From contig CP029803.1 of the NCBI GenBank assembly GCA_003226295.1, positions 1,865,001 to 1,929,000 on the forward strand: 64,000 nt of DNA, in the 5' to 3' direction. Of this stretch, positions 1 through 64,000 are shown in pieces. How positions within the stretch are numbered: the first letter of the stretch is position 1; each line of letters begins with the position of its first letter. The position numbers and the translations under genes are program-made. The notes beneath the pieces were generated by a model, which was not told the DNA's origin, did no database searches, and saw nothing but the letters and a program-made list of their open reading frames with translations. The DNA is from Candidatus Moanabacter tarae (GTDB taxonomy: Bacteria; Verrucomicrobiota; Verrucomicrobiia; Opitutales; UBA2987).

Positions 1-190
1 TGACTAATAGGAAAATCCCTATAGATCGGTGACAGGAATTGATTTCCGATCTTAGAAGGCAACTAATGTATCCTTTTGGTAGGGCATCAGCCTCAAAGCT
101 CAACGACCGAGGCGGCTTACTCCGGATCTGTACGGAACACCAAGTGATAATCAAAAGTCGATACTTAAAACTCATAAACTCCTCCGACAT

Positions 191-1489
191 CTGAAAAGAA
201 AATTTCGCATCTGCCTTTCTTCTAGCGCTATAAGCTGGGCATTTTATGATTGTGCCAATTCGGCCTTCGCCCTGACAGTCCTAGCGGGCTTTTATGGGCC
301 CTTTTTCAAAAGTTATTGGTCCAGCGGTTCGCAATCAGCCCTGACTTGGCAAGGATATACGGTTTCTATCTCCGGGTTAATCATTGCCTTTATGGCACCT
401 TTTTTAGGGGCTCTAGCCGATCGCAAGGGGGAGAGGAAACGGTTTCTCCTTGTTTTCATGACAGTCGGTGCAACTGCCACAGCTCTACTAGCGTGTGTCG
501 GCAAAGGCGCCTGGCCCATCGCATCACTCGTTTATATAGTGGCTGCAGTCGGATTTTACGGAGCTAATCTTTTTTATGACGCTTTGCTTCCCTCAGTCAG
601 CAGTTCGAATAATCGGCATACAATCTCCGGATTAGGCTTCTCTCTCGGTTATCTCGGAAGTGTTATCCTCTTCGGTGCCCAAATCACCCTGATTCAGGAC
701 CCCTCGCTCCTGGGACTGTCTTCGACAGACTCTGCTATCAAGGTTTCATTTCTGAGCGTTGCATTATGGTGGATCCTGTTTTCATTCCCTCTCCTGAGCA
801 ACATCAAGGAAACCCAAATCCAACCCATTGAATCGGTAGGGGAAGCAATAAAAACTAGCCTGCTTGAACTCGGTGTGATCTTCCACCAAATCGGATCGGA
901 GAACCGGAGACTGTTCTGGTTTCTTCTCGCCTACTGGTTCTATATCGATGGGGCCTATACCCTTATTACCATGGCCACCGGCTACGGAGCCGCCCTCGGT
1001 TTTTCTCAATCCGAACTGATAGTTACTCTTGTAGTAGTCCAAGTTCTCGGAATACCCTCTTCTCTAGTATTTGGAGTCTTGGGCCAGAGGATCAAAGCTG
1101 AATGGCTCATATTGGTAACCCTTGTTATCTACATCTCTGTTACCCTTTTCTCCTTCGGCATGACTTCCGAACCATTCGAAGTCTTGGGTAGGCCAATCGT
1201 CTCGATCTACATCCTTGGAGCTTGCATCGGAGTAGCTCAAGGGGGACTCCAAAGCCTAAGTCGCTCTCTCTACAGTTCTCTCATACCCACCGATAGACCA
1301 GCCTCCTACTTTGGTCTATACAACATGGTTAGCCGCGGTGCTGCCATTTTTGGCCCATTCCTCCTTGCTGTAGTTTCCTCAACTACAGGCAACCCGCGAT
1401 ACGGCACCCTTCCAATCGCAGTTCTCTTTCTCATGGGGATTGTACTTCTCTTCAAATCAATGACAGAAAAATGCAAGAAGGACTCATAG
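191..1489 (+). CDS. MFS transporter, UMF1 (Atg22-like) family, with abnormal 5' end
   Basis: The frame encodes an inner-membrane permease with about 12 hydrophobic helices. A UMF1-like N-terminus is visible from about position 230 (SWAFYDCANSAFALT), followed by the MFS loop 2-3 motif GALADRKGERKRF near 405-445. The full product would be about 430 residues, normal for the family; substrates of UMF1 proteins are mostly unknown. The first in-frame ATG is at 392, which would remove the first helix. In-frame coding extends back to the stop at 80-82 with no ATG, GTG or TTG between. I placed the start at an in-frame CTG (191) only as a working choice. A small indel upstream, a rare start codon or a decayed 5' end are the alternatives. 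The family call is firm, the start is not. Confidence 0.72.
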   Translation: MKRKFRICLSSSAISWAFYDCANSAFALTVLAGFYGPFFKSYWSSGSQSALTWQGYTVSISGLIIAFMAPFLGALADRKGERKRFLLVFMTVGATATALLACVGKGAWPIASLVYIVAAVGFYGANLFYDALLPSVSSSNNRHTISGLGFSLGYLGSVILFGAQITLIQDPSLLGLSSTDSAIKVSFLSVALWWILFSFPLLSNIKETQIQPIESVGEAIKTSLLELGVIFHQIGSENRRLFWFLLAYWFYIDGAYTLITMATGYGAALGFSQSELIVTLVVVQVLGIPSSLVFGVLGQRIKAEWLILVTLVIYISVTLFSFGMTSEPFEVLGRPIVSIYILGACIGVAQGGLQSLSRSLYSSLIPTDRPASYFGLYNMVSRGAAIFGPFLLAVVSSTTGNPRYGTLPIAVLFLMGIVLLFKSMTEKCKKDS

Positions 1490-1902
1490 TTGGACAGACC
1501 TCCAATCGACCTGCCCCCTCCTTCTAGAGAAAGTCTACTAGTTCGCTTTCCCACCCAGAACCAGAACATCCATAAGAGGGGGGGCTTTTCACTGAATTCC
1601 CATTGAGCTGCACAGGACCATGACGAAAATTGAATGCCTCAACCGCAGGAACCGTAATGATCTGTTTATTATCTTAGGTTTGTGTCTTTCAGTTTATCTG
1701 GCAGCGTCCGTACCCTCCAGGTCGCCCGGAGAGATGTACATCCCAAGTTTGTAAGCATGGCCTTAACGGTTGTAAGTGCCTCCTTCAAGCCAGGCATTGT
1801 TTGACACCAACATTGAGGGAATCTCTTTAAAGAAGGTCAGAAAGATAACGTCATAGGAACCTGCCAGATTTTTCAAAATCGTTCGATTTATCCAACCGAT
1901 CT
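1490..1902. other. Intergenic region with no recognised gene
   Basis: About 410 bases lie between the convergent MFS gene and the diaminopimelate decarboxylase gene. I see no supported ORF, tRNA, or hairpin followed by a T-run. Both flanking genes end here, so transcription terminators are expected, but none of the classical kind is visible. Confidence 0.5.
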
Positions 1903-3162
1903 CTAGTCGTTTATCATTACCTCATTCTCCAAAATCTGGGCCAGCGTTTGCCGCTTTCTTATTAAGACAGCTTCTCCCGAGTCACGAATAAGAACCTCAG
2001 GGGCCTCGGGGAAAGAGTTATAATTTTTGGCCGGCATGGAGGAACAGTAGGCTCCCACTCCTTCGATAACACAGAGGTCCCCAACCGTCGTCTCTTCTAA
2101 TTCTCGGGGTTCCAAGAGTTCTGAGTCGCCTGGCGCGGGTGTTAGAAGATCTCCTGATTCGCAACAATGTCCCACAACAACATAATTTTTTCTTCTTCCG
2201 GTGCTATTACGGGAAAGTACAACCACTGCATGCTGAGCGCCGTATAGAGACGGCCGTAGAATCTCCGTCATTCCTGTATCCAACTTGAGGAACTTGAAAC
2301 CCGCTTCTCCTGTACTCACTATGTCAGTAACCGTAGCCAACAGAGATCCGGCGTTAGCAACAAGATAGGTGCCCGGCTCAATCTCCAGATGAATGCGCCG
2401 ACCAGATTCATTAGCCAGTTTGCAGAACGCCTCTCTGACCGGCCGGCCAATATTGTTCAAATCAGCTTTCTCCTCACTTTCCATCCGGCTCACTCGGAAT
2501 CCACCCCCCAGATTCAAAACGGTAACTTCAGGTAGCTCTCTGACCAAATCGAGGCTCATACTCGCCGCGCGTTTCCAGACTTCAGGATCTCCCCCAGAAC
2601 CCACGTGAGTGTGTAAACGAAATACCTTCAAGTCGAACGCTTCTACCAATTCATGCAGTTTATCCATCCATTCGTGCCAGATACCGAAACTGGCCGCTGG
2701 ACCTCCGGTATTCGTCCGATTTGTACCTCCCGATCCAAGACCAGGATTCATCCGGACACCCAATCGCCCTCCATTCATCTTTCGTCCGAATTCTTCAACC
2801 TGTTGAAGGGAACAAGCATTCAGGGAAACGCCCTGTTCAAGAAGTTCTGCGAAATTCTTAGGCAATTCTTGACTACTCAAACTTATCTTCTCAGGAGCAA
2901 TCCCAGATAACAAGGCTCGCTCACACTCGTATCCGCTACTAGCATCGAAATGAAGGCCTATCCGATTAAATAGTCGAAGTAGATTCGCATTGGAGCTTGC
3001 CTTCATGGCATATCGTACCGTTAACCCGAAAGCATTGGGAAAATGTAGGCACTCCTCTGCGTTATGACATAAAGTCAATTCATCATATACATATATCGGA
3101 GTCCCAAAACGGTCCCGGATAGCCTCCGCCTGAGTACTAGTTAAATTGCGAAGTTTTTCCAT
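1903..3162 (-). CDS. lysA: Diaminopimelate decarboxylase (PLP, fold III)
   Basis: Catalyses the last step of lysine synthesis, meso-diaminopimelate to L-lysine, in the cytoplasm. The 419-residue length is typical. The N-terminal alanine-racemase-like barrel carries the PLP lysine in YAMKASSN (K54) and the HTHVGSG and GGGF phosphate-binding stretches. The C-terminal beta domain has EPGTYLVANAG, the CCESGDLLT segment that supplies the catalytic Cys and Asp at the dimer interface, and EGVGAYCSSM. The related arginine/ornithine decarboxylases of the same fold are possible, but the CESGD segment favours LysA. It lies 13 bases downstream of the O-methyltransferase gene on the same strand and is probably co-transcribed with it. 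Confidence 0.85.
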   Translation of the reverse strand: MEKLRNLTSTQAEAIRDRFGTPIYVYDELTLCHNAEECLHFPNAFGLTVRYAMKASSNANLLRLFNRIGLHFDASSGYECERALLSGIAPEKISLSSQELPKNFAELLEQGVSLNACSLQQVEEFGRKMNGGRLGVRMNPGLGSGGTNRTNTGGPAASFGIWHEWMDKLHELVEAFDLKVFRLHTHVGSGGDPEVWKRAASMSLDLVRELPEVTVLNLGGGFRVSRMESEEKADLNNIGRPVREAFCKLANESGRRIHLEIEPGTYLVANAGSLLATVTDIVSTGEAGFKFLKLDTGMTEILRPSLYGAQHAVVVLSRNSTGRRKNYVVVGHCCESGDLLTPAPGDSELLEPRELEETTVGDLCVIEGVGAYCSSMPAKNYNSFPEAPEVLIRDSGEAVLIRKRQTLAQILENEVMIND

Positions 3163-3175
3163 ATCCGACCACCTC

Positions 3176-3838
3176 CTACCGCTTTAATGCCAATGTGACT
3201 CCGTCCCCTACCGGCAACATACTAATATCAACACGACTATCAGAATACAGCTTTTCATTAAAACTCCGAATTGCGACGGTATCCTCTTCCTGGGATTTAG
3301 AATCCAGGACCCTCCCAGCCCACAAAACATTGTCGATCATAATCAGTCCACCCCTTCGAATAAGAAGTAAAACCCTTTCGAAGTATTCCCCATATTCCTT
3401 CTTGTCAGCATCTATAAAAGCAAAATCGTAGGTGTCACGCTGCCCTTCAATGAGCAATTCGTCGAGTCCCGATATCGCGTCCTTCATTCTCAGTTCGATC
3501 TTCCTTGCCACCCCCGCTTCCTCCCAGAAACGTCTTGCAATGGAGGTCCATTCCTCACTCACATCAAATGCAACCATACGGCCTCCACTCGGCAATGCCA
3601 GTGCTACACACAGGGAACTGTAACCGGTAAAAACTCCAATCTCGAGGGTCCGTCGAGCACCCAGTAATCTAACCAACTGAGCCATAAACTGCCCTTGATC
3701 CGGAGAAACTTGCATCCTCGCCATAGGCATAGTATTCGTTTCACGACGCAGCTTCCCAAGCAATTCGGGCTCCCGAACTCCAACTGAAAAGAGATAATCG
3801 TAGAGATCGTCGCTCAAACCTGTGAATCGCTTACCCAT
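3176..3838 (-). CDS. Class I SAM-dependent O-methyltransferase (CCoAOMT-like)
   Basis: A cytosolic methyltransferase of the caffeoyl-CoA/catechol O-methyltransferase family. It shows the SAM-binding motif LEIGVFTGYSS, the acidic strand-2 residue in MVAFDVSEEW, and the metal/substrate segment FAFIDADKKEY followed by MIDNVLWAGRV. These are the standard motifs of family 3 bacterial O-methyltransferases. I chose the ATG at 3838 (MGKRFTGLSDDLYDYL) because homologues usually begin close to this motif; a GTG at 3868 would add ten residues. The acceptor substrate cannot be read from the sequence. It precedes lysA by 13 bases. Confidence 0.82.
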   Translation of the reverse strand: MGKRFTGLSDDLYDYLFSVGVREPELLGKLRRETNTMPMARMQVSPDQGQFMAQLVRLLGARRTLEIGVFTGYSSLCVALALPSGGRMVAFDVSEEWTSIARRFWEEAGVARKIELRMKDAISGLDELLIEGQRDTYDFAFIDADKKEYGEYFERVLLLIRRGGLIMIDNVLWAGRVLDSKSQEEDTVAIRSFNEKLYSDSRVDISMLPVGDGVTLALKR

Positions 3839-4346
3839 TCTATTTCTCGCTCGTACTCCTGAGTACACATCCTAGTGTGAGGACAGAGAGTCAACCATTC
3901 ATCGGTAACCTGGCTGAAATTATTGGAATTCCCAGTTTAAAATATAGTATCGACTAAATCTTGTGTTTGCCAAATTCCTCCTGCCCACTTTGGACATTAC
4001 GTTAGTAAAAGTCGGCTTTTAAGATGTACTTAAGGCATAAAAAAGGTCCTCCAGCATGAAACAAAAGACTCCCGTAGATAGTTTCAAAGAAAAAATCTCC
4101 AGCGATGAAAGTACACCCTCCATCCATCAACTTAGCGGCAAAGAACTGTGACTCGTCTTATCGGCTAAGAGTATCCCCTAATATCAAAAGAAATCACCCA
4201 TGCAGCCCACTCCATCCAACCTAACCGCTACCAAGGTCCTAGTGGGATGGATGTCTGAGGATTGAAAAAGTGGCAGGCCAGGGTTAATATCCGCACATTT
4301 ATTTAGCATTCATCACTTCGAGGGTACCGCCCTTGGGAACAACAGA
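3839..4346. other. Intergenic region, one doubtful 31-codon ORF
   Basis: About 500 bases lie between two minus-strand genes. The only ORF of note is a 31-codon frame at 4056-4151 on the plus strand (MKQKTPVDSFKE...), preceded by a weak AAAAAGG. Nothing else supports it as a gene. No clear terminator or tRNA was seen. Confidence 0.4.
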
Positions 4347-5156
4347 TCAGGAAGGGCTTAATCCCTCTTCAAAAAGCGACGGAAAGTGACGATGGGGATC
4401 CGCCGGTTCCCGAAAGAGGATTTTTTGGCGCGGCGACAAACAAACGTTTTTTGGAGGTCGTACTCTATTGGCAGACCATGCTATTTCTGACACACAATAC
4501 TTGTAAAGCAGTGCCCTTCGATCATGTTTGGCTGTCCAAGCCGCAGTCCCGTGGGTAAGCGCCTCACTGAAAACAGTAACAGAACCGGCCGGCGCTTCAG
4601 GTATCACAAAACAAGCAGATTCCTCTGGAGCTTCCGCAATCTTATTGGGTAATTTGAAGTTACTCTTGTGACTACCCGCAATGCAACAAAATCCGCCAGA
4701 GCTGGGTCCCGATGAGGCTAGATTCCAGCTCACTACTAAGAACCCGTTAAGACTTCGGCTATCATTAAGGTGAAAGTACTCCCCATCCCGAGCACCAGAG
4801 TTCGGGGCAGTAGCTCCGTAATCAGCATGCAGTTTCCCCCGAGACATACCTTTTCGCATGTGAAGTCCGTAAATGCGATCAAGGCGAAAGCAATCTCCCA
4901 ACCGGAAGCGAAGAATAGGCATTATCTTAGGGTGATCAAGTAGGTTGCAAAATGGGGTTCCCCATTCCAGGAATCCTGGACGCTCTGGATGCGCCCCCGC
5001 CGCTGACCCGAATCTTCTCTGCTCCTCCGGGTCCGGAAGTTCCTGATGGTCAATCAGATCGTGCAGAACTCTAAGCTCCTCCTCGCTTAATACTTCCTCG
5101 ATCACAAGGTAACCCTGAAGGTCGAACAAATATTGGTCTATCTCATAGTCTTCCAT
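4347..5156 (-). CDS. PhyH-family Fe(II)/2-oxoglutarate dioxygenase
   Basis: A 269-residue member of the phytanoyl-CoA dioxygenase family, non-haem iron oxygenases that use 2-oxoglutarate and O2. The facial triad is intact: H110-A-D112 in KLHADYG, and distal H202 in EALTHGTAAW, with R213/R214 as the likely 2-oxoglutarate clamp. The GSHKSN turn near 161-166 is the usual PhyH landmark. The N-terminal FDLQGYLVIEEVLSEEEL segment is typical and resembles that of the PhyH protein at 40.1 kb. The substrate is unknown; bacterial members act on ectoine, phosphonates and many specialised metabolites. It stands alone between long intergenic regions. Confidence 0.85.
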   Translation of the reverse strand: MEDYEIDQYLFDLQGYLVIEEVLSEEELRVLHDLIDHQELPDPEEQRRFGSAAGAHPERPGFLEWGTPFCNLLDHPKIMPILRFRLGDCFRLDRIYGLHMRKGMSRGKLHADYGATAPNSGARDGEYFHLNDSRSLNGFLVVSWNLASSGPSSGGFCCIAGSHKSNFKLPNKIAEAPEESACFVIPEAPAGSVTVFSEALTHGTAAWTAKHDRRALLYKYCVSEIAWSANRVRPPKNVCLSPRQKILFREPADPHRHFPSLFEEGLSPS

Positions 5157-5316
5157 AAGAAATATATTTTACCCCTTTCTCGATAGGTCAATTATCAAAT
5201 CCCCACGCCAATGAGCTTCAGATTCAAGAAGTGTCTCTTCTGTCACAAGTATCCTAATAAAATTTCGACCTTAGATCTTGATTGAAATCCACCTAAACTA
5301 AATGCCCATCCTTCAC

Positions 5317-6513
5317 TTAATTAAGAGGCAAATTCTCTTGAAGAAAGCGGACTACATTCTCTCCCATAATCTTGCGGATGGTCTTCTCTTTCATTCCTAA
5401 CGCCATTAATTCGGCCGTCAGCAAACTCAACTCGGATGTATCAAACCCGACCGCGACCGCCCCATCAAAATCAGAACCGAGAGCCACATGATCTTCGCCC
5501 ATTATTGCAATAGAGTACTCCACCGCGCGAGCCCAGGAAGACGGAGTTGGATCGCAGATCGCTCCATCCCAATATCCGATCCCTATTAATCCCCCTCTTT
5601 CCGCGATTGTCCTCAGTATGTTATCGTCAAGATTTCGGACAGAATCGCAGGTTCCTTTGACACCTCCATGCGATACCACGATGGGACGCGTCGCCATCCG
5701 AAGAACTTCCTCATAAACTCGAGGCGAGGAGTGAGCAAGGTCGATAATCATGCGCCTCTTCTCCAACTGCCTGACGACCATTCGCCCGAATTCGGTCAAT
5801 CCTTTCTTGTCAACGCCGTGGGCTGACCCGCCCACCTCGTTATCAAAGAAATGAGCCAACCCGACCATCCGATAACCCTCATTAAAAAGCTCATCGATGT
5901 TTTCAATCTGTCCTTCCAGACAGTGTGCACCTTCAATCGCCAGAAGAGCCCCAACTAATCCCCTTGTTTCCTTCCTCGAAGCAAGTAGTAATTGTAAATC
6001 AGTACCGTTTCTAACCAAGCGCAAATCTCCATCAGATTTCTTAACCATGCGCTTTAGTCTCTCTGACTGGTAGAGTGCCCGCTGTAACAAACTTGACCAA
6101 GTCCGAGGAGGCCAACCCGCTAGAACCAACCCGGGCATCAGGATATCACTGTCCGAAGGATTGCTCTCATAGTTCCGGTTCCTAGGCGACTTCGTAACAA
6201 CGGAAAATACTTGAAGGGCTACATTTCCTTCCCTTAGCCGCGGTAAATCAAGGTGCCCGTAGCCAACCCGCTTCAGGAAATTCCGCGACCAGAGCAGAGT
6301 GTCAGCGTGGAGATCCGCCACAGTAAGGCTTCCATGCAGCTCCTTGGCTTCAACCGGAGCCCTCTTGATATCCAAATTCAAGACTCGGTTATGGTATCGA
6401 TCTAGCAGTTCAGGCGCCAGGATCGCAGAAACCAATATTACACTCAGACCTATAAGCAACCCTTTACCCAATCTTCGCACATCGAAAACCTTTCTCCGTA
6501 TTTCTCTGACCAT
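5317..6513 (-). CDS. Membrane-anchored dipeptidase, peptidase family M19
   Basis: A renal-dipeptidase-type zinc hydrolase of 398 residues. One N-terminal hydrophobic segment (about residues 18-35) would anchor it or act as an uncleaved signal, placing the catalytic domain in the periplasm. The metal site is visible: ADLHADTL (HxD), the bridging Glu in IEGAHCLEG, the AHFFDNEVGG segment, IIDLAHSS and VVSHGG histidines, and ALGSDFDGA near the C-terminus. M19 enzymes cleave dipeptides, including D-amino-acid-containing ones. No strong Shine-Dalgarno precedes the ATG. A perfect 10-bp inverted repeat sits 6 bases upstream of the start codon (separate entry). Confidence 0.85.
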   Translation of the reverse strand: MVREIRRKVFDVRRLGKGLLIGLSVILVSAILAPELLDRYHNRVLNLDIKRAPVEAKELHGSLTVADLHADTLLWSRNFLKRVGYGHLDLPRLREGNVALQVFSVVTKSPRNRNYESNPSDSDILMPGLVLAGWPPRTWSSLLQRALYQSERLKRMVKKSDGDLRLVRNGTDLQLLLASRKETRGLVGALLAIEGAHCLEGQIENIDELFNEGYRMVGLAHFFDNEVGGSAHGVDKKGLTEFGRMVVRQLEKRRMIIDLAHSSPRVYEEVLRMATRPIVVSHGGVKGTCDSVRNLDDNILRTIAERGGLIGIGYWDGAICDPTPSSWARAVEYSIAIMGEDHVALGSDFDGAVAVGFDTSELSLLTAELMALGMKEKTIRKIMGENVVRFLQENLPLN

Positions 6514-6962
6514 TTTCTGAAATCAGTTTGACTCAATGTAAACTGATTTGACCCTTCCCCAAATCCTAGATTATCTTCATCCCGCTTACCACTGTATTCT
6601 CAATCAATAGATTCGTCCGGCCTTACTGCAGTGGTAGCTTATATGAATTGCTACTTCCTTCGAATTCCTCCATTTCTCCTATTCCGTCAAAATAGATCTG
6701 GTTATTGGTGCCAAAGGAAAAAGAGTAACCTTTGGATTCTGTCTTTTGCCCACAACCACGTAACTATTTCGAAAGCGTCCTTCCATCCAGAATTAGCGAC
6801 TCAGGCCTTTTCTAAATCGAAGTAATTTCGACACACCTGGTTTTTTTTCTTTCCATGATTTATCTGACTTCTAAGGTCAAATAGAAATATGAAGAGTTTG
6901 GTAGGGGCAAAGCCCATATCCCCAGCGCCCACAAAGGAATCTCTATCTAGGAGTCGATTCGG
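6514..6962. other. Divergent intergenic region upstream of the dipeptidase and purL
   Basis: About 450 bases should hold the promoters of the minus-strand dipeptidase and the plus-strand purine cluster. It contains the inverted repeat at 6520-6549 and, just before purL, an AGGAG Shine-Dalgarno. I looked for a purine riboswitch aptamer and did not find its conserved core. A 64-codon plus-strand frame (6631-6825) has no supporting features. Confidence 0.5.
6520..6549. promoter_or_regulatory. Perfect 10-bp inverted repeat, possible operator
   Basis: AAATCAGTTT (6520-6529) and AAACTGATTT (6540-6549) are exact reverse complements separated by 10 bases. The element begins 6 bases upstream of the dipeptidase start codon (6511-6513). 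Helix-turn-helix regulators often bind such dyads, or in RNA it could form a hairpin at the ribosome-binding region. No cognate regulator lies nearby. Confidence 0.45.
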
Positions 6963-9302
6963 ATGACCCTGGCTCCTGACTCCCTGAAGTTTTCCGATCC
7001 CTTCGTGGAGGGGATTCAGACTCAGCTAGAGGGGCTCAATGTCAAGTTTACAGCAACGGAAATTCGTCATCTCAAAGACGAGATTCTCAAGCGACCGCCA
7101 ACCCTCACAGAGTGTATTCTCTTCTCCATAGAGGGATCCGAGCATTGCTCCTACAAAAGTAGTAGGAATCATCTACAAACTCTTCCTACTAATGGCCCGA
7201 ATGTCATCATCGGAGCAAAAGAGGATGCGGGAATCGTTTCCGTGGCACAGGATCGACAAGGGCTTCGTTATGGTTTAGTTCTAAGCCATGAATCTCATAA
7301 CCACCCTTCCCAGATTGTTCCTTATGAAGGAGCCGCTACTGGAGTAGGGGGTAATGTTCGAGATGTTTGCTGCATGGGCGCCGAGGTTATCGCAGTAGCT
7401 GACTCGCTTCGATTTGGATTAATCTCATCGCCCCGAACCAAATGGATCACTGACGGCGTTGTCGCCGGAATCTCCGGATATGGCAATTCACTTGGCATAC
7501 CCAATCTCGCCGGCGACGTCTGTTTCAACGAAGGATACCAGGAAAACTGTCTGGTGACAGTGGTTACTCTCGGCATTGTCCGTGAAGATCATATAATTCA
7601 CTCTTATGCTCCACCTAATGCTGAGGACCATCTCCTTATCCTGGTCGGGAAAGCGACTGATAACAGTGGATTTGGTGGTGCTAACTTTGCCTCTTTTGAA
7701 CTGGAAAAATCCGAGGAGGAAAGCAACAAAGGAGCCGTCCAGGAACCCAATGCCTTTCTAGAACGTCATCTTCTCAAGACAAGTTATGCCCTCTTCGACT
7801 ACCTCAGAAAACACGACCGCCTCAAGGATTTAGGGTTTAAAGACCTAGGTGCGGGTGGAATCGCTTGCGCCAGCGTTGAGATCGCTGAAAACGCTGGATA
7901 TGGTGCTGAAATTTGGCTGGAGAAGGTTCATACCAGTATGAACGGACTCTACCCAGGAATTATCCTATGTTCGGAAACCCAAGAGAGATTTCTCTGGGTC
8001 GTTCCGCCTGACTTGGTCAATACCATTCTCGATTTTTATAACAAGACGTTCGATCTTCCTAACGTCTCTTATCAAGCCGAAGCCCGGGTTATTGGCAAAA
8101 TCAGAGGAGACGGACAATTTGTTGTTCGCTACAACGATGAAACTCTCGTCAACGCTGCTGCTAGTCAGGTGACTAAAGGATTCTCCTACGACCGGCCCTT
8201 CCACCCAGCAAAAAGATCACTGAGTGAGCCAACTATCCCAGAGCCTCAAAACTACAATTCAATCCTCCTTGAGATGCTCGGACATGAAAATATCGCTTCT
8301 CGTGAGCCGATTTTAGAAACCTATGACAAACAGGTGCAAGGTAGAACAGTCGTCGAAGCTGGCACTGGGAATGCCGGTGTTCTACAACCGTTCAACGATA
8401 AGAAATTCCCTCCGGAAATTCGCGCTACTGGAATCGCCCTAAGCACGGACCATAATCCACGGTATTGCCAAATCGACCCCTATTGGGGAACGGTCAATGC
8501 GGTCGTAGAGGCTGTTCGAAATGTCTCTTCGGTTGGAGCCACACCCCAGGCAATCACTGATTGTCTCTGCTTCGGGAATCCAGAAAAGCCAGCTCAAATG
8601 GCCGACTTTGTCGCTAGTATCCAAGCTCTTGGCGACACATGTAAACGAATCGGCTTAGAGGGGGATCCCTCTGTTCCTCTACCTATCGTAGCTGGCAACG
8701 TCAGTTTTTACAACGAATCTCATCAGGGCGCCATCCCAGCTAGCCCCATGATCAGCTGCTTCGGACGAATCGATGACGCCGCTCGGGCAATTACCTTTAG
8801 TTTCAAACAGTCTGATTCAATTATACTTCTTTCTGGCGAGCGGAAAGACGAATGTGGAGGAGGCATCTACTATGCTCTCCATGGCCATTTGGGCGCCAAT
8901 CTCCCAAAACCGGATGTTTCCGAGGTTGCCAATCAAGTTGCAGCCCTTACCGAGTCTATTAAAAAGGAATTGATCTTGGCCGCTCATGACATCAGTGAAG
9001 GCGGTATCGCGGTGGCCCTCGCAGAGATGACCTTTCAAAGTGATATTGGATGCAGCGTCGAATTGCCCGGCCCGCTTCGACTCGATCGTAAAGCGTTTTC
9101 AGAATCCGGAGGCTTTATTCTGGAGGTAATTCCAGAGAACTTGGAAAAAGTCCGGCTCCTATTCTCGCAACACCAAGCTCCTCTGGTCAACATCGGTCGA
9201 ACAACCGGAGACTCCTTGATCGCTATCGAACCCAGAATAAACCTCTCTATATCAAAAGCAAAAGAACAGTGGCTTTTTGGGCTTCGTGAAAAACTCTACT
9301 AG
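6963..9302 (+). CDS. purL: Phosphoribosylformylglycinamidine synthase II, small-type PurL
   Basis: The synthetase subunit of FGAM synthase, fourth step of de novo purine synthesis, which uses ATP and PurQ-derived ammonia. At 779 residues it is the small PurL that needs separate PurQ and PurS. Landmarks include SEHCSYKSS with catalytic H61, SHNHPSQ (111-116), PYEGAATGVGG (120-130), and the second half with GNVSFYNES and AHDISEGG. A clear AGGAG lies about 10 bases before the ATG. It opens a head-to-tail purine cluster with purM 28 bases downstream. No free-standing purS was found; PurS-like sequence appears instead at the C-terminus of the purQ product. Confidence 0.93.
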   Translation: MTLAPDSLKFSDPFVEGIQTQLEGLNVKFTATEIRHLKDEILKRPPTLTECILFSIEGSEHCSYKSSRNHLQTLPTNGPNVIIGAKEDAGIVSVAQDRQGLRYGLVLSHESHNHPSQIVPYEGAATGVGGNVRDVCCMGAEVIAVADSLRFGLISSPRTKWITDGVVAGISGYGNSLGIPNLAGDVCFNEGYQENCLVTVVTLGIVREDHIIHSYAPPNAEDHLLILVGKATDNSGFGGANFASFELEKSEEESNKGAVQEPNAFLERHLLKTSYALFDYLRKHDRLKDLGFKDLGAGGIACASVEIAENAGYGAEIWLEKVHTSMNGLYPGIILCSETQERFLWVVPPDLVNTILDFYNKTFDLPNVSYQAEARVIGKIRGDGQFVVRYNDETLVNAAASQVTKGFSYDRPFHPAKRSLSEPTIPEPQNYNSILLEMLGHENIASREPILETYDKQVQGRTVVEAGTGNAGVLQPFNDKKFPPEIRATGIALSTDHNPRYCQIDPYWGTVNAVVEAVRNVSSVGATPQAITDCLCFGNPEKPAQMADFVASIQALGDTCKRIGLEGDPSVPLPIVAGNVSFYNESHQGAIPASPMISCFGRIDDAARAITFSFKQSDSIILLSGERKDECGGGIYYALHGHLGANLPKPDVSEVANQVAALTESIKKELILAAHDISEGGIAVALAEMTFQSDIGCSVELPGPLRLDRKAFSESGGFILEVIPENLEKVRLLFSQHQAPLVNIGRTTGDSLIAIEPRINLSISKAKEQWLFGLREKLY

Positions 9303-9330
9303 ACACTAAAAGACAGCATACTACTAACCA

Positions 9331-10437
9331 ATGAGGTCTAAGGGAAATAACACCAAGATTAGCTTTTCCGCAACCGGTAAACCAATCGACTATCGGTCTG
9401 CTGGTGTCAATATCGAGGCGGGGAACAGCGCCGTTGATCGGATTCGCCCCCATGTAGAAACCACATTCAACGAATCTGTACTAGACGGTATCGGAGGATT
9501 TGGTTCCTTTTTTGACCTAAAGAAACTCCTTAGAGACTACAAGGAACCAGTCCTGGTTCAGAGCACGGACAGCGTGGGAACAAAGATCAGTGTGGCAAGT
9601 AAGTCACAAAATTTCAGGACGATCGGAATGGATCTAGTCAGTGCTTGCAGCAACGATATTCTAGTTCACGGGGCCCGCCCTCTCACCTTCCTCGACTATA
9701 TCGCAACTGGCAATTTGAAGCCAGATATAATAGAAGAGATAGTAAAAGGAATTGCTGAATCCTGTCGCCATCATGAAGTTGCACTTGTCGGTGGTGAACT
9801 TGCTGAAATGCCTGACACCTATGTAAATGGTGAATACGATCTCGTCGGGATCGTCACGGGTGTAGTCGAAAAGGAGAAGATTATTAACGGGAAGAATATC
9901 ATTACTGGCGACTCAATTCTCGCCTTACCCTCCAACGGCCTTCACACCAACGGCTATTCTCTTGCCCGAAAATTAATCTTTGAAGTGGCCAAACTAACGA
10001 TCGATGACCAACCTGAGCCCCTCTCCGAGAGCATCTCTGAAACCCTTCTAGCTCCTCACTTAAATTATCAGGATCCGATTCTGACCCTTCTAGAAGCAGG
10101 TCATCTAGTAAAAGGAATGGCTCACATAACCGGGGGCGGCATATTTGACAACATCCCTAGAATTCTTCCGGCTAATTGTGGGGCTGAAATTTTGCGAGGA
10201 ACTTGGCCCATTCCTCCTGTTTTTACTCTTTTGAAGAAATTAAGTGATCTCTCCGAAAAAGAGATGTTTCGCACTTTCAACATGGGACTTGGTCTTGTTA
10301 TGGTTGTATCTCCTGAGACCTCTTCCGAGATCATTCACTGTCTGTCCCCTGAAACGGATATTTTTGAAGTCGGCACTATCGTTGACGCCAACCAGGAAGT
10401 ACGAATCGTTGAGGCTCCATCAACAAAGCATCTCTGA
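9331..10437 (+). CDS. purM: Phosphoribosylformylglycinamidine cyclo-ligase (AIR synthetase)
   Basis: Closes FGAM to 5-aminoimidazole ribonucleotide using ATP. The 368-residue protein begins with the DYRSAGVNIEAGN segment typical of PurM, then STDSVGTKI, VGGELAEMPDTY and the C-terminal HITGGGIFDNIPRIL signature. PurM and PurL share the same fold family, but the length and N-terminal segment identify PurM. There is no evident Shine-Dalgarno before the ATG. It sits 28 bases after purL and 17 bases before purQ, so translation within a common transcript is likely. Confidence 0.93.
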   Translation: MRSKGNNTKISFSATGKPIDYRSAGVNIEAGNSAVDRIRPHVETTFNESVLDGIGGFGSFFDLKKLLRDYKEPVLVQSTDSVGTKISVASKSQNFRTIGMDLVSACSNDILVHGARPLTFLDYIATGNLKPDIIEEIVKGIAESCRHHEVALVGGELAEMPDTYVNGEYDLVGIVTGVVEKEKIINGKNIITGDSILALPSNGLHTNGYSLARKLIFEVAKLTIDDQPEPLSESISETLLAPHLNYQDPILTLLEAGHLVKGMAHITGGGIFDNIPRILPANCGAEILRGTWPIPPVFTLLKKLSDLSEKEMFRTFNMGLGLVMVVSPETSSEIIHCLSPETDIFEVGTIVDANQEVRIVEAPSTKHL

Positions 10438-10454
10438 AAAGGCATATCCTTCTA

Positions 10455-11717
10455 ATGAGTAAAATCCGTATTGCGGTCATCCAATTTCCCGGTTCGAATA
10501 CTGAACGGGAAACCCACCTAGCATTGCAACGGACGGGACTTTCTGGCGTGGATTTCCTCTGGAACAGGAATCACACTACTTTGGAAAAGTGTGACGGTTT
10601 TGTACTAACCGGTGGGTTTTCCTATGAGGACCGTTCCCGAAGTGGAATCATCGCCTCCCTAGATCCAGTAATGGATATTCTGCGGGCTCAAGCGGGATTA
10701 GGAAAGCCGATTCTCGGGATCTGTAATGGGGCCCAGATTCTAGTTGAATCTGGAATGATTCCTGAACTTAAAGGAAATCAAGTCGGTATGGCATTGACTC
10801 GGAACAAGAGAGTTAGAAATGGACGCGTTCTTGGGACTGGCTATTACAATTCCTGGGTCCACCTCAAACTCAATTCTCTTCCAGATCGCTGCGCCTTTAC
10901 CCGACACCTTAGACCCAACCGGCCGCTGAGGATTCCTGTGGCTCATGGTGAAGGTCGTTTCCTCGCAAACTCTGATTTGCTCGCAGAACTCAAAGATCGG
11001 GACCAGATTACCCTGCAATATTGTGATCAAAACGGGGACGCAAGTCCTGAATTCCCAGTCAATCCCAACGGCTCCGACTCTAATATTGCCGCTATTTGCA
11101 ATCCTCGTGGCAATGTCATGGCAATAATGCCGCATCCCGAAAGAACCTTAGAGGGCGATCCAATTTTTTCCTCGATGCGCGACTTTATCGAGAATCCGTC
11201 AGAAAATAATGTTCCTCCCTTGACCTACCACCGAAGGCCGTTCCAAACTCCTTCTTTCAAACCCGTAAAAGGAGCGGTCGCCTTAACCGTAAAATTGCTG
11301 ATCACCGATAACGAAGCTATCTCAGTAGAGAAAACCCTGAACCGCCTGGGAATCCCTGTCCGCGTGGAAAGACAAACTTATTGGGAAATTCTGACCGACG
11401 GCAGTTCCAGTGCTGAACTCCTAAGAGAGATCGAAGCTAGTGGTGAACTCTTCAATTCCAACAAGGAAGCAATTGGAGGGTCGACCTCCGCAAGCGACTT
11501 TCGGGGCTATCTCGTCTATCCAAAAGAAGACTGGATTGGCAGACAGAAACTCGATTCACTGAGAGACCGATTTGGGCTCAATAATATAAAGGAGATTCGT
11601 CGAGGAATACTTTGGCGGCTCACTTCACGCTCCAGTCCAGACCCTGTCTTGATAAAAAAGGCTCTCCAAACTAACATCTTTTTTAACCCTATTTCACATG
11701 TCTGTTATGAGTACTGA
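10455..11717 (+). CDS. purQ: FGAM synthase glutaminase PurQ with C-terminal PurS-like tandem
   Basis: Residues 1 to about 250 are a class I glutamine amidotransferase. The nucleophile C90 lies in ILGICNGAQIL and the H227/E229 pair in MPHPER; this module supplies ammonia to PurL. PurQ normally ends near 220-260 residues, but this protein runs to 420. Residues about 274-335 (ALTVKLLITDNEAISVEKTL...) and about 350-420 (RGYLVYPKEDWIGRQKLDSL..., ending NIFFNPISHVCYEY) each read like the small alpha/beta PurS subunit; the second shows the PurS-like G(i)LWRL strand and a terminal NPxxxxY segment. I infer a PurQ-PurS-PurS fusion. Its last 20 bases overlap purC. The glutaminase call is very secure, the PurS call moderately so. 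Confidence 0.9.
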   Translation: MSKIRIAVIQFPGSNTERETHLALQRTGLSGVDFLWNRNHTTLEKCDGFVLTGGFSYEDRSRSGIIASLDPVMDILRAQAGLGKPILGICNGAQILVESGMIPELKGNQVGMALTRNKRVRNGRVLGTGYYNSWVHLKLNSLPDRCAFTRHLRPNRPLRIPVAHGEGRFLANSDLLAELKDRDQITLQYCDQNGDASPEFPVNPNGSDSNIAAICNPRGNVMAIMPHPERTLEGDPIFSSMRDFIENPSENNVPPLTYHRRPFQTPSFKPVKGAVALTVKLLITDNEAISVEKTLNRLGIPVRVERQTYWEILTDGSSSAELLREIEASGELFNSNKEAIGGSTSASDFRGYLVYPKEDWIGRQKLDSLRDRFGLNNIKEIRRGILWRLTSRSSPDPVLIKKALQTNIFFNPISHVCYEY

Positions 11718-12714
11718 TTCCCTTCCCTTAACATTCCTCAACCAAAATCTCGACTACACCGAAAGGATCGTTGAAGAACTAGAATACATCGTATCCGATA
11801 CCGATCTTTTATCTGATGGAAAACATATGGGCAAAGTCCGTGACACATATGACTGCGGAGACCATCTTATTTTGGTTACAACCGATCGGCATAGTTCTTT
11901 CGATCGTATTATTGCCCACATCCCCTTCAAAGGCCAAGTATTAAACCTGGTCAGCGCCTGGTGGTTCGAACAAACGGCGAATTTGGTACCTAATCATGTC
12001 CTTGCAGTACCTGATCCGAATGTCACTGTAGCAAAAAAATGTCGTGTCGTCCCAATCGAATTTGTGATTCGTGGATACATCACTGGATCCACGAATACTT
12101 CGCTATGGACTGTCTATAATCAAGGCTCTCGGGAGTATTGCGGAAACCCATTGCCAGATGGCCTCCAGAAAAACCAAAAACTGGAGAAACCACTCCTTAC
12201 TCCTACCACCAAGGAAGTTGAACATGATCGTCCCATAAGCCCTAAGGAGATCGTCGCAGAGGGCTGGATGAGTTCCGCTGAGTGGGAGGAAACAAGTGCC
12301 ATTGCCTTTCGATTATTCAGTGAAGGGCAGCGCCAGGCGCTCCAACATGGACTTATTCTGGTCGATACGAAGTATGAATTGGGCCGGGATAAAGACGGTC
12401 AATGTATAGTCATTGACGAGATCCATACTCCTGATTCTAGTCGCTATTGGCTCGCCGATAGCTACGAAAAACGAATTGCTTCTGGTCTTGAACCTGAAAA
12501 CATAGATAAGGAGTTCCTTCGCCTCTGGTTCAGGGACCACTGCGACCCTTATGCCGATGCGGAATTACCTGCGGCACCAGAGGACCTAGTGGTCGAACTG
12601 GCTCGGCGCTATATATACCTGTATGAGAGGATCACCGGCCGCGCCTTCCCCTTTCCCGAACAACACGAACAAACGTCTCAGCGAATCAAACGCAACCTGG
12701 AGAACTATCTGTGA
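11698..12714 (+). CDS. purC: SAICAR synthetase, long (yeast Ade1-like) type
   Basis: Joins CAIR and aspartate to SAICAR using ATP. At 338 residues it is clearly longer than the compact bacterial PurC of about 240, and its segments TTDRHSSFDR, PIEFVIRGYITGS, LLTPTTKEVEHD and LVDTKYELG match the longer form best known from yeast. The start at 11698 overlaps the 3' end of purQ by 20 bases; an alternative ATG three codons later (11707) is equally possible. Its stop overlaps the purE start by four bases, implying translational coupling. PurC and a class II PurE side by side recall the order in the fused animal PAICS protein, although here they are separate genes. Confidence 0.92.
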   Translation: MSVMSTDSLPLTFLNQNLDYTERIVEELEYIVSDTDLLSDGKHMGKVRDTYDCGDHLILVTTDRHSSFDRIIAHIPFKGQVLNLVSAWWFEQTANLVPNHVLAVPDPNVTVAKKCRVVPIEFVIRGYITGSTNTSLWTVYNQGSREYCGNPLPDGLQKNQKLEKPLLTPTTKEVEHDRPISPKEIVAEGWMSSAEWEETSAIAFRLFSEGQRQALQHGLILVDTKYELGRDKDGQCIVIDEIHTPDSSRYWLADSYEKRIASGLEPENIDKEFLRLWFRDHCDPYADAELPAAPEDLVVELARRYIYLYERITGRAFPFPEQHEQTSQRIKRNLENYL

Positions 12715-13208
12715 AAATTGTAATTCTGCTTGGATCGGAGTCCGATCGCTCCCATGCCCAAAAAATAATCGATGGGCTTGATCGATTTGTTATCCCTCAC
12801 GAGACCTTCGTCGTCTCTGCCCACAAGGTTCCGGAACTATTGATCGAGCTTATCCAGCGATTCAATGCCTATACCGAACCCCTCGTCTACATAACAGTAG
12901 CTGGTCGATCTAACGGCCTCTCGGGAGTCACCGCTGGAAGCGCTCTGCATCCCGTGATAGCCTGCCCTCCTTTCTCTGATAGGTCCGACTATTTAACCAA
13001 CATCCATTCCTCTCTTCAAATGCCCAAAGATACGCCGGTCTTAACCGTGGTTGATCCGGCTAATGCAGCGCTTTCTGCAGCCAGAATCTTAGCCTTGTTC
13101 CAAGAAGATCTGAAACTGAAAATTCGCAGCCATATCGACGGTGTCAAACGTACTTATGCTCCTGTCTCCGACGGAACATCCCAAACCAAATCATCAGGAA
13201 ATGGATAG
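12711..13208 (+). CDS. purE: Class II PurE, AIR carboxylase
   Basis: Converts AIR to CAIR. The 165-residue protein has GSESDRSHA and VVSAHKVPE (residues 35-42), then AGRSNGLSG (64-72) and ACPPFSD (84-90). Class I PurE from most bacteria has an AGGAAHLPG stretch where this one has AGRSNGLSG. The latter, with the CPP segment, is the class II signature known from Treponema denticola and animal PAICS, enzymes that use CO2 directly and do not need PurK. No purK is found in the cluster, which agrees. The GTG start overlaps the purC stop by four bases. The class assignment is from motif comparison by eye. Confidence 0.88.
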   Translation: MKIVILLGSESDRSHAQKIIDGLDRFVIPHETFVVSAHKVPELLIELIQRFNAYTEPLVYITVAGRSNGLSGVTAGSALHPVIACPPFSDRSDYLTNIHSSLQMPKDTPVLTVVDPANAALSAARILALFQEDLKLKIRSHIDGVKRTYAPVSDGTSQTKSSGNG

Positions 13209-13303
13209 CTTTCATCTGGGAAGCGTCACTCAGCTGAGCTTTCTCAGGGTCATCCTTAAAGCTGGGAATATTTTTATATATATACGATGATGGGAGTAAA
13301 CTG

Positions 13304-14779
13304 ATGTGCGGAATTGTCGGCATCCTTTCTCATCGGCCCGTTGCAGGTGAACTTTATGAGAGCCTGATTCATCTACAACATCGGGGGCAAGATGCAGCAG
13401 GGATCATGACCTGCGATCCCCACCAATTCTATATCAAAAAGGGCACAGGCCTTGTTCGCGACATCTTTGACCAGTCGAATATGACCCGGTTAGTTGGAAA
13501 TTTAGGCATTGGGCACTCTCGATATCCGACTTCAGGCGGCTATGGTATGGAAGAAACCCAACCACTCTGGGCAAGTGTCCCCTTTGGGGTCGCAATGAGC
13601 CACAACGGCAATCTCGTCAACTACAGTGATCTCAAGGAACAATTGGGGAAAACCCATCGCCGCTACCTCAATTCAAGCAGCGATACTGAGGCGATCTTAC
13701 ATCTATTCTGCAGCTTCCTACATGATCATCCAGATACAGATGAACCTGAGGAATTCTTTGAGCAGATCTGCGCCTCTCTTGAACAGGTCTTCCAGCTTGC
13801 CATTGGCTCCTTTTCTGTTGTTGCCGCTATCATAGGCAAGGGTCTTCTTGCTTTTAGAGATTCTCATGGAATTCGGCCTCTCGTACAGGGCATTCGCCCC
13901 TACCCCGATGGTTCGTCCGATTTTATATTTGCATCTGAGAACTCGATGTTTTCGCTTCTTGGGTTTGAAAAATCTGAAGACGTTCAACCTGGCGAAGTGG
14001 TCTATATCAGCGAAAAAGGAGAGCGGTATTCAAAGGTGCTTTCGAAAGGCAAATTTTCTCCATGCGTTTTCGAATATGTCTACTTTGCCCGTGCTGATGC
14101 CCTATTGAACGATGTCAGCGTCTATCGATCCCGTTTGCGAATGGGGCAAAATCTTGCGAGAGCATGGAAACGCAATCATCCTGACCTAAAACCAGATATA
14201 ATCATCCCAGTTCCTTCTACTTCCAATACTGCAGCCCTTTCTTTGGCCCACGAATTGGGGGTTCGCTATTCTGAAGGGCTCTACAAAAACCCTTTTATTG
14301 GGCGGACCTTCATTATGCCTGGACAGGAGATGCGCAGAAAATCAGTTCGCTATAAGCTTGTTCCTCAAGAAACCGAAATAAGAGGGAAAGTCGTTATGCT
14401 TGTCGATGACAGCATCGTTCGAGGAACAACCTGCAAGGAAATCATTAAAATGGTGAGGGAATTTGGAGCCCAGAAAGTCTATTTCGTCACCACAGCTCCC
14501 CCGATGATCTCGCCCTGCTTTTACGGAATTGATTTCCCAAGCAAATCGGAGCTTATTGCTGCTAATCGGTCTATTGAAGAGATTCGTCTTCAAATTGAAG
14601 CTGACGCTCTCCTATATCAAACCCATGAGGATCTTGTTGAGGCCGTTACCCGCAAGGGCGAGCATGCAATTGAAAATCCGTGTATGGCCTGCATGAATGG
14701 TCAATATGTAACAGGTGGTCTCTCCGAGCAATTGATGTTAGATCTCGAAAAAGAGAGAAAAACCCAGCGAGAAAATTAA
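13304..14779 (+). CDS. purF: Amidophosphoribosyltransferase
   Basis: Catalyses the committed step of purine synthesis, PRPP plus glutamine to phosphoribosylamine. The N-terminal nucleophile C2 is exposed by Met removal (MCGIVGI), with HRGQD (26-30) and GHSRYPT (70-76) in the glutaminase domain. The phosphoribosyltransferase domain carries VMLVDDSIVRGTT (364-376), the PRPP loop. The 491-residue length and lack of a long propeptide resemble the E. coli type. A GGGAG Shine-Dalgarno lies six bases before the ATG, one of the few strong ones in the cluster. The 95-base gap after purE could hold an internal promoter. Confidence 0.93.
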   Translation: MCGIVGILSHRPVAGELYESLIHLQHRGQDAAGIMTCDPHQFYIKKGTGLVRDIFDQSNMTRLVGNLGIGHSRYPTSGGYGMEETQPLWASVPFGVAMSHNGNLVNYSDLKEQLGKTHRRYLNSSSDTEAILHLFCSFLHDHPDTDEPEEFFEQICASLEQVFQLAIGSFSVVAAIIGKGLLAFRDSHGIRPLVQGIRPYPDGSSDFIFASENSMFSLLGFEKSEDVQPGEVVYISEKGERYSKVLSKGKFSPCVFEYVYFARADALLNDVSVYRSRLRMGQNLARAWKRNHPDLKPDIIIPVPSTSNTAALSLAHELGVRYSEGLYKNPFIGRTFIMPGQEMRRKSVRYKLVPQETEIRGKVVMLVDDSIVRGTTCKEIIKMVREFGAQKVYFVTTAPPMISPCFYGIDFPSKSELIAANRSIEEIRLQIEADALLYQTHEDLVEAVTRKGEHAIENPCMACMNGQYVTGGLSEQLMLDLEKERKTQREN

Positions 14780-14800
14780 CTGACTACCCCACTATCGCCA

Positions 14801-16129
14801 ATGAGTGTGATCCTTTTAGTTGGGTCCAGTGCTAGAGAGCACGCTATTGCCCGGGCCATTCGCAAATCTCCACAAACTTCCTCGATATGCTGTTTCGCAT
14901 CAGCCAATAATCCAGGAATCCAATCTATCGCGACCAGCTATGAGGTTGGCAACATCAACGACCCAAACGAGGTGGTTCGGTTTGGAATGCAGTGCGGTGC
15001 CAAGTTAGCTGTAATTGGTCCCGAGGCTCCGTTAGAAAACGGGGTTTCCGATGCCCTATGGAATTCTGGCATTCCATGTGTCGGACCCAAAAAGGCATTG
15101 GCACGAATCGAAACCAGTAAAGGCTTCACACGCCGCCTCCTAGAAACTTCTAGTATCACTGTCAATCCTGCCTTCAAGGCCTTTGAAAACATAGATGGAG
15201 CTGAAGAGTACCTCCAGCAATTAGGTGATTCATATGTCGTGAAATATGATGGCCTGATGGGAGGGAAAGGAGTTAAAGTAGCCGGAGAACACCTTCACTC
15301 CCACAACGAAGCACTTGAATATTGTAGTCAGCTAGTTAAATCCGGTGGAGGATTCCTAATCGAGGAGAAGCTTTTGGGAGTTGAATTTTCCTTAATGAGC
15401 TTCTGTGACGGGAAAACCATTGTTCACGCTCCTCCGGTCCAGGATCATAAACGCGCATTTGTTGGCGACACCGGTCCCAATACCGGCGGTATGGGCTCGT
15501 ATTCCGGTCCCAACCTATCTCTGCCCTTCCTTAGTGAATCCGATATTCGGGAAGCTCAGGAAATCAACTCTAGGACCATCGAAGCCCTCAGTCGAGAGTG
15601 CGGGCAGCCCTACCTAGGTATCCTCTACGGGGGTTTTATAGCGACCGCTAATGATATTCGCCTGATTGAATACAATGCCCGTTTCGGCGATCCTGAAGCA
15701 TTGAACATTCTTACCCTTCTTGAGTCTGATTTCCTAGTCCTATGTGAAGCCATTATATCGGGCACTCTCGGTAATATCGATTTGACCTTCTCCACCGCTG
15801 CCACCGTCTGTAAATACGCTGTCCCAAACGGGTATCCCGATTCGCCGGTCCAGGGCAAAAAGATTGATATTTCCAATGTAAGAGACCTAGATCTCATTTC
15901 CTACGGTGCCGTCAACCAGCTAGACGACGAAATCTTTATTACAGGATCTCGCAGTCTCGCTGTAACCGCTGCCGCCGCTTCCCTTGCCGAAGCCGAGTTC
16001 ATCGTCGAAGAAGAGCTGAGCCGTATTGGAGGCCCCCTCTTCCATCGCGAAGATATCGGAACCCCTGCTCTCATTGAATCCTACGTTATCAAACTTAACA
16101 ACCTCCGCTGCAAAAATGTCAGCCAATGA
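14801..16129 (+). CDS. purD: Phosphoribosylamine-glycine ligase (GAR synthetase)
   Basis: An ATP-grasp ligase forming GAR from phosphoribosylamine and glycine. The N-terminus LLVGSSAREHAIA is a variant of the usual GSGGREHA motif. ATP-grasp features follow: ASKGFTRRLL-like region, VVKYDGLMGGKGV, the metal/phosphate loop PVQDHKRA, GPNTGGMGSYS, and EYNARFGDPEA. The 442-residue length is usual. The gene starts 21 bases after purF without a clear Shine-Dalgarno. It is followed by a 175-base gap before purN. Confidence 0.92.
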   Translation: MSVILLVGSSAREHAIARAIRKSPQTSSICCFASANNPGIQSIATSYEVGNINDPNEVVRFGMQCGAKLAVIGPEAPLENGVSDALWNSGIPCVGPKKALARIETSKGFTRRLLETSSITVNPAFKAFENIDGAEEYLQQLGDSYVVKYDGLMGGKGVKVAGEHLHSHNEALEYCSQLVKSGGGFLIEEKLLGVEFSLMSFCDGKTIVHAPPVQDHKRAFVGDTGPNTGGMGSYSGPNLSLPFLSESDIREAQEINSRTIEALSRECGQPYLGILYGGFIATANDIRLIEYNARFGDPEALNILTLLESDFLVLCEAIISGTLGNIDLTFSTAATVCKYAVPNGYPDSPVQGKKIDISNVRDLDLISYGAVNQLDDEIFITGSRSLAVTAAAASLAEAEFIVEEELSRIGGPLFHREDIGTPALIESYVIKLNNLRCKNVSQ

Positions 16130-16304
16130 ACTGACGTCTCCACATGATCCATATCCTAAATTCAATCCGAAAATGATATCTAGGCCATTTTAGGTTGAAT
16201 CTCTAATTCATTAACTAAGAACCCATCTCTCTGTATGCTTACCCTACTGTCCTAGAAAACTCTCTGCCCCTTCTATTGATAAAGAACTCATCTATTAAAA
16301 CTCG

Positions 16305-16931
16305 GTGAAAACCATCAGCCAAAGCATTCCTCGCAGTTCATCCCGTCTTGGAATCCTTGGCTCCACAAAGGGGACCGACCTACAAGCCATTATCGGGGCC
16401 ATTGAACAAGGGCGCCTCGATGCCTCTGTCGCAGTAGTCATCAGCAACAAGAGGGATGCTTATATCCTGGAGCGAGCGCGTAAACACGATATTCTTACCA
16501 TATATGTCGAAGGGAAAGAGAGAAGCCGAAAGAATTTCGACGATGAGGTATCAACGATTCTAAAACAAAACTGCGTAGACTTAGTCCTTCTGATCGGCTA
16601 TATGCGTATCCTTTCCCCCTCATTTATTGATTCCTGGAATAACCGAGTCCTTAACGTTCACCCTTCTCTCCTCCCCGAGTTCGGTGGTAGCATGGACCTT
16701 GACGTCCACAGTGAAGTCCTCAAGTCCGGCGTTGAAGTAACCGGCTGTACAGTCCACATTGCAACCAAGGAAATCGATGCCGGCCCAATTATCGTTCAAA
16801 AATGCTGTACTATAGCTGATGGTGAAACATCTGAAAGCCTAAAGGTCAAGGTCCAAGCCCTAGAAGGAGAAGCCCTCATCGAAGCCATCCAACTCTTCCA
16901 AAACGGCTTTCCGCTCTTCTCCAGAGGATAA
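16305..16931 (+). CDS. purN: Phosphoribosylglycinamide formyltransferase
   Basis: Transfers a formyl group from 10-formyl-THF to GAR. The catalytic trio can be read as N and H in VLNVHPSLLPEF and D in EIDAGPIIVQ. The N-terminal phosphate loop is GSTKGTDLQ rather than the common GSGSGSNLQ, and the segment after HPSLLP is GGSMDLDVH rather than the usual GxHAHxQ, so it belongs to a divergent PurN branch. The 208-residue length fits. It starts with GTG after a 175-base gap from purD and may have its own promoter. It converges with the downstream SDR, whose stop is 17 bases away. Confidence 0.88.
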   Translation: MKTISQSIPRSSSRLGILGSTKGTDLQAIIGAIEQGRLDASVAVVISNKRDAYILERARKHDILTIYVEGKERSRKNFDDEVSTILKQNCVDLVLLIGYMRILSPSFIDSWNNRVLNVHPSLLPEFGGSMDLDVHSEVLKSGVEVTGCTVHIATKEIDAGPIIVQKCCTIADGETSESLKVKVQALEGEALIEAIQLFQNGFPLFSRG

Positions 16932-16948
16932 ACTACAACAAATACTCT

Positions 16949-17710
16949 TCAGGAAACCGTAAAGCCCAGATCGATCGTCCAACATGCTCCAGTTACCGCG
17001 GCCGCCTTTTCTGAACAAAGATAAACGGCCAGATCTGCCACCTCTTTTGGCTCGATTGCCCGCTTTATAGCAACAGTTTTCAAGAGTACCTTATCGACAA
17101 CATCGTTTTCCGCAATACTGTGATTCCTCGCCAGATCAGGAATCTGCTTCTCTACCAACGGAGTTCGAACGAAAGCCGGACAGAGAGCATTCACCGTTAT
17201 GCCATACTCTCCTCCTTCCAAAGCAGCTGCTCGGGTCAAACCGATCAGACCATGCTTTGCCGAAACATATCCGACTTTATTCGGGGAAGCCACCAACCCA
17301 TGGACCGAGGAAATATTTACTACCCTTCCCCAACCCTCGGACTTCATTGAGGACCACGCGTACTTAGTCAGCAGAAAGGGGGCCCTTAACATAACACTTA
17401 GCAATTCGTCCCATTTTTCTTCCGGAAACTCCTCCAGCGATGAAACATGCTGAAACCCTGCATTATTAATCAGAATCTCGACTCCGCCGAACTTCTCAAC
17501 CGTCTTTTCGACAAGGTATTTACAAGACTCACGATCAGACAAATCGACTTTAAAGAAGTAACCCCCTATCCTTTCAGCAACCATACGTCCTTCTTCTTCC
17601 TGTACGTCGGCTATCACTACTCGGTGGCCTTCGTTACTCAATTCTTCAGCTATTGCCTCACCAATTCCACTAGCGCCACCGGTTACTATTGCACATCTTC
17701 CCATAGCCAT
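16949..17710 (-). CDS. SDR dehydrogenase, 3-hydroxybutyrate dehydrogenase-like
   Basis: A classical short-chain dehydrogenase with the nucleotide-binding TGGASGIG motif, NNAGFQH, the catalytic Ser in NISSVHG, and the YVSAK active-site Tyr/Lys pair. The internal sequences and the C-terminal GACWTIDLGFTVS resemble D-3-hydroxybutyrate dehydrogenase (BdhA), which would link it to polyhydroxybutyrate or ketone-body use. Exact substrate is uncertain. I took the ATG at 17710; a TTG at 17743 would add eleven residues and an ATG at 17704 would remove two. It converges with purN. Confidence 0.82.
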   Translation of the reverse strand: MAMGRCAIVTGGASGIGEAIAEELSNEGHRVVIADVQEEEGRMVAERIGGYFFKVDLSDRESCKYLVEKTVEKFGGVEILINNAGFQHVSSLEEFPEEKWDELLSVMLRAPFLLTKYAWSSMKSEGWGRVVNISSVHGLVASPNKVGYVSAKHGLIGLTRAAALEGGEYGITVNALCPAFVRTPLVEKQIPDLARNHSIAENDVVDKVLLKTVAIKRAIEPKEVADLAVYLCSEKAAAVTGACWTIDLGFTVS

Positions 17711-17828
17711 CGAAACTTCATAAGGGTCCAACCCTTCCTGCAACTATAATCTACGGCTTCATTTGTATAATAGCCCTAACATCCCGACACAAATCCTTTC
17801 CCATCAATAAAGAACTGCGTTTATTCAA

Positions 17829-20285
17829 GTGATGATACTCCAGGCCTCATTTGTTTTCCCTCTAATTCAGTGTCTCTTGTTTATGCTAGTAGTCGGCGGC
17901 TTCAAGTTAACCGCCCAAGAACCCGTGGCACCCGAGCCTATCGTCGATTCTCCACCCGTTAAGAAACCTTCAGCAATCCCTCAAGGTTCTGAAGCGCTTA
18001 TCAGCAAAAAAAATAATGTCCGGGGAATTCAGGACTCAACAGTCGCTGAAGCACTCGGAAGAAGACCCGATCTTAAATTTTCTAACGTCAAGATCGACGG
18101 GGAGGATACACGACTTTCTATCTCTGATATTCCGACCGAAGCAGTCTCAGATATCGATGTCCTTAAATCTATCACTCCAGATCTCGATGCCAATTCACGT
18201 GGAGGCTCAGTGAGCCTTCGATCTAAACCTTCTTTCGAACTTGAGACCCCGGTTATTAAATCCAGCCTCGGTTTTCGGTACACAGAAATTTTCGACGAAA
18301 TCAATCCAAGGGGCTCACTGACCATAGGTAGTGCCTTAGGCAAAAATAGACGCTTAGGAGCTCGTCTAACTCTTAAGTATCAGGAAAACGCATATGGCTC
18401 TGATGGCATCGGGATGGATTGGCAGGAGATCGAATATTCCGGTCAATCTTCGTACGTCCTTAAAGATCACCTCCTATACACTTGGAAAGGCAATGAAACA
18501 GAGATTGGCCTAAGCGGTAATCTTGACTACAAAATCTCTGATCGATTCTTTATCTATCTCCGGGGCAATTGGGAGGAAGAAGATTGGGTAAACAACAATC
18601 CCAAAATTGAATACCGGTTCTCCAGCGGAGAATACACCGACATTGGAAATACTGAAGTTACTGTTTCTAAGGGCGATGTAAAAAGAGACCTCAGGGGATA
18701 CGAAAATCTGTCGGACGAATCTGAAATCGCTACCGGCGGATTCTACGAAGAGGGCAAACTGAGTTTTAATTACCAGATTTCCCACCGAGAAAGCCATAAC
18801 ATCCAGCCAGATTTCTTTACGATCGATTTCATCCAAGAAAATGTCGATATGGGCTATTATCGATTAGAGAACTCCCGAATCCCCAGAGCCTTCGCAGCGG
18901 ATGACCAAGACATTTTTGATCCTACACTATTTCAGTTCGAGGATCTTAACAGCCAGGTAGATATCACTAATCGATCGGATTTTATCGCTTCCCTGAATTT
19001 AAAGCACACCCACCGCATTGGATCTAAGAAAGGTTACTTCAAATCTGGTTTTAAATTCAGAGAACGCTCTCGAGAACGAATCACAGACGATCATGTCTAT
19101 GACCAATTCAACGGCAGTTTCACCCTAGCAGACGTCCTCTCTGATTTCTCGCGGCCGTCTCTCTTGAAAGGGCAGTTCAATCTCAACACGGTTCCTGATC
19201 TCGCCAAGTCTCGCCAGTTTCTAGCTAACCATCTGGACCAATTTGTGCTCAATGAGAGGCGTACCCGAGAAAGGGCCGATGCGGCCACTTACGATGCAGG
19301 CGAATCGATCGTTGCGTACTATGGTATGGGAACCTTCCACCGAAAATATCTCACTTTTCTTGCAGGATTAAGAGTGGAGAGAACTGAAACTAATTTTACC
19401 GGTAATGAAGTTCTCATAAGTGATTCAGGAGAATATCTGCAGACGAACCCCGTTTCCGGCTCATCAGGATACACCAACACCTTTCCAAGTCTCCACCTAA
19501 GAATGGATCGTGGCAAACGACTAACTTTCATCGGCTCCTGGACCAAGGCCATCGAACGGCCCCGTTTCTCATCTCTTACTCCCTACCGTCGCGTTGACCT
19601 CGAAGACCGGGAGCTCTATGAGGGAAATCCCGACCTGAAACCAACACTTTATTCCAATTTAGATCTCTCATTAGACTATAACCTCCACGACGACGACCTA
19701 CTCTCATTAGAATTCTTCTATAAAACGGTCGATGACGTCATCTTCTCGAGAACTTCGACCCTCCTTTCTGGGACCTACGCTGGTTTTGAGCGAAGCAGGG
19801 ATGAAAATAGCGCTAGCGGGTCGCTCTGGGGTATCGAACTAACTTGGTATCAATCCCTTGATAGCCTTCCCCTCCTCCCGAAGGGATTAAAATTGAATAC
19901 CAACTATATCTACAGCAACTCGGAGTTTGAATACCCTAATCGCCCTGAACAACCCCTCTCAATTGCTAATCACCCAAATCAAAAACTTCAACTCGCCATT
20001 ACCTATGATCTAGGTAAGTTCTACGCCCAATTGAAGATCGAACGCCAGTCTAACACTGTCTCAAGAGTGGGAGACGTTCCGGAAGAAGATCGATTTAAAG
20101 AAGGTATTACTGAAGTTGCACTTAACGCAAGTTGTCGGCTGTCCGAACGCCTTCGAATCGTCGGTGGGGTACGAAGACTCACCGATACCCCATCCGAAGT
20201 CGTTTACGAAGGGAATCGCGATCAACTTGTTAGATACCGCTACCCCGGTCAGTCTGCTAACATCGGCCTCAAGTACGAGTGGTAG
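17829..20285 (+). CDS. TonB-dependent outer-membrane receptor (818 aa)
   Basis: A beta-barrel receptor for energised uptake across the outer membrane. Residues 1-30 form a signal peptide ending near LTAQ. A proline-rich linker follows, then a short plug domain (about 55-145) with DSTVAEALGRRPDL and the RGGSVSLRSK segment that matches the GGxVxLxTK plug motif. The rest is a barrel with repeating aromatic strands, a TFPSLHLR/YEGNPDLKP-like late segment and a C-terminal Trp (LKYEW), as expected for BAM recognition. Ligand is unknown. The gene next downstream on the same strand is an MsbA-type exporter 305 bases away. Confidence 0.85.
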   Translation: MMILQASFVFPLIQCLLFMLVVGGFKLTAQEPVAPEPIVDSPPVKKPSAIPQGSEALISKKNNVRGIQDSTVAEALGRRPDLKFSNVKIDGEDTRLSISDIPTEAVSDIDVLKSITPDLDANSRGGSVSLRSKPSFELETPVIKSSLGFRYTEIFDEINPRGSLTIGSALGKNRRLGARLTLKYQENAYGSDGIGMDWQEIEYSGQSSYVLKDHLLYTWKGNETEIGLSGNLDYKISDRFFIYLRGNWEEEDWVNNNPKIEYRFSSGEYTDIGNTEVTVSKGDVKRDLRGYENLSDESEIATGGFYEEGKLSFNYQISHRESHNIQPDFFTIDFIQENVDMGYYRLENSRIPRAFAADDQDIFDPTLFQFEDLNSQVDITNRSDFIASLNLKHTHRIGSKKGYFKSGFKFRERSRERITDDHVYDQFNGSFTLADVLSDFSRPSLLKGQFNLNTVPDLAKSRQFLANHLDQFVLNERRTRERADAATYDAGESIVAYYGMGTFHRKYLTFLAGLRVERTETNFTGNEVLISDSGEYLQTNPVSGSSGYTNTFPSLHLRMDRGKRLTFIGSWTKAIERPRFSSLTPYRRVDLEDRELYEGNPDLKPTLYSNLDLSLDYNLHDDDLLSLEFFYKTVDDVIFSRTSTLLSGTYAGFERSRDENSASGSLWGIELTWYQSLDSLPLLPKGLKLNTNYIYSNSEFEYPNRPEQPLSIANHPNQKLQLAITYDLGKFYAQLKIERQSNTVSRVGDVPEEDRFKEGITEVALNASCRLSERLRIVGGVRRLTDTPSEVVYEGNRDQLVRYRYPGQSANIGLKYEW

Positions 20286-20590
20286 AGATAAGCTCACACT
20301 TTTTTTATCAAGCTTCAATTTGTACTTGGAGAAAAACGCCGGGGCCCATCGATAATCGCTGTTGATCAGCTGTACCTTTACACTCCACATTTCATTAAAG
20401 GCTAATAGCTAGATTTAAAGGGAACCCAATACTTGCCTAAACCCAAAGTGAGGACACCTTGTATCTGGTGCTTCCTGAAATCCACAATTCCACCAACTTT
20501 AATTCCGCCTGTTTTCCTATCTTTTGTCTACCGCCACACTCGAGTAAGTAATCCTAAGCATCATACTAACTGTCCCTATTTGACGAACCT
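20286..20590. other. Intergenic region with no recognised element
   Basis: About 305 bases between the TonB receptor and the ABC exporter. A run of seven Ts occurs near 20299 but no stem precedes it. No gene or repeat was supported. Confidence 0.4.
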
Positions 20591-22366
20591 TTGAACACTG
20601 CAGCAACAAATCCAGATGAACGCCTTCCCTCGACCGAATTATGGCGGACCTGGAAACGCATCCTAAGGCTAAGCAAGCCCTATTTTTTGCGTCTCATTTT
20701 TAGTTTCATCCTAGCTGCACTCGCCACCGGAGCCTGGCTAGCAATTCCTTTAGGACTTAGATCAATGCTCGATTCTGTTTTCGAGCAAGGAGATCGTCAT
20801 TTACTCAATGTAATAGCTATTGGAATGCTGGCTCTCTTCATCGTTCAGTCCCTTATGTCATTCGGAAGCCACTATTTGATCGATTGGATCGGCAGCCGAG
20901 TTATCACGGACTTACGTCAGAAAGTTTATGCTCACCTCTGCCAATTAGATTTGCGTTTCTACACCAACCATCGGTTAGGTGAGTTAACCTCTCGTCTCGG
21001 CAACGATGTGGGAACCATTAGAAGCGCGGCTACCACAGATCTATCGCAACTTCTAATGCACAACTTTTCGTTGCTCGGCTCAATCATATTGATGGCTGTA
21101 CTCAACTGGCGACTAAGTCTAATAGTGTTTGGAGTGGTTCCACCAGTTGTACTAGTTTCCCGCTACTTTGGTCAGAAAATCCGGAGAATATCTCGCCAGG
21201 CCCAAGATCGGCTAGCAGATACCACCGCTGTCGCAGAAGAAGCACTCGGAGCAATTCGAGTTGTAAAAGCCTTCACGAGAGAATCCTATGAAGTCCGGCG
21301 TTATCGTAATGAAACCGAGGCTCTCTTTAAACTAAACCGTCACCGTGCTCTGATTACAGCGTTCTTCTCCTCAGGTATCGGCTTCTTTTTCCTACTCTCG
21401 ATGACGACTATTTTCTGGTACGGTGGCAGCGAGGTTCTTGAAAATCGCCTTACCGCGGGAGACTTGGTCGCATTTCTTATTTACGCCACCAATATCACTC
21501 GATCGGTTTGGGGGATTTCGCGGCTTTACTCTTCATTAAATAGCGCTGCTGGAGCATCTGAGCGAATCTTCCAAATTCTGGACACTATTCCAGAAATCAA
21601 TGACAACGAAAGAGCAGTAGTCATGCCTTTTCTAAAAGGGAGGGTCTCATTTTCCAATGTCTCCTTCTCATATGAGAAGGATGGCTTCAACCTCAACCAG
21701 GTTTCCTTCGTGGCTAATGAGGGAGAAACAATCGCTCTGGTTGGACCAAGCGGATCTGGGAAATCTACCATCATGCACCTGATTCCCCGATTTTATGATG
21801 TCCAGTCAGGACAAATTCGAATCGACGGAATTGATATCAAAACCGTTCAGACCCAATCTCTCCGTCAACAAATCGCCGTTGTTGCCCAAGATATCCATCT
21901 CTTCGGTATTTCAGTGGCCGAAAACATTCGGTACGGGCGACTCGAAGCAACTGATAGTGAGATTATCTCAGCCGCAAAAGCTGCCAATGCCGACCAGTTC
22001 ATCCATGATCTTCCAGAGGGATACGATTCTCTTGTCGGAGAACGTGGAGTTAAACTGAGTGGCGGACAGCGTCAACGGATAGCTATTGCTCGCGCGATTT
22101 TACGAGATGCTCGTATTCTCCTCCTCGATGAGGCCACTTCTTCTCTTGATTCGGAATCAGAAGCCCTAGTACAGCAAGCTCTCGAACGACTCATGGTGGG
22201 ACGTACATCCTTCATCATCGCTCACCGCCTTTCGACTGTCCAACATGCCGACTGTATCATTGTCCTTGATAGTGGAAAAGTTGTCCAGTCTGGTTCCCAT
22301 CAGACCCTTTTTGAGCAAGATGGTCTTTATCGACGCCTCTGTTCCCTCCAATTCCAAGACCCATAA
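20591..22366 (+). CDS. ABC exporter, fused permease and ATPase (MsbA-like)
   Basis: A half-transporter of 591 residues with six predicted membrane helices in the first 320 residues and an ATPase domain after. Walker A is GPSGSGKST (near residue 384), the signature is LSGGQRQRIAIARA (near 489), Walker B is ILLLDEATSSLD and the switch His is in IIAHRLSTV. The family includes lipid A flippase MsbA and many multidrug or lipid exporters, all acting as homodimers in the inner membrane. It starts with TTG; no Shine-Dalgarno was seen. MsbA itself is plausible but cannot be separated from related exporters here. Confidence 0.88.
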   Translation: MNTAATNPDERLPSTELWRTWKRILRLSKPYFLRLIFSFILAALATGAWLAIPLGLRSMLDSVFEQGDRHLLNVIAIGMLALFIVQSLMSFGSHYLIDWIGSRVITDLRQKVYAHLCQLDLRFYTNHRLGELTSRLGNDVGTIRSAATTDLSQLLMHNFSLLGSIILMAVLNWRLSLIVFGVVPPVVLVSRYFGQKIRRISRQAQDRLADTTAVAEEALGAIRVVKAFTRESYEVRRYRNETEALFKLNRHRALITAFFSSGIGFFFLLSMTTIFWYGGSEVLENRLTAGDLVAFLIYATNITRSVWGISRLYSSLNSAAGASERIFQILDTIPEINDNERAVVMPFLKGRVSFSNVSFSYEKDGFNLNQVSFVANEGETIALVGPSGSGKSTIMHLIPRFYDVQSGQIRIDGIDIKTVQTQSLRQQIAVVAQDIHLFGISVAENIRYGRLEATDSEIISAAKAANADQFIHDLPEGYDSLVGERGVKLSGGQRQRIAIARAILRDARILLLDEATSSLDSESEALVQQALERLMVGRTSFIIAHRLSTVQHADCIIVLDSGKVVQSGSHQTLFEQDGLYRRLCSLQFQDP

Positions 22367-22685
22367 AAAACAACCTCCAACAGCACTACTATTTCCCTCA
22401 TTTGACTTAGCGCGGTGTTTTCAACCCATACTCCAACGTTTGAGGCGACTCTCCCTATGACAGATCCTTAATCCATCCCCTTCTTATACTGTCCTAAGGG
22501 CCATGGGGCCTCGGAGTCTTCTCGAGCCCCCTCAGAAAAAGGCGAACCGTCCTCTTTCTCCCTGCAGGATGACATATATTGGATACTTACCTCAACTAGG
22601 ATTATCAGGCACCGGCTTTATCCGGTATCTCTTCGTGATTCTTAACTATCTACCTGTTTTCCTACCACTGGAACTATCCATCTGT
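22367..22685. other. Intergenic region with a GC-rich imperfect hairpin
   Basis: About 320 bases between convergent genes. Near 22505-22530 GGGGC and GCCCC bracket a short stem with a bulge, but no T-run follows on either strand, so I do not call a terminator. A 70-codon frame here has no protein-like features. Confidence 0.35.
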
Positions 22686-23225
22686 TCAGTTCACATTCCA
22701 CCCAAAAAGATCTGATCTTCTCCTCGCATTAGGCGGACTGCTTCTCTTTTTAAACATCTTAAACCCTCGGCTCAAATAGTTCGGCAAAGCATGAGGGTGA
22801 TCATGACTACAAGTAGTCAACCAGACCCGGTTAGCTCCCATCTCCCAACACCGATCCACCGCTCGCGTCAGCAAGACTCCTCCTAGTCGCTGCCCAATGA
22901 ATGGACTCCTTAGTCCAATACACTCAATCCTGACGCTCCCATCCTCCTGCCTCTCCAATTCATAGTATCCCGCAGGATTCCCTCTAACGTAAGCCACCCA
23001 AGTCTCTAATTCAGGACGATCTACGTATTCCGACCATTCTTTTCGGCCCCACTTTTCCCGTCCCCCCCAACGGAACTCAACTCCTACCGCCTGGTGCATA
23101 AACCAGTTGAATTCCGGACAAGAAATATCTAACCTTCTGATTTCGAAATCTGTCGATACTTGTGCTGCTGGACGAAAATCTCCACGCTTAGTTATTTCAA
23201 GGTGATATGTAATTTTCTGTTCCAT
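22686..23225 (-). CDS. GNAT-family N-acetyltransferase
   Basis: A cytosolic acyltransferase of 179 residues. The central strands WVAYVRGNPAGYYELE and the acetyl-CoA loop FIGQRLGGVLLTRAVD match the GNAT core, followed by VWLTTCSHDHPHALPNYLSRGFKMF, the usual helix-plus-bulge before a GF turn. The acetyl-CoA loop lacks the strict Q/R-x-x-G-x-G/A spacing but is close. Acceptor is unknown. It stands alone between two gaps of more than 260 bases. Confidence 0.8.
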   Translation of the reverse strand: MEQKITYHLEITKRGDFRPAAQVSTDFEIRRLDISCPEFNWFMHQAVGVEFRWGGREKWGRKEWSEYVDRPELETWVAYVRGNPAGYYELERQEDGSVRIECIGLRSPFIGQRLGGVLLTRAVDRCWEMGANRVWLTTCSHDHPHALPNYLSRGFKMFKKRSSPPNARRRSDLFGWNVN

Positions 23226-23491
23226 TTTTCAATCCTTCCACTAGTTAACGCATAGCTAAACTATGATACCCTACCCCTTGGGCAAGTATCTTGCCAGGTC
23301 TAAGGAACTCTTGAAGGCGCCCTCTAAAAGGAGACCATTTACACAGAATAGAACCAGATGAGATGCAAAGGTTTACTATTCATATCACACTCCAAATTGA
23401 GGGATAGCTTCCATCCAACGAGTCATGTTGTGCCCTTTTAAATGGAATAATGGCACAAGAATGAATTGGTTGAGAGAACAGGAAGCCTTAG

Positions 23492-25027
23492 TTAAGTATT
23501 AGTAAACTGAAATGCGTACAACTTGCAGTCACGCAAGATAAAGCGAATTCGTATCAATTTGCCCGCCAGCTTGCTTACGTCGGAACTCTTCCCCCAACGT
23601 ACCCGCATCCTTACCGAATTTCCACACATAAAGGATGCCTCCTCCTTAGTATACCCCTCGACCGGGCGACGGTAGGCATCTTGGAACTCAACACGAACTG
23701 AACCTCCTCCACCTGTGTCAACATTGATCTCAAGCTGATTTCCTTCGAACTGAAGTATCGGAGTAATAATTTCACCTCCTTCATAACACGCATCGGCCGA
23801 CACAAAGCCGTCCAAACGCAGAACAGCTCGGCCGATTCCTGTCAAGTGTCCTTCTGCAGCAGGATCAACGATGTTGTCGTGGTCTCTATTAGTACCACTA
23901 TAATAGATCCAAATTTCGTCCCCCATGAGGATTGGGTTCGGCAGCGCCCATATCATTCGAGAAGAAAAGCTGCCTTCCGGGCCAGGGCTTATGAATGCTC
24001 CTCGCCCACCACACCGCTGAAAATTCGCACCGTCTCTGCTAACTGATAACCGTGCGTCGAAGCGGCTAGGACCATGAATCCTTTGTGTTTCCTCTCTAAC
24101 AGCATCTAAATCGTCCCGGACAGTTGTCACAACCGTAGCTCGATCGTACCAACTCCAGTTTGCATTGGCTAGCATCAAGTACACACCATCTGGATCAGGA
24201 TACTTGAAGACAGTAGCCCCATAATAGTCTACTGGGACTAACCCGCTTGGGTTTTCCGGTGCCGCAGAATTCAAAGGATGATCTGTCTCGTAAGTCGCCC
24301 GGTCTTTGTCATCGGGCCACATCACAATTCTCTGGTTCTCCCAATTTATCAGATCGTCCGACTCCAACCGCCGGACTGTTCGATAGTTCTCATTTCCTTC
24401 GGCTGTACTGTGTCGCTTCGCAAACCAATGGCGCGTGAAGAGAAGATATCGCCCAATAGCGGGATCCCAGAATATAACGCTCTGGGTATCCCAACCCCCA
24501 CGCTGCTCGAGTTTTATTCTTCGGAGAAATCTCCAGTCGAGACCATCGGAGGAGCTATGCATGTGGAACTGCATTGAAACGTCTGAATCGTAGACCTTCG
24601 TTTGGCTCTTATAGCGTTCTTCTCTTGGAGCGTTCGGGTCGATCCACACGGAGCTACCTCCGAACTTACCCGCAATCGCAATATTGCTGAATATGGATCC
24701 CTCTTCTTTGATAGAACTGAGTTTTGGCTTGGTAAAGTGGATACCGTCAACTGACTCTGCATAGCCGATATGGGCCGGATTAATGCTGCCATTGACAGCT
24801 TTACAAGAATGATACCAGATTCGGACCCGGCCATCATCCTCCTTCAACACACTGCTGTAAATTCCAAGGCTCATTTGGGATTCGATCTCGCTCGATCCCT
24901 CAGCTGTAAGCACAGAATCAGTGAATTGATACGGACGATTCATTACTAATTTCACGCCAAAACTCGACTCGATGAACATCTCATCAACAAAGAGTTGTTT
25001 TAACGATCCCACCTTTATTGGATTCAT
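23492..25027 (-). CDS. Five-bladed propeller protein, GH32/GH43-like
   Basis: A 511-residue protein with repeated propeller motifs: IGYAESVDGIHFTKP, SSDGLDWRF, LESDDLINWEN and VSRDGANFQRCG, which match the S-x-DG-x-x-W pattern of GH32, GH43 and GH68 five-bladed propellers. No signal peptide is visible. Proteins of this type in Verrucomicrobiota and Planctomycetota are often labelled glycosyl hydrolase family 32 domain proteins, but I could not confirm the catalytic acids, so a hydrolase role is only likely. It is divergent from the sialidase-like gene, with 321 bases between, suggesting joint regulation for glycan use. Confidence 0.65.
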   Translation of the reverse strand: MNPIKVGSLKQLFVDEMFIESSFGVKLVMNRPYQFTDSVLTAEGSSEIESQMSLGIYSSVLKEDDGRVRIWYHSCKAVNGSINPAHIGYAESVDGIHFTKPKLSSIKEEGSIFSNIAIAGKFGGSSVWIDPNAPREERYKSQTKVYDSDVSMQFHMHSSSDGLDWRFLRRIKLEQRGGWDTQSVIFWDPAIGRYLLFTRHWFAKRHSTAEGNENYRTVRRLESDDLINWENQRIVMWPDDKDRATYETDHPLNSAAPENPSGLVPVDYYGATVFKYPDPDGVYLMLANANWSWYDRATVVTTVRDDLDAVREETQRIHGPSRFDARLSVSRDGANFQRCGGRGAFISPGPEGSFSSRMIWALPNPILMGDEIWIYYSGTNRDHDNIVDPAAEGHLTGIGRAVLRLDGFVSADACYEGGEIITPILQFEGNQLEINVDTGGGGSVRVEFQDAYRRPVEGYTKEEASFMCGNSVRMRVRWGKSSDVSKLAGKLIRIRFILRDCKLYAFQFTNT

Positions 25028-25348
25028 TGTTTGCTTAGTTTTAAAGTTCAGTTTCCGGTAAACGCGCTGGTCATACTACGTTATCACCCATATAAAAGGG
25101 CAAGCACGATGATCTTTTATGGCTCAAAGTTTGATGGCCTACGCAAATACCCTAGATCTCATCCACACATGTCTATTTTGCAAATTAGGAGGATTAATTT
25201 TGACCTTCTAATAACCATTATCCACCAATGCTTTTTACTTTACCAAAATCGATCTCATGATCGCCTGAACCCTAAACAAAATTCCCCTTTAAAAGATAAG
25301 AATTTCTTACAATTCTAAACCATCTGAGGATTCATATAATTCCAAACC
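25028..25348. other. Divergent promoter region of the two propeller genes
   Basis: About 320 AT-rich bases. An AGGAGG at about 25188 is followed by no usable ORF (TTG, two codons, then a stop). Promoters for both divergent genes should lie here. A 95-codon plus-strand frame (25031-25318) starts with TTG and has no protein-like pattern, so I reject it as a gene. Confidence 0.4.
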
Positions 25349-26494
25349 ATGAAGCATTCGATTTTGTATTGGGACGAAACCCGTTATTCCAGTTTCCCCC
25401 ATGTTGTAAAGGGAGAAAACGACGAGCTATGGGTCAACTTTGACTGGAATGCCCACACCCCACTCGCTCGGGGCCCTGAAGGAGCTGCATACTCTCATGG
25501 GGGTGCATCGGTTGGAGGAAAGCATGGTCATGTTGATCTTTTTTCCCCAGATGGTGGGGAAAGCTGGTTTGAGGATGGGAAAAGTAATCTATACCGAGAG
25601 TGTCCTGAGGCACTGAGAAGTGCTGTCTTAAAGGACGGCTCCCAAATCAGAATATCCCGACCTTCAGACATTATTCCAGCAGTGAGAAAGGAAGAATTTT
25701 CAAAATGTGGGTTTGTGCTCAGAAAACTACCTGGGGCTCGGTTTAGTGTCGAAAATCGGCTCCAGATGTTTCGAAAGCGGGCAGCCTCAGAACGATGGGA
25801 GAGTCGCTATCTAAATAGTGGAAAGGAACTACCGTTTTTTGCGCTCATCCGTACCGGGACCGATCTGAACAGTTGCATCCTCCCCGATGATACAATCTTA
25901 CATGAAGTGTACGGCAGTGTTTCGGCCGGTGACCCCTTCCGGGCCTGGGTTCTTCGATCTGAGGATGCAGGCGATACATGGGAAATGGTTGAAATGGCCT
26001 TCGACGGCGGAGTACATCCGTTCAACGAAGCCAGTCTTCTGCACCTAAAGGACGGTCGCATCTTTGCAATGGTCCGAACATCCAGCAGCAGTAAGAGTAT
26101 TCCTATCGAGGAGAAATACCTTTGGCAGACCCATTCAAGTGATCAGGGCAAGACCTGGAGTCCGGTCCAAAAAACCCCAATGTGGGGATATCCGGCTCAG
26201 CTACTGTTGCTGAGAAATGGCGATGTACTGTGCAGCTATGGTCACCGACGATCCCCGTATGGGATACGTGCCTGTCTTTCCCGCGACGGCTGTGAGACAT
26301 GGGACATCGACCATGAAATCGTACTACGCGCAGATGGTCTTACAACTGATGGAATTTTATCTGGGAAAGGAGTTTCCCCTGATTTGGGCTATCCGAAAAC
26401 GGTCGAGCTAAATGATGGTACGCTGTTCACGGTCTATTACTTTACCCTCGGAGACAGTGTAACCCACGTCGCAGCGACAAAGTGGTCGCTTTAG
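25349..26494 (+). CDS. Sialidase/neuraminidase-like BNR-repeat protein
   Basis: A 381-residue six-bladed propeller protein. Four Asp-box (BNR) motifs, S-x-D-x-G-x-T-W, are seen: SPDGGESWF, SEDAGDTWEM, SSDQGKTWSP and SRDGCETWDI. This is the hallmark of exo-sialidases and related glycan hydrolases. There is no visible signal peptide, so it may act in the cytosol on imported sugars. The catalytic Arg triad, Tyr and Glu could not be assigned with certainty. It diverges from the GH32-like gene and could serve the same glycan. Confidence 0.72.
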   Translation: MKHSILYWDETRYSSFPHVVKGENDELWVNFDWNAHTPLARGPEGAAYSHGGASVGGKHGHVDLFSPDGGESWFEDGKSNLYRECPEALRSAVLKDGSQIRISRPSDIIPAVRKEEFSKCGFVLRKLPGARFSVENRLQMFRKRAASERWESRYLNSGKELPFFALIRTGTDLNSCILPDDTILHEVYGSVSAGDPFRAWVLRSEDAGDTWEMVEMAFDGGVHPFNEASLLHLKDGRIFAMVRTSSSSKSIPIEEKYLWQTHSSDQGKTWSPVQKTPMWGYPAQLLLLRNGDVLCSYGHRRSPYGIRACLSRDGCETWDIDHEIVLRADGLTTDGILSGKGVSPDLGYPKTVELNDGTLFTVYYFTLGDSVTHVAATKWSL

Positions 26495-26629
26495 GGTTGA
26501 TTCAGTGAAACAAATAACTTCTACACCATGACAAATCTGCCTGGAAATTACGAAAACTGGCTTCACGTTAGAATTCGTATAAAATATTAACATCATAAAC
26601 TTGCGTCGGTAAAACTCACGCCAAAGACA

Positions 26630-28966
26630 ATGGCCGTAATAGTCGACCATACCGTGCTACGAAGTATTTTTCTGGACTACCCAAGAAAGATCCTAATCTC
26701 GACAGTAATGGTGTGCCTTTTAACAGGCTCGGGACCGCCTCCCCAAACAGAAGGCCACAAAAAAATGGTCTCTTTGCTCTCACACATCAAAGCACGTAGC
26801 CGAGATGAAAACATCTGGCTCGGCGATCGTGAGGTGCGAATTAAGCGACGTCAGCTTAAGGAGCTGGGGCCCTTTGCGACTTCCGATAGTCGGTGGCGCG
26901 GAAACTTCGAAGTCGGTATGCTTGAGCTTCGCCTCGGCAATGAGGCACAAGCTATCGAACACCTTAGAAAATCCTACGAGCTTCTCCCTGATGTTGTCCA
27001 TCGCCTTCCAAAAGGATGGGATAACCACAATCTCTTTGAGCTTGGAGTAGCTTACCTGAGGATGGGTGAAACACAGAATTGCTGTCTACGCAACAACCCA
27101 GAAAGCTGCATTCTTCCGATACGGAACGCCGGCTTACATATCGATGAAACTGGATCGAGAAAAGCCATCGAAATGTTTACCGAATTACTAAGCCGACCCA
27201 GTATCGAGAGCAATATGCAATATAAGACTCAATGGTTACTCAATATAGCATACATGACGGTCGGCGGATATCCTCACGACGTACCAACAGCCCATCGGAT
27301 CCCACCTAAAGTCTTTGAGTCGGAACAACCTTTCGCTCAATTTGAAAACATTGCTATGCGCGTTGGTTTAGACTCGTTCAACCTTTACGGTAGTGCCGTG
27401 ATCGATGACTTTAACGGTGACGGTTATCTTGACGTTTTCACGACGACCTTTGATCCCAACGATCGGATTCACCTTTTTTGGAACGACCAGGACGGCTTTT
27501 TCTCCGACGGCAGTGTACAGGCAGGACTAGCCGATCTTTATGGTGGCATCAACGCTGTCCAGGCCGACTACGACAATGATGGAGACATCGATCTCTATGT
27601 GCTAAGAGGGGCTTGGATGGCCGATGGGGGACGCCATCCCAATTCATTAATCCGAAACAACGGAGATCGCACATTTACCGATGTGACCTTCGAGGCCGGA
27701 CTAGGAGAGGTACATTATCCGACCCAAACAGCTGCATGGGCAGACTACGACAATGATGGAGACATCGATCTCTACGTTGGTAATGAACACAGTAAGGGAT
27801 TCGCCAAAAAACTCTACAGCGGCACAGAAGGGAGTCAGAGAATTGAGGCACCATCTCAGCTTTTTCGTAACAATGGTGATGGCACCTTCTCCGATGTCGC
27901 AGCGGAGGCTGGAGTAGAGAATTTCCGCTTCGTCAAAGGCGTCGTTTGGGGCGACTACAACAATGACAGGTGGCCTGATCTCTACACCTCATCTTTGGGA
28001 GAGCCCAATCGCCTTTATCACAACAACGGCGACGGCACCTTCTCTGATATCGCTCCCCTTCTAGGCGTCACCGAACCATTGGCTTCGTTTCCCGTATGGT
28101 TCTGGGATTTCGACAACGATGGGGCACTAGATCTTTACGTACCAAGCTATCAAGGGACAAAGGACGCCATAGGTGCAGTTGCTGCCACATATCTCGGTTT
28201 GCGAGTAAGTATCGAAATGCCCCGCCTCTATCGAGGCAACGGGAAATATGGGTTCGAGGAAGTCGCCGCAGCACGGAACCTAACAAAGTTCCTTCTACCC
28301 ATGGGCGCCAATTTCGGTGATCTGGACAACGACGGTTACCTAGACTTCTACCTCGGAACCGGATACCCAGACTACGAAGCGCTGTCACCCAACGTTATGT
28401 ACCGGAACGTAAACGGAGAATCCTTTGCCGACATCACCACGGCCTCTGGACTCGGCCACCTCCAAAAGGGACACGCCATCGCATTCGCAGACCTAGATAA
28501 CGATGGCGATCAAGATGTCTTCGAACAGATGGGAGGGATTCTCCCTGGAGATCGTTACAATGACGCCCTTTTTGAGAATCCTGGATTCGATAACCATTGG
28601 ATTGCGATCCGATTAGTCGGGACCTCTTCCAACCGCTCGGCTATTGGTGCTTCGATTCATATTTTTGTGGAGCAAGGAGACGGCAATCGTTCCATTTACC
28701 GGCACGTTAATAGCGGAGGAAGTTTCGGATCGAACCCACTGCGGCAAAACATTGGGCTCGGACAGGCTTCGGGAATCAATCGGCTCGAGATCAAATGGCC
28801 GACTTCTGGACTCACTCAGACTTTTGAAGACGTCCCCATGGATTGTTTTGTGCAAATAGTCGAAGGAGATGATCAACTCAGTACATTCGAGCTACGAAAA
28901 CTACAGCTAGGAAGACTCCCCGAAGCAGCAGCCCAAGCAAAGGATGTAGATACCCGGTTAAGGTGA
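26630..28966 (+). CDS. FG-GAP/VCBS propeller protein with C-terminal ASPIC/UnbV domain
   Basis: A 778-residue protein of the CRTAC1-like family. An N-terminal hydrophobic stretch (about 20-35) suggests export. Residues about 50-190 have a TPR-like helical region (LGNEAQAIEHLRKSYEL). Then come at least seven calcium-binding FG-GAP loops of the D-x-D/N-x-DG form: DFNGDGYLDV, two copies of ADYDNDGDIDLY, GDYNNDRWPDLY, WDFDNDGALDLY, GDLDNDGYLDFY and ADLDNDGDQDVF. The last 120 residues, with HWIAIRLVGTSSNRSAIGA and NRLEIKWPTSG, are an ASPIC/UnbV domain. Biochemical role is unknown; a surface-binding or adhesion role is usual for such propellers. Confidence 0.85.
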   Translation: MAVIVDHTVLRSIFLDYPRKILISTVMVCLLTGSGPPPQTEGHKKMVSLLSHIKARSRDENIWLGDREVRIKRRQLKELGPFATSDSRWRGNFEVGMLELRLGNEAQAIEHLRKSYELLPDVVHRLPKGWDNHNLFELGVAYLRMGETQNCCLRNNPESCILPIRNAGLHIDETGSRKAIEMFTELLSRPSIESNMQYKTQWLLNIAYMTVGGYPHDVPTAHRIPPKVFESEQPFAQFENIAMRVGLDSFNLYGSAVIDDFNGDGYLDVFTTTFDPNDRIHLFWNDQDGFFSDGSVQAGLADLYGGINAVQADYDNDGDIDLYVLRGAWMADGGRHPNSLIRNNGDRTFTDVTFEAGLGEVHYPTQTAAWADYDNDGDIDLYVGNEHSKGFAKKLYSGTEGSQRIEAPSQLFRNNGDGTFSDVAAEAGVENFRFVKGVVWGDYNNDRWPDLYTSSLGEPNRLYHNNGDGTFSDIAPLLGVTEPLASFPVWFWDFDNDGALDLYVPSYQGTKDAIGAVAATYLGLRVSIEMPRLYRGNGKYGFEEVAAARNLTKFLLPMGANFGDLDNDGYLDFYLGTGYPDYEALSPNVMYRNVNGESFADITTASGLGHLQKGHAIAFADLDNDGDQDVFEQMGGILPGDRYNDALFENPGFDNHWIAIRLVGTSSNRSAIGASIHIFVEQGDGNRSIYRHVNSGGSFGSNPLRQNIGLGQASGINRLEIKWPTSGLTQTFEDVPMDCFVQIVEGDDQLSTFELRKLQLGRLPEAAAQAKDVDTRLR
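27566..27774 (+). repeat. Direct repeat inside the FG-GAP gene
   Basis: The 32-base stretch beginning GACTACGACAATGATGGAG at 27566 recurs without mismatch at 27743, 177 bases (59 codons) downstream. Both copies encode the calcium loop DYDNDGDIDLY. Identity at synonymous sites points to recent blade duplication or conversion. Confidence 0.85.
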
Positions 28967-29320
28967 AAAAGGGGAAACATAACGGCAAGAATACGCCGTC
29001 CTCCATGAGTTTCCCCTCCTCCAACTCCGGAAAGAACCCAATATACTCTTCCGTCATCTCCCCGGTACTTCTTACTCCGTTGAGCAATTCCGTTCACGAT
29101 GTGAAGTGGAATCAGTCAGCATCCTCCAAACGGAACATGTAACCTTTTTGACATCTAGGGATTAAGTGGGAAATCTCATGCTATAGGTCGAATGTACTGG
29201 CTGAAGACTCCTGGAGCGAGCATCAGACACTAGACTATTATTATCTCATTGTTTTTATCAAAAGTTAATTTATTTTGAATTTAAAGAAACGTGGACCGTA
29301 CAACCGAGACATAAAAAACC
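28967..29320. other. Intergenic region, nothing recognised
   Basis: About 350 bases between the FG-GAP gene and the enolase-superfamily gene. Two overlapping minus-strand frames of about 70 codons run into the end of the FG-GAP gene and look like shadows. The last 100 bases are AT-rich and likely promoter-bearing. Confidence 0.4.
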
Positions 29321-30505
29321 ATGACAAGTATTGATGATCGCATAGAGAACGCACGGGATAGCGTGCATATCACGGGTCTCAAGGCAATGGAGCTTAAAAA
29401 TGCGGCTGGGCAAAGTCTCGTCCGGGTCGAAACCGATGTCGGCCTCTATGGTATCGGTGAGGCAGGTGCGGCTGGTCCTGCTACCCGCGCTAATCTGCAG
29501 TGGCTCGAGAGGGTTCTGATCGGTGCCGATCCACTGAACATAGATAAGCTTTATCACCAGATGATGGGTCTTCAACACACCTACCAAGCCCATGTGCCAA
29601 CCATCAGTGGCGTAGATATCGCTCTGTGGGACTTAGCGGGAAAGATTCTAAACCTCCCGACCAGCAAACTGCTCACAGGCCGGTTTCGCGAAAACGTCGA
29701 ACTGTATTACGGAGGACCAGGCCTTCCAAATGATCGCTCTAAAGTCGATGAGTGGGTGAAGGAATTTCGCGCTCATCCTCACGGCTACCGAACCCTAAAG
29801 ATTGGCTTCGAACAACTGCTGGATAAAAACCGTCTTTCCAGAACGTTCAGGGGAGCTGAACCGAATCAGACGTTGAAGGAAAGTGACCTCAAATTAGTTC
29901 GTGACGGGTTTACTACCATACGCAATGCTCTTGGTTGGGATATCGATATTATCGTTCACTGTCACAATGAATGGGACATACCAACGGCGATCAACATTTC
30001 TCAGGCAATGGAAGAAGTCCGTCCGCTCTGGATTGAAGACCCTATCCAGGTATGGCATTCCGACGGATACAAACAACTTAGGGCTGCTTCCCGCGTGCCT
30101 ATATGCACCGGTGAAAAGATCGAAGGATTCCGTGATTTCTTTCCTTTCATCGTTGAGGGCGCAATCGATGTGTTACACCCCGATCTCTGCTGGTGCGGCG
30201 GTATAAGCGGAGGTCGGAAAATAGCAGAACTGGCCGATCATTTTGGGTTACCAGTGGCCCTGCATAATTGTGGGAGCCTCGTACATAATATGGCTAACAT
30301 TCACTTCGGCGCCATGGTCCGTAATTTCAGCATGAGCGAGACGCGGATTTACTCTCAGCCGTCCATCTCTGAAATGGGCGGCCTTGACGGTTTCGATTTG
30401 CTGGAAGGTAAAATCGCAGTTCCAAACGGCCCTGGGTTGGGCATCGAGCTCGTACCCGAAGTGCTCCGCGCCGAAGTTAGAGAGGATGAACCTTTCTGGG
30501 ATTAA
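29321..30505 (+). CDS. Enolase-superfamily dehydratase/racemase (MR/MLE type)
   Basis: A cytosolic acid-sugar-type enzyme of 394 residues with the N-terminal capping domain (1-120) and TIM barrel. It looks closest to the galactonate/gluconate dehydratase branch: DIALWDLAGKILNLP, KIGFEQLL, IVHCHNEW (H213, H215), WIEDP (E239), TGEKIEG (E265) and ALHNCGS (H315). Metal ligands on the ends of strands 3, 4 and 5 are normally Asp, Glu, Glu; here the first is His213. H215 and H315 sit where acid/base histidines are expected. Exact sugar acid cannot be called. It may feed the 2-keto acid enzymes a few kilobases downstream. Confidence 0.82.
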   Translation: MTSIDDRIENARDSVHITGLKAMELKNAAGQSLVRVETDVGLYGIGEAGAAGPATRANLQWLERVLIGADPLNIDKLYHQMMGLQHTYQAHVPTISGVDIALWDLAGKILNLPTSKLLTGRFRENVELYYGGPGLPNDRSKVDEWVKEFRAHPHGYRTLKIGFEQLLDKNRLSRTFRGAEPNQTLKESDLKLVRDGFTTIRNALGWDIDIIVHCHNEWDIPTAINISQAMEEVRPLWIEDPIQVWHSDGYKQLRAASRVPICTGEKIEGFRDFFPFIVEGAIDVLHPDLCWCGGISGGRKIAELADHFGLPVALHNCGSLVHNMANIHFGAMVRNFSMSETRIYSQPSISEMGGLDGFDLLEGKIAVPNGPGLGIELVPEVLRAEVREDEPFWD

Positions 30506-30675
30506 GAACCCGACAGTTTCACGATCCGATTATGCGATAAAAATGTAGACCCGCGTTATCAGGAAAATAAAGAAACCCTCAAATCATCATGCGCAATCTT
30601 AAGCGGAGCTGACGTCGCGAGACCGCTAATTAGCAGTCGCAATCAGAGATGCCCCCTTACAAGCACTTCACGAAA

Positions 30676-32892
<2,217 letters not shown>

Positions 32893-33066
32893 CTAGGTTT
32901 CCTTAAGACTGTTCCCTAACCAAGGAACATAAATCCTTGGAAGGTGATCTTAAATACGTTGAACATTCCCCTAATAATGTCAACTCGACCCAACCAATTG
33001 TACTTGGATTTAAATCGGAACTTCTAAATGCTCAACTAATGTTTAGGTAAGCCAAATTACGCAAAC

Positions 33067-33147
33067 CCCTCGGGAAAGGATTCAATGGAAATTTGAAAGT
33101 TTTTCGCCATCCTTAGAGTGATAAACGGGTGATACCTTCCCCGAGGG
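33067..33147. repeat. 13-bp inverted repeat pair, one mismatch, 55-base spacer
   Basis: CCCTCGGGAAAGG at 33067-33079 pairs with CCTTCCCCGAGGG at 33135-33147 with one mismatch. GC-rich arms stand out from the AT-rich surroundings. It could be a regulatory looping site or the remnant of a small mobile element, but no target duplication was seen. Confidence 0.5.
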
Positions 33148-33192
33148 CAAAAATTTAGATTAATAAAATTTCCTACATCAAACTACTAAGGA

Positions 33193-33220
33193 TTCTCGCC
33201 TTGATTAGACAAGGCGAGAA
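33193..33220. other. Perfect 11-bp hairpin, function unknown
   Basis: TTCTCGCCTTG (33193-33203), loop ATTAGA, then CAAGGCGAGAA (33210-33220). No T-run follows on either strand, and no gene ends nearby, so an intrinsic terminator is unlikely. It could be an operator or part of a small RNA. Confidence 0.55.
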
Positions 33221-33660
33221 ATTACAGCTTTCACTCAACCGCCCATTTTCCCTAATTAGGTTGTTCTTCGAAATAAAAACGTTGGCATAAAAACTTATTA
33301 TTACTTGTTAGGCCTCCGCTTACAACCGAAGATTATGGGGCCCTAAACAAGTTGCATCCTACGAAGCCACCCGTTCTTAGTAGTCCTTTCCTTTTGCTAG
33401 TATTCTATTGGAATCTTAATTTCGCCAGTTTCCCTTGCTACGGACCACCCAGAAACGAAATACTGTAACCCTATTTACGAGACCGAATTTTTTTGGAAGA
33501 AATGGTAAAAAGGCTTTTTCTTCCTTAGAAAATACAACCTTTCCCCATGCATAATTCACTGAATTAGCCAACGGAGCATAATAGAGCAGAAAACTCACTT
33601 ATAAGTGCCCCGAACGCTGTACATGTAGACTCCCGATCGGGAAATATTTAAGGAAATGCA

Positions 33661-34482
33661 ATGATTGAAGTAGGAATCCACACGGGTGAACGAGATATAG
33701 AAAAACTCATTAATTATTGTCAGAAATTAGACATTAATGCCGTCTGCATGCATTGCCAGGCCATCGATGGATACCAGGAGAACGGCGTACCTGATAAAGA
33801 TCACCTTATGACAGTCCAGGATTTGATGATGAGGGCAGGAAAGAAAGTAGAGGTCATGATCCCGACACCCCTACAGATTGACGTCTTGTCAAAAACCGAT
33901 GAGTGGGAGTCAAAAGTCGATGAAGTCTGCGGGACATTTGAAGTGCTTGGCTCATGTGAAGTAAAAGCGATGCTCCTTTACAACTTCATGAAAGCTGCCG
34001 AGGCAAGTGAGAGGGAAGAGCAATGGCAACTGGTCATTAACATTTATCGTCGTTTTACAGAACAGGCTGAGAAAAGCGGGGTAAAAATTGCCACACATGG
34101 TCACTGCTTGCCCGAATATCTCATTTGGAACTTCGATAGTATCTCAAGGTTACTCCAGGCAGCAGATAGCCCTTTCAACGGTTGGACGTATGATCCAGGC
34201 ATTCTGCTTCTAGCTCAAGATGACCCTTATGAAACTGTTGAAAAGGTGAAAGGGCGTATTCCCTTCGCCCATGCCCGTGATGTGCTAGGTGATTGGAGAA
34301 TGTGGGATGAAGTGTTCTTAGGACGAGGCAATGTTGATTTTCCAAAAGTTTTACAGTTACTCCAAGATGCCGATTTCGACGGTCTAATATGCCCCGAGCA
34401 CCTCGGACTAGATGGGCAGGGTAGAGAAAACCGAGAAGCAATGGCAGTAAAATTATTAAAAGAGCAACTTGGAACTAAGTGA
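33661..34482 (+). CDS. Sugar phosphate isomerase/epimerase-like TIM barrel
   Basis: A 273-residue protein of the xylose-isomerase-like TIM-barrel superfamily (AP endonuclease 2 fold). Metal-binding positions consistent with the family appear in ATHGHCLPEY, GWTYDPGILL, PFAHARDVLGDW and ICPEHLGLDG, giving His, Asp, His and Glu ligands at strand ends. Members isomerise or epimerise keto-sugars or dehydrate sugar acids such as mannonate. Which of these applies cannot be decided. The downstream aminotransferase is convergent, 63 bases away. Confidence 0.78.
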   Translation: MIEVGIHTGERDIEKLINYCQKLDINAVCMHCQAIDGYQENGVPDKDHLMTVQDLMMRAGKKVEVMIPTPLQIDVLSKTDEWESKVDEVCGTFEVLGSCEVKAMLLYNFMKAAEASEREEQWQLVINIYRRFTEQAEKSGVKIATHGHCLPEYLIWNFDSISRLLQAADSPFNGWTYDPGILLLAQDDPYETVEKVKGRIPFAHARDVLGDWRMWDEVFLGRGNVDFPKVLQLLQDADFDGLICPEHLGLDGQGRENREAMAVKLLKEQLGTK

Positions 34483-34545
34483 AAAAATGATGGCATTCAC
34501 TCCTGGTTTGCAAAATTTCTGGCTAATTCGAGATTATGGCTTGCC

Positions 34546-35895
34546 TTACGCCAAACGATGAAACCCGGATTCCTTTACTAACCCACCGATTCTTTGCTCG
34601 ATATCGTCTTCTCGAATAGCCTCTCCTAGTTCTGCCACCACCGAATCGGCAGCCTTCAGGTACGCATCAACATGACGATCCTCATGTGCTAACATGGGGT
34701 ACATTCCTGCAACCGCAAGAAACCCGCGCTCTAGCATTCGAATAGTCCACAGCGTGAATAAAGCGTTCGCCTTGGAGTGATCGATTCCAAAGTACAATAG
34801 CGCAGGGTGACAGGAAAACATCCATGGCACCCGATGCTTCTCTGCAAGTTTCGCTAACCCCTCTTGCAATCTGGTGCCAATCCGAAAGAGATGAGCTGGC
34901 ACATCGATGCGCATGTGCTTTTTGACGGTTGCCAGGGCAGCCGTTGGGCCGACCCCTTCGCTCCAATAAGCACTTGAGATGAAAGTATCCTGAAAGGCAC
35001 CCATTGTCTCAGTCGAGCCAAGTATTGCTGCCATAGGATGACCGTTGCCCAAAGATTTGGCAAACACTGCCATGTCGGGGCAAACACCGTACTTTAGGTG
35101 CGAACCGCCACAAGAGAGCTTCCAGCTGATTGTGATCTCGTCGAAGATGAGGCGAGCACCGCAGTGATCAGCCAGATCACGAGCTCCTTCCAAGAATCCA
35201 GGCTCCGGCTCGAAATTCCGTGTAGGCTCAACCACAATCGCAGCCAACTCCGATCCATGAGCATCTACAATTGCTTTCAATTCTTCGATCTGGTTGTAAG
35301 CAAAGGGTATCGTCGTACCAGCCAAACCACGCGGCACCCCCAAAGGCTCCAGTCCTGGCAGCAGGTGCCATTCGCCCAGCCGATCTGCCATTCCCCCTTC
35401 CTGGTTCGGCATATTCGCAGCAAGATACCAATCATGCCATCCGTGGTATCCGCAAAACGCGACTTTATCTCGTCGCGTACTCGCCCGAGCGATCCGGATG
35501 GCAATTGTCATGGTCTCACCTCCTAATCGTCCAAAACGAATCTTCCTAGCCCAAGGATGAAGCTCCAGAAGCAACTCAGCTAGTTCAACCTCTTCAGGAG
35601 GATTCATAGCGCACATCGATCCATTCCTCACACTACGAACAACAGCTTCGGTAACATCGGGATCAGCATATCCAAGCGCAGTAGCACCGATACCGCATTG
35701 CGACATGTCCACATAAGTCTGACCATCTAGGTCGGTAACCTCGCATCCCTGTGCCCTGACGGCGTAAGGGGGCCATTGTTGCGGGGCTCTAAGCTCCTGC
35801 CGGAACCCAAACAGTCCAGTAGCACCAACAATTAATCGTTTTGCTTTGTCGTAAAGTTCCTGACCAGCGGTAATCTTGTGTATCGGCGTTTTCAT
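34546..35895 (-). CDS. Class III aminotransferase, glutamate-1-semialdehyde aminomutase-like
   Basis: A PLP enzyme of about 450 residues. The PLP-pairing Asp lies in LIFDEITIS (D252 from the chosen start) and the Schiff-base lysine in VFAKSLGNGHPMAA (K280). The dimer and phosphate segments GGETMTIAIRIAR and GYHGWHDWY are typical of the HemL-like branch. True HemL is usually encoded with other haem genes, and this one is among catabolic genes, so an omega-aminotransferase or aminomutase acting on another amino compound is more likely. I chose the ATG at 35895; a TTG at 35922 adds nine residues. Confidence 0.8.
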   Translation of the reverse strand: MKTPIHKITAGQELYDKAKRLIVGATGLFGFRQELRAPQQWPPYAVRAQGCEVTDLDGQTYVDMSQCGIGATALGYADPDVTEAVVRSVRNGSMCAMNPPEEVELAELLLELHPWARKIRFGRLGGETMTIAIRIARASTRRDKVAFCGYHGWHDWYLAANMPNQEGGMADRLGEWHLLPGLEPLGVPRGLAGTTIPFAYNQIEELKAIVDAHGSELAAIVVEPTRNFEPEPGFLEGARDLADHCGARLIFDEITISWKLSCGGSHLKYGVCPDMAVFAKSLGNGHPMAAILGSTETMGAFQDTFISSAYWSEGVGPTAALATVKKHMRIDVPAHLFRIGTRLQEGLAKLAEKHRVPWMFSCHPALLYFGIDHSKANALFTLWTIRMLERGFLAVAGMYPMLAHEDRHVDAYLKAADSVVAELGEAIREDDIEQRIGGLVKESGFHRLA

Positions 35896-36170
35896 CCCTG
35901 TAGTTCCATTTGTAACACGCAATTATAACTACTTATCTCTAAAGGGGTTCCAAGGTATCTGTTAGCCCCTCTTTCAAAAAATCGATTGACTCCTGAATTA
36001 ATAAATAACCTGCACCAATTAGTGTATCATTATCATATTCAGGCCCATTATTCCGCCGTAAGTGTTCTCCTTTATCTTATATTCTCTTTTTACCAGGAAG
36101 GATTCACGATCCGGCGTGATAAAGATTCAACCGACATCTGCCAGAAAACTCCTAAAGATCTTAAAAGCAA

Positions 36171-36983
36171 TCATACAAAATGAGCGGACGCCTCTCCTAG
36201 CCCTTTTATTTCCACGGTTACAATATCGCCCATAGTTACCCATTTAGTTTGTACAATACTACCAAGCATGATAATCCAATCCTTGGGTAAGTCACGCCCA
36301 CGTTTAGCCTCGAAGTTCGCAAGCCAAACCAAGGCCTCCAAGGGGTGTCCATTTATGATGTCCCGCCCATGTCCCATACCAACTTCAACACCATTGATCA
36401 TCAAGGATCCCTGCACCCTAGAAAGGTCCAGAGCATACCAATTGAACACAGGTTCGCCCAATACAATTCCAGCACCAAAAAAATCATCGGCCAACCAAAT
36501 CCGCCAATCAGGCTCACGTGCAGAGAAATCAACATAACGATCATCTACGATTTCTATAGCGGGGAAAAACGCCCCAACAGCTTCTGAGACGCTGTCGATA
36601 GTATGAGGCGCCCCCGATGCTGAAATTGAAGACTTAAGTTTTACGGCAATTTCGCATTCAACCCCAGCATGAAGGAAGGATTTAAACCCAACCTTACCGA
36701 TCCTATACTGAATGGTCGTATCAAATATTCCACCCACACACGGATGTGGCACGCCAAGGTAATCCTGCATTACTTTTGTGGTACACCCTATTTTCGTACC
36801 CACGACTGTCCCATAACCATTTGCCGTCAGAAGGATGTGTAAGGCATCTTGTATCATCATGCTATCCTCTGCATCAACTGGCTCCCATTCTACATCCGGA
36901 TACCCGATTGGCGAAGGAGGCAGCAACCGCCCTTTAGCAACAAATTCCGCCGCACGTTTTATTGAGTTATCAGATAGAGCCAT
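36171..36983 (-). CDS. 2-keto-4-pentenoate hydratase-like (FAH superfamily)
   Basis: A 270-residue protein resembling MhpD/2-oxopent-4-enoate hydratase and oxalocrotonate decarboxylase. The conserved metal-site pattern VECEIAVKL plus PAIEIVDDRYVDF is present, as are GTKIGCTTKVMQ near the N-terminus and GHPLEALVWLAN near the C-terminus. The family handles 2-keto acids produced in aromatic ring cleavage or sugar-acid dehydration; enolase-superfamily genes in this window favour the latter as an inference. It is on the same strand as the aminotransferase, separated by 275 bases. Confidence 0.82.
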   Translation of the reverse strand: MALSDNSIKRAAEFVAKGRLLPPSPIGYPDVEWEPVDAEDSMMIQDALHILLTANGYGTVVGTKIGCTTKVMQDYLGVPHPCVGGIFDTTIQYRIGKVGFKSFLHAGVECEIAVKLKSSISASGAPHTIDSVSEAVGAFFPAIEIVDDRYVDFSAREPDWRIWLADDFFGAGIVLGEPVFNWYALDLSRVQGSLMINGVEVGMGHGRDIINGHPLEALVWLANFEAKRGRDLPKDWIIMLGSIVQTKWVTMGDIVTVEIKGLGEASAHFV

Positions 36984-37348
36984 AATTTTCCTCTGTATCC
37001 GTCATAGTTCCAAGCGAACCGTTTCGTTTTAGTTGTAGACGCCCTTGATGAGGCCATAGGTAATTATTTCAAAGAAAAGCAGTGATGGATGGCTAAAAGG
37101 GTTAATTCCAACCACGGAGTTACCGCTCAGCAGCTGTCGCTGTCAATTGTTCAACCGTAAGATTGATGAAATCCAACATACAGAGCTGAACCATAACCCG
37201 CGCGAAAACTTCCATCACGTTTCGAGATTGAGTTGCCAAATTGCGATGGAATCTTAGATTTCTGCAGATGTTTTTAACATAATTCGTTTCCCTTAACTAG
37301 AAATTTGCCGTTTGACAATCATTCGGATTGTAATGGCTCCTAATAAAC
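36984..37348. other. Divergent intergenic region, no element recognised
   Basis: About 365 bases between the divergent hydratase-like and SDR genes. It should carry two promoters. No palindrome of note, RNA gene or supported ORF was seen. Confidence 0.4.
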
Positions 37349-38128
37349 ATGTCTAAAGCTTATACACTATCAGGAAAGAAAGCTCTGGTCACAGGAGGCA
37401 AAAGACGGATTGGACGCGGAATAGCTCTTGCTCTGGCAGAGGCCGGCTGCGATGTGGGCATCAATGATCTATCAGTGGATAGCGATGCACAGGAGACAGT
37501 GCAATTGATTCAAAAGTTGAATCGCAAATCTGAATTCTATCCTGCAGATATCTCAGAGCCTACTGATGTCGAGAAAATGTTTAGCACTTTCCTTGAGCAG
37601 TTCGGCCAAATCGATATCCTTGTTAACAATCCGTACGGAGGAACGTCCCAGGGATTCCTAGAGTTGACTGAGAGAAACTGGGATCTCAACTTAGATATTG
37701 GCCTCAAGGGCTTTTATCTATGCAGTCAACAGGCTACCCGCGCAATGGTAGCGACGGGTACCAAAGGATGTATTGTCAGCACATCTTCGGTCCACGGCCG
37801 TAGAGCTTGGAAAGGGGATACAGCTTATGGGGTCACCAAAGCGGGAGTACTGCGACTGACCGAGAGCATGGCAGTCGATCTCGGAGAGTACGGTATTCGA
37901 TGTAATGCTGTACTTCCCGGCCATATGAATACCGAACACGAATTCAACACCCCCCCTCCGTCTGTTGGCAGCATCGATGAATCCCTCTTCGACTCCGTGC
38001 CATTGCGTCGACGTGGCACGCCGGAAGATATCGGTCGCGCCGTCGTGTTCCTCTGCTCTGATGCATCGGCCTGTATAACTGGCATATCCCTTCCCGTAGA
38101 TGGAGGGTTGCTAGCGGGAGCAATATGA
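37349..38128 (+). CDS. SDR oxidoreductase (gluconate 5-dehydrogenase/FabG-like)
   Basis: A 259-residue classical SDR. Cofactor loop is TGGKRRIGRGIA, with INDLS after strand 2. Catalytic Ser lies in STSSVHGRR and the Tyr/Lys pair in AYGVTKAG. The usual NNAG motif after strand 4 reads NNPYGG, an unusual replacement. The C-terminal ITGISLPVDGGLLAG is standard. Substrate is probably a sugar, sugar acid or hydroxy acid, given the neighbours, but this is inference. Confidence 0.82.
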   Translation: MSKAYTLSGKKALVTGGKRRIGRGIALALAEAGCDVGINDLSVDSDAQETVQLIQKLNRKSEFYPADISEPTDVEKMFSTFLEQFGQIDILVNNPYGGTSQGFLELTERNWDLNLDIGLKGFYLCSQQATRAMVATGTKGCIVSTSSVHGRRAWKGDTAYGVTKAGVLRLTESMAVDLGEYGIRCNAVLPGHMNTEHEFNTPPPSVGSIDESLFDSVPLRRRGTPEDIGRAVVFLCSDASACITGISLPVDGGLLAGAI

Positions 38129-38283
38129 TGAACAAACTGCAAAAACCGGTCGGGGACGCTCAGTGGCAAATTCCGCGATAAAATTTCTCAGAAAGAACTA
38201 AAATCATATAACTTGAGCTCTGAAATTTATTTTCACTCTCCATTTGGTTGACTGAAGCTTATTACCCTTAACCCGGAACCACC

Positions 38284-38511
38284 ATGGATGTCGACATGGA
38301 CCAAATTTGGAACACGATATTTTCAGGAGAGCCTACCGGCATAATCATCCTTATCGTCACAGGTTTAATTGTCTTTTATGTCATTTACAGACTGGGGAAG
38401 GTCTTCCTTTTATTGGTCACACTCATCACACTGGCCATTGTCGGGTATGTTTTTTTTCCTGGCCTCTTCGATTCTGCTCTCGAATGGTTCCGCAACGACC
38501 AGACGAAGTAG
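38284..38511 (+). CDS. Small membrane protein, unknown function
   Basis: A 75-residue frame with two hydrophobic segments (about 18-36 and 41-59) and a short charged tail ending RNDQTK. The composition is that of a real small inner-membrane protein, and it begins with ATG after a weak GGA. I recognise no family. A short dyad follows it at 38520-38545. Confidence 0.5.
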   Translation: MDVDMDQIWNTIFSGEPTGIIILIVTGLIVFYVIYRLGKVFLLLVTLITLAIVGYVFFPGLFDSALEWFRNDQTK

Positions 38512-38519
38512 AAGGCAAG

Positions 38520-38545
38520 GGAATTGTCCAGGAATTCACAATTCC
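38520..38545. other. 8-bp inverted repeat between convergent genes
   Basis: GGAATTGT (38520-38527) and ACAATTCC (38538-38545) are exact reverse complements with a 10-base spacer. It lies 9 bases after the small membrane protein stop. No T-run follows, so a terminator role is only possible. Confidence 0.35.
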
Positions 38546-38711
38546 TCTCCCTCCCCCATAACCGCCTATACACACCATCTACGCGTATCTTATAACAGCA
38601 ATATTTGCTATGATATCACAGAGATTGCTCGTAGACAGATAGAACCATATTCCTATCGAAGAAAGGGAAGCACACTATCAGCTATTTATCCACAAGGAAA
38701 ATTAATCTGTT

Positions 38712-39923
38712 TCACATCCTTTGAGAGGTATTGGAACGCAGTGAGTCCATCCAGTCTATAAGGTGGTTAGAGTATTCTTTCCAGGTTCGGAACTTCCGAC
38801 TCTTTGCTTCGGATGCTAACTTTCGATAGAGCTCTCGATCCTCGAGTAAGCGCCGCATACCAACAGCAATCGCTTCGTCTGTAACATCGCTGAGGACGAG
38901 ACAGCCCCCATTTTTAATGCGCTCCCGAAGAGCCCCACGGTCGCTGCAAATACAAGGCTTGCCATAGCTTAAACTTTCCAAGATGGGAAGGCCAAATCCC
39001 TCATAGAGAGAGGGGTATATACTGAAGTAACATTTTCTGTATTCTTCGCGAATACGATTCTCACTAACATGCCCGATCCAACAAACAGGGCGTCCCATCC
39101 GTCTCAACCTTTTTAACAAATCAATCGCCGGTCCCCCAGTTTCGCGATTAAGTGCCCCAATTATTTTAAGCTCGAACGAAACTCCAGCACTCCACAAAGC
39201 TTCCGCCGCTTCGAGTAATTTCAGATGATTTTTACGTCCTTCCATGGTGCTGACATTGAGAATAACAGGACGCACTTCGTCCGGATCGGATGTCGCACAG
39301 ATAAGGGATTCGCTGACAAAATCAGTTCCCAAAGGAATACTTTCAACTGGGGGGTGTTTTACAACGCCATTATTTTCCCAGAATGCTATTAAATCACGTT
39401 TCGACGTCTCCGAGATAGCGGCAATTCCATCAAATTGCAAGAGATCCATTAGGTAACGGGGAAACCGCCTCACCGTTGTCAGCGGCGTATATTCAGGGAA
39501 TCCGATCGGGATGGCATCAAAGAACAAGGCTGTCCTAGGGCCCGCTATGCGAGGCGTAAGTTCATTTACAACGTTGGGAAATTTGGGGCTAAATATTTCG
39601 GGAACCAAAAAACCACTAAAGTGCTTGTCCGGTATACGAGTACCTCGCACCAAAACCGGAAAGATTCGACCCCACCTCCCCTTGAGTCTTTGTCCTCTGT
39701 TCCAAATGGATTTGCGATTCGTTGGAGAAAGCTTTCCTACATTTGGTGAAAGATTTTCTACCTCACCAGCAGTCAGAATCCGCCAGGACTTTAGGTACGG
39801 ATCATAACACACCGGAAGACACAGATCCGAATCTTGCAGTTCCCTATATAGACTGCGACAGACCCGCTGAATCCCCGTATTGGACGGGCAGTGTGAAGTG
39901 TGTGAAACGTCTAAGAGAATCAT
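38712..39923 (-). CDS. GT4-family glycosyltransferase
   Basis: A retaining GT-B glycosyltransferase of 403 residues that probably uses a nucleotide sugar. The N-terminal half has TGIQRVCRSLYREL, a pattern common in GT4 enzymes. The donor-binding half has ILNVSTMEGRKNH, WIGHVSENRI and the SLYEGFGLPILESLSYGKP segment with the EX7E-like pair. No membrane helix is visible, so it is cytosolic or peripherally bound. It is not next to other envelope-polysaccharide genes, so its product glycan is unknown. Confidence 0.85.
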   Translation of the reverse strand: MILLDVSHTSHCPSNTGIQRVCRSLYRELQDSDLCLPVCYDPYLKSWRILTAGEVENLSPNVGKLSPTNRKSIWNRGQRLKGRWGRIFPVLVRGTRIPDKHFSGFLVPEIFSPKFPNVVNELTPRIAGPRTALFFDAIPIGFPEYTPLTTVRRFPRYLMDLLQFDGIAAISETSKRDLIAFWENNGVVKHPPVESIPLGTDFVSESLICATSDPDEVRPVILNVSTMEGRKNHLKLLEAAEALWSAGVSFELKIIGALNRETGGPAIDLLKRLRRMGRPVCWIGHVSENRIREEYRKCYFSIYPSLYEGFGLPILESLSYGKPCICSDRGALRERIKNGGCLVLSDVTDEAIAVGMRRLLEDRELYRKLASEAKSRKFRTWKEYSNHLIDWMDSLRSNTSQRM

Positions 39924-40083
39924 TGTACCGCTTCCAAATAGTCGACGTTCCTGGAAATTTTTAGAGGTTTCAATTCAACAGATAATTGCGGACCGTACAA
40001 AGCAATCTATATTTTACAACTGAATCTAATTGCCTATTAACGGACACCTTCCTCCACAGAAACTGCTGAGCATTTCACTGGTA

Positions 40084-40914
40084 TCAAGGGAGAAGCGGCG
40101 CAATAGGCTGGATGATGCTACGGCGGGTCGGATTAAGACGCTGAAGCAACTCTGAGGATGGCTGATAACCAAACCGGGTGTTACTCCACCGGGGACCATA
40201 TCGATAGACAACAACACGTCGTTCTCCAGAATTTTTTCGCTCGGCCGAACCGTGGGCAAGAGCGTCAACGAAAAGTATAGCATCGCCGGCTTTTATATGG
40301 ACCTCCACAGCCCCGATTGCACCATCCGCTGAGGTACCCATGAGATCCTTGTAATCTCCGCGTAAGGTAGGATGGGGAAGATTTGACTTGTGGGAACTGG
40401 GAACAATTAAGGTAGCGCCGTCACCAGGTCCAATATCAGTCAAGGCCAGAAGGATATTTATCATTCCGCAATGGAATTTCCCATCGTGATAACGAAACTG
40501 ACTGCGGATATTGCGACTGGCACCACCTGAATGGAGATTTATAGATTCACCCGGTCCGCGAACGGAAACAAAATTCTCGTCAATAAAGAGACCCTCAGAC
40601 TCTCCCACAAAGTTTCGAACTTTATCGATCCAAACAGGGTGATCGATTAACTCCTCAAAAGGTAGCCCACCTTCAACTACATTCTGCAGGTTCAAACCAC
40701 GTTTGGGATGGTGCATTTGGCAGTGAACACAACCTCGCCATTCGTCCGGTTGAATATCGCGGTAGGCGTCTATCTCCTGGTTAAGACTATCTAAATGGCC
40801 TTGGGTTACTGCTCCAGGCAAGAGAAGGTAACCCTGAAGATCGAACATATAGGTTTCGTCATATTCTCTCACAGACAGAGGATTTATGGCTCGTTTGGGA
40901 GTTCCTGTCGACAT
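40084..40914 (-). CDS. PhyH-family protein with His-X-Gly in place of His-X-Asp
   Basis: A 276-residue PhyH-fold protein, similar in its N-terminal FDLQGYLLLPG and PSSHKSN segments to the one at 4.3 kb. Lining it up by eye with that protein puts H128-S129-G130 (NLHSGGAS) at the iron-binding HxD position, so the carboxylate ligand is missing. Distal H221 (ALAHGSAERK) and R232/R233 remain. In known Fe/2OG halogenases such as SyrB2 and WelO5 the same Asp is Ala or Gly, leaving a site for halide. A changed but non-halogenating or inactive enzyme is equally possible. It is followed downstream by no obvious partner; the PhyH gene at 41.1 kb lies just upstream on the same strand. Confidence 0.8.
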   Translation of the reverse strand: MSTGTPKRAINPLSVREYDETYMFDLQGYLLLPGAVTQGHLDSLNQEIDAYRDIQPDEWRGCVHCQMHHPKRGLNLQNVVEGGLPFEELIDHPVWIDKVRNFVGESEGLFIDENFVSVRGPGESINLHSGGASRNIRSQFRYHDGKFHCGMINILLALTDIGPGDGATLIVPSSHKSNLPHPTLRGDYKDLMGTSADGAIGAVEVHIKAGDAILFVDALAHGSAERKNSGERRVVVYRYGPRWSNTRFGYQPSSELLQRLNPTRRSIIQPIAPLLP

Positions 40915-41055
40915 TCGAATGCCCTTAACTTCTTGTCATAGCCTTGAGTCTTTTTTTCTTTGTTGCTATTCAGCTGAGCGGCTGTGGTACACTCGATCAC
41001 GCTTAGACAATTAGCACCATAGTTTAAAAACCTCGCACATGAATATTATAGGTAA

Positions 41056-41874
41056 TCAACTACTTGATTCTACAGTGTCTGGAATATTTTCCAGAAGCTG
41101 AGTCAGCTGGCGTCGGCGTTCTGGTGGGCAATCCTTCAATAATGGCCCGTCGGAGGTTTCCCCAAAAACCTCTTTTCTAGTGTAACCAGCACCGCGGACA
41201 TTATCCTGAAAGTGCGACAACCCCGAACCCGAATGGTGTTCCGTAAACACTATCGTGAACATGCGTCGTTTTGAGTCTCCCCCCCATGCGCTGTGTTTAG
41301 TGGCGTGATCGAACACGACCAAATCACCGGGCTGCGTTTCCAGCGCAACCGCCGGTACTTCACTACCGTGCAGCCCACCAAACATTTCCTTGTTCCGAAA
41401 GAGTTGGTCATGATGCATTTCCGCAAACGCTTCGCCAGATCGATGGCTTCCAGGAATCACTCGCAACGCACCGGTCTCCCGCGTTACAGTGTCCAAATAG
41501 ATGGCCATCTTGTAGTAACGAATGGGAGGTGGCCATATCGTATCCGAATGCCAGCCAGTATCACCAACATAGTAGTTCCCATCGCTGTTCCAGTATTGAT
41601 AATTCTCCCCCAACAGCCCAGCTGCAATACCGCTGATCCTATCATCATCGAGCAGCGTACATAGGTAGGCACTGTGATTGAGAAAGGGAACCATGCATGA
41701 TCGTTGTCCCCCGTCATGAGTCGCCCCACTACCCCTCTGCATAAGGGTCTCAAAAGCCTCTTCGATGTCGGAAATCTTGTCAGTGAGAAGACCCGGGAAA
41801 GAAAGATACCCATAGACAGCCATGAATTCACGCTGATGAGAAGTTAGTTCGAAGGTTCCCATATCAGTTCTCAA
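41056..41874 (-). CDS. PhyH-family Fe(II)/2-oxoglutarate dioxygenase
   Basis: A 272-residue PhyH oxygenase with an intact triad: H109-S-D111 in TGWHSDTIW and distal H194 in DHATKHSAWGG, with R203/R204 as the 2-oxoglutarate clamp and PGSHRSG (141-147) as the family landmark. Its fold markers differ from those of the two other single-domain PhyH genes in the window, so it is not a simple recent duplicate. Substrate is unknown. It lies upstream of the HxG PhyH gene, 141 bases apart on the same strand, and could be co-transcribed. Confidence 0.85.
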   Translation of the reverse strand: MRTDMGTFELTSHQREFMAVYGYLSFPGLLTDKISDIEEAFETLMQRGSGATHDGGQRSCMVPFLNHSAYLCTLLDDDRISGIAAGLLGENYQYWNSDGNYYVGDTGWHSDTIWPPPIRYYKMAIYLDTVTRETGALRVIPGSHRSGEAFAEMHHDQLFRNKEMFGGLHGSEVPAVALETQPGDLVVFDHATKHSAWGGDSKRRMFTIVFTEHHSGSGLSHFQDNVRGAGYTRKEVFGETSDGPLLKDCPPERRRQLTQLLENIPDTVESSS

Positions 41875-42087
41875 TAGTCGGCAAAACTAGACTCCAGTAT
41901 TTACCTACCCCAAGATTGCTGAGTCTATTCCTCCATCCTTCTGGTTTTGCCCTTCCTTGAAGCTAATCAACCCTTAGTTTTGATGTAAACTGGAAACCTA
42001 GAAAGTTAGCTCCTCGGCTGGTCCAATCCCAATACAGTAATTAGCAATGATAGTTCAACAAAAAATCTCAGGCGATTACTAAATTAT

Positions 42088-43185
42088 TCAATCCGGCATA
42101 TAAAGGTAGATAGCATCAACTCCTTTCGGCCGCACAGAACTATCCTGTAGCGATCGATAGGGTTTGCTCACTATTCCAATATGCCCATCTAATTCAATAA
42201 TTTGTGCTTCATGTGTTCCGACGCCAAGATCTATAATGTGCTCTTCCATCCGATTTCCGCGGGTTAAGAAGATCCGCTGGGATGGCGGATGATTTTCCCA
42301 ATCCTTCAGCCCCATCTCTCCAACGAAAATATCGGGACATCCATCACCATCGAAGTCGGCAACTTGCAGAGAATGAGCGTCAATCAAATGATCATGTAGC
42401 ACTTCTTCTTCCCATAGATCCTCCGGACTGGCACCTGGCCGGAAAAGAGCCAAGCGTCCGTACTGCTGTCCAATATCAGCTCCTACCTCGCAAACAACAA
42501 TTTGCGACTTTCCAGACCCATCAAAATCTGCAGAAACCACTCGAACCCCTCCATAGTCTTTTGTGTAGATATGTCGTTCCCATTTCCCATTAGACAAAAG
42601 GCGATACCACGAACACCCAGCGATCAGTTCCAGTCTTCCGTCGCCGTCAACATCAGCAGCCGATAGGGCTTGCTCATTTATTCCAGTAACAACTGGCCTA
42701 AAGTCCCGCCAGGGGCAGCTATACGGATCATCGGGCAGCGGAACCCAGAAGAGCGTCTCAGCGTCTTGATTCCAGACGTACAACTCTGGCCTACCGTCAC
42801 CGTCGATATCTGCTAATAACAAATCGTGTGTGCGACTTCCAGGAAGCTGAGAAACCTCACGACGAATCCACCTCTCAGTGGGATTCGTCGGGCATTCCCA
42901 CCAAAAAACATGACTTCCTCGATCGCTTGTGCCAGCTATGAGATCAAGCTGCCCATTTCCAGTAAGATCAACAAGTGCTCCGCCAACACTAATACTAGGG
43001 AAGGTGTCATCGATAAGGTACTGTTGCCAAATACCGTTGGAAGTCCTACCGAACCAATGTATCTGTTCCGGGTTTCGCGTCGCGATAACGATTTCAGGCC
43101 TGCCATCATTATTAAGATCTCCAACAACGCAGGACAACCGTTCAGCAGGCTGACCTTGATAGAGTGTGTGGCGACGAAATCGCAT
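42088..43185 (-). CDS. FG-GAP/VCBS repeat propeller protein
   Basis: A 365-residue integrin-alpha-like propeller. At least five calcium loops of the D-x-D/N-x-DG type are seen: GDLNNDGRPEIV, VDLTGNGQLDLI, ADIDGDGRPELY, ADVDGDGRLELI, ADFDGSGKSQIV and ADFDGDGCPDIF. No signal peptide is evident, so it may be cytosolic or miss an upstream start. It begins 19 bases after the RraA-like gene on the same strand and is almost certainly in its operon. Function is not known. Confidence 0.82.
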   Translation of the reverse strand: MRFRRHTLYQGQPAERLSCVVGDLNNDGRPEIVIATRNPEQIHWFGRTSNGIWQQYLIDDTFPSISVGGALVDLTGNGQLDLIAGTSDRGSHVFWWECPTNPTERWIRREVSQLPGSRTHDLLLADIDGDGRPELYVWNQDAETLFWVPLPDDPYSCPWRDFRPVVTGINEQALSAADVDGDGRLELIAGCSWYRLLSNGKWERHIYTKDYGGVRVVSADFDGSGKSQIVVCEVGADIGQQYGRLALFRPGASPEDLWEEEVLHDHLIDAHSLQVADFDGDGCPDIFVGEMGLKDWENHPPSQRIFLTRGNRMEEHIIDLGVGTHEAQIIELDGHIGIVSKPYRSLQDSSVRPKGVDAIYLYMPD

Positions 43186-43204
43186 CGTACGATGTTCCTT
43201 TACA

Positions 43205-43891
43205 TCATCCCTCAGGAGTGTTCTTTCCAGAATAATAAATGATTTCCTCTACCAAATGTGGCGGAATGAAGATCACCCCTTCCATTGTACCGAGGATCAC
43301 ATCGCCTGGTATACATGTGGCCTCCCCGATACGGGTGATACCATTGATTTCTGGCATTGTCACTCCAGGGATAGCCTCGGGGTGGATTCGTCTTACATAG
43401 GTACCAAAATTTGCGAACTTCAGGATCCCTTGTAGATCGCGAAGGCCACCATCAATAACCATGCCATGACCACCATTTTTCTTAATTGCGGTGGTAAGAT
43501 TGTCACCGACAAGGTTTATTTTACCGAAAAGATCGGCCACTAGCACATCGCCCTCAACGATCTCATCAATCACCCAAGAGTTGGGGAATCCAATCCTCCC
43601 CTCGATCTCTCCTTGCTTCATGATCGTTTCGTGAAGGTCCGGACGCAGCGGAACCCAGCGACATGTCACCGCCCTTCCGACTAAAACTCTCAATGGGTGC
43701 AGGATTTTCCAATTGCCCTCGAAGTTGTGTTCATATCCGTGCTTTTCAAGAACAGTAAAAGCCTCTCTAATCGTAACAGACTTAATTTGCTTGAGAATAT
43801 GATTCGATACCAACGGCCGACCATTAGAATCCCGTGCTCCGTGCCAGTTACTCGTTATTTCCCTAATCAGTTCAGGATTGGTCAGTTTCAT
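43205..43891 (-). CDS. RraA-like protein (HMG/CHA aldolase family)
   Basis: A 228-residue member of the RraA/dimethylmenaquinone-methyltransferase-like family, which includes 4-hydroxy-4-methyl-2-oxoglutarate aldolases and 4-carboxy-4-hydroxy-2-oxoadipate aldolases. The core signature GDNLTTAIKKNGGHG followed by MVIDGGLRD is present. An N-terminal extension of about 60 residues precedes it. Here, among catabolic genes, a divalent-metal aldolase or decarboxylase role is more likely than RNase E inhibition. It heads a two-gene unit with the FG-GAP gene. Confidence 0.8.
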   Translation of the reverse strand: MKLTNPELIREITSNWHGARDSNGRPLVSNHILKQIKSVTIREAFTVLEKHGYEHNFEGNWKILHPLRVLVGRAVTCRWVPLRPDLHETIMKQGEIEGRIGFPNSWVIDEIVEGDVLVADLFGKINLVGDNLTTAIKKNGGHGMVIDGGLRDLQGILKFANFGTYVRRIHPEAIPGVTMPEINGITRIGEATCIPGDVILGTMEGVIFIPPHLVEEIIYYSGKNTPEG

Positions 43892-44223
43892 GGTATGAAT
43901 TCTTTCTTCTCAGCTACAAAAATCCAGTAGAAGATCATGTTTGCCAGGCATACTCTTTGAGGTTCGAAGAGAAGCGCGCTAAACGGTATAGCATTCCTAC
44001 AATGTGCCCCCCTCGATTCAGAAACACCGACACTTGGCAAAGTCCAGATTCCCATATCATCAACACCTTATCGTTGCATCTACAAAGCAATCCTAACCAA
44101 CAAAAACTCTTTCGGGAAGCTAATTTCCAAGGAGAAACTATATTCGCGTACGATTGGGACCATTGACATGGTGTAGGCTAAACGTTAAAGGAAGCATTCT
44201 CTTCGATACGAGAAGAATCACTC
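43892..44223. other. Divergent intergenic region
   Basis: About 330 bases upstream of the RraA-like and enolase-superfamily genes. It holds TAAACGTTA at 44179-44187, a short 9-mer also found at 60665-60673 upstream of the large TonB receptor. No RNA gene or supported ORF. Confidence 0.4.
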
Positions 44224-45474
44224 GTGAAAATTACAGCAATCCAACTCACTAACCTTGATGTCCCGTTCACCCATCGCAGTGGTGAACATCTCCAATACTG
44301 GATTCCAGCTTGGCGTATTGTACAACTTTGTAGATTAACGATGGACAACGGTATCGTAGGATGGGGAGAGACAATCGTCCATGCCACTCATGCTACTGTA
44401 CCTGACGACATTGAAAAACGAATTGTCGGGGAAGAAGCCGCAGGTCTGCTATGGAACGACGGCCTTGGGTCAGGTGTACAAATGGCGCTTTTTGATGCAG
44501 TAGCTAAAAATGAAAATGTGCCCGTGCACAGTCTATTAGGATCCAAGGTCCGCGACTGGTGTCCAATCTCATGGTGGGCATGTGACATGGAAAAGGAGGA
44601 GTGGGAGAGAGAATGCAGAGATGCTATTGCGGAAGGCTACATGTCGGCAAAATTCAAAACACGGCCGTGGCAAGATCTACATGCTTGCCTAGACACTGTT
44701 GCGCGTGTTGTCCCAACTGAGTTCAAGTTGGATCTCGACTTCAATGGGCACCTCGTAAATTCCGCCAATGCAATACCGTTGCTAAAGTCGATCGAAAAAT
44801 TTGAGCAACTGGCAATGATCGAATCTCCAATACCCCAAGAGGATGTTGAGGGAAATTTACAATTACGAAAACGTCTTAACCGTCCGATCGCAATGCATTT
44901 TGACCGACCCCCAATCATGACCGCCTTGCGAGAAGATGTAATGGATGGTCTCATAATCGGCGGGGGCGCGTCTCAGCTGACTGAACAGAGCGCCCTTGCA
45001 AAGGCAGCCAATAAACCATTTTGGCTGCAATTAGTCGGCACCGGCATTACAACAACCTGGGCCGCTCATATAGGATCTGTTTGCAAAGAAGCAAGATGGC
45101 CAGCCATCACCTGTATGAACATCTGGGAATCTCAGCTACTCGAACACCCGATTAAAGTGCATGCCGGTTATTATAGAGTTCCGGATGGCCCCGGCCTTGG
45201 AATCGAGATTGACGAGAAAGCCCTCCGAAAATATGCAGTCAATTATTCTCATGTGGATACGGTTCGTCATATCTATCGCTATACACGAGCAGGCGGCGAG
45301 AGTGTCTGCATCATCGGCAATCGAAGTACCTTTCATGGACGCTACACCCAAACCGGGTTACCTATCTGCGAAAAGGGTTCGAGTATCGAAGTTATCCCCG
45401 ACAACGGCAGTCGGAAATTTGAAGCGTTTTACAAGGAACTTGAGCGAAAAGGTATTATTTTTGAGAGTCGATAA
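44224..45474 (+). CDS. Enolase-superfamily protein with C-terminal extension
   Basis: A 416-residue MR/MLE-type protein. The KxK pair (K143, K145) in AKFKTR and DFN (D172, N174) at the end of strand 3 match the muconate-lactonising/dipeptide-epimerase pattern, and E200 in MIESP is the second metal ligand. At the third ligand position, where DE is usual, it reads MHFDR (H225, D227), so metal binding may be altered. About 70 residues beyond the usual end (from ~346) have no recognisable domain. It starts with GTG. Dipeptide epimerase, cycloisomerase or a non-catalytic member are all possible. Confidence 0.75.
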   Translation: MKITAIQLTNLDVPFTHRSGEHLQYWIPAWRIVQLCRLTMDNGIVGWGETIVHATHATVPDDIEKRIVGEEAAGLLWNDGLGSGVQMALFDAVAKNENVPVHSLLGSKVRDWCPISWWACDMEKEEWERECRDAIAEGYMSAKFKTRPWQDLHACLDTVARVVPTEFKLDLDFNGHLVNSANAIPLLKSIEKFEQLAMIESPIPQEDVEGNLQLRKRLNRPIAMHFDRPPIMTALREDVMDGLIIGGGASQLTEQSALAKAANKPFWLQLVGTGITTTWAAHIGSVCKEARWPAITCMNIWESQLLEHPIKVHAGYYRVPDGPGLGIEIDEKALRKYAVNYSHVDTVRHIYRYTRAGGESVCIIGNRSTFHGRYTQTGLPICEKGSSIEVIPDNGSRKFEAFYKELERKGIIFESR

Positions 45475-45566
45475 ACTGAATCTAGAGTCCTAAATTCAGT
45501 CGCGCTCTGTGATTCTAGTTCTACTCTACCATAGCAGAAACCCGAAAAACCCTTTTCTCCCTTTTA

Positions 45567-45586
45567 AAGGAGCATCAGTGCTCCTT
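45567..45586. other. 8-bp perfect hairpin upstream of the DUF6785 gene
   Basis: AAGGAGCA, loop TCAG, TGCTCCTT. It lies 93 bases after the enolase-superfamily gene and about 120 before the DUF6785 start. No long T-run follows on the plus strand. It could end transcription weakly or act in the leader of the downstream gene. Confidence 0.45.
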
Positions 45587-45704
45587 ACATTAGCCCTTCG
45601 TAACATAGGGTATCAAAGGGAGCCAAAATATAGCAAAATCCGCTTATGCAATTTCAGACTTGAGCCTCTACCAATGGATATTCTCTATTAGTGTATTCCC
45701 AATA

Positions 45705-48257
45705 ATGAATTTCTCCGTAACTCGAGTCCTTGTATTTTCGCTCCTAACGATCCTTTTAACCTCAATTTCTATTGAGGTTGGTTCAGTGTTTATGGGCACT
45801 GTGTCGGAAGGGGGGCGCACACTTGGCTCTCATGCATTATCAATTCCGGTTTTTTGGGCTTTCCTAGTCCTGCTTTTTTTCTGCGTTGTCCTAAAGGCTC
45901 TTGCACGTATCAAACTGCTTACGCGTGCAGAACTCCTTTGTGTTCTTTTCGCCGGACTTATGGCTTCGCCAATTATCACGGTGGGGTTCTGGCGTTTTGC
46001 TATTCCCAATATGATGGCTTATCCCCGTGCCGAAAATTTTGTGGGCCTCGATGCGGTGAATCCAAATCTATGGCCACATGGTCCCAATCTTACAGAAGGG
46101 GTTCTAACTAAATCAACGGAGATGTTCATGGACACGCAGGGCAGTGTTCAATGGAACTATCTGACTCTTTCCGATGGGCACATCGAACAAGCACCGCTAA
46201 TCGAACATACGAGTAAATCAGCCAAATCCCGTTTACGCGTATACCTACCAGTTGGAGATAGAAGGGAAGACACAGTTATCCCCGGCCAAAATTACCTTAT
46301 CAGTGTGCTGGCAAGAGCCGAGGGACTTACTCCCGGATCTTATTATTACTGCCGGCTATATAATGGCAAAAACGCACGATTCCTACAGGATGCATTCTCT
46401 TCCTCGGAAGAAGCGGAAGTGACTTTTCAACAAAAGGAGGGCTACCGACGCCTCGGAACCTACGGTGTAGTCTTTCCTGTACAAGTTCAGGATTCCGTGA
46501 TCCTGGAATTAGGCCTGAACGGTACCGGCCGAGTTGTTTTTCGTGATCTTCAGGTAATGAACGTCGAGGCGATCGAAAGTGCGTACAGGAGTCGAACGGT
46601 ATTACTAGAGAAGGACCTGGAGGGAATGACGGACACCGAACAAGCGAACCGTCTGATCGAGCCTGACAATCTCTTCAGCTTTGCTGGAATACATTATTTA
46701 CTCACAGCTTACATCCCGTGGAGAGATTGGATCCGACCTTTGGCATCATGGGGCTCTTTCCTCATTCTTACTCTCGCTGCAACTTTTGCAATTGCCGCCA
46801 TTATGCGCCGGGAGTGGATCGACCACCAGCGCCTTCCTCTTCCATTTGCTCAAATTCCTGCCTTTTTTCTGGGGAGCAAAAAACAAGAAACCGATAGGGA
46901 GCCTTTGTTACCTGACGGATGGCATAATCGTTTTATGTGGGCAGGATTTGCGGTGACCTTTATCTGGTGCTTACTCCGTGGCCTTCACGAAATTAATTCC
47001 AATATACCCAATCTGGATATCAACTTGCGGCTCAACGCTTATATCGAAAATCCCTACTTCCAGCGGATGCTAGCCGGGCTCAACCTAGAGGTGATAGCAC
47101 TGTACTTGGGAATGGCCATGTTCCTTGAGCTTAACATACTTATGAGCCTTCTCGTTGGCTTTTTCCTGTATCGAGCCCAATTCCTCGTCGGAGAGTTCTA
47201 CGGGCTAACCTACCAGGCCGGCTTCCCCTACCAACTAGATCAAAGATTGTCAGGATATATCGTCTATTCGATCCTCATCGTATTCTTCTCTAGAAAATAT
47301 ATCTATCGTTTTCTTAAAACCGCTGTCAAAGGTGTGGGCCAAGGGGAAGAGGTCCTTTCTAACCGACAAGCAATTCTTCTTCTGATCGCTTCCACTGGCG
47401 GAATAGCACTTTGGGCCAAGATAATTGGAATGCCAGTAGGCGGCACACTCATAAATTTCCTAGTATTACTAAGTATCGGTCTTGTGGCTATGAGGCTGCG
47501 TGCTGATTGTGCAGTGCCGGGAAGCGTAATGTTTCCGCATATGTATTTTTTTGTCGCATTCGCAGGTGGAGTAGCAGTAATCGGAGATCAGGGGGTCATG
47601 TTTGCTGCAATAATTTCTGTGGTCCTTGTCTATTTTGGATTCTTGGTGATTCCCGGTATGCAACTAGAATTCTTGGAGCTCGGACGGCGTTATGGGATTA
47701 AGCGTGGCACTATATTCCTCGTAAATATCGTGGCGGTAGGCGGTGGCTTTCTTATCGGTGGATGGATTGTTCTTTCTGGGATCTACTCGAATGGCATGGA
47801 TAGCTTCCCAGATGCACATTACTATGCGAAAGGTCCTTGGGATTCTCATTATTATCTCCTTAATGCCGAAGCAGTTACGGATGCTCCAGAAATCTCAGAA
47901 ACATCAGAAAATCCCAAGATTCGACCCGCTACATGGGCTGTCATCTATACAGGAGGACTAGTTTCTTTGGTGACTTTTCTCCGACACTCCATCACTGGGT
48001 TTTGGCTTCATCCAGGCGGTATTGTTCTTGGCTCAACGTGGGTCATGTACCACGTCTGGGCCAGCTTATTTGTCGCCTGCTTAGCACGCTTTTCGGTACT
48101 TAGGTTTGGTGGTGCGGCCACTGTACGGGAAAAGCTGCTACCCTTTGCGGCTGGAATTTTCCTTGCCGCAGTAACTGCCCAAGGATTCTTTTTTATTATT
48201 AATCTATTTCTCTTCTACGTTGCTGACAGCACGCAACTGCAATTCGGATTGCTATAA
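45705..48257 (+). CDS. DUF6785/DUF6784-type polytopic membrane protein
   Basis: A protein of about 850 residues with an N-terminal hairpin of membrane helices, a soluble beta-rich region (about 120-300, with YYYCRLYNGK and LELGLNGTGRVVFRDLQV) and about twelve further helices to the C-terminus. It matches the domain layout of the DUF6785/DUF6784 proteins common in Verrucomicrobiota and Planctomycetota, which resemble transporters but are uncharacterised. I chose ATG 45705 (MNFSVTRV) because the paralogue at 62.2 kb starts at the matching MNVSIIRV; a TTG at 45660 would add fifteen residues. The neighbour genes suggest a link to amide or sugar-acid uptake, as inference. Confidence 0.85.
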   Translation: MNFSVTRVLVFSLLTILLTSISIEVGSVFMGTVSEGGRTLGSHALSIPVFWAFLVLLFFCVVLKALARIKLLTRAELLCVLFAGLMASPIITVGFWRFAIPNMMAYPRAENFVGLDAVNPNLWPHGPNLTEGVLTKSTEMFMDTQGSVQWNYLTLSDGHIEQAPLIEHTSKSAKSRLRVYLPVGDRREDTVIPGQNYLISVLARAEGLTPGSYYYCRLYNGKNARFLQDAFSSSEEAEVTFQQKEGYRRLGTYGVVFPVQVQDSVILELGLNGTGRVVFRDLQVMNVEAIESAYRSRTVLLEKDLEGMTDTEQANRLIEPDNLFSFAGIHYLLTAYIPWRDWIRPLASWGSFLILTLAATFAIAAIMRREWIDHQRLPLPFAQIPAFFLGSKKQETDREPLLPDGWHNRFMWAGFAVTFIWCLLRGLHEINSNIPNLDINLRLNAYIENPYFQRMLAGLNLEVIALYLGMAMFLELNILMSLLVGFFLYRAQFLVGEFYGLTYQAGFPYQLDQRLSGYIVYSILIVFFSRKYIYRFLKTAVKGVGQGEEVLSNRQAILLLIASTGGIALWAKIIGMPVGGTLINFLVLLSIGLVAMRLRADCAVPGSVMFPHMYFFVAFAGGVAVIGDQGVMFAAIISVVLVYFGFLVIPGMQLEFLELGRRYGIKRGTIFLVNIVAVGGGFLIGGWIVLSGIYSNGMDSFPDAHYYAKGPWDSHYYLLNAEAVTDAPEISETSENPKIRPATWAVIYTGGLVSLVTFLRHSITGFWLHPGGIVLGSTWVMYHVWASLFVACLARFSVLRFGGAATVREKLLPFAAGIFLAAVTAQGFFFIINLFLFYVADSTQLQFGLL

Positions 48258-48414
48258 GGTTTTAAGTTCCCAGAAACAGTCAAGGCTTCCGAATCAAACC
48301 AGCCGACTAACAGGAACATTACGACCTGGCCAAAAAGTTATGAAGTCGCAATTAAGCTATGTACATTGGAATTTTATATCATTTGAGGTTTACTCTGCTT
48401 TGAAAAAAGATTTC

Positions 48415-50049
48415 TCACCATCCCAGCGCAACACCTCCTGATCGTGGATCACAACCTCCGTGAAGCACACCAGTGTCATCTCTGGCAATAACCTGAAGAG
48501 CTCCGCCACCACCCCATTCCGTCATCGCATCTACTAGATGACCTCGGCGTTTCATTTCTACGATCACGCCGGGATCAAATCGGTTTTCGTAACGGAACTG
48601 TAGAGGAATATCAATAAAAGCCGGGTCTGTCCCAGGCCAACTCACCCATCTTGGGGATTCCACTGCCTGCTGCACATCCATACCGTGATCGATCATATTC
48701 GAAATCACCTGCACGTCCCACTGAACCTGTCTATCTCCACCAGGCGTCCCAATCGCTGTCCAATGTTGCCCTTCACGACAAAGGAGGTAGCAGTTCAAGG
48801 TGTGCATCGTCTTCTTCCCTCCTTCAATTACGTTAGGATGCCCCTCCTCCAAGGTAAATCCCCTTCCTGCTCGATTGTTTAACATAACACCTGTCCTACC
48901 TGCAACAACACCACAACCGAAGGCATTTGAAAGGCTATGAATAAGCGATACAACGTTGCCTTGACTATCAGCTACTGCAAAATAGCTCGTATTACCACCT
49001 GTCTCCGGTAGCGCACCAGGCGAAGGTTTGTTGTTAGCGTTCTCTCGACAAATCGCTTCAAGTCGCTTTTCCGCAAAACCCTTGGAAAGAAGTATATCCA
49101 ACGGAACATCGATGAATCGAGGATCGCCGCAGTAGGCCAACCGATCTGAAAAGGCTAATTTCTTCGTCTCAACCATTAGATGTAGAGAATCGGCCGAGCC
49201 AAATCCCTTTGCATTAAAATCAAATTTTTCCATTAGGTTGAGCCATTCCAAACCGATTATTCCCTGCGACGGCGGAGCCGTTGTGTAAACATCAACACCA
49301 CGATAATTGATGCTTATGGGGTCATAAACATCGGTCTCCTGTTCGCAGAATTCCTCTGCACCGAATAATCCCGCTTCCGCATTGGAGGCACGTACAATCT
49401 CTTCCGCAATCTCTCCTCGATAGAAGGATTCTGGCCCCATTTCTGCATAAATTCGGATTGTCTGTGCCAAATCGGAAAGTACCAACCGTTCCCCCGGTTT
49501 AGGAACTTTTCCGCCAGGCATATAAGTCCTTGCTGATTCAGGGTATTTGCCAAGCGTTACAGACGATCCCGCGATAAATCGGTTCGTTTCAGGAGAGACA
49601 ACGATACCCTCATCGGCGTACGCAATTGCCGGTGCAAGCAGTTCTCCAAGGGACATTGTGCCAAAAGTCTCATTGAGAACAGCATACGCACCCGGAGCAC
49701 CAGGAACGGCAGCAGCATGCCACCCATCAAGCGGCATCGTTTTTAAACCTTGGTCCGTATAGTACTCCCGATGAGCTGCTCGAGCTGACTCACCGCTACC
49801 GTTAATCGCAACCACTCGGTTCTTTTTGGCGTCATAGAAGACGATAAAAGCATCGCCACCCAATCCGCACTGCGCTGGCAAGTCTAGCCATTCTACTCCC
49901 GCTACCGCAATCGCTGCATCGAAAGCATTGCCACCTCGCTGCAGAATATTGATCCCTGCCGAAGCTGCCAGAAGCGAAGACGATGCGACCATTCCCTTAT
50001 TAGCATATCTTACTCCACAACTTGGAATATCTTTGGTTTTCTTAATCAC
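48415..50049 (-). CDS. Gamma-glutamyltransferase-like Ntn hydrolase
   Basis: A 544-residue gamma-glutamyltransferase-family protein, made as one chain and self-cleaved. The nucleophile T354 lies in GGNTSYFAVAD, marking the start of the small subunit, and the substrate-binding NNRAGRGF segment follows. RGGNAFDAAIA and APPSQGIIGLEWLN are typical of the large subunit. Known GGTs are periplasmic, but no signal peptide is visible here; it could be cytosolic, as for some GGT-like hydrolases of amides and gamma-glutamyl compounds. It converges with the DUF6785 gene, 157 bases away. Confidence 0.87.
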   Translation of the reverse strand: MIKKTKDIPSCGVRYANKGMVASSSLLAASAGINILQRGGNAFDAAIAVAGVEWLDLPAQCGLGGDAFIVFYDAKKNRVVAINGSGESARAAHREYYTDQGLKTMPLDGWHAAAVPGAPGAYAVLNETFGTMSLGELLAPAIAYADEGIVVSPETNRFIAGSSVTLGKYPESARTYMPGGKVPKPGERLVLSDLAQTIRIYAEMGPESFYRGEIAEEIVRASNAEAGLFGAEEFCEQETDVYDPISINYRGVDVYTTAPPSQGIIGLEWLNLMEKFDFNAKGFGSADSLHLMVETKKLAFSDRLAYCGDPRFIDVPLDILLSKGFAEKRLEAICRENANNKPSPGALPETGGNTSYFAVADSQGNVVSLIHSLSNAFGCGVVAGRTGVMLNNRAGRGFTLEEGHPNVIEGGKKTMHTLNCYLLCREGQHWTAIGTPGGDRQVQWDVQVISNMIDHGMDVQQAVESPRWVSWPGTDPAFIDIPLQFRYENRFDPGVIVEMKRRGHLVDAMTEWGGGGALQVIARDDTGVLHGGCDPRSGGVALGW

Positions 50050-50200
50050 TTTTCTTCGTAATGCACGTATCCTTGAGAAGGTTTAATGTTTTCTTTTTCA
50101 AGACGCTTCTTCAAGCCGATCCTTCTCTGTCCCAGGGAGCACCTTGAACTAAACATTGACCTCCCTTTAGAATCAGAAGGAAGATTCGCCTTCAATAGTT

Positions 50201-51583
50201 CTAGAAAGGGCTCTTCTCAGTAGTTAGTGGACACCAACGGAAAATGTGCAGCCACTCGAGTACTATTTTAATGGCCTCAGGTGTTCCAATTCTTTCGAGC
50301 GCACGTGCCGCAAGTCCTCGAACATATCGATCTTCATTGAAGAGAGCTGCCTTCAGTGTCTGAATCAAGTCACCTGACACCTCCGGCCCTAAACTATCTG
50401 CAAGCCGTGCGACGGAAGATGCAGCCGCCCCCCGTACCCTTCTTTCGGGGTCATTAAAAAGCTTCGTTAGGGCTCGAACTGTCAAATCGCTCTCAGCTCC
50501 TTGGTAATTTCCTAATGCTTCCGCCACCCTCCGACGAATGACAGGATCATCATTTCCAAGCATATTTCGTAAAGTGGATTCTGCTCCCGCGGATGCCGAA
50601 CCCATTTCACTCAGTGCGTGAGCAACCAACGCGGCAATTTTGTTTCTACAGCTTAAAAGTGGGACCAACCGATCTACGGCCGGGACTCCTATCGCGGCCA
50701 AACCATAAACCGCACTCTGTGCAACATTAGCATCATCTCCGGTTAATTCATCTAATAAAATTTTGATAATCAGGTCTTTATCATTTCCATTAGACAAATC
50801 TGCTAACCGGTAGGCCGCTTCGTTTCTTGTTGCTTCGGACGGATCTCTCAATTTTGACAGTAAACCATCTCGATCCAATCTCATACCGGTAGATGAAGTA
50901 GCCTCCGGTGCTTCTCCACCCAAATGCCAACGCCACATTGATGTAAGCAATCGTCGATCCGTCACCCATTCCCGATTCGCCAGATCCCATGTCGGCTCAT
51001 CGGGATCAGCCATTCGGGTAAATTGAAATTTCATCATGTAGCGGGAACGGTTTTCGCAGTTGGCCGTTGCTAGATGCCAAATTTCGTAGTGCGCTATAAT
51101 AACAACACTCGCATCTGCTGTGAGTGGAAGAATTGGTATCTTTTCAGGAAATTGGTTGAGATACTGACTTCCAGGTAATACACCAGTCGGGCCATGCGAC
51201 TCCGGTGTGTCTTGAGGATAGTAAAACCCGAATACTTTTCGCGTCCGGTGGTCACCTCTCCAAGCTCCATCCTTGTGGACGTTCTGCGGTTGACTACGGG
51301 GTTTATTCACATGGGGAAAGCGATGATCCTCCATCTGGTAATCCGGGCCCAGAATACTTTCGAGGGCACCGGAGACTGCCTTATTTTCGAAAACCCGCGC
51401 CAGTTCAGGTATACGTGGTAATAGATTATTGCCTGGATTCGGCTCCTCAGCCAACAAGTCATCCATCTGACCACGAATATTCTTAGGAAACCAATCAGAT
51501 TCATCTAATCGGATTATTATATACCCATCCTCAAGAAATTGCTGCATCTGGATATCAGACAGCAATCTACCGTCAGTATTCAT
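50201..51583 (-). CDS. PhyH oxygenase fused to HEAT repeats
   Basis: Residues 1-200 (long numbering from a TTG at 51601) are PhyH-like: H109-K-D111 in NVHKDGAW, LPGSQYL as the GSH-like turn, distal H176 in YEIWHLAT and R185/R187 nearby. Residues about 250-455 are five or six HEAT-type helical repeats, with units such as ARNEAAYRLADL, AQSAVYGLAAIG, VRRVAEALGNY-like, VRGAAASSVARL and VRGLAARALERIG. HEAT arrays bind partners, so it may be a scaffolded oxygenase. An AGGGA lies five bases before ATG 51583, making that the better start. Substrate unknown. Confidence 0.85.
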   Translation of the reverse strand: MNTDGRLLSDIQMQQFLEDGYIIIRLDESDWFPKNIRGQMDDLLAEEPNPGNNLLPRIPELARVFENKAVSGALESILGPDYQMEDHRFPHVNKPRSQPQNVHKDGAWRGDHRTRKVFGFYYPQDTPESHGPTGVLPGSQYLNQFPEKIPILPLTADASVVIIAHYEIWHLATANCENRSRYMMKFQFTRMADPDEPTWDLANREWVTDRRLLTSMWRWHLGGEAPEATSSTGMRLDRDGLLSKLRDPSEATRNEAAYRLADLSNGNDKDLIIKILLDELTGDDANVAQSAVYGLAAIGVPAVDRLVPLLSCRNKIAALVAHALSEMGSASAGAESTLRNMLGNDDPVIRRRVAEALGNYQGAESDLTVRALTKLFNDPERRVRGAAASSVARLADSLGPEVSGDLIQTLKAALFNEDRYVRGLAARALERIGTPEAIKIVLEWLHIFRWCPLTTEKSPF

Positions 51584-51961
51584 CGTTTCCCTTGTTTGCA
51601 AACTTTTCGATAAGTATATGTAAGCCTGGACCTAATAGTGATTTCGTTTTGTAGAATATACACCTTCTTTGTTTCTTTGCCCTTATATAATTTGCCAATC
51701 CTGAAATCACTCTATTCCTAACGTACCTACGATAAGCATTAGCCACAATCTAAAAATCAAGATCGAATTGCTAAGATTAAATACGTCAGTAATCTAAATT
51801 TTCCAGTGAAAGGTGTATTTAAAGATTATTACAAGATTTACGCCAAGTGATATTAAGCTTTGTCCCATTTAAACTCTTAATTCTACTAAACACTGAATAA
51901 TATAATAGGGGAAACCCAATCTATGACCAATTATAACATCATTTGAACTAGAAAAAGATTT
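51584..51961. other. AT-rich divergent intergenic region
   Basis: About 380 bases between the divergent PhyH-HEAT and M81 genes. It is very AT-rich and should hold both promoters. No hairpin terminator, RNA gene or supported ORF. Confidence 0.45.
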
Positions 51962-53425
51962 ATGAAACGAGTTTTGATCGCAACGTTTACGCATGAGGTA
52001 GGAAGCTTCCATCCTATGCTTTCCAAATACGAGGATTTTAACCATTTGTGGGGCAAGGATATTATTAAAGCATTCGGCGAAGGAACCTCGACAACTACGG
52101 GAGTCATTGAAGTCCTAAAGACCCGAAAGGACATCGAGATTGTTCCAAGTTATGCTGCCTGGATGGACACAACAGGTGGGTTAGTACAGACGGCTGCTCT
52201 AGAAAGAATGATTTCCGAACTTCTGGAAGCAGTCGAAGGTGAGTCGAATATTGATGGTGTATGCCTATGTCTTCATGGAGCGATGGCTGGGGAGGCTGAG
52301 GATGATCCGGAGGGACGTGTGGTTCAGGGAGTTCGAAAACATGTGGGAAATGTGCCCTTAACAGCTCCGATGGATCTACATGGCATCATTACCGAAAGAA
52401 TGCTCGAAGGCATTAATGCCATCTCGTTCCTCCACACATACCCTCATGTCGATGGGCGAGAGACCGGGCAAAGAGCGGCTAAAAACCTGTTAGGGATAAT
52501 GGACGGAAAAATCAAAAATCCGGTAACTGCCCGAGTAAAAATTCCGCTACTAGCAAGAGGAAACGAATTGATAACGTCAACGGGAAGGTTTGGAGAGGCA
52601 ATGCGCATTTGCCAAGAAATTGAAGCATCACCAGGGGGGATCGCAGCAGGGGTTAACATTGGCAACCCATTTACTGACGTCCCTGATCTTAGATCGAATG
52701 CTATCGTGACGGTCGATGGAGATCAAGCTTGGGCAAATGAAGAAGCTCTCAAGTTGGCCCGATTCATGTGGGATAATCGCAATCTATGGTTCGCAGATCT
52801 AACCTCGATGAAACGTATTGTATTGAAGGCAGAGGAGCAAGAGGGCTTAACGGTTTGCGGAGATCCGGCGGACTCAACGGCATCTGGATCATCCGGAGAT
52901 AGTAATGAGATCCTAAAAGGGCTGCTTAAATACGGTTATAAAAAACGTGCGCTAATTCCAATCGTAGACGCTCCAGCAGTTTTTGAAGCCTTTAAACAGG
53001 GCGTGGGTAGTAGAATCAAGGTCAGTCTCGGGGGAACCATCGATAAGGAACGTTTCATACCTCTTGAAGTAGAGGTCTATGTGCGAGCCCTGACAGATGG
53101 TGTCTATTCTAATAGCGGCCTGTCAGCATGTGCAGGGCGTACTGCCACATTTCATTTAAACCAACATACCGTCGTCGTTTCGGAAAAACCTGCTTCCACG
53201 ACCTGCTCGGCTTTCTTCCTCGCAATGGGAGAAGATCCCCTTGATTACGATTTTGTAATAGCTAAATCTCCAAATGGCTTTCGCATATTCTACGAGCAGT
53301 TCGCCTCCGAGATCGTTTACGCTGATGTACCGGGATCGACAAGCGCTGATGTCACAACCTTACCTTACAAAAATGCCCCTCGCCCAATGTACCCACTGGA
53401 TAAGGAGACCGAGCCGGGGTTCTGA
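51962..53425 (+). CDS. M81-family metallohydrolase (MlrC-like)
   Basis: A 487-residue protein of the MlrC (microcystinase C, peptidase M81) family. Conserved metal-site segments are LHGAMAGEAEDDPEG (H105), APMDLHG (D138, H140) and the HTYPHVDGRETGQRA stretch (158 onwards). MlrC cleaves linear microcystin products; most relatives act on unknown amide or peptide substrates. No signal peptide is visible, so substrate must be imported first, which fits the SBP-permease fusion encoded convergently 4 bases away. Confidence 0.87.
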   Translation: MKRVLIATFTHEVGSFHPMLSKYEDFNHLWGKDIIKAFGEGTSTTTGVIEVLKTRKDIEIVPSYAAWMDTTGGLVQTAALERMISELLEAVEGESNIDGVCLCLHGAMAGEAEDDPEGRVVQGVRKHVGNVPLTAPMDLHGIITERMLEGINAISFLHTYPHVDGRETGQRAAKNLLGIMDGKIKNPVTARVKIPLLARGNELITSTGRFGEAMRICQEIEASPGGIAAGVNIGNPFTDVPDLRSNAIVTVDGDQAWANEEALKLARFMWDNRNLWFADLTSMKRIVLKAEEQEGLTVCGDPADSTASGSSGDSNEILKGLLKYGYKKRALIPIVDAPAVFEAFKQGVGSRIKVSLGGTIDKERFIPLEVEVYVRALTDGVYSNSGLSACAGRTATFHLNQHTVVVSEKPASTTCSAFFLAMGEDPLDYDFVIAKSPNGFRIFYEQFASEIVYADVPGSTSADVTTLPYKNAPRPMYPLDKETEPGF

Positions 53426-53429
53426 AATT

Positions 53430-56400
53430 TTAATTGGCGGCGGCTCCCTCCATCCGGATCCGAGGATCGAGGGCAAGGAGGAGCAGGTCACTAATCAAGG
53501 TGCCTATTATACCAAGCAAGCTTAAGATCATTAGCATAGAACCAGCTAAATACATGTCCTCCATTTGAAGAGCTTTTAGCAGCAGTGGACCAATCGTAGG
53601 AAGACTAAGAATTAAGGCCACAATTGCACCTCCGGAAATAAGTTGTGGGAAGAGGGTTCCAATACCTGAAACAAATGGATTTAGAGCAAGACGGACAGGA
53701 TATTTTATTAGGAGTTTTAAAGGCCGTACACCTTTTGCTCGAGCAGTGCTAACATAGGGTTTGTTTAATTCATCGAGTAGGTTACCTCGCATAATGCGAA
53801 TCATGCCTGCAGTTCCCTGGAAACCTACCACAACCACAGGAACCCAAACATGTTTGAGTAGGTCCCAAAATTTAGCCCCATTCCAATAGGGCTGCGCTAC
53901 AAACTCGGCTGAGAATAGCCCAGTGATTGAAATACCAAAAAAACGGTTGCCAAGGTACATGAGAATAAGAGCAAGCAGAAAACTAGGGACCGACATGCCA
54001 ATAAACCCAATGAATGTGGCTAGGTAGTCACCGGCTGAGTACTGCCGAACGGCGGAATAAACACCGATAGGGAGTGCTATCGACCAAGTGAATAGTATTG
54101 CAAAAAGACTGATGCAGAGGGTTAGGATCAAACGATCACCAACCATGTCATTAACAGGATTCTGCGATTCCATTGCTAACCCCATATCACCTTGTAACAA
54201 ACCCCTATCTCCTTCTTTGAAGGTCGTAAACCACACAAGGCCAACCCACTTGAAATATCGATAGTAAACTGGCTTATCTAGTTCGAACATGGCCCGCAGA
54301 TCTTCAATGGCCTCCTGATCTACCTCGTCCCCACCAACCTCCAAAAGTGCCATATAGGAAGTAAGGTAATCTCCGGGTGGTAATTCGATAATGACAAATG
54401 CACAGAGTGAAACCACAACAAGAGTCGGCACCATTATGATTAACCGACGTCCGATAAATGGATGTTTAAATGCTACAAGAACCAATCCTAAACCTATGGT
54501 AATCCATACGGAAAAGCTGATTAACTTGCCTAATCCTTTGTCGTCTATTTCCTGATCATTTTCGGGGCCCAGATTGGGATTGGCTTCACCCAGGGCTGCC
54601 TTAATGTTTATTGCAACTTCAGGATCTGTTTCAACATTCTCCCAATAGAAGGTTTCAACGCCACCACTAGAGGGAGCCTGAAAATCTGCATTATATACAG
54701 CGACGCGAGGAACATTCATAAGTCCGTTCTTAACAATAACAGCAAGGGGAGGAGCAAACCCCGGGCAGACCACCCAAAGATGTTCAGCTGTGATATCTAA
54801 GAACTCTTTAACTTTTATCTGTTGCTGTTTCAGCGTCGGCGCCATAGCAGCCTCGCTGTGCAATTTCATTACCTTTCGATAAATGGAACCTTCGGGTGGC
54901 TCAAACGCCCCGCGGCCAGATGCATCCGGATTTTTAAACAAAGATCCCTGGGAATACCAATTCCCGTATCCTCGTGCCCAATGAGATTGTTTCGAGGCAA
55001 CATAATTTTTAGGTTCAACAAGGAGGTTCATTTTTCCACTCATACCCCCAGCTGAAAGTTCAAGTTCAAGGGCATCAAGAGCAGTGTACCAAATTCGTGG
55101 AGCTCGATAGCGAGCGATCACCCGTAAACCTACCTCCCGCCATTGGGCAGCTATAATCTGGGCCAAATCACGTTGATTAAAACTGAGAAAATCGAAATAG
55201 AGTAACAACCTTTCCCCATCAGGAAAGGTACGAAATCCTTCTTTATCCCGACCGTAAAGCCCTATTTTATCGAGTAAATCCCCAGCCCGTAATGAATCGT
55301 ATTCAATGTAGGAATTCCTTAAGCCCTCGTGAAAAAAATTGGATTCGGGAGCAGGCGATAATTGTGCTGGCTCCAACAACCCGCTGTATTCAACCTTGCT
55401 AATAAATTCACGATCCATGGCTAGAGAAAGGGCCTGGCGAAATGATTTATTCCGAATAAGATCTCGCTTCCTTATCACTTCTGGATCGTTCGAGTAAGGT
55501 TTCAAATTATGGTTCGGGAATATAAGAAATTCCGTACCATTTAACCGAGGCCAGTGATACACCTCATAGCCTCCTATGTGACGTTGTGCCATAGCCAAAC
55601 TATATAACCGAAAAGGCATTCCCATCCGATAGCTTAATTCACCATTGATGGCAGCGACATCAGCCATATCTCCCTGCCTTTCTTGTACAATAAATCGGTC
55701 GATGTAGGGGAGTTGATTACCTTCGGGGTCTACCGCAAAATAATAGGGATTCCGTACAAAAATATAGGGAGGATTAGGCTGATAGGTACGATAAATCCAA
55801 GGCCAAAGACGAGGATGTTCGGTATTACTCCATCCCTTTACATATGAATAAAGCAAGGATGGATTTGGGATCCCCTTCCTCTCCATTTCTTTTTCAATGA
55901 ATTTTTGGTCACCAAGTGTCGGATGGTATTTACTAAGATAATGTGCAGGAGAACCTAAAATTTCTTGTCCGTGCCAAGTAGCTAAACGGTCAAGAAAATC
56001 AGGATAAGGATCTTCAAAACGAACACGAAGTGTATATTCGTCGATTGCTGTAAAAATCGGACGTTTCCCCATGTGCCACAGGATGTCAGTGGCCCGCAGA
56101 CTAACGGCAGGGTCGTTGGCTTCCCGTTCCCAATAATAAATAAGATCCTTTGTTGTGAAAGGATGCCCATCGGACCACCGAGCACCCCTCCGCAAATAAA
56201 AGATATATTCCCTATACTCGTCAAAAATTTCCCATTTTTTTGCAAAGTGTGGAACGATAGGATAACCTGTGGGCGACCACCTAACTAAGGAAGACCCACT
56301 ATAATGGGTAGCGAGTTGAATACGTGCTCCAGTTGTAACAAGTTCTGCTTTTATAAATGCACCGCCATAACTCCCTATACCGTCGTACCCTTCCAAAACT

Positions 56401-56717
56401 ACAGGTTCAGAACCAACACGATCGGATACCTTTGGAAGTTTTCCCTCGTATACAAGTTCAGATAAAATTGGAGATTCCCCGTTGGGCCACCAAGGAGCTT
56501 TTTGGCCCAAATTATAATCAACCGGACGCCAAACGGTCGGGGGATTTTCTTTATTGATCCGAATATTCCTGAGACTTTCAGCCTCAGAGATAAGAACTGG
56601 ATCAACGGAAAGCGGTCTATCCAATATAGCCGGCCCTAACCAAACTGCCCAGAGTCCCAAAATTATGGATAACCCACAAAATCCTAGGACCAGGCCCCTG
56701 ATAACACGGAAAATCAA
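53430..56717 (-). CDS. Peptide-type solute-binding protein fused to DppB-like ABC permease
   Basis: A 1095-residue fusion. Residues about 8-30 are a membrane anchor. Residues about 120-690 are a family 5 (DppA/OppA) solute-binding domain, with WSDGHPFTTKDLIYYWER, QALSLAMDREFIS and YPDFLDR-like segments. After a further helix near 740, residues about 760-1090 are a DppB/OppB permease, with TLVVVSLCAFVIIELPPGD, a late EAA-like loop (PYVSTARAKGVRPLKLLIKYP) and a C-terminal LLALDPRIR. Binding protein and permease are normally separate genes. DppC, DppD and DppF partners are not in the window. It converges with the M81 gene with only four bases between stops. Confidence 0.87.
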   Translation of the reverse strand: MIFRVIRGLVLGFCGLSIILGLWAVWLGPAILDRPLSVDPVLISEAESLRNIRINKENPPTVWRPVDYNLGQKAPWWPNGESPILSELVYEGKLPKVSDRVGSEPVVLEGYDGIGSYGGAFIKAELVTTGARIQLATHYSGSSLVRWSPTGYPIVPHFAKKWEIFDEYREYIFYLRRGARWSDGHPFTTKDLIYYWEREANDPAVSLRATDILWHMGKRPIFTAIDEYTLRVRFEDPYPDFLDRLATWHGQEILGSPAHYLSKYHPTLGDQKFIEKEMERKGIPNPSLLYSYVKGWSNTEHPRLWPWIYRTYQPNPPYIFVRNPYYFAVDPEGNQLPYIDRFIVQERQGDMADVAAINGELSYRMGMPFRLYSLAMAQRHIGGYEVYHWPRLNGTEFLIFPNHNLKPYSNDPEVIRKRDLIRNKSFRQALSLAMDREFISKVEYSGLLEPAQLSPAPESNFFHEGLRNSYIEYDSLRAGDLLDKIGLYGRDKEGFRTFPDGERLLLYFDFLSFNQRDLAQIIAAQWREVGLRVIARYRAPRIWYTALDALELELSAGGMSGKMNLLVEPKNYVASKQSHWARGYGNWYSQGSLFKNPDASGRGAFEPPEGSIYRKVMKLHSEAAMAPTLKQQQIKVKEFLDITAEHLWVVCPGFAPPLAVIVKNGLMNVPRVAVYNADFQAPSSGGVETFYWENVETDPEVAINIKAALGEANPNLGPENDQEIDDKGLGKLISFSVWITIGLGLVLVAFKHPFIGRRLIIMVPTLVVVSLCAFVIIELPPGDYLTSYMALLEVGGDEVDQEAIEDLRAMFELDKPVYYRYFKWVGLVWFTTFKEGDRGLLQGDMGLAMESQNPVNDMVGDRLILTLCISLFAILFTWSIALPIGVYSAVRQYSAGDYLATFIGFIGMSVPSFLLALILMYLGNRFFGISITGLFSAEFVAQPYWNGAKFWDLLKHVWVPVVVVGFQGTAGMIRIMRGNLLDELNKPYVSTARAKGVRPLKLLIKYPVRLALNPFVSGIGTLFPQLISGGAIVALILSLPTIGPLLLKALQMEDMYLAGSMLMILSLLGIIGTLISDLLLLALDPRIRMEGAAAN

Positions 56718-56937
56718 TTTATTTTGGAAAGGAAATGATCACAACTGAAACCAAATCCTAATTTAATTTAAATTAATATTAAGGAAATAAAGCAAACCAC
56801 ATTCTTGTTCAGAAAACAATAAACCCCAAAAGCAATAAAACAATCTTCCTGTTACATTTATTGATCAAGAATCATAGCCTATTCCAATTTTATTGGATTA
56901 CGTCCGTCACGAGGAAAACTTTTAAATGGTACAAAAG

Positions 56938-56971
56938 AAACGGGCTGGAACCAAGGTTCCAGCCCGTTTTT
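56938..56971 (-). terminator. Strong intrinsic terminator downstream of the TonB receptor
   Basis: CGGGCTGGAACC (56941-56952), loop AA, GGTTCCAGCCCG (56955-56966): a perfect 12-bp GC-rich stem. On the minus strand it is followed by TTTCTTTT, and it lies about 30 bases after the stop of the minus-strand TonB receptor gene. On the plus strand T5 also follows, so it may work in both directions, but no plus-strand gene precedes it. Confidence 0.9.
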
Positions 56972-57002
56972 AAACTTTGTAATTGTAGTTAAACTAACCT
57001 CT

Positions 57003-60000
57003 TTAGAAGGCGAATGAAGCCGAGAATATGTAAGTAGTCGGCTGCACTATACGATACATGGCAACTTTCGTAAGAGGATTGTCCGGCTGACCGATGGCAG
57101 CTACGGCTGCATCCCCACGAATCGCATTCCGAACGTTAAGTCGGAAAGTCCAATCCATATCGAAGATATTCCTTCTGTAATTAATCCAGACATCAGCCTG
57201 GGTTTGAGGTGAGTCTTTAATCGGGCTATTAAGGTTGGCGACTAAGAGCTCTCTTCCAGTCGAGTCAGTGAAGATCTCAGACTGATAGTCGAGGGCTACC
57301 TCATCCTGCCAACGCAACGCTCCTCCAACGCCGAATCCCTTCATGAATCCGTCGCCCTGGAAAGCGTAATTAGCGAAGACGTTGAAACGCCATTCCCTAA
57401 CTTCAAGACTAACCTGACCGTCTGTCCGTTTAACCTGCTCAACTCGGCTGGCCAGACTATTGATCGTAGTCTGATAACCAGCTTCCTGAACTGGTGCGGC
57501 GGCGGTGCTACCAGCATTGATAGCGGCCATCTCTGTTTCGATTCGGACATACTCTGCTGGAGTTGGCATACCGAACTCTGCTGAGTTATAGGTGAACCCG
57601 TTGTTAGATGCGATTGAGATCGCTTCCAATTCTGGGCGTTCCCGCTCAAACAAGGCTATAAAGCTCTTAGCTATGTTTGTTTGGACGACCTCCTGCTTGG
57701 AGATGTTTACACCGAGGTTAAGACCTTTAATTGGGGAACCAAGTACCTCCAATTCAAATCCTTTACTGACCGTGTCAGCAACCTGCACCGTGTTAGCTGG
57801 ATCACCTTCAGATGCGTCGAACCGAGTTGGGCGAGTCCAGCTCCATGCTTTCTGGTGGGTCGGGGATGCCGTCCCAACGATAGCCAAAGCTGTTGCTTCC
57901 ATTGCGGCTACTATACCATATGGATCGCCGTCATCGAATTGGTTGCCTGCTTCACGTAACCATCCGATAGCTGGTCCAAAGATCAACGAACTACCAAAGT
58001 TCTCGTTATGGCCAATGGCCGTCGAAACTGCAGAATTAGCCATGGCACTTTCGTACCAGTTCAACTTCACAGTCACGCGATTTTGGAGAACATCGAAACT
58101 AAAACCGTATTCATCGGTCGTTCCACCAGGAGCTGGTTGCGGCATACCTTCGGCGTTGGTTCGGCCCGCTGCGGGGACGAAGTTTTCCGAACTACTGATA
58201 TGTCCTCTAATTCCAACACCATCCGGCAAATGCGCTGACGGCAGGTGACCTACGAGTCCCCAGGAGAAAATAGTCGTCTTTGCGTTACCAGCCGGTGACG
58301 TGGTGCTCCACGAATCCTGCTTATGCAGTGCAAAGGTATCCTTATTTCCAGGGAAGTTCTCGAGGAAAACTTCATCTTGGCGCCAACCAAGTGTGCTGAC
58401 GACGTGATCATCCAACCAATGACTATGATTGATGAATACAATCGACTCAGCGTTTTCTAAGGCAACATTAACTTTTCTGTGCCTCCAAGCTGTTACCTGA
58501 CCGTTGACCTCTGTGAAGGTCTGGCCATTCGCGTTCTCGCTGGCAGCATATCTATCCCATACAGTTACCTTAAAGGTCTCACCCCTTCTAGGAAGAGCAG
58601 AGGCCGGGCAAGTGTCATTGATAACTACTTGATTACGAGGAGTTCCCTTAGCAATCGGAGGACCGACATAGCAGATGTAACCATGTTCACCACCAAGCTG
58701 GAATACATTGGATCCAATAGATGCGAACCATGAATCACGTTCATCGTTATTTACTGGAGCCGGAACTGGCCGGGTAAATCCTTCACCATGGAAGTAATGG
58801 TTATACTGGTCATTGTATAACGCTGTGATCGAATGCCGGCCTAAGTGCCTCAAGAAACCCTCTTGATTACCCAAATCAATGGAGAAGTTAGCTGTGAAGC
58901 GCTTTGACTGCCTTTCCCATGCGTTATGCTGATTCTCAGGCCTGAAATTGGCAACTGCTGGACGCATGAAGTTCGGGTTGTCTCTTCCGTCAAACAGGAC
59001 TGGATTAATGTCAACAAACATACCGCTGATCAATCCATCCCATTGGCCGTCAAAGAAGTTCGTGTTGTAATCTTCAACGTGCCAAACGAATTCAAAACCA
59101 CCGCTCATATTGTCCCTATCGGTGAAAAAGAGCTGCTGGAAGTTTACATCAAACGCAGTAAAGCTCTCTTCGCCTGCCTCTGGGGAGTGGAACTTGTATT
59201 TATCGTAATGAACCCAGTTGATATCTTCAAGGGAGAAGGTTTCTTCCTGGCTTCGGGTATGGCAAAGTGATCCACCATTTACTGCATTAACATCGCAAAA
59301 AGTGGAGTTCAAATCGTTACCTTGTCTTCCACCACCAATATTTTGTGGGTGGAAGAATCCCGATGTGAAGAACATTACTGGCCCGATTGGATCAACGATT
59401 GGGATATATTTCCCTGCTGCGTTTGTAGCCTTCGTGCCGTCAGCATTCAGCTCATAACAGCTCGTTCCCCTGGTTCCTACTTCTGGGAGACCTGGAAGAG
59501 TTCCATCTGCATTCGGATTGGCTTGATTGGCCCTCTCAGTCCAGCATTCGATGCGGGACTTCGTCCGTCTTTGCATCAACCCTACGCCATTAAATTGGGA
59601 ATTCGGCGAGGCCTTAGATGAAGCATATACCTCGTAAGGCGCGTGAATGTGTCCCCAGAAAGGACCCGTCGCCATAGGATGAGGGGGTTGCTTATCTTTC
59701 TCGTATAAATCCCAAGTTCCAACCGGCATACCCGCGTCAAACCAGGTTTGGCTCATTCCGTTTACTGGAGCCATAATATCGGGGCGGCTTGACTTGATCC
59801 TGCCAGCCTCGAATGAACCTTTAATCGTGGTATACTGGAATGGTTTATAGGTAACCGTTCCAAAGATTCGGCGATCTTCTTCGAAGGTAGGTTCCTGCAC
59901 ATACTCTTGATCTTCATAGAGTGCTGCAATTCGGACGGCTACTTTATCCTCAAAGATTATCTTGTTAACATCTACGGTTGCACGAATGGTTCCGTAGTTG

Positions 60001-60623
60001 TCGGTTCGAAACTCACCCTTGAACTGATCTTTGTCCATTCGGGCGGTTATTATTTGGCTATTAATGAGTCCGGCAGGGCTACCTAAGCCGAAAAGCATTG
60101 AATTAGCACCTCTCTGAATAGCCACACGGTCGACAATGTAACCGTCTAACGGAAGATCCGTGAGACTGTAATCTCTCGTCAAATCCGCGGCGTCCAACCC
60201 CCTGATCCGTGTTTGGGTCTGGGGATGCTGTCGCAAGAACGTTGTGGGTCTATTCTGCCCGAAGAAGTTGGTATTACCTTCTCCGGAGAAGTTTCCGAAG
60301 ATGCCTCCAACCTCCGTCTGGCCAACATAAGGTAGAATTTCCATCAGGTCGTTGGCGGCGATGTCGTCCATGAACTCATCGGTCAACAGTGTAATGGACG
60401 CTCCAAGGTCCCTCACGTCGGCTTTCACACGCGTACCGGCAAGAGTCTCTCTTCCGAGATATCCCTCGTCAGTATCCTCCACAATGGAGAACGGCGAAAG
60501 CACCATTATCTCGCCTTCTTCCCCGTCCTGTCCATAGGCGGGAGCGAAAGCAATCGTCAAAAGTGGTATCATAAACCACGCAAGACGATGTTTCAGAATT
60601 TCGCTTAATCGCTTATTCATCAT
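57003..60623 (-). CDS. TonB-dependent outer-membrane receptor (1206 aa)
   Basis: A large receptor for active uptake. Residues 1-31 form a signal peptide ending near PAYGQ. The IMVLSPFSIVEDTDEGY stretch is typical of Verrucomicrobiota receptors and may hold the TonB box. The plug (about 50-210) has ETLAGTRVKADVRDLGAS, VAIQRGANSMLFGLGSPAG and similar segments. Residues 210-1206 are a barrel ending in Phe (SASFAF). At 1206 residues it has long extracellular loops, consistent with a sizeable ligand. It has its own terminator; the LacI regulator lies just upstream on the same strand. Ligand unknown. Confidence 0.88.
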   Translation of the reverse strand: MMNKRLSEILKHRLAWFMIPLLTIAFAPAYGQDGEEGEIMVLSPFSIVEDTDEGYLGRETLAGTRVKADVRDLGASITLLTDEFMDDIAANDLMEILPYVGQTEVGGIFGNFSGEGNTNFFGQNRPTTFLRQHPQTQTRIRGLDAADLTRDYSLTDLPLDGYIVDRVAIQRGANSMLFGLGSPAGLINSQIITARMDKDQFKGEFRTDNYGTIRATVDVNKIIFEDKVAVRIAALYEDQEYVQEPTFEEDRRIFGTVTYKPFQYTTIKGSFEAGRIKSSRPDIMAPVNGMSQTWFDAGMPVGTWDLYEKDKQPPHPMATGPFWGHIHAPYEVYASSKASPNSQFNGVGLMQRRTKSRIECWTERANQANPNADGTLPGLPEVGTRGTSCYELNADGTKATNAAGKYIPIVDPIGPVMFFTSGFFHPQNIGGGRQGNDLNSTFCDVNAVNGGSLCHTRSQEETFSLEDINWVHYDKYKFHSPEAGEESFTAFDVNFQQLFFTDRDNMSGGFEFVWHVEDYNTNFFDGQWDGLISGMFVDINPVLFDGRDNPNFMRPAVANFRPENQHNAWERQSKRFTANFSIDLGNQEGFLRHLGRHSITALYNDQYNHYFHGEGFTRPVPAPVNNDERDSWFASIGSNVFQLGGEHGYICYVGPPIAKGTPRNQVVINDTCPASALPRRGETFKVTVWDRYAASENANGQTFTEVNGQVTAWRHRKVNVALENAESIVFINHSHWLDDHVVSTLGWRQDEVFLENFPGNKDTFALHKQDSWSTTSPAGNAKTTIFSWGLVGHLPSAHLPDGVGIRGHISSSENFVPAAGRTNAEGMPQPAPGGTTDEYGFSFDVLQNRVTVKLNWYESAMANSAVSTAIGHNENFGSSLIFGPAIGWLREAGNQFDDGDPYGIVAAMEATALAIVGTASPTHQKAWSWTRPTRFDASEGDPANTVQVADTVSKGFELEVLGSPIKGLNLGVNISKQEVVQTNIAKSFIALFERERPELEAISIASNNGFTYNSAEFGMPTPAEYVRIETEMAAINAGSTAAAPVQEAGYQTTINSLASRVEQVKRTDGQVSLEVREWRFNVFANYAFQGDGFMKGFGVGGALRWQDEVALDYQSEIFTDSTGRELLVANLNSPIKDSPQTQADVWINYRRNIFDMDWTFRLNVRNAIRGDAAVAAIGQPDNPLTKVAMYRIVQPTTYIFSASFAF

Positions 60624-60966
60624 GTACTTGGTTTTGTTTTCTGTTCAGTTTTGGTTTGGTTTGGTAAACGTTAGACCGGCCGGCTTAGTTAATGGTAATC
60701 AACACAGACAACCGATCAGTGGGTTTATTTATTTATCTAGAAATTCAAATGACGAAAAGGAGCGACGCCGGCGAGGCGCATGCTCCTCATCATGTAACAA
60801 GGACTACGTTCTTTGTTCACGTAAGCTCAGTTTGGGTATGTTGAGTCAGTGAGAATTAAACTTTGACCGAGTAAAAAAACTCCTAAACTCGCAAAGTGCA
60901 AGTTCGAATCTCACCAAAATTAATGTTACAGTAATCCAGGATTTTCGCCTTTCCTGTACCAATATC
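60624..60966. other. Upstream region of the TonB receptor
   Basis: About 340 bases. It contains ATGTTACAGTAATCC at 60923-60937, which resembles the palindrome next to the lacI start (11 of 15), and TAAACGTTA at 60665-60673. It also has GTTCGAATC near 60902 that looks like a tRNA T-loop, but no cloverleaf could be built. Confidence 0.5.
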
Positions 60967-61992
60967 TCAAATTTTCCTAATACTTGATCCAGATTTCCAA
61001 GAAGATGAGATAAGCATTTTCTTTGGGAAGGACGGAACTCCAGATTCATTATGGGTCAACTGGCGTGCTATCATGTCGATAGCAGCAGCTCCAACATATT
61101 CCAAATTCTGATCGACCCCGGCTATATTGGACTGATCAGGATGCCAGGAAACCGTGGCAACCCCTAATTCCTCAGGAATTTTAATCCCTTCACTACGAAC
61201 TAGCTCGATAACTTCAAAAGCCGGCAAGTGTGAGATGATCGCATCGGGTTTAAACTTCCTTATCCATTGCAAAAGAAGCTCCGGAGTCTTCAAGCAATCA
61301 ATCTTGATGCTGTCTCGATGAAAAGCCTTCAATTCGGTAAGGCGATAACAAAAGGCTGCCATCCACAGATCCGCTGCCCAGTCCTTGACAATGTCTTGAT
61401 AAAAAAACCCAATTCGCCGATATCCCATTTTCCATAAATTTTTCAAAACCTCAGACATTCCCTGGAAATGATCAGGAACGGCTCGATTGAAAGCCGTCAA
61501 CACTTCATCTGGTGTTGCTATCGCAATCCGGGAGTACAATTCGCCAATTCCCTTAGGTAAAGCTCCTGTAATTCGAAGAACTGCCCCGCGAATCCCTCGG
61601 GACTCGAGTATACCCGCCAATCGTTGAACCGATAGATCAGACGGCACCCATGGGAATTCATCGAGCTGAAAACCCAATTCCCTAGCTCGAGAACGACAGC
61701 CGTCAAAGATGCGCCCTTCATTGAGGTCGGGATTACTCGCCGGCTTTTCAGGCAATAAGTGCAAATACGCTATGGTTTCCGTTGAACGAGGTTCTCTGGT
61801 TCGACGGAGATGACTCATCAATTCGGACAGACGAGGATCCAGCTGATAGCCACCTGCCTCACACGCTTTACGGACCCGGGTTTTTGTACCTGCGGATATC
61901 TTAGGGTCATTTCGGAGTGCTCTCGAAACTGTCATCCGCGATACCCCGATGGCTTCGGCGATATCTTGCATTGAAATACGTCCACTGGCCAT
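60967..61992 (-). CDS. LacI-family transcriptional regulator
   Basis: A 341-residue regulator. The N-terminal helix-turn-helix MQDIAEAIGVSRMTVSRALR and hinge region (about 8-60) are followed by a periplasmic-binding-like effector domain (RIGFFYQDIVKDW, AIISHLPAFEVIEL, VATVSWHPDQSNIAGVDQN). LacI proteins usually sense a sugar or small metabolite. It lies between the large TonB receptor and the second DUF6785 gene, so both are likely targets. A perfect palindrome abuts its start codon, which suggests autoregulation. Confidence 0.9.
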   Translation of the reverse strand: MASGRISMQDIAEAIGVSRMTVSRALRNDPKISAGTKTRVRKACEAGGYQLDPRLSELMSHLRRTREPRSTETIAYLHLLPEKPASNPDLNEGRIFDGCRSRARELGFQLDEFPWVPSDLSVQRLAGILESRGIRGAVLRITGALPKGIGELYSRIAIATPDEVLTAFNRAVPDHFQGMSEVLKNLWKMGYRRIGFFYQDIVKDWAADLWMAAFCYRLTELKAFHRDSIKIDCLKTPELLLQWIRKFKPDAIISHLPAFEVIELVRSEGIKIPEELGVATVSWHPDQSNIAGVDQNLEYVGAAAIDMIARQLTHNESGVPSFPKKMLISSSWKSGSSIRKI

Positions 61993-62007
61993 ATGTTACG
62001 GTAACAT
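61993..62007. promoter_or_regulatory. Perfect palindrome abutting the lacI start, probable operator
   Basis: ATGTTAC-G-GTAACAT, 7-bp arms about a single central base, begins directly upstream of the minus-strand lacI start codon (61990-61992). LacI-family operators are palindromes of this size. It would cover the ribosome-binding region of lacI and lies about 205 bases before the second DUF6785 gene. Confidence 0.7.
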
Positions 62008-62211
62008 CAAATTATGGCACCCCTTACAAGATAAAAGAGCGTTTATTTATGCTACAACTGACCTACACTATTATAGTATCCTAGTCATGGTTCTTTCAAA
62101 CTCCTAGTGTATTTCGATTGACTGCAACGGTCCACACGTCGACAAGCCTTTACTAGTTTTCTTTAAGTGAATGAAATCTTGGACCAAGTCTGTAATGCAT
62201 TCTTGTAAGGA

Positions 62212-64000
62212 ATGAACGTTTCGATTATACGGGTTATCAGCTATTCACTAATTGTGCTGATCTTAACCGCAGTCTCTATCGAGCTGGGTGGAGTATTCAT
62301 GGGGGCTGGTTTCGAGAATGGAAGGGAACTCGGGTCCAGCGCTCTATCAGTTCCAGCATTCTGGGCTTTCCTTGTTCTACTTTTTCTCACTGTTCTGTTC
62401 AGAATTCTTGCACGATACCAATTGCTGTCTCGAGCTGAGCTGCTCTGTGTCCTTTTTGTCGCACTTATGGGTTCACCGATCATGACTGTTGGTTTCTGGC
62501 GCTATCTCGTCCCTGGTGTAGCAACATTCCCGCGAGGTGAGAGTTTTGATCACCTCGATGCAATGAACACTAATCTCTGGCCCCATGGCCCCAACCTGAC
62601 CGAGGATATCCTCACCCATCCGGAGAAACCCACAGTGGGGAAAGAGGGCCAAGTTCGATGGGAAATCCTCGCGCTATCCGATGAACAGGCTGAGCAGGCA
62701 CCAATTATTGAGCAATACGCCAGATCAGAGGTTTCCCATATTCGAGTGAGCTTGCCAGTTTGGCCGGGAAAAGAAGAGGGGGTCATACTCGGACAGCCCT
62801 ACCTGCTCACAGTGCTTGCGAAAGCGGAAAGTCTTGGCGCAGAATCCTACTACTATTGTCGTGTCTACCACGATACTGAGATGCATTTCCTCGAAGAGGC
62901 ATTCGCCTCAACTGAAGAGGCGGAGAAAACATTTTCGCGCCCTGACGGTTTTCGTCGGGTGGGTACGTATGGGCTCGTGTTCCCGACAACGGTCGAGAAC
63001 TCCATCATCCTTGAAATCGGTCTGCACGGAGAAGGTCGGGTTGTCTTTCGCGATCTACAGTTGCTCAATGTAGCTGCAATCGAGAGTTCGTTTAGGGGCC
63101 GTATGGTAATCAGTGAGAGCGATTTCGCCAAATTATCGAAAAAAGAGCAAACTGGGCTCCTAGTTAAACCGGATCACTTATTTAGTCTAGCTGGAGTACG
63201 CTATTTGCTCACGGCTTATATTCCCTGGAAGGATTGGCTTCGACCCTTGACCTCGTGGGGCGCTTTTTTGGTTTTGATCCTCATAGCAACATTTGCTATT
63301 GCGGTGATTATGCGACGCGAATGGGTAGATAACCAGCGTCTTCCCCTTTCCTTCGCACAGATTCCTCTCTTCTTCCTTGGCGACAAGCGAGGACAAACTT
63401 TCACTGATAGCTTATTACCAGAGGGATGGCAAAACCGTTTTATGTGGGTAGGTTTTGTGGTGGCCTTCATCTGGTGTTTCCTCCGTGGCCTTCACGACAT
63501 TAATTCCGCTATACCCAATTTGGATATCAACTTACGGCTCAACGCTTACATCGACAATCCCTACTTCCAGCGGATGCTAGCCGGGTGCCGTCTCGAAGTC
63601 CTGGCGCTGTACTTGGGATTAGCTATGTTCCTCGAAGTTAATGTCCTATTGAGTCTCATCTTGGGGTTTTTTCTATACAGAGCCCAGTTCCTAGTCGGAG
63701 AATTTTATGGCCTGACATATCATGCAGGCTATCCCTACGTGACTGAGCAGAGACTTTCGGGATATTTAGTTTATTCTGTTTTAATTCTGTTTTTTTCGAG
63801 AAAGTACCTATTCCGCGTTTTCCGATCTGCAATCCGCAGCACAGAAAGGGGCGACGAGGTTCTCTCAAGCAGAAGCGCTCTTCTCCTATTCTTTTTCGCC
63901 GTTTTCGGGATCGCCCTGTGGGCACATATGATTGGTATGCCTCTGGGCGGAGCACTAGTGGTAACTTTGGCTCTCTTAAGCTTCGGTCTTGTCGCTATGA
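62212..64000 (+). CDS. DUF6785/DUF6784-type membrane protein, 3' end beyond the window
   Basis: An open frame from ATG 62212 runs to the window end without a stop (about 596 residues visible); homology to the gene at 45.7 kb shows about 250 more are missing. The start (MNVSIIRV) follows an in-frame stop at 62206-62208. It repeats the paralogue's layout: N-terminal helices (LGGVFMGAGFENGR), a soluble region with YYYCRVYHDT and LEIGLHGEGRVVFRDLQ, then polytopic helices with NLDINLRLNAYIDNPYFQRM. A block at 63482-63586 is 93% identical in DNA to the paralogue. It is transcribed away from lacI and probably under its control. Confidence 0.85.
   Translation, partial: MNVSIIRVISYSLIVLILTAVSIELGGVFMGAGFENGRELGSSALSVPAFWAFLVLLFLTVLFRILARYQLLSRAELLCVLFVALMGSPIMTVGFWRYLVPGVATFPRGESFDHLDAMNTNLWPHGPNLTEDILTHPEKPTVGKEGQVRWEILALSDEQAEQAPIIEQYARSEVSHIRVSLPVWPGKEEGVILGQPYLLTVLAKAESLGAESYYYCRVYHDTEMHFLEEAFASTEEAEKTFSRPDGFRRVGTYGLVFPTTVENSIILEIGLHGEGRVVFRDLQLLNVAAIESSFRGRMVISESDFAKLSKKEQTGLLVKPDHLFSLAGVRYLLTAYIPWKDWLRPLTSWGAFLVLILIATFAIAVIMRREWVDNQRLPLSFAQIPLFFLGDKRGQTFTDSLLPEGWQNRFMWVGFVVAFIWCFLRGLHDINSAIPNLDINLRLNAYIDNPYFQRMLAGCRLEVLALYLGLAMFLEVNVLLSLILGFFLYRAQFLVGEFYGLTYHAGYPYVTEQRLSGYLVYSVLILFFSRKYLFRVFRSAIRSTERGDEVLSSRSALLLFFFAVFGIALWAHMIGMPLGGALVVTLALLSFGLVAM
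63482..63586 (+). repeat. High-identity DNA block shared by the two DUF6785 genes
   Basis: 105 bases here match 46974-47078 with 7 mismatches, while sequence on either side diverges more. It encodes LRGLHDINSAIPNLDINLRL onwards to the MLAG motif. Strong constraint or gene conversion between the paralogues would explain it. Confidence 0.75.

What the first reader, a model, noticed from the sequence alone, without database searches (positions are those of the whole stretch)
40084..40914. PhyH-fold protein with a His-X-Gly iron motif like that of Fe/2OG halogenases
Seen: aligned by eye with the PhyH protein at 4.3 kb, which has H110-A-D112, this protein has H128-S-G130, with distal H221 kept. 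Known: in the Fe(II)/2-oxoglutarate halogenases SyrB2 and WelO5 the HxD Asp is Ala or Gly, opening a halide site. Inference: this may be a halogenase-like or altered-chemistry oxygenase, or a catalytically inactive binding protein. It sits next to an intact PhyH gene, as halogenase/hydroxylase pairs sometimes do.
Basis: partly seen in the sequence, partly recalled or inferred. Interest (0 to 1): 0.66.

Follow-up and report, generated by a model that had tools for sequence, protein, structure and literature searches.

The report
HygX-like oxygenase lacking usual iron aspartate

Summary
In detail: H128-S-G130 replaces HxD, and H221 is kept. It is not a lone mutation. In 101 orthologues from at least 10 phyla, H128, H221, R232 and one extra acid, D217, are invariant, and G130 is kept in 100. 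The nearest solved structure by sequence and fold is HygX (hygromycin B oxygenase), solved with Fe, Ni and 2-oxoglutarate, which also reads HGG. Its members nearly all carry Glu or Asp four residues before the distal His; HxD relatives rarely do. Human AspH, a non-halogenating HxG hydroxylase, has the same arrangement: D721 holds the water that fills the missing carboxylate site. SyrB2 and CytC3 halogenases have Ser there.

Best explanation: an active Fe(II)/2-oxoglutarate oxygenase (hydroxylase or oxidative cyclase) with a two-His iron supported by D217, probably through water. Halogenase chemistry is not supported but not excluded. The substrate is unknown. Direct D217–iron contact was not testable because no coordinates were available.

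The parts
40084..40914 (-). HygX-like PhyH-family Fe(II)/2OG oxygenase, 276 aa (P0001)
40531..40533 (-). H128, proximal iron His; 101/101 orthologues
40525..40527 (-). G130, in place of the HxD aspartate; 100/101 orthologues (one Ser)
40264..40266 (-). D217, invariant acid at distal His minus 4 (101/101); proposed to hold the iron-bound water, or possibly the iron itself
40252..40254 (-). H221, distal iron His; 101/101 orthologues
40219..40221 (-). R232, predicted 2OG-binding Arg (distal His +11); 101/101 orthologues
41056..41874 (-). Neighbouring PhyH protein with intact H-S-D motif (P0003), 141 bp away on the same strand; functional link not shown
4347..5156 (-).

Best explanation
It is a working Fe(II)/2-oxoglutarate oxygenase of the HygX-like clade of the PhyH family. 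Iron is held by H128 and H221 and 2OG is anchored by R232. The site left by the missing HxD aspartate is filled by a water held by D217, four residues before H221, as D721 does in AspH (or, less likely, by D217 itself). The oxo-iron then abstracts hydrogen and hydroxylates or oxidatively cyclises an unknown, probably polar, substrate; it does not transfer halide. Shown: fold family, clade, conservation, the -4 acid, its match in position to AspH D721. Inferred: contact of D217 with water or iron, activity, substrate class, absence of halogenation.
For: 101 orthologues: H128, D217, H221, R232 all 101/101, G130 100/101, D144 variable; 77 remain at a 90% identity cut-off. HygX is the top match by sequence (E 7e-19; profile 116 bits against 46 for SyrB2) and by fold (Foldseek E 4e-20, Z 24), solved with Fe, Ni, 2OG and hygromycin B. 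HygX reads LHGG and LNEALMHG. The HxG/[DE]-4 proteins fall in one set of 27 rows, SH-aLRT 96. AspH: HTG plus D721-S-F-E-H725, water W1 in the carboxylate site held by D721, D721A much less active, no halogenation seen. SyrB2 and CytC3: Ser at -4. Chlorinating-enzyme model far below cut-off. AF2 model pLDDT 84.5 puts D217 in the turn between strand 212-216 and the strand with H221.
Against: No coordinates could be read, so the distance from D217 to the metal is not measured. The link between loss of HxD and a -4 acid rests on essentially one event in the tree (proximal trait 3 changes; independent-pairs test has no power), so it is not replicated within PhyH; AspH is the only second case. Some HxD proteins also have a -4 acid (11 of 158). 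HygX is only about 25% identical and its reaction is inferred from structure. WelO5, BesD and AdaV were not compared at the -4 position.
Confidence: 0.68

Rival explanations
1. Relocated facial triad: D217 (Glu in HygX and most of the clade) binds iron directly, giving a His...[Asp/Glu]-x3-His triad in place of His-x-Asp...His. Chemistry is then ordinary hydroxylation.
For: D217 is 101/101 and Glu or Asp in nearly all clade members. It lies in the turn between strand 212-216 and the strand that starts at residue 220 and carries H221, the end of the barrel where the metal sits in this fold (general knowledge). My unchecked memory of the HygX paper abstract is that HygX shows a variation in metal coordination.
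Against: At the same spacing AspH D721 is second-sphere, 2.9 A from the water and not an iron ligand. The HygX paper itself was not available.
Confidence: 0.2
2. Fe/2OG halogenase: Gly130 opens a halide site as in SyrB2 and WelO5, and the product is chlorinated or brominated.
For: HxG is the motif used to pick halogenase candidates (PMC11186838). Several carriers are from marine samples by their record titles, where halide is plentiful.
Against: Clade with HygX, and far below the chlorinating-enzyme model. Acid instead of Ser at -4. AspH shows HxG plus D-x3-H without halogenation, with W1 thought to block halide binding. No chlorinating-enzyme family match above cut-off in 194 genomes of the phylum, its own included.
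Confidence: 0.07
3. Catalytically dead metal- or ligand-binding protein that lost the triad.
For: In human PHYH, D177A and D177G are inactive in vitro (PMC12816917).
Against: Both His, the 2OG Arg and further residues (R119, R238, Y239) are invariant in 101 orthologues, 77 after removing those 90% or more identical. HygX binds Fe and 2OG with the same motif.
Confidence: 0.05

Closest known systems
HygX, hygromycin B orthosomycin oxygenase (PDB 4xc9, 4xca, 4xcb, 4zpi)
   Same: PhyH fold, HGG in place of HxD, acid (Glu) four residues before the distal His, same clade (support 96); solved with Fe, Ni and 2OG
   Different: About 25% identity; Asp instead of Glu at -4; no hygromycin-like cluster seen around the gene; reaction and substrate of the window protein unknown
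Human AspH (aspartate/asparagine beta-hydroxylase, PF05118)
   Same: HxG two-His iron with an Asp exactly four residues before the distal His; 2OG-dependent
   Different: Other Pfam family; acts on EGF-like domains; no PF05118 match for the window protein
SyrB2 / CytC3 aliphatic halogenases (TIGR01762)
   Same: PhyH-like fold and no HxD Asp; weak profile similarity
   Different: Ser, not Asp/Glu, at distal His -4; 15.7 bits against cut-off 226.3; weaker similarity than HygX
Canonical PhyH oxygenases (human PHYH, EctD)
   Same: PF05721, fold, distal His, 2OG Arg
   Different: They use HxD...H; here the Asp is Gly

Membership tests
PhyH superfamily (PF05721) | Match to the Pfam profile over its cut-off | tested here: met
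   61.1 bits against 22, full length
PhyH superfamily (PF05721) | Fold of solved PhyH-family proteins | tested here: met
   AF2 pLDDT 84.5; HygX, TlxI, SptF, FtmOx1 at Z 22-24
Canonical HxD...H 2OG oxygenase | HxD/E...H facial triad | tested here: not met
   H-S-G; G130 in 100/101 orthologues
HygX-like PhyH clade | Groups with HygX apart from HxD proteins in a tree | tested here: met
   27-row set, SH-aLRT 96, motif columns left out of the tree
HygX-like PhyH clade | HxG plus Glu/Asp at distal His -4 | tested here: met
   H128-S-G130, D217-x3-H221
HygX-like PhyH clade | Oxidative cyclisation at a glycosidic linkage | not testable with these tools
   Needs substrate and assay; gene neighbourhood not conserved
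Fe/2OG halogenase | HxG or HxA | tested here: met
   H-S-G
Fe/2OG halogenase | Chlorinating-enzyme family model TIGR01762 over cut-off | tested here: not met
   15.7 against 226.3 bits; covers SyrB2-type enzymes only
Fe/2OG halogenase | No acid near the open iron site (Ser at -4 in SyrB2, CytC3) | tested here: not met
   D217 invariant against Ser in both; WelO5, BesD, AdaV not compared
Fe/2OG halogenase | Halide bound at iron, halogenated product | not testable with these tools
   Needs structure and assay
AspH (PF05118) | Family profile match | tested here: not met
   No PF05118 match for P0001

The most novel reading that the evidence does not exclude
The clade has moved the iron carboxylate: D217/Glu binds iron directly, giving a His...[Asp/Glu]-x3-His triad different from HxD...H, spread over at least 10 bacterial phyla and open to unusual oxidative reactions.
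Probability: 0.2. Interest if true: 0.6.

Novelty: new variant of a known kind. Interest (0 to 1): 0.42.

Why it matters
HxG/A is used in genome mining to pick Fe/2OG halogenases (PMC11186838). Here a large, conserved group of HxG PhyH proteins looks like non-halogenating HygX/AspH-type oxygenases, and an acid at distal His -4 is a simple sequence flag that could separate the two. It also gives hundreds of natural relatives (482 in one scan) for asking how 2OG enzymes work without the HxD carboxylate, whose loss inactivates human PHYH.

Tried and rejected
Single-sequence scan of genome contigs found no relative; the alignment scan did. D144 as substitute ligand: rejected, not conserved. D165 and D211 as substitutes: both are conserved, but they lie in turns that are also acidic or Asn in many HxD relatives, so they are not specific to the HxG group. 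Independent-pairs test of HxD loss against -4 acid: no power. HygX paper (PNAS 2015): not held, so its metal ligands could not be checked. Gene neighbourhood for a substrate clue: not conserved; one family that looks like the enolase superfamily lies near 15 of about 60 loci and one that looks like a sulfatase near 13, named by eye only, and the window's own enolase-family gene has close kin at only 2 loci. 16S rRNA to name the organism: none found. The model's coordinates are not handed to scripts.

Full report
Observation. The ORF at 40084-40914 (-) encodes 276 aa. The comparator at 4.3 kb reads H110-A-D112. The gene beside it, 41056-41874, is a PhyH protein with H-S-D. The genome, 2.63 Mb in one contig, has 84 PhyH matches.

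Is the HxG real? Yes. Alignment with relatives of 44-53% identity and then with 101 orthologues, 81 of them from loci of 10 named phyla, gives H128 101/101, G130 100/101 (one Ser), H221 101/101, R232 101/101. Position 129 is Ser in 92. One further acid is invariant and close in sequence to the distal His: D217, at H221 minus 4.

What is it close to? By sequence the nearest solved protein is HygX (E 7e-19; profile 116 bits, next EctD 76, SyrB2 46, CytC3 42). The AF2 model from 18 sequences has mean pLDDT 84.5 and pTM 0.86. Foldseek ranks HygX chains first (E 4e-20) and VIA-align gives Z 24, although rows within Z 1 are tied (TlxI 23.6). HygX was solved with nickel and 2OG, with hygromycin B, and with iron. 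A review describes HygX with AviO1 and EvdO1/O2 as non-haem iron, 2OG-dependent oxygenases and its complex as consistent with metal-catalysed hydrogen abstraction (PMC8234114). HygX reads LHGG and LNEALMHG, that is HxG with Glu at distal His -4.

The signature. Among a diverse sample of PhyH ORFs from this genome and other fetched loci, with the P0001 orthologues counted once, those without an acid at H+2 have Glu/Asp at distal His -4 in 20 of 23; those with HxD/E have it in 11 of 158, only 2 of them Glu (Fisher 6e-16). This p-value ignores kinship. A tree built without the motif columns puts HygX, P0001, the other HxG/[DE] proteins and also P0002, the HAD comparator, in one set of 27 rows (SH-aLRT 96). 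So it is essentially one ancient switch, kept since; P0002 looks like a secondary regain of the Asp. By locus, 13 of the genome's PhyH genes, P0001 and P0002 included, carry the -4 acid signature.

Mechanism. AspH is a proven 2OG hydroxylase with HxG: iron is held by H679 and H725, water W1 fills the carboxylate site, D721 hydrogen-bonds W1 at 2.9 A, D721A is much less active, and no halogenation was seen (PMC13168262; HXG...H stated, PMC12816917). D721 is H725 minus 4, checked on the sequence. SyrB2 and CytC3 have Ser at that place. The simplest reading is that D217 does in P0001 what D721 does in AspH. Direct ligation of iron by D217 remains possible. Human PHYH D177A/G is inactive, so in this family loss of the Asp normally needs compensation (inference).

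Halogenase reading. Against it: clade, chlorinating-enzyme model 15.7 against 226.3 bits, no genome of 194 in the phylum over that cut-off, and the invariant acid. It is not excluded without an assay.

Substrate. Gene neighbourhoods are not conserved. PhyH expansions are known from Poribacteria, mostly without function (PMC3909097), and some bacterial PhyH proteins demethylate 2'-O-methylnucleosides (PMC12709175). A small polar substrate is a guess.

Limits.

Noticed in passing
whole genome G000 (window is C1:1865001-1929000): 84 PhyH-domain matches in a 2.63 Mb genome, an expansion like that reported for Poribacteria.
   Followed up: partly
4347-5156: P0002 has both HAD and the -4 Glu inside the HxG clade: a likely secondary regain of the Asp, with two candidate carboxylates.
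   Followed up: partly
L046:2328-3170: Clade relative in G016 in which the proximal His is Gln in the alignment (TQGGK), with the -4 Glu and distal His kept: possible inactive or altered paralogue.
   Followed up: no
L186 and L194 (one PhyH ORF in each): Two clade members with HGS/HGA and the acid at -5 instead of -4 (MDGAQTHG).
   Followed up: no
L032:1474-3140 (G016): Tandem duplicate of the P0001 orthologue.
   Followed up: no
L055:3-977: ORF that starts with what looks like the beginning of a sulfatase and runs into a PhyH protein of this clade; could be a fusion or an assembly artefact.
   Followed up: no
L268 (G378) and window 40084-41874: A P0003-like PhyH gene lies beside a P0001 relative in one other genome too, there divergent.
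   Followed up: no
whole genome G000: No bacterial 16S rRNA match found although the genome is one contig at 98% completeness; the same search also missed 5 of 14 control genomes.
   Followed up: no
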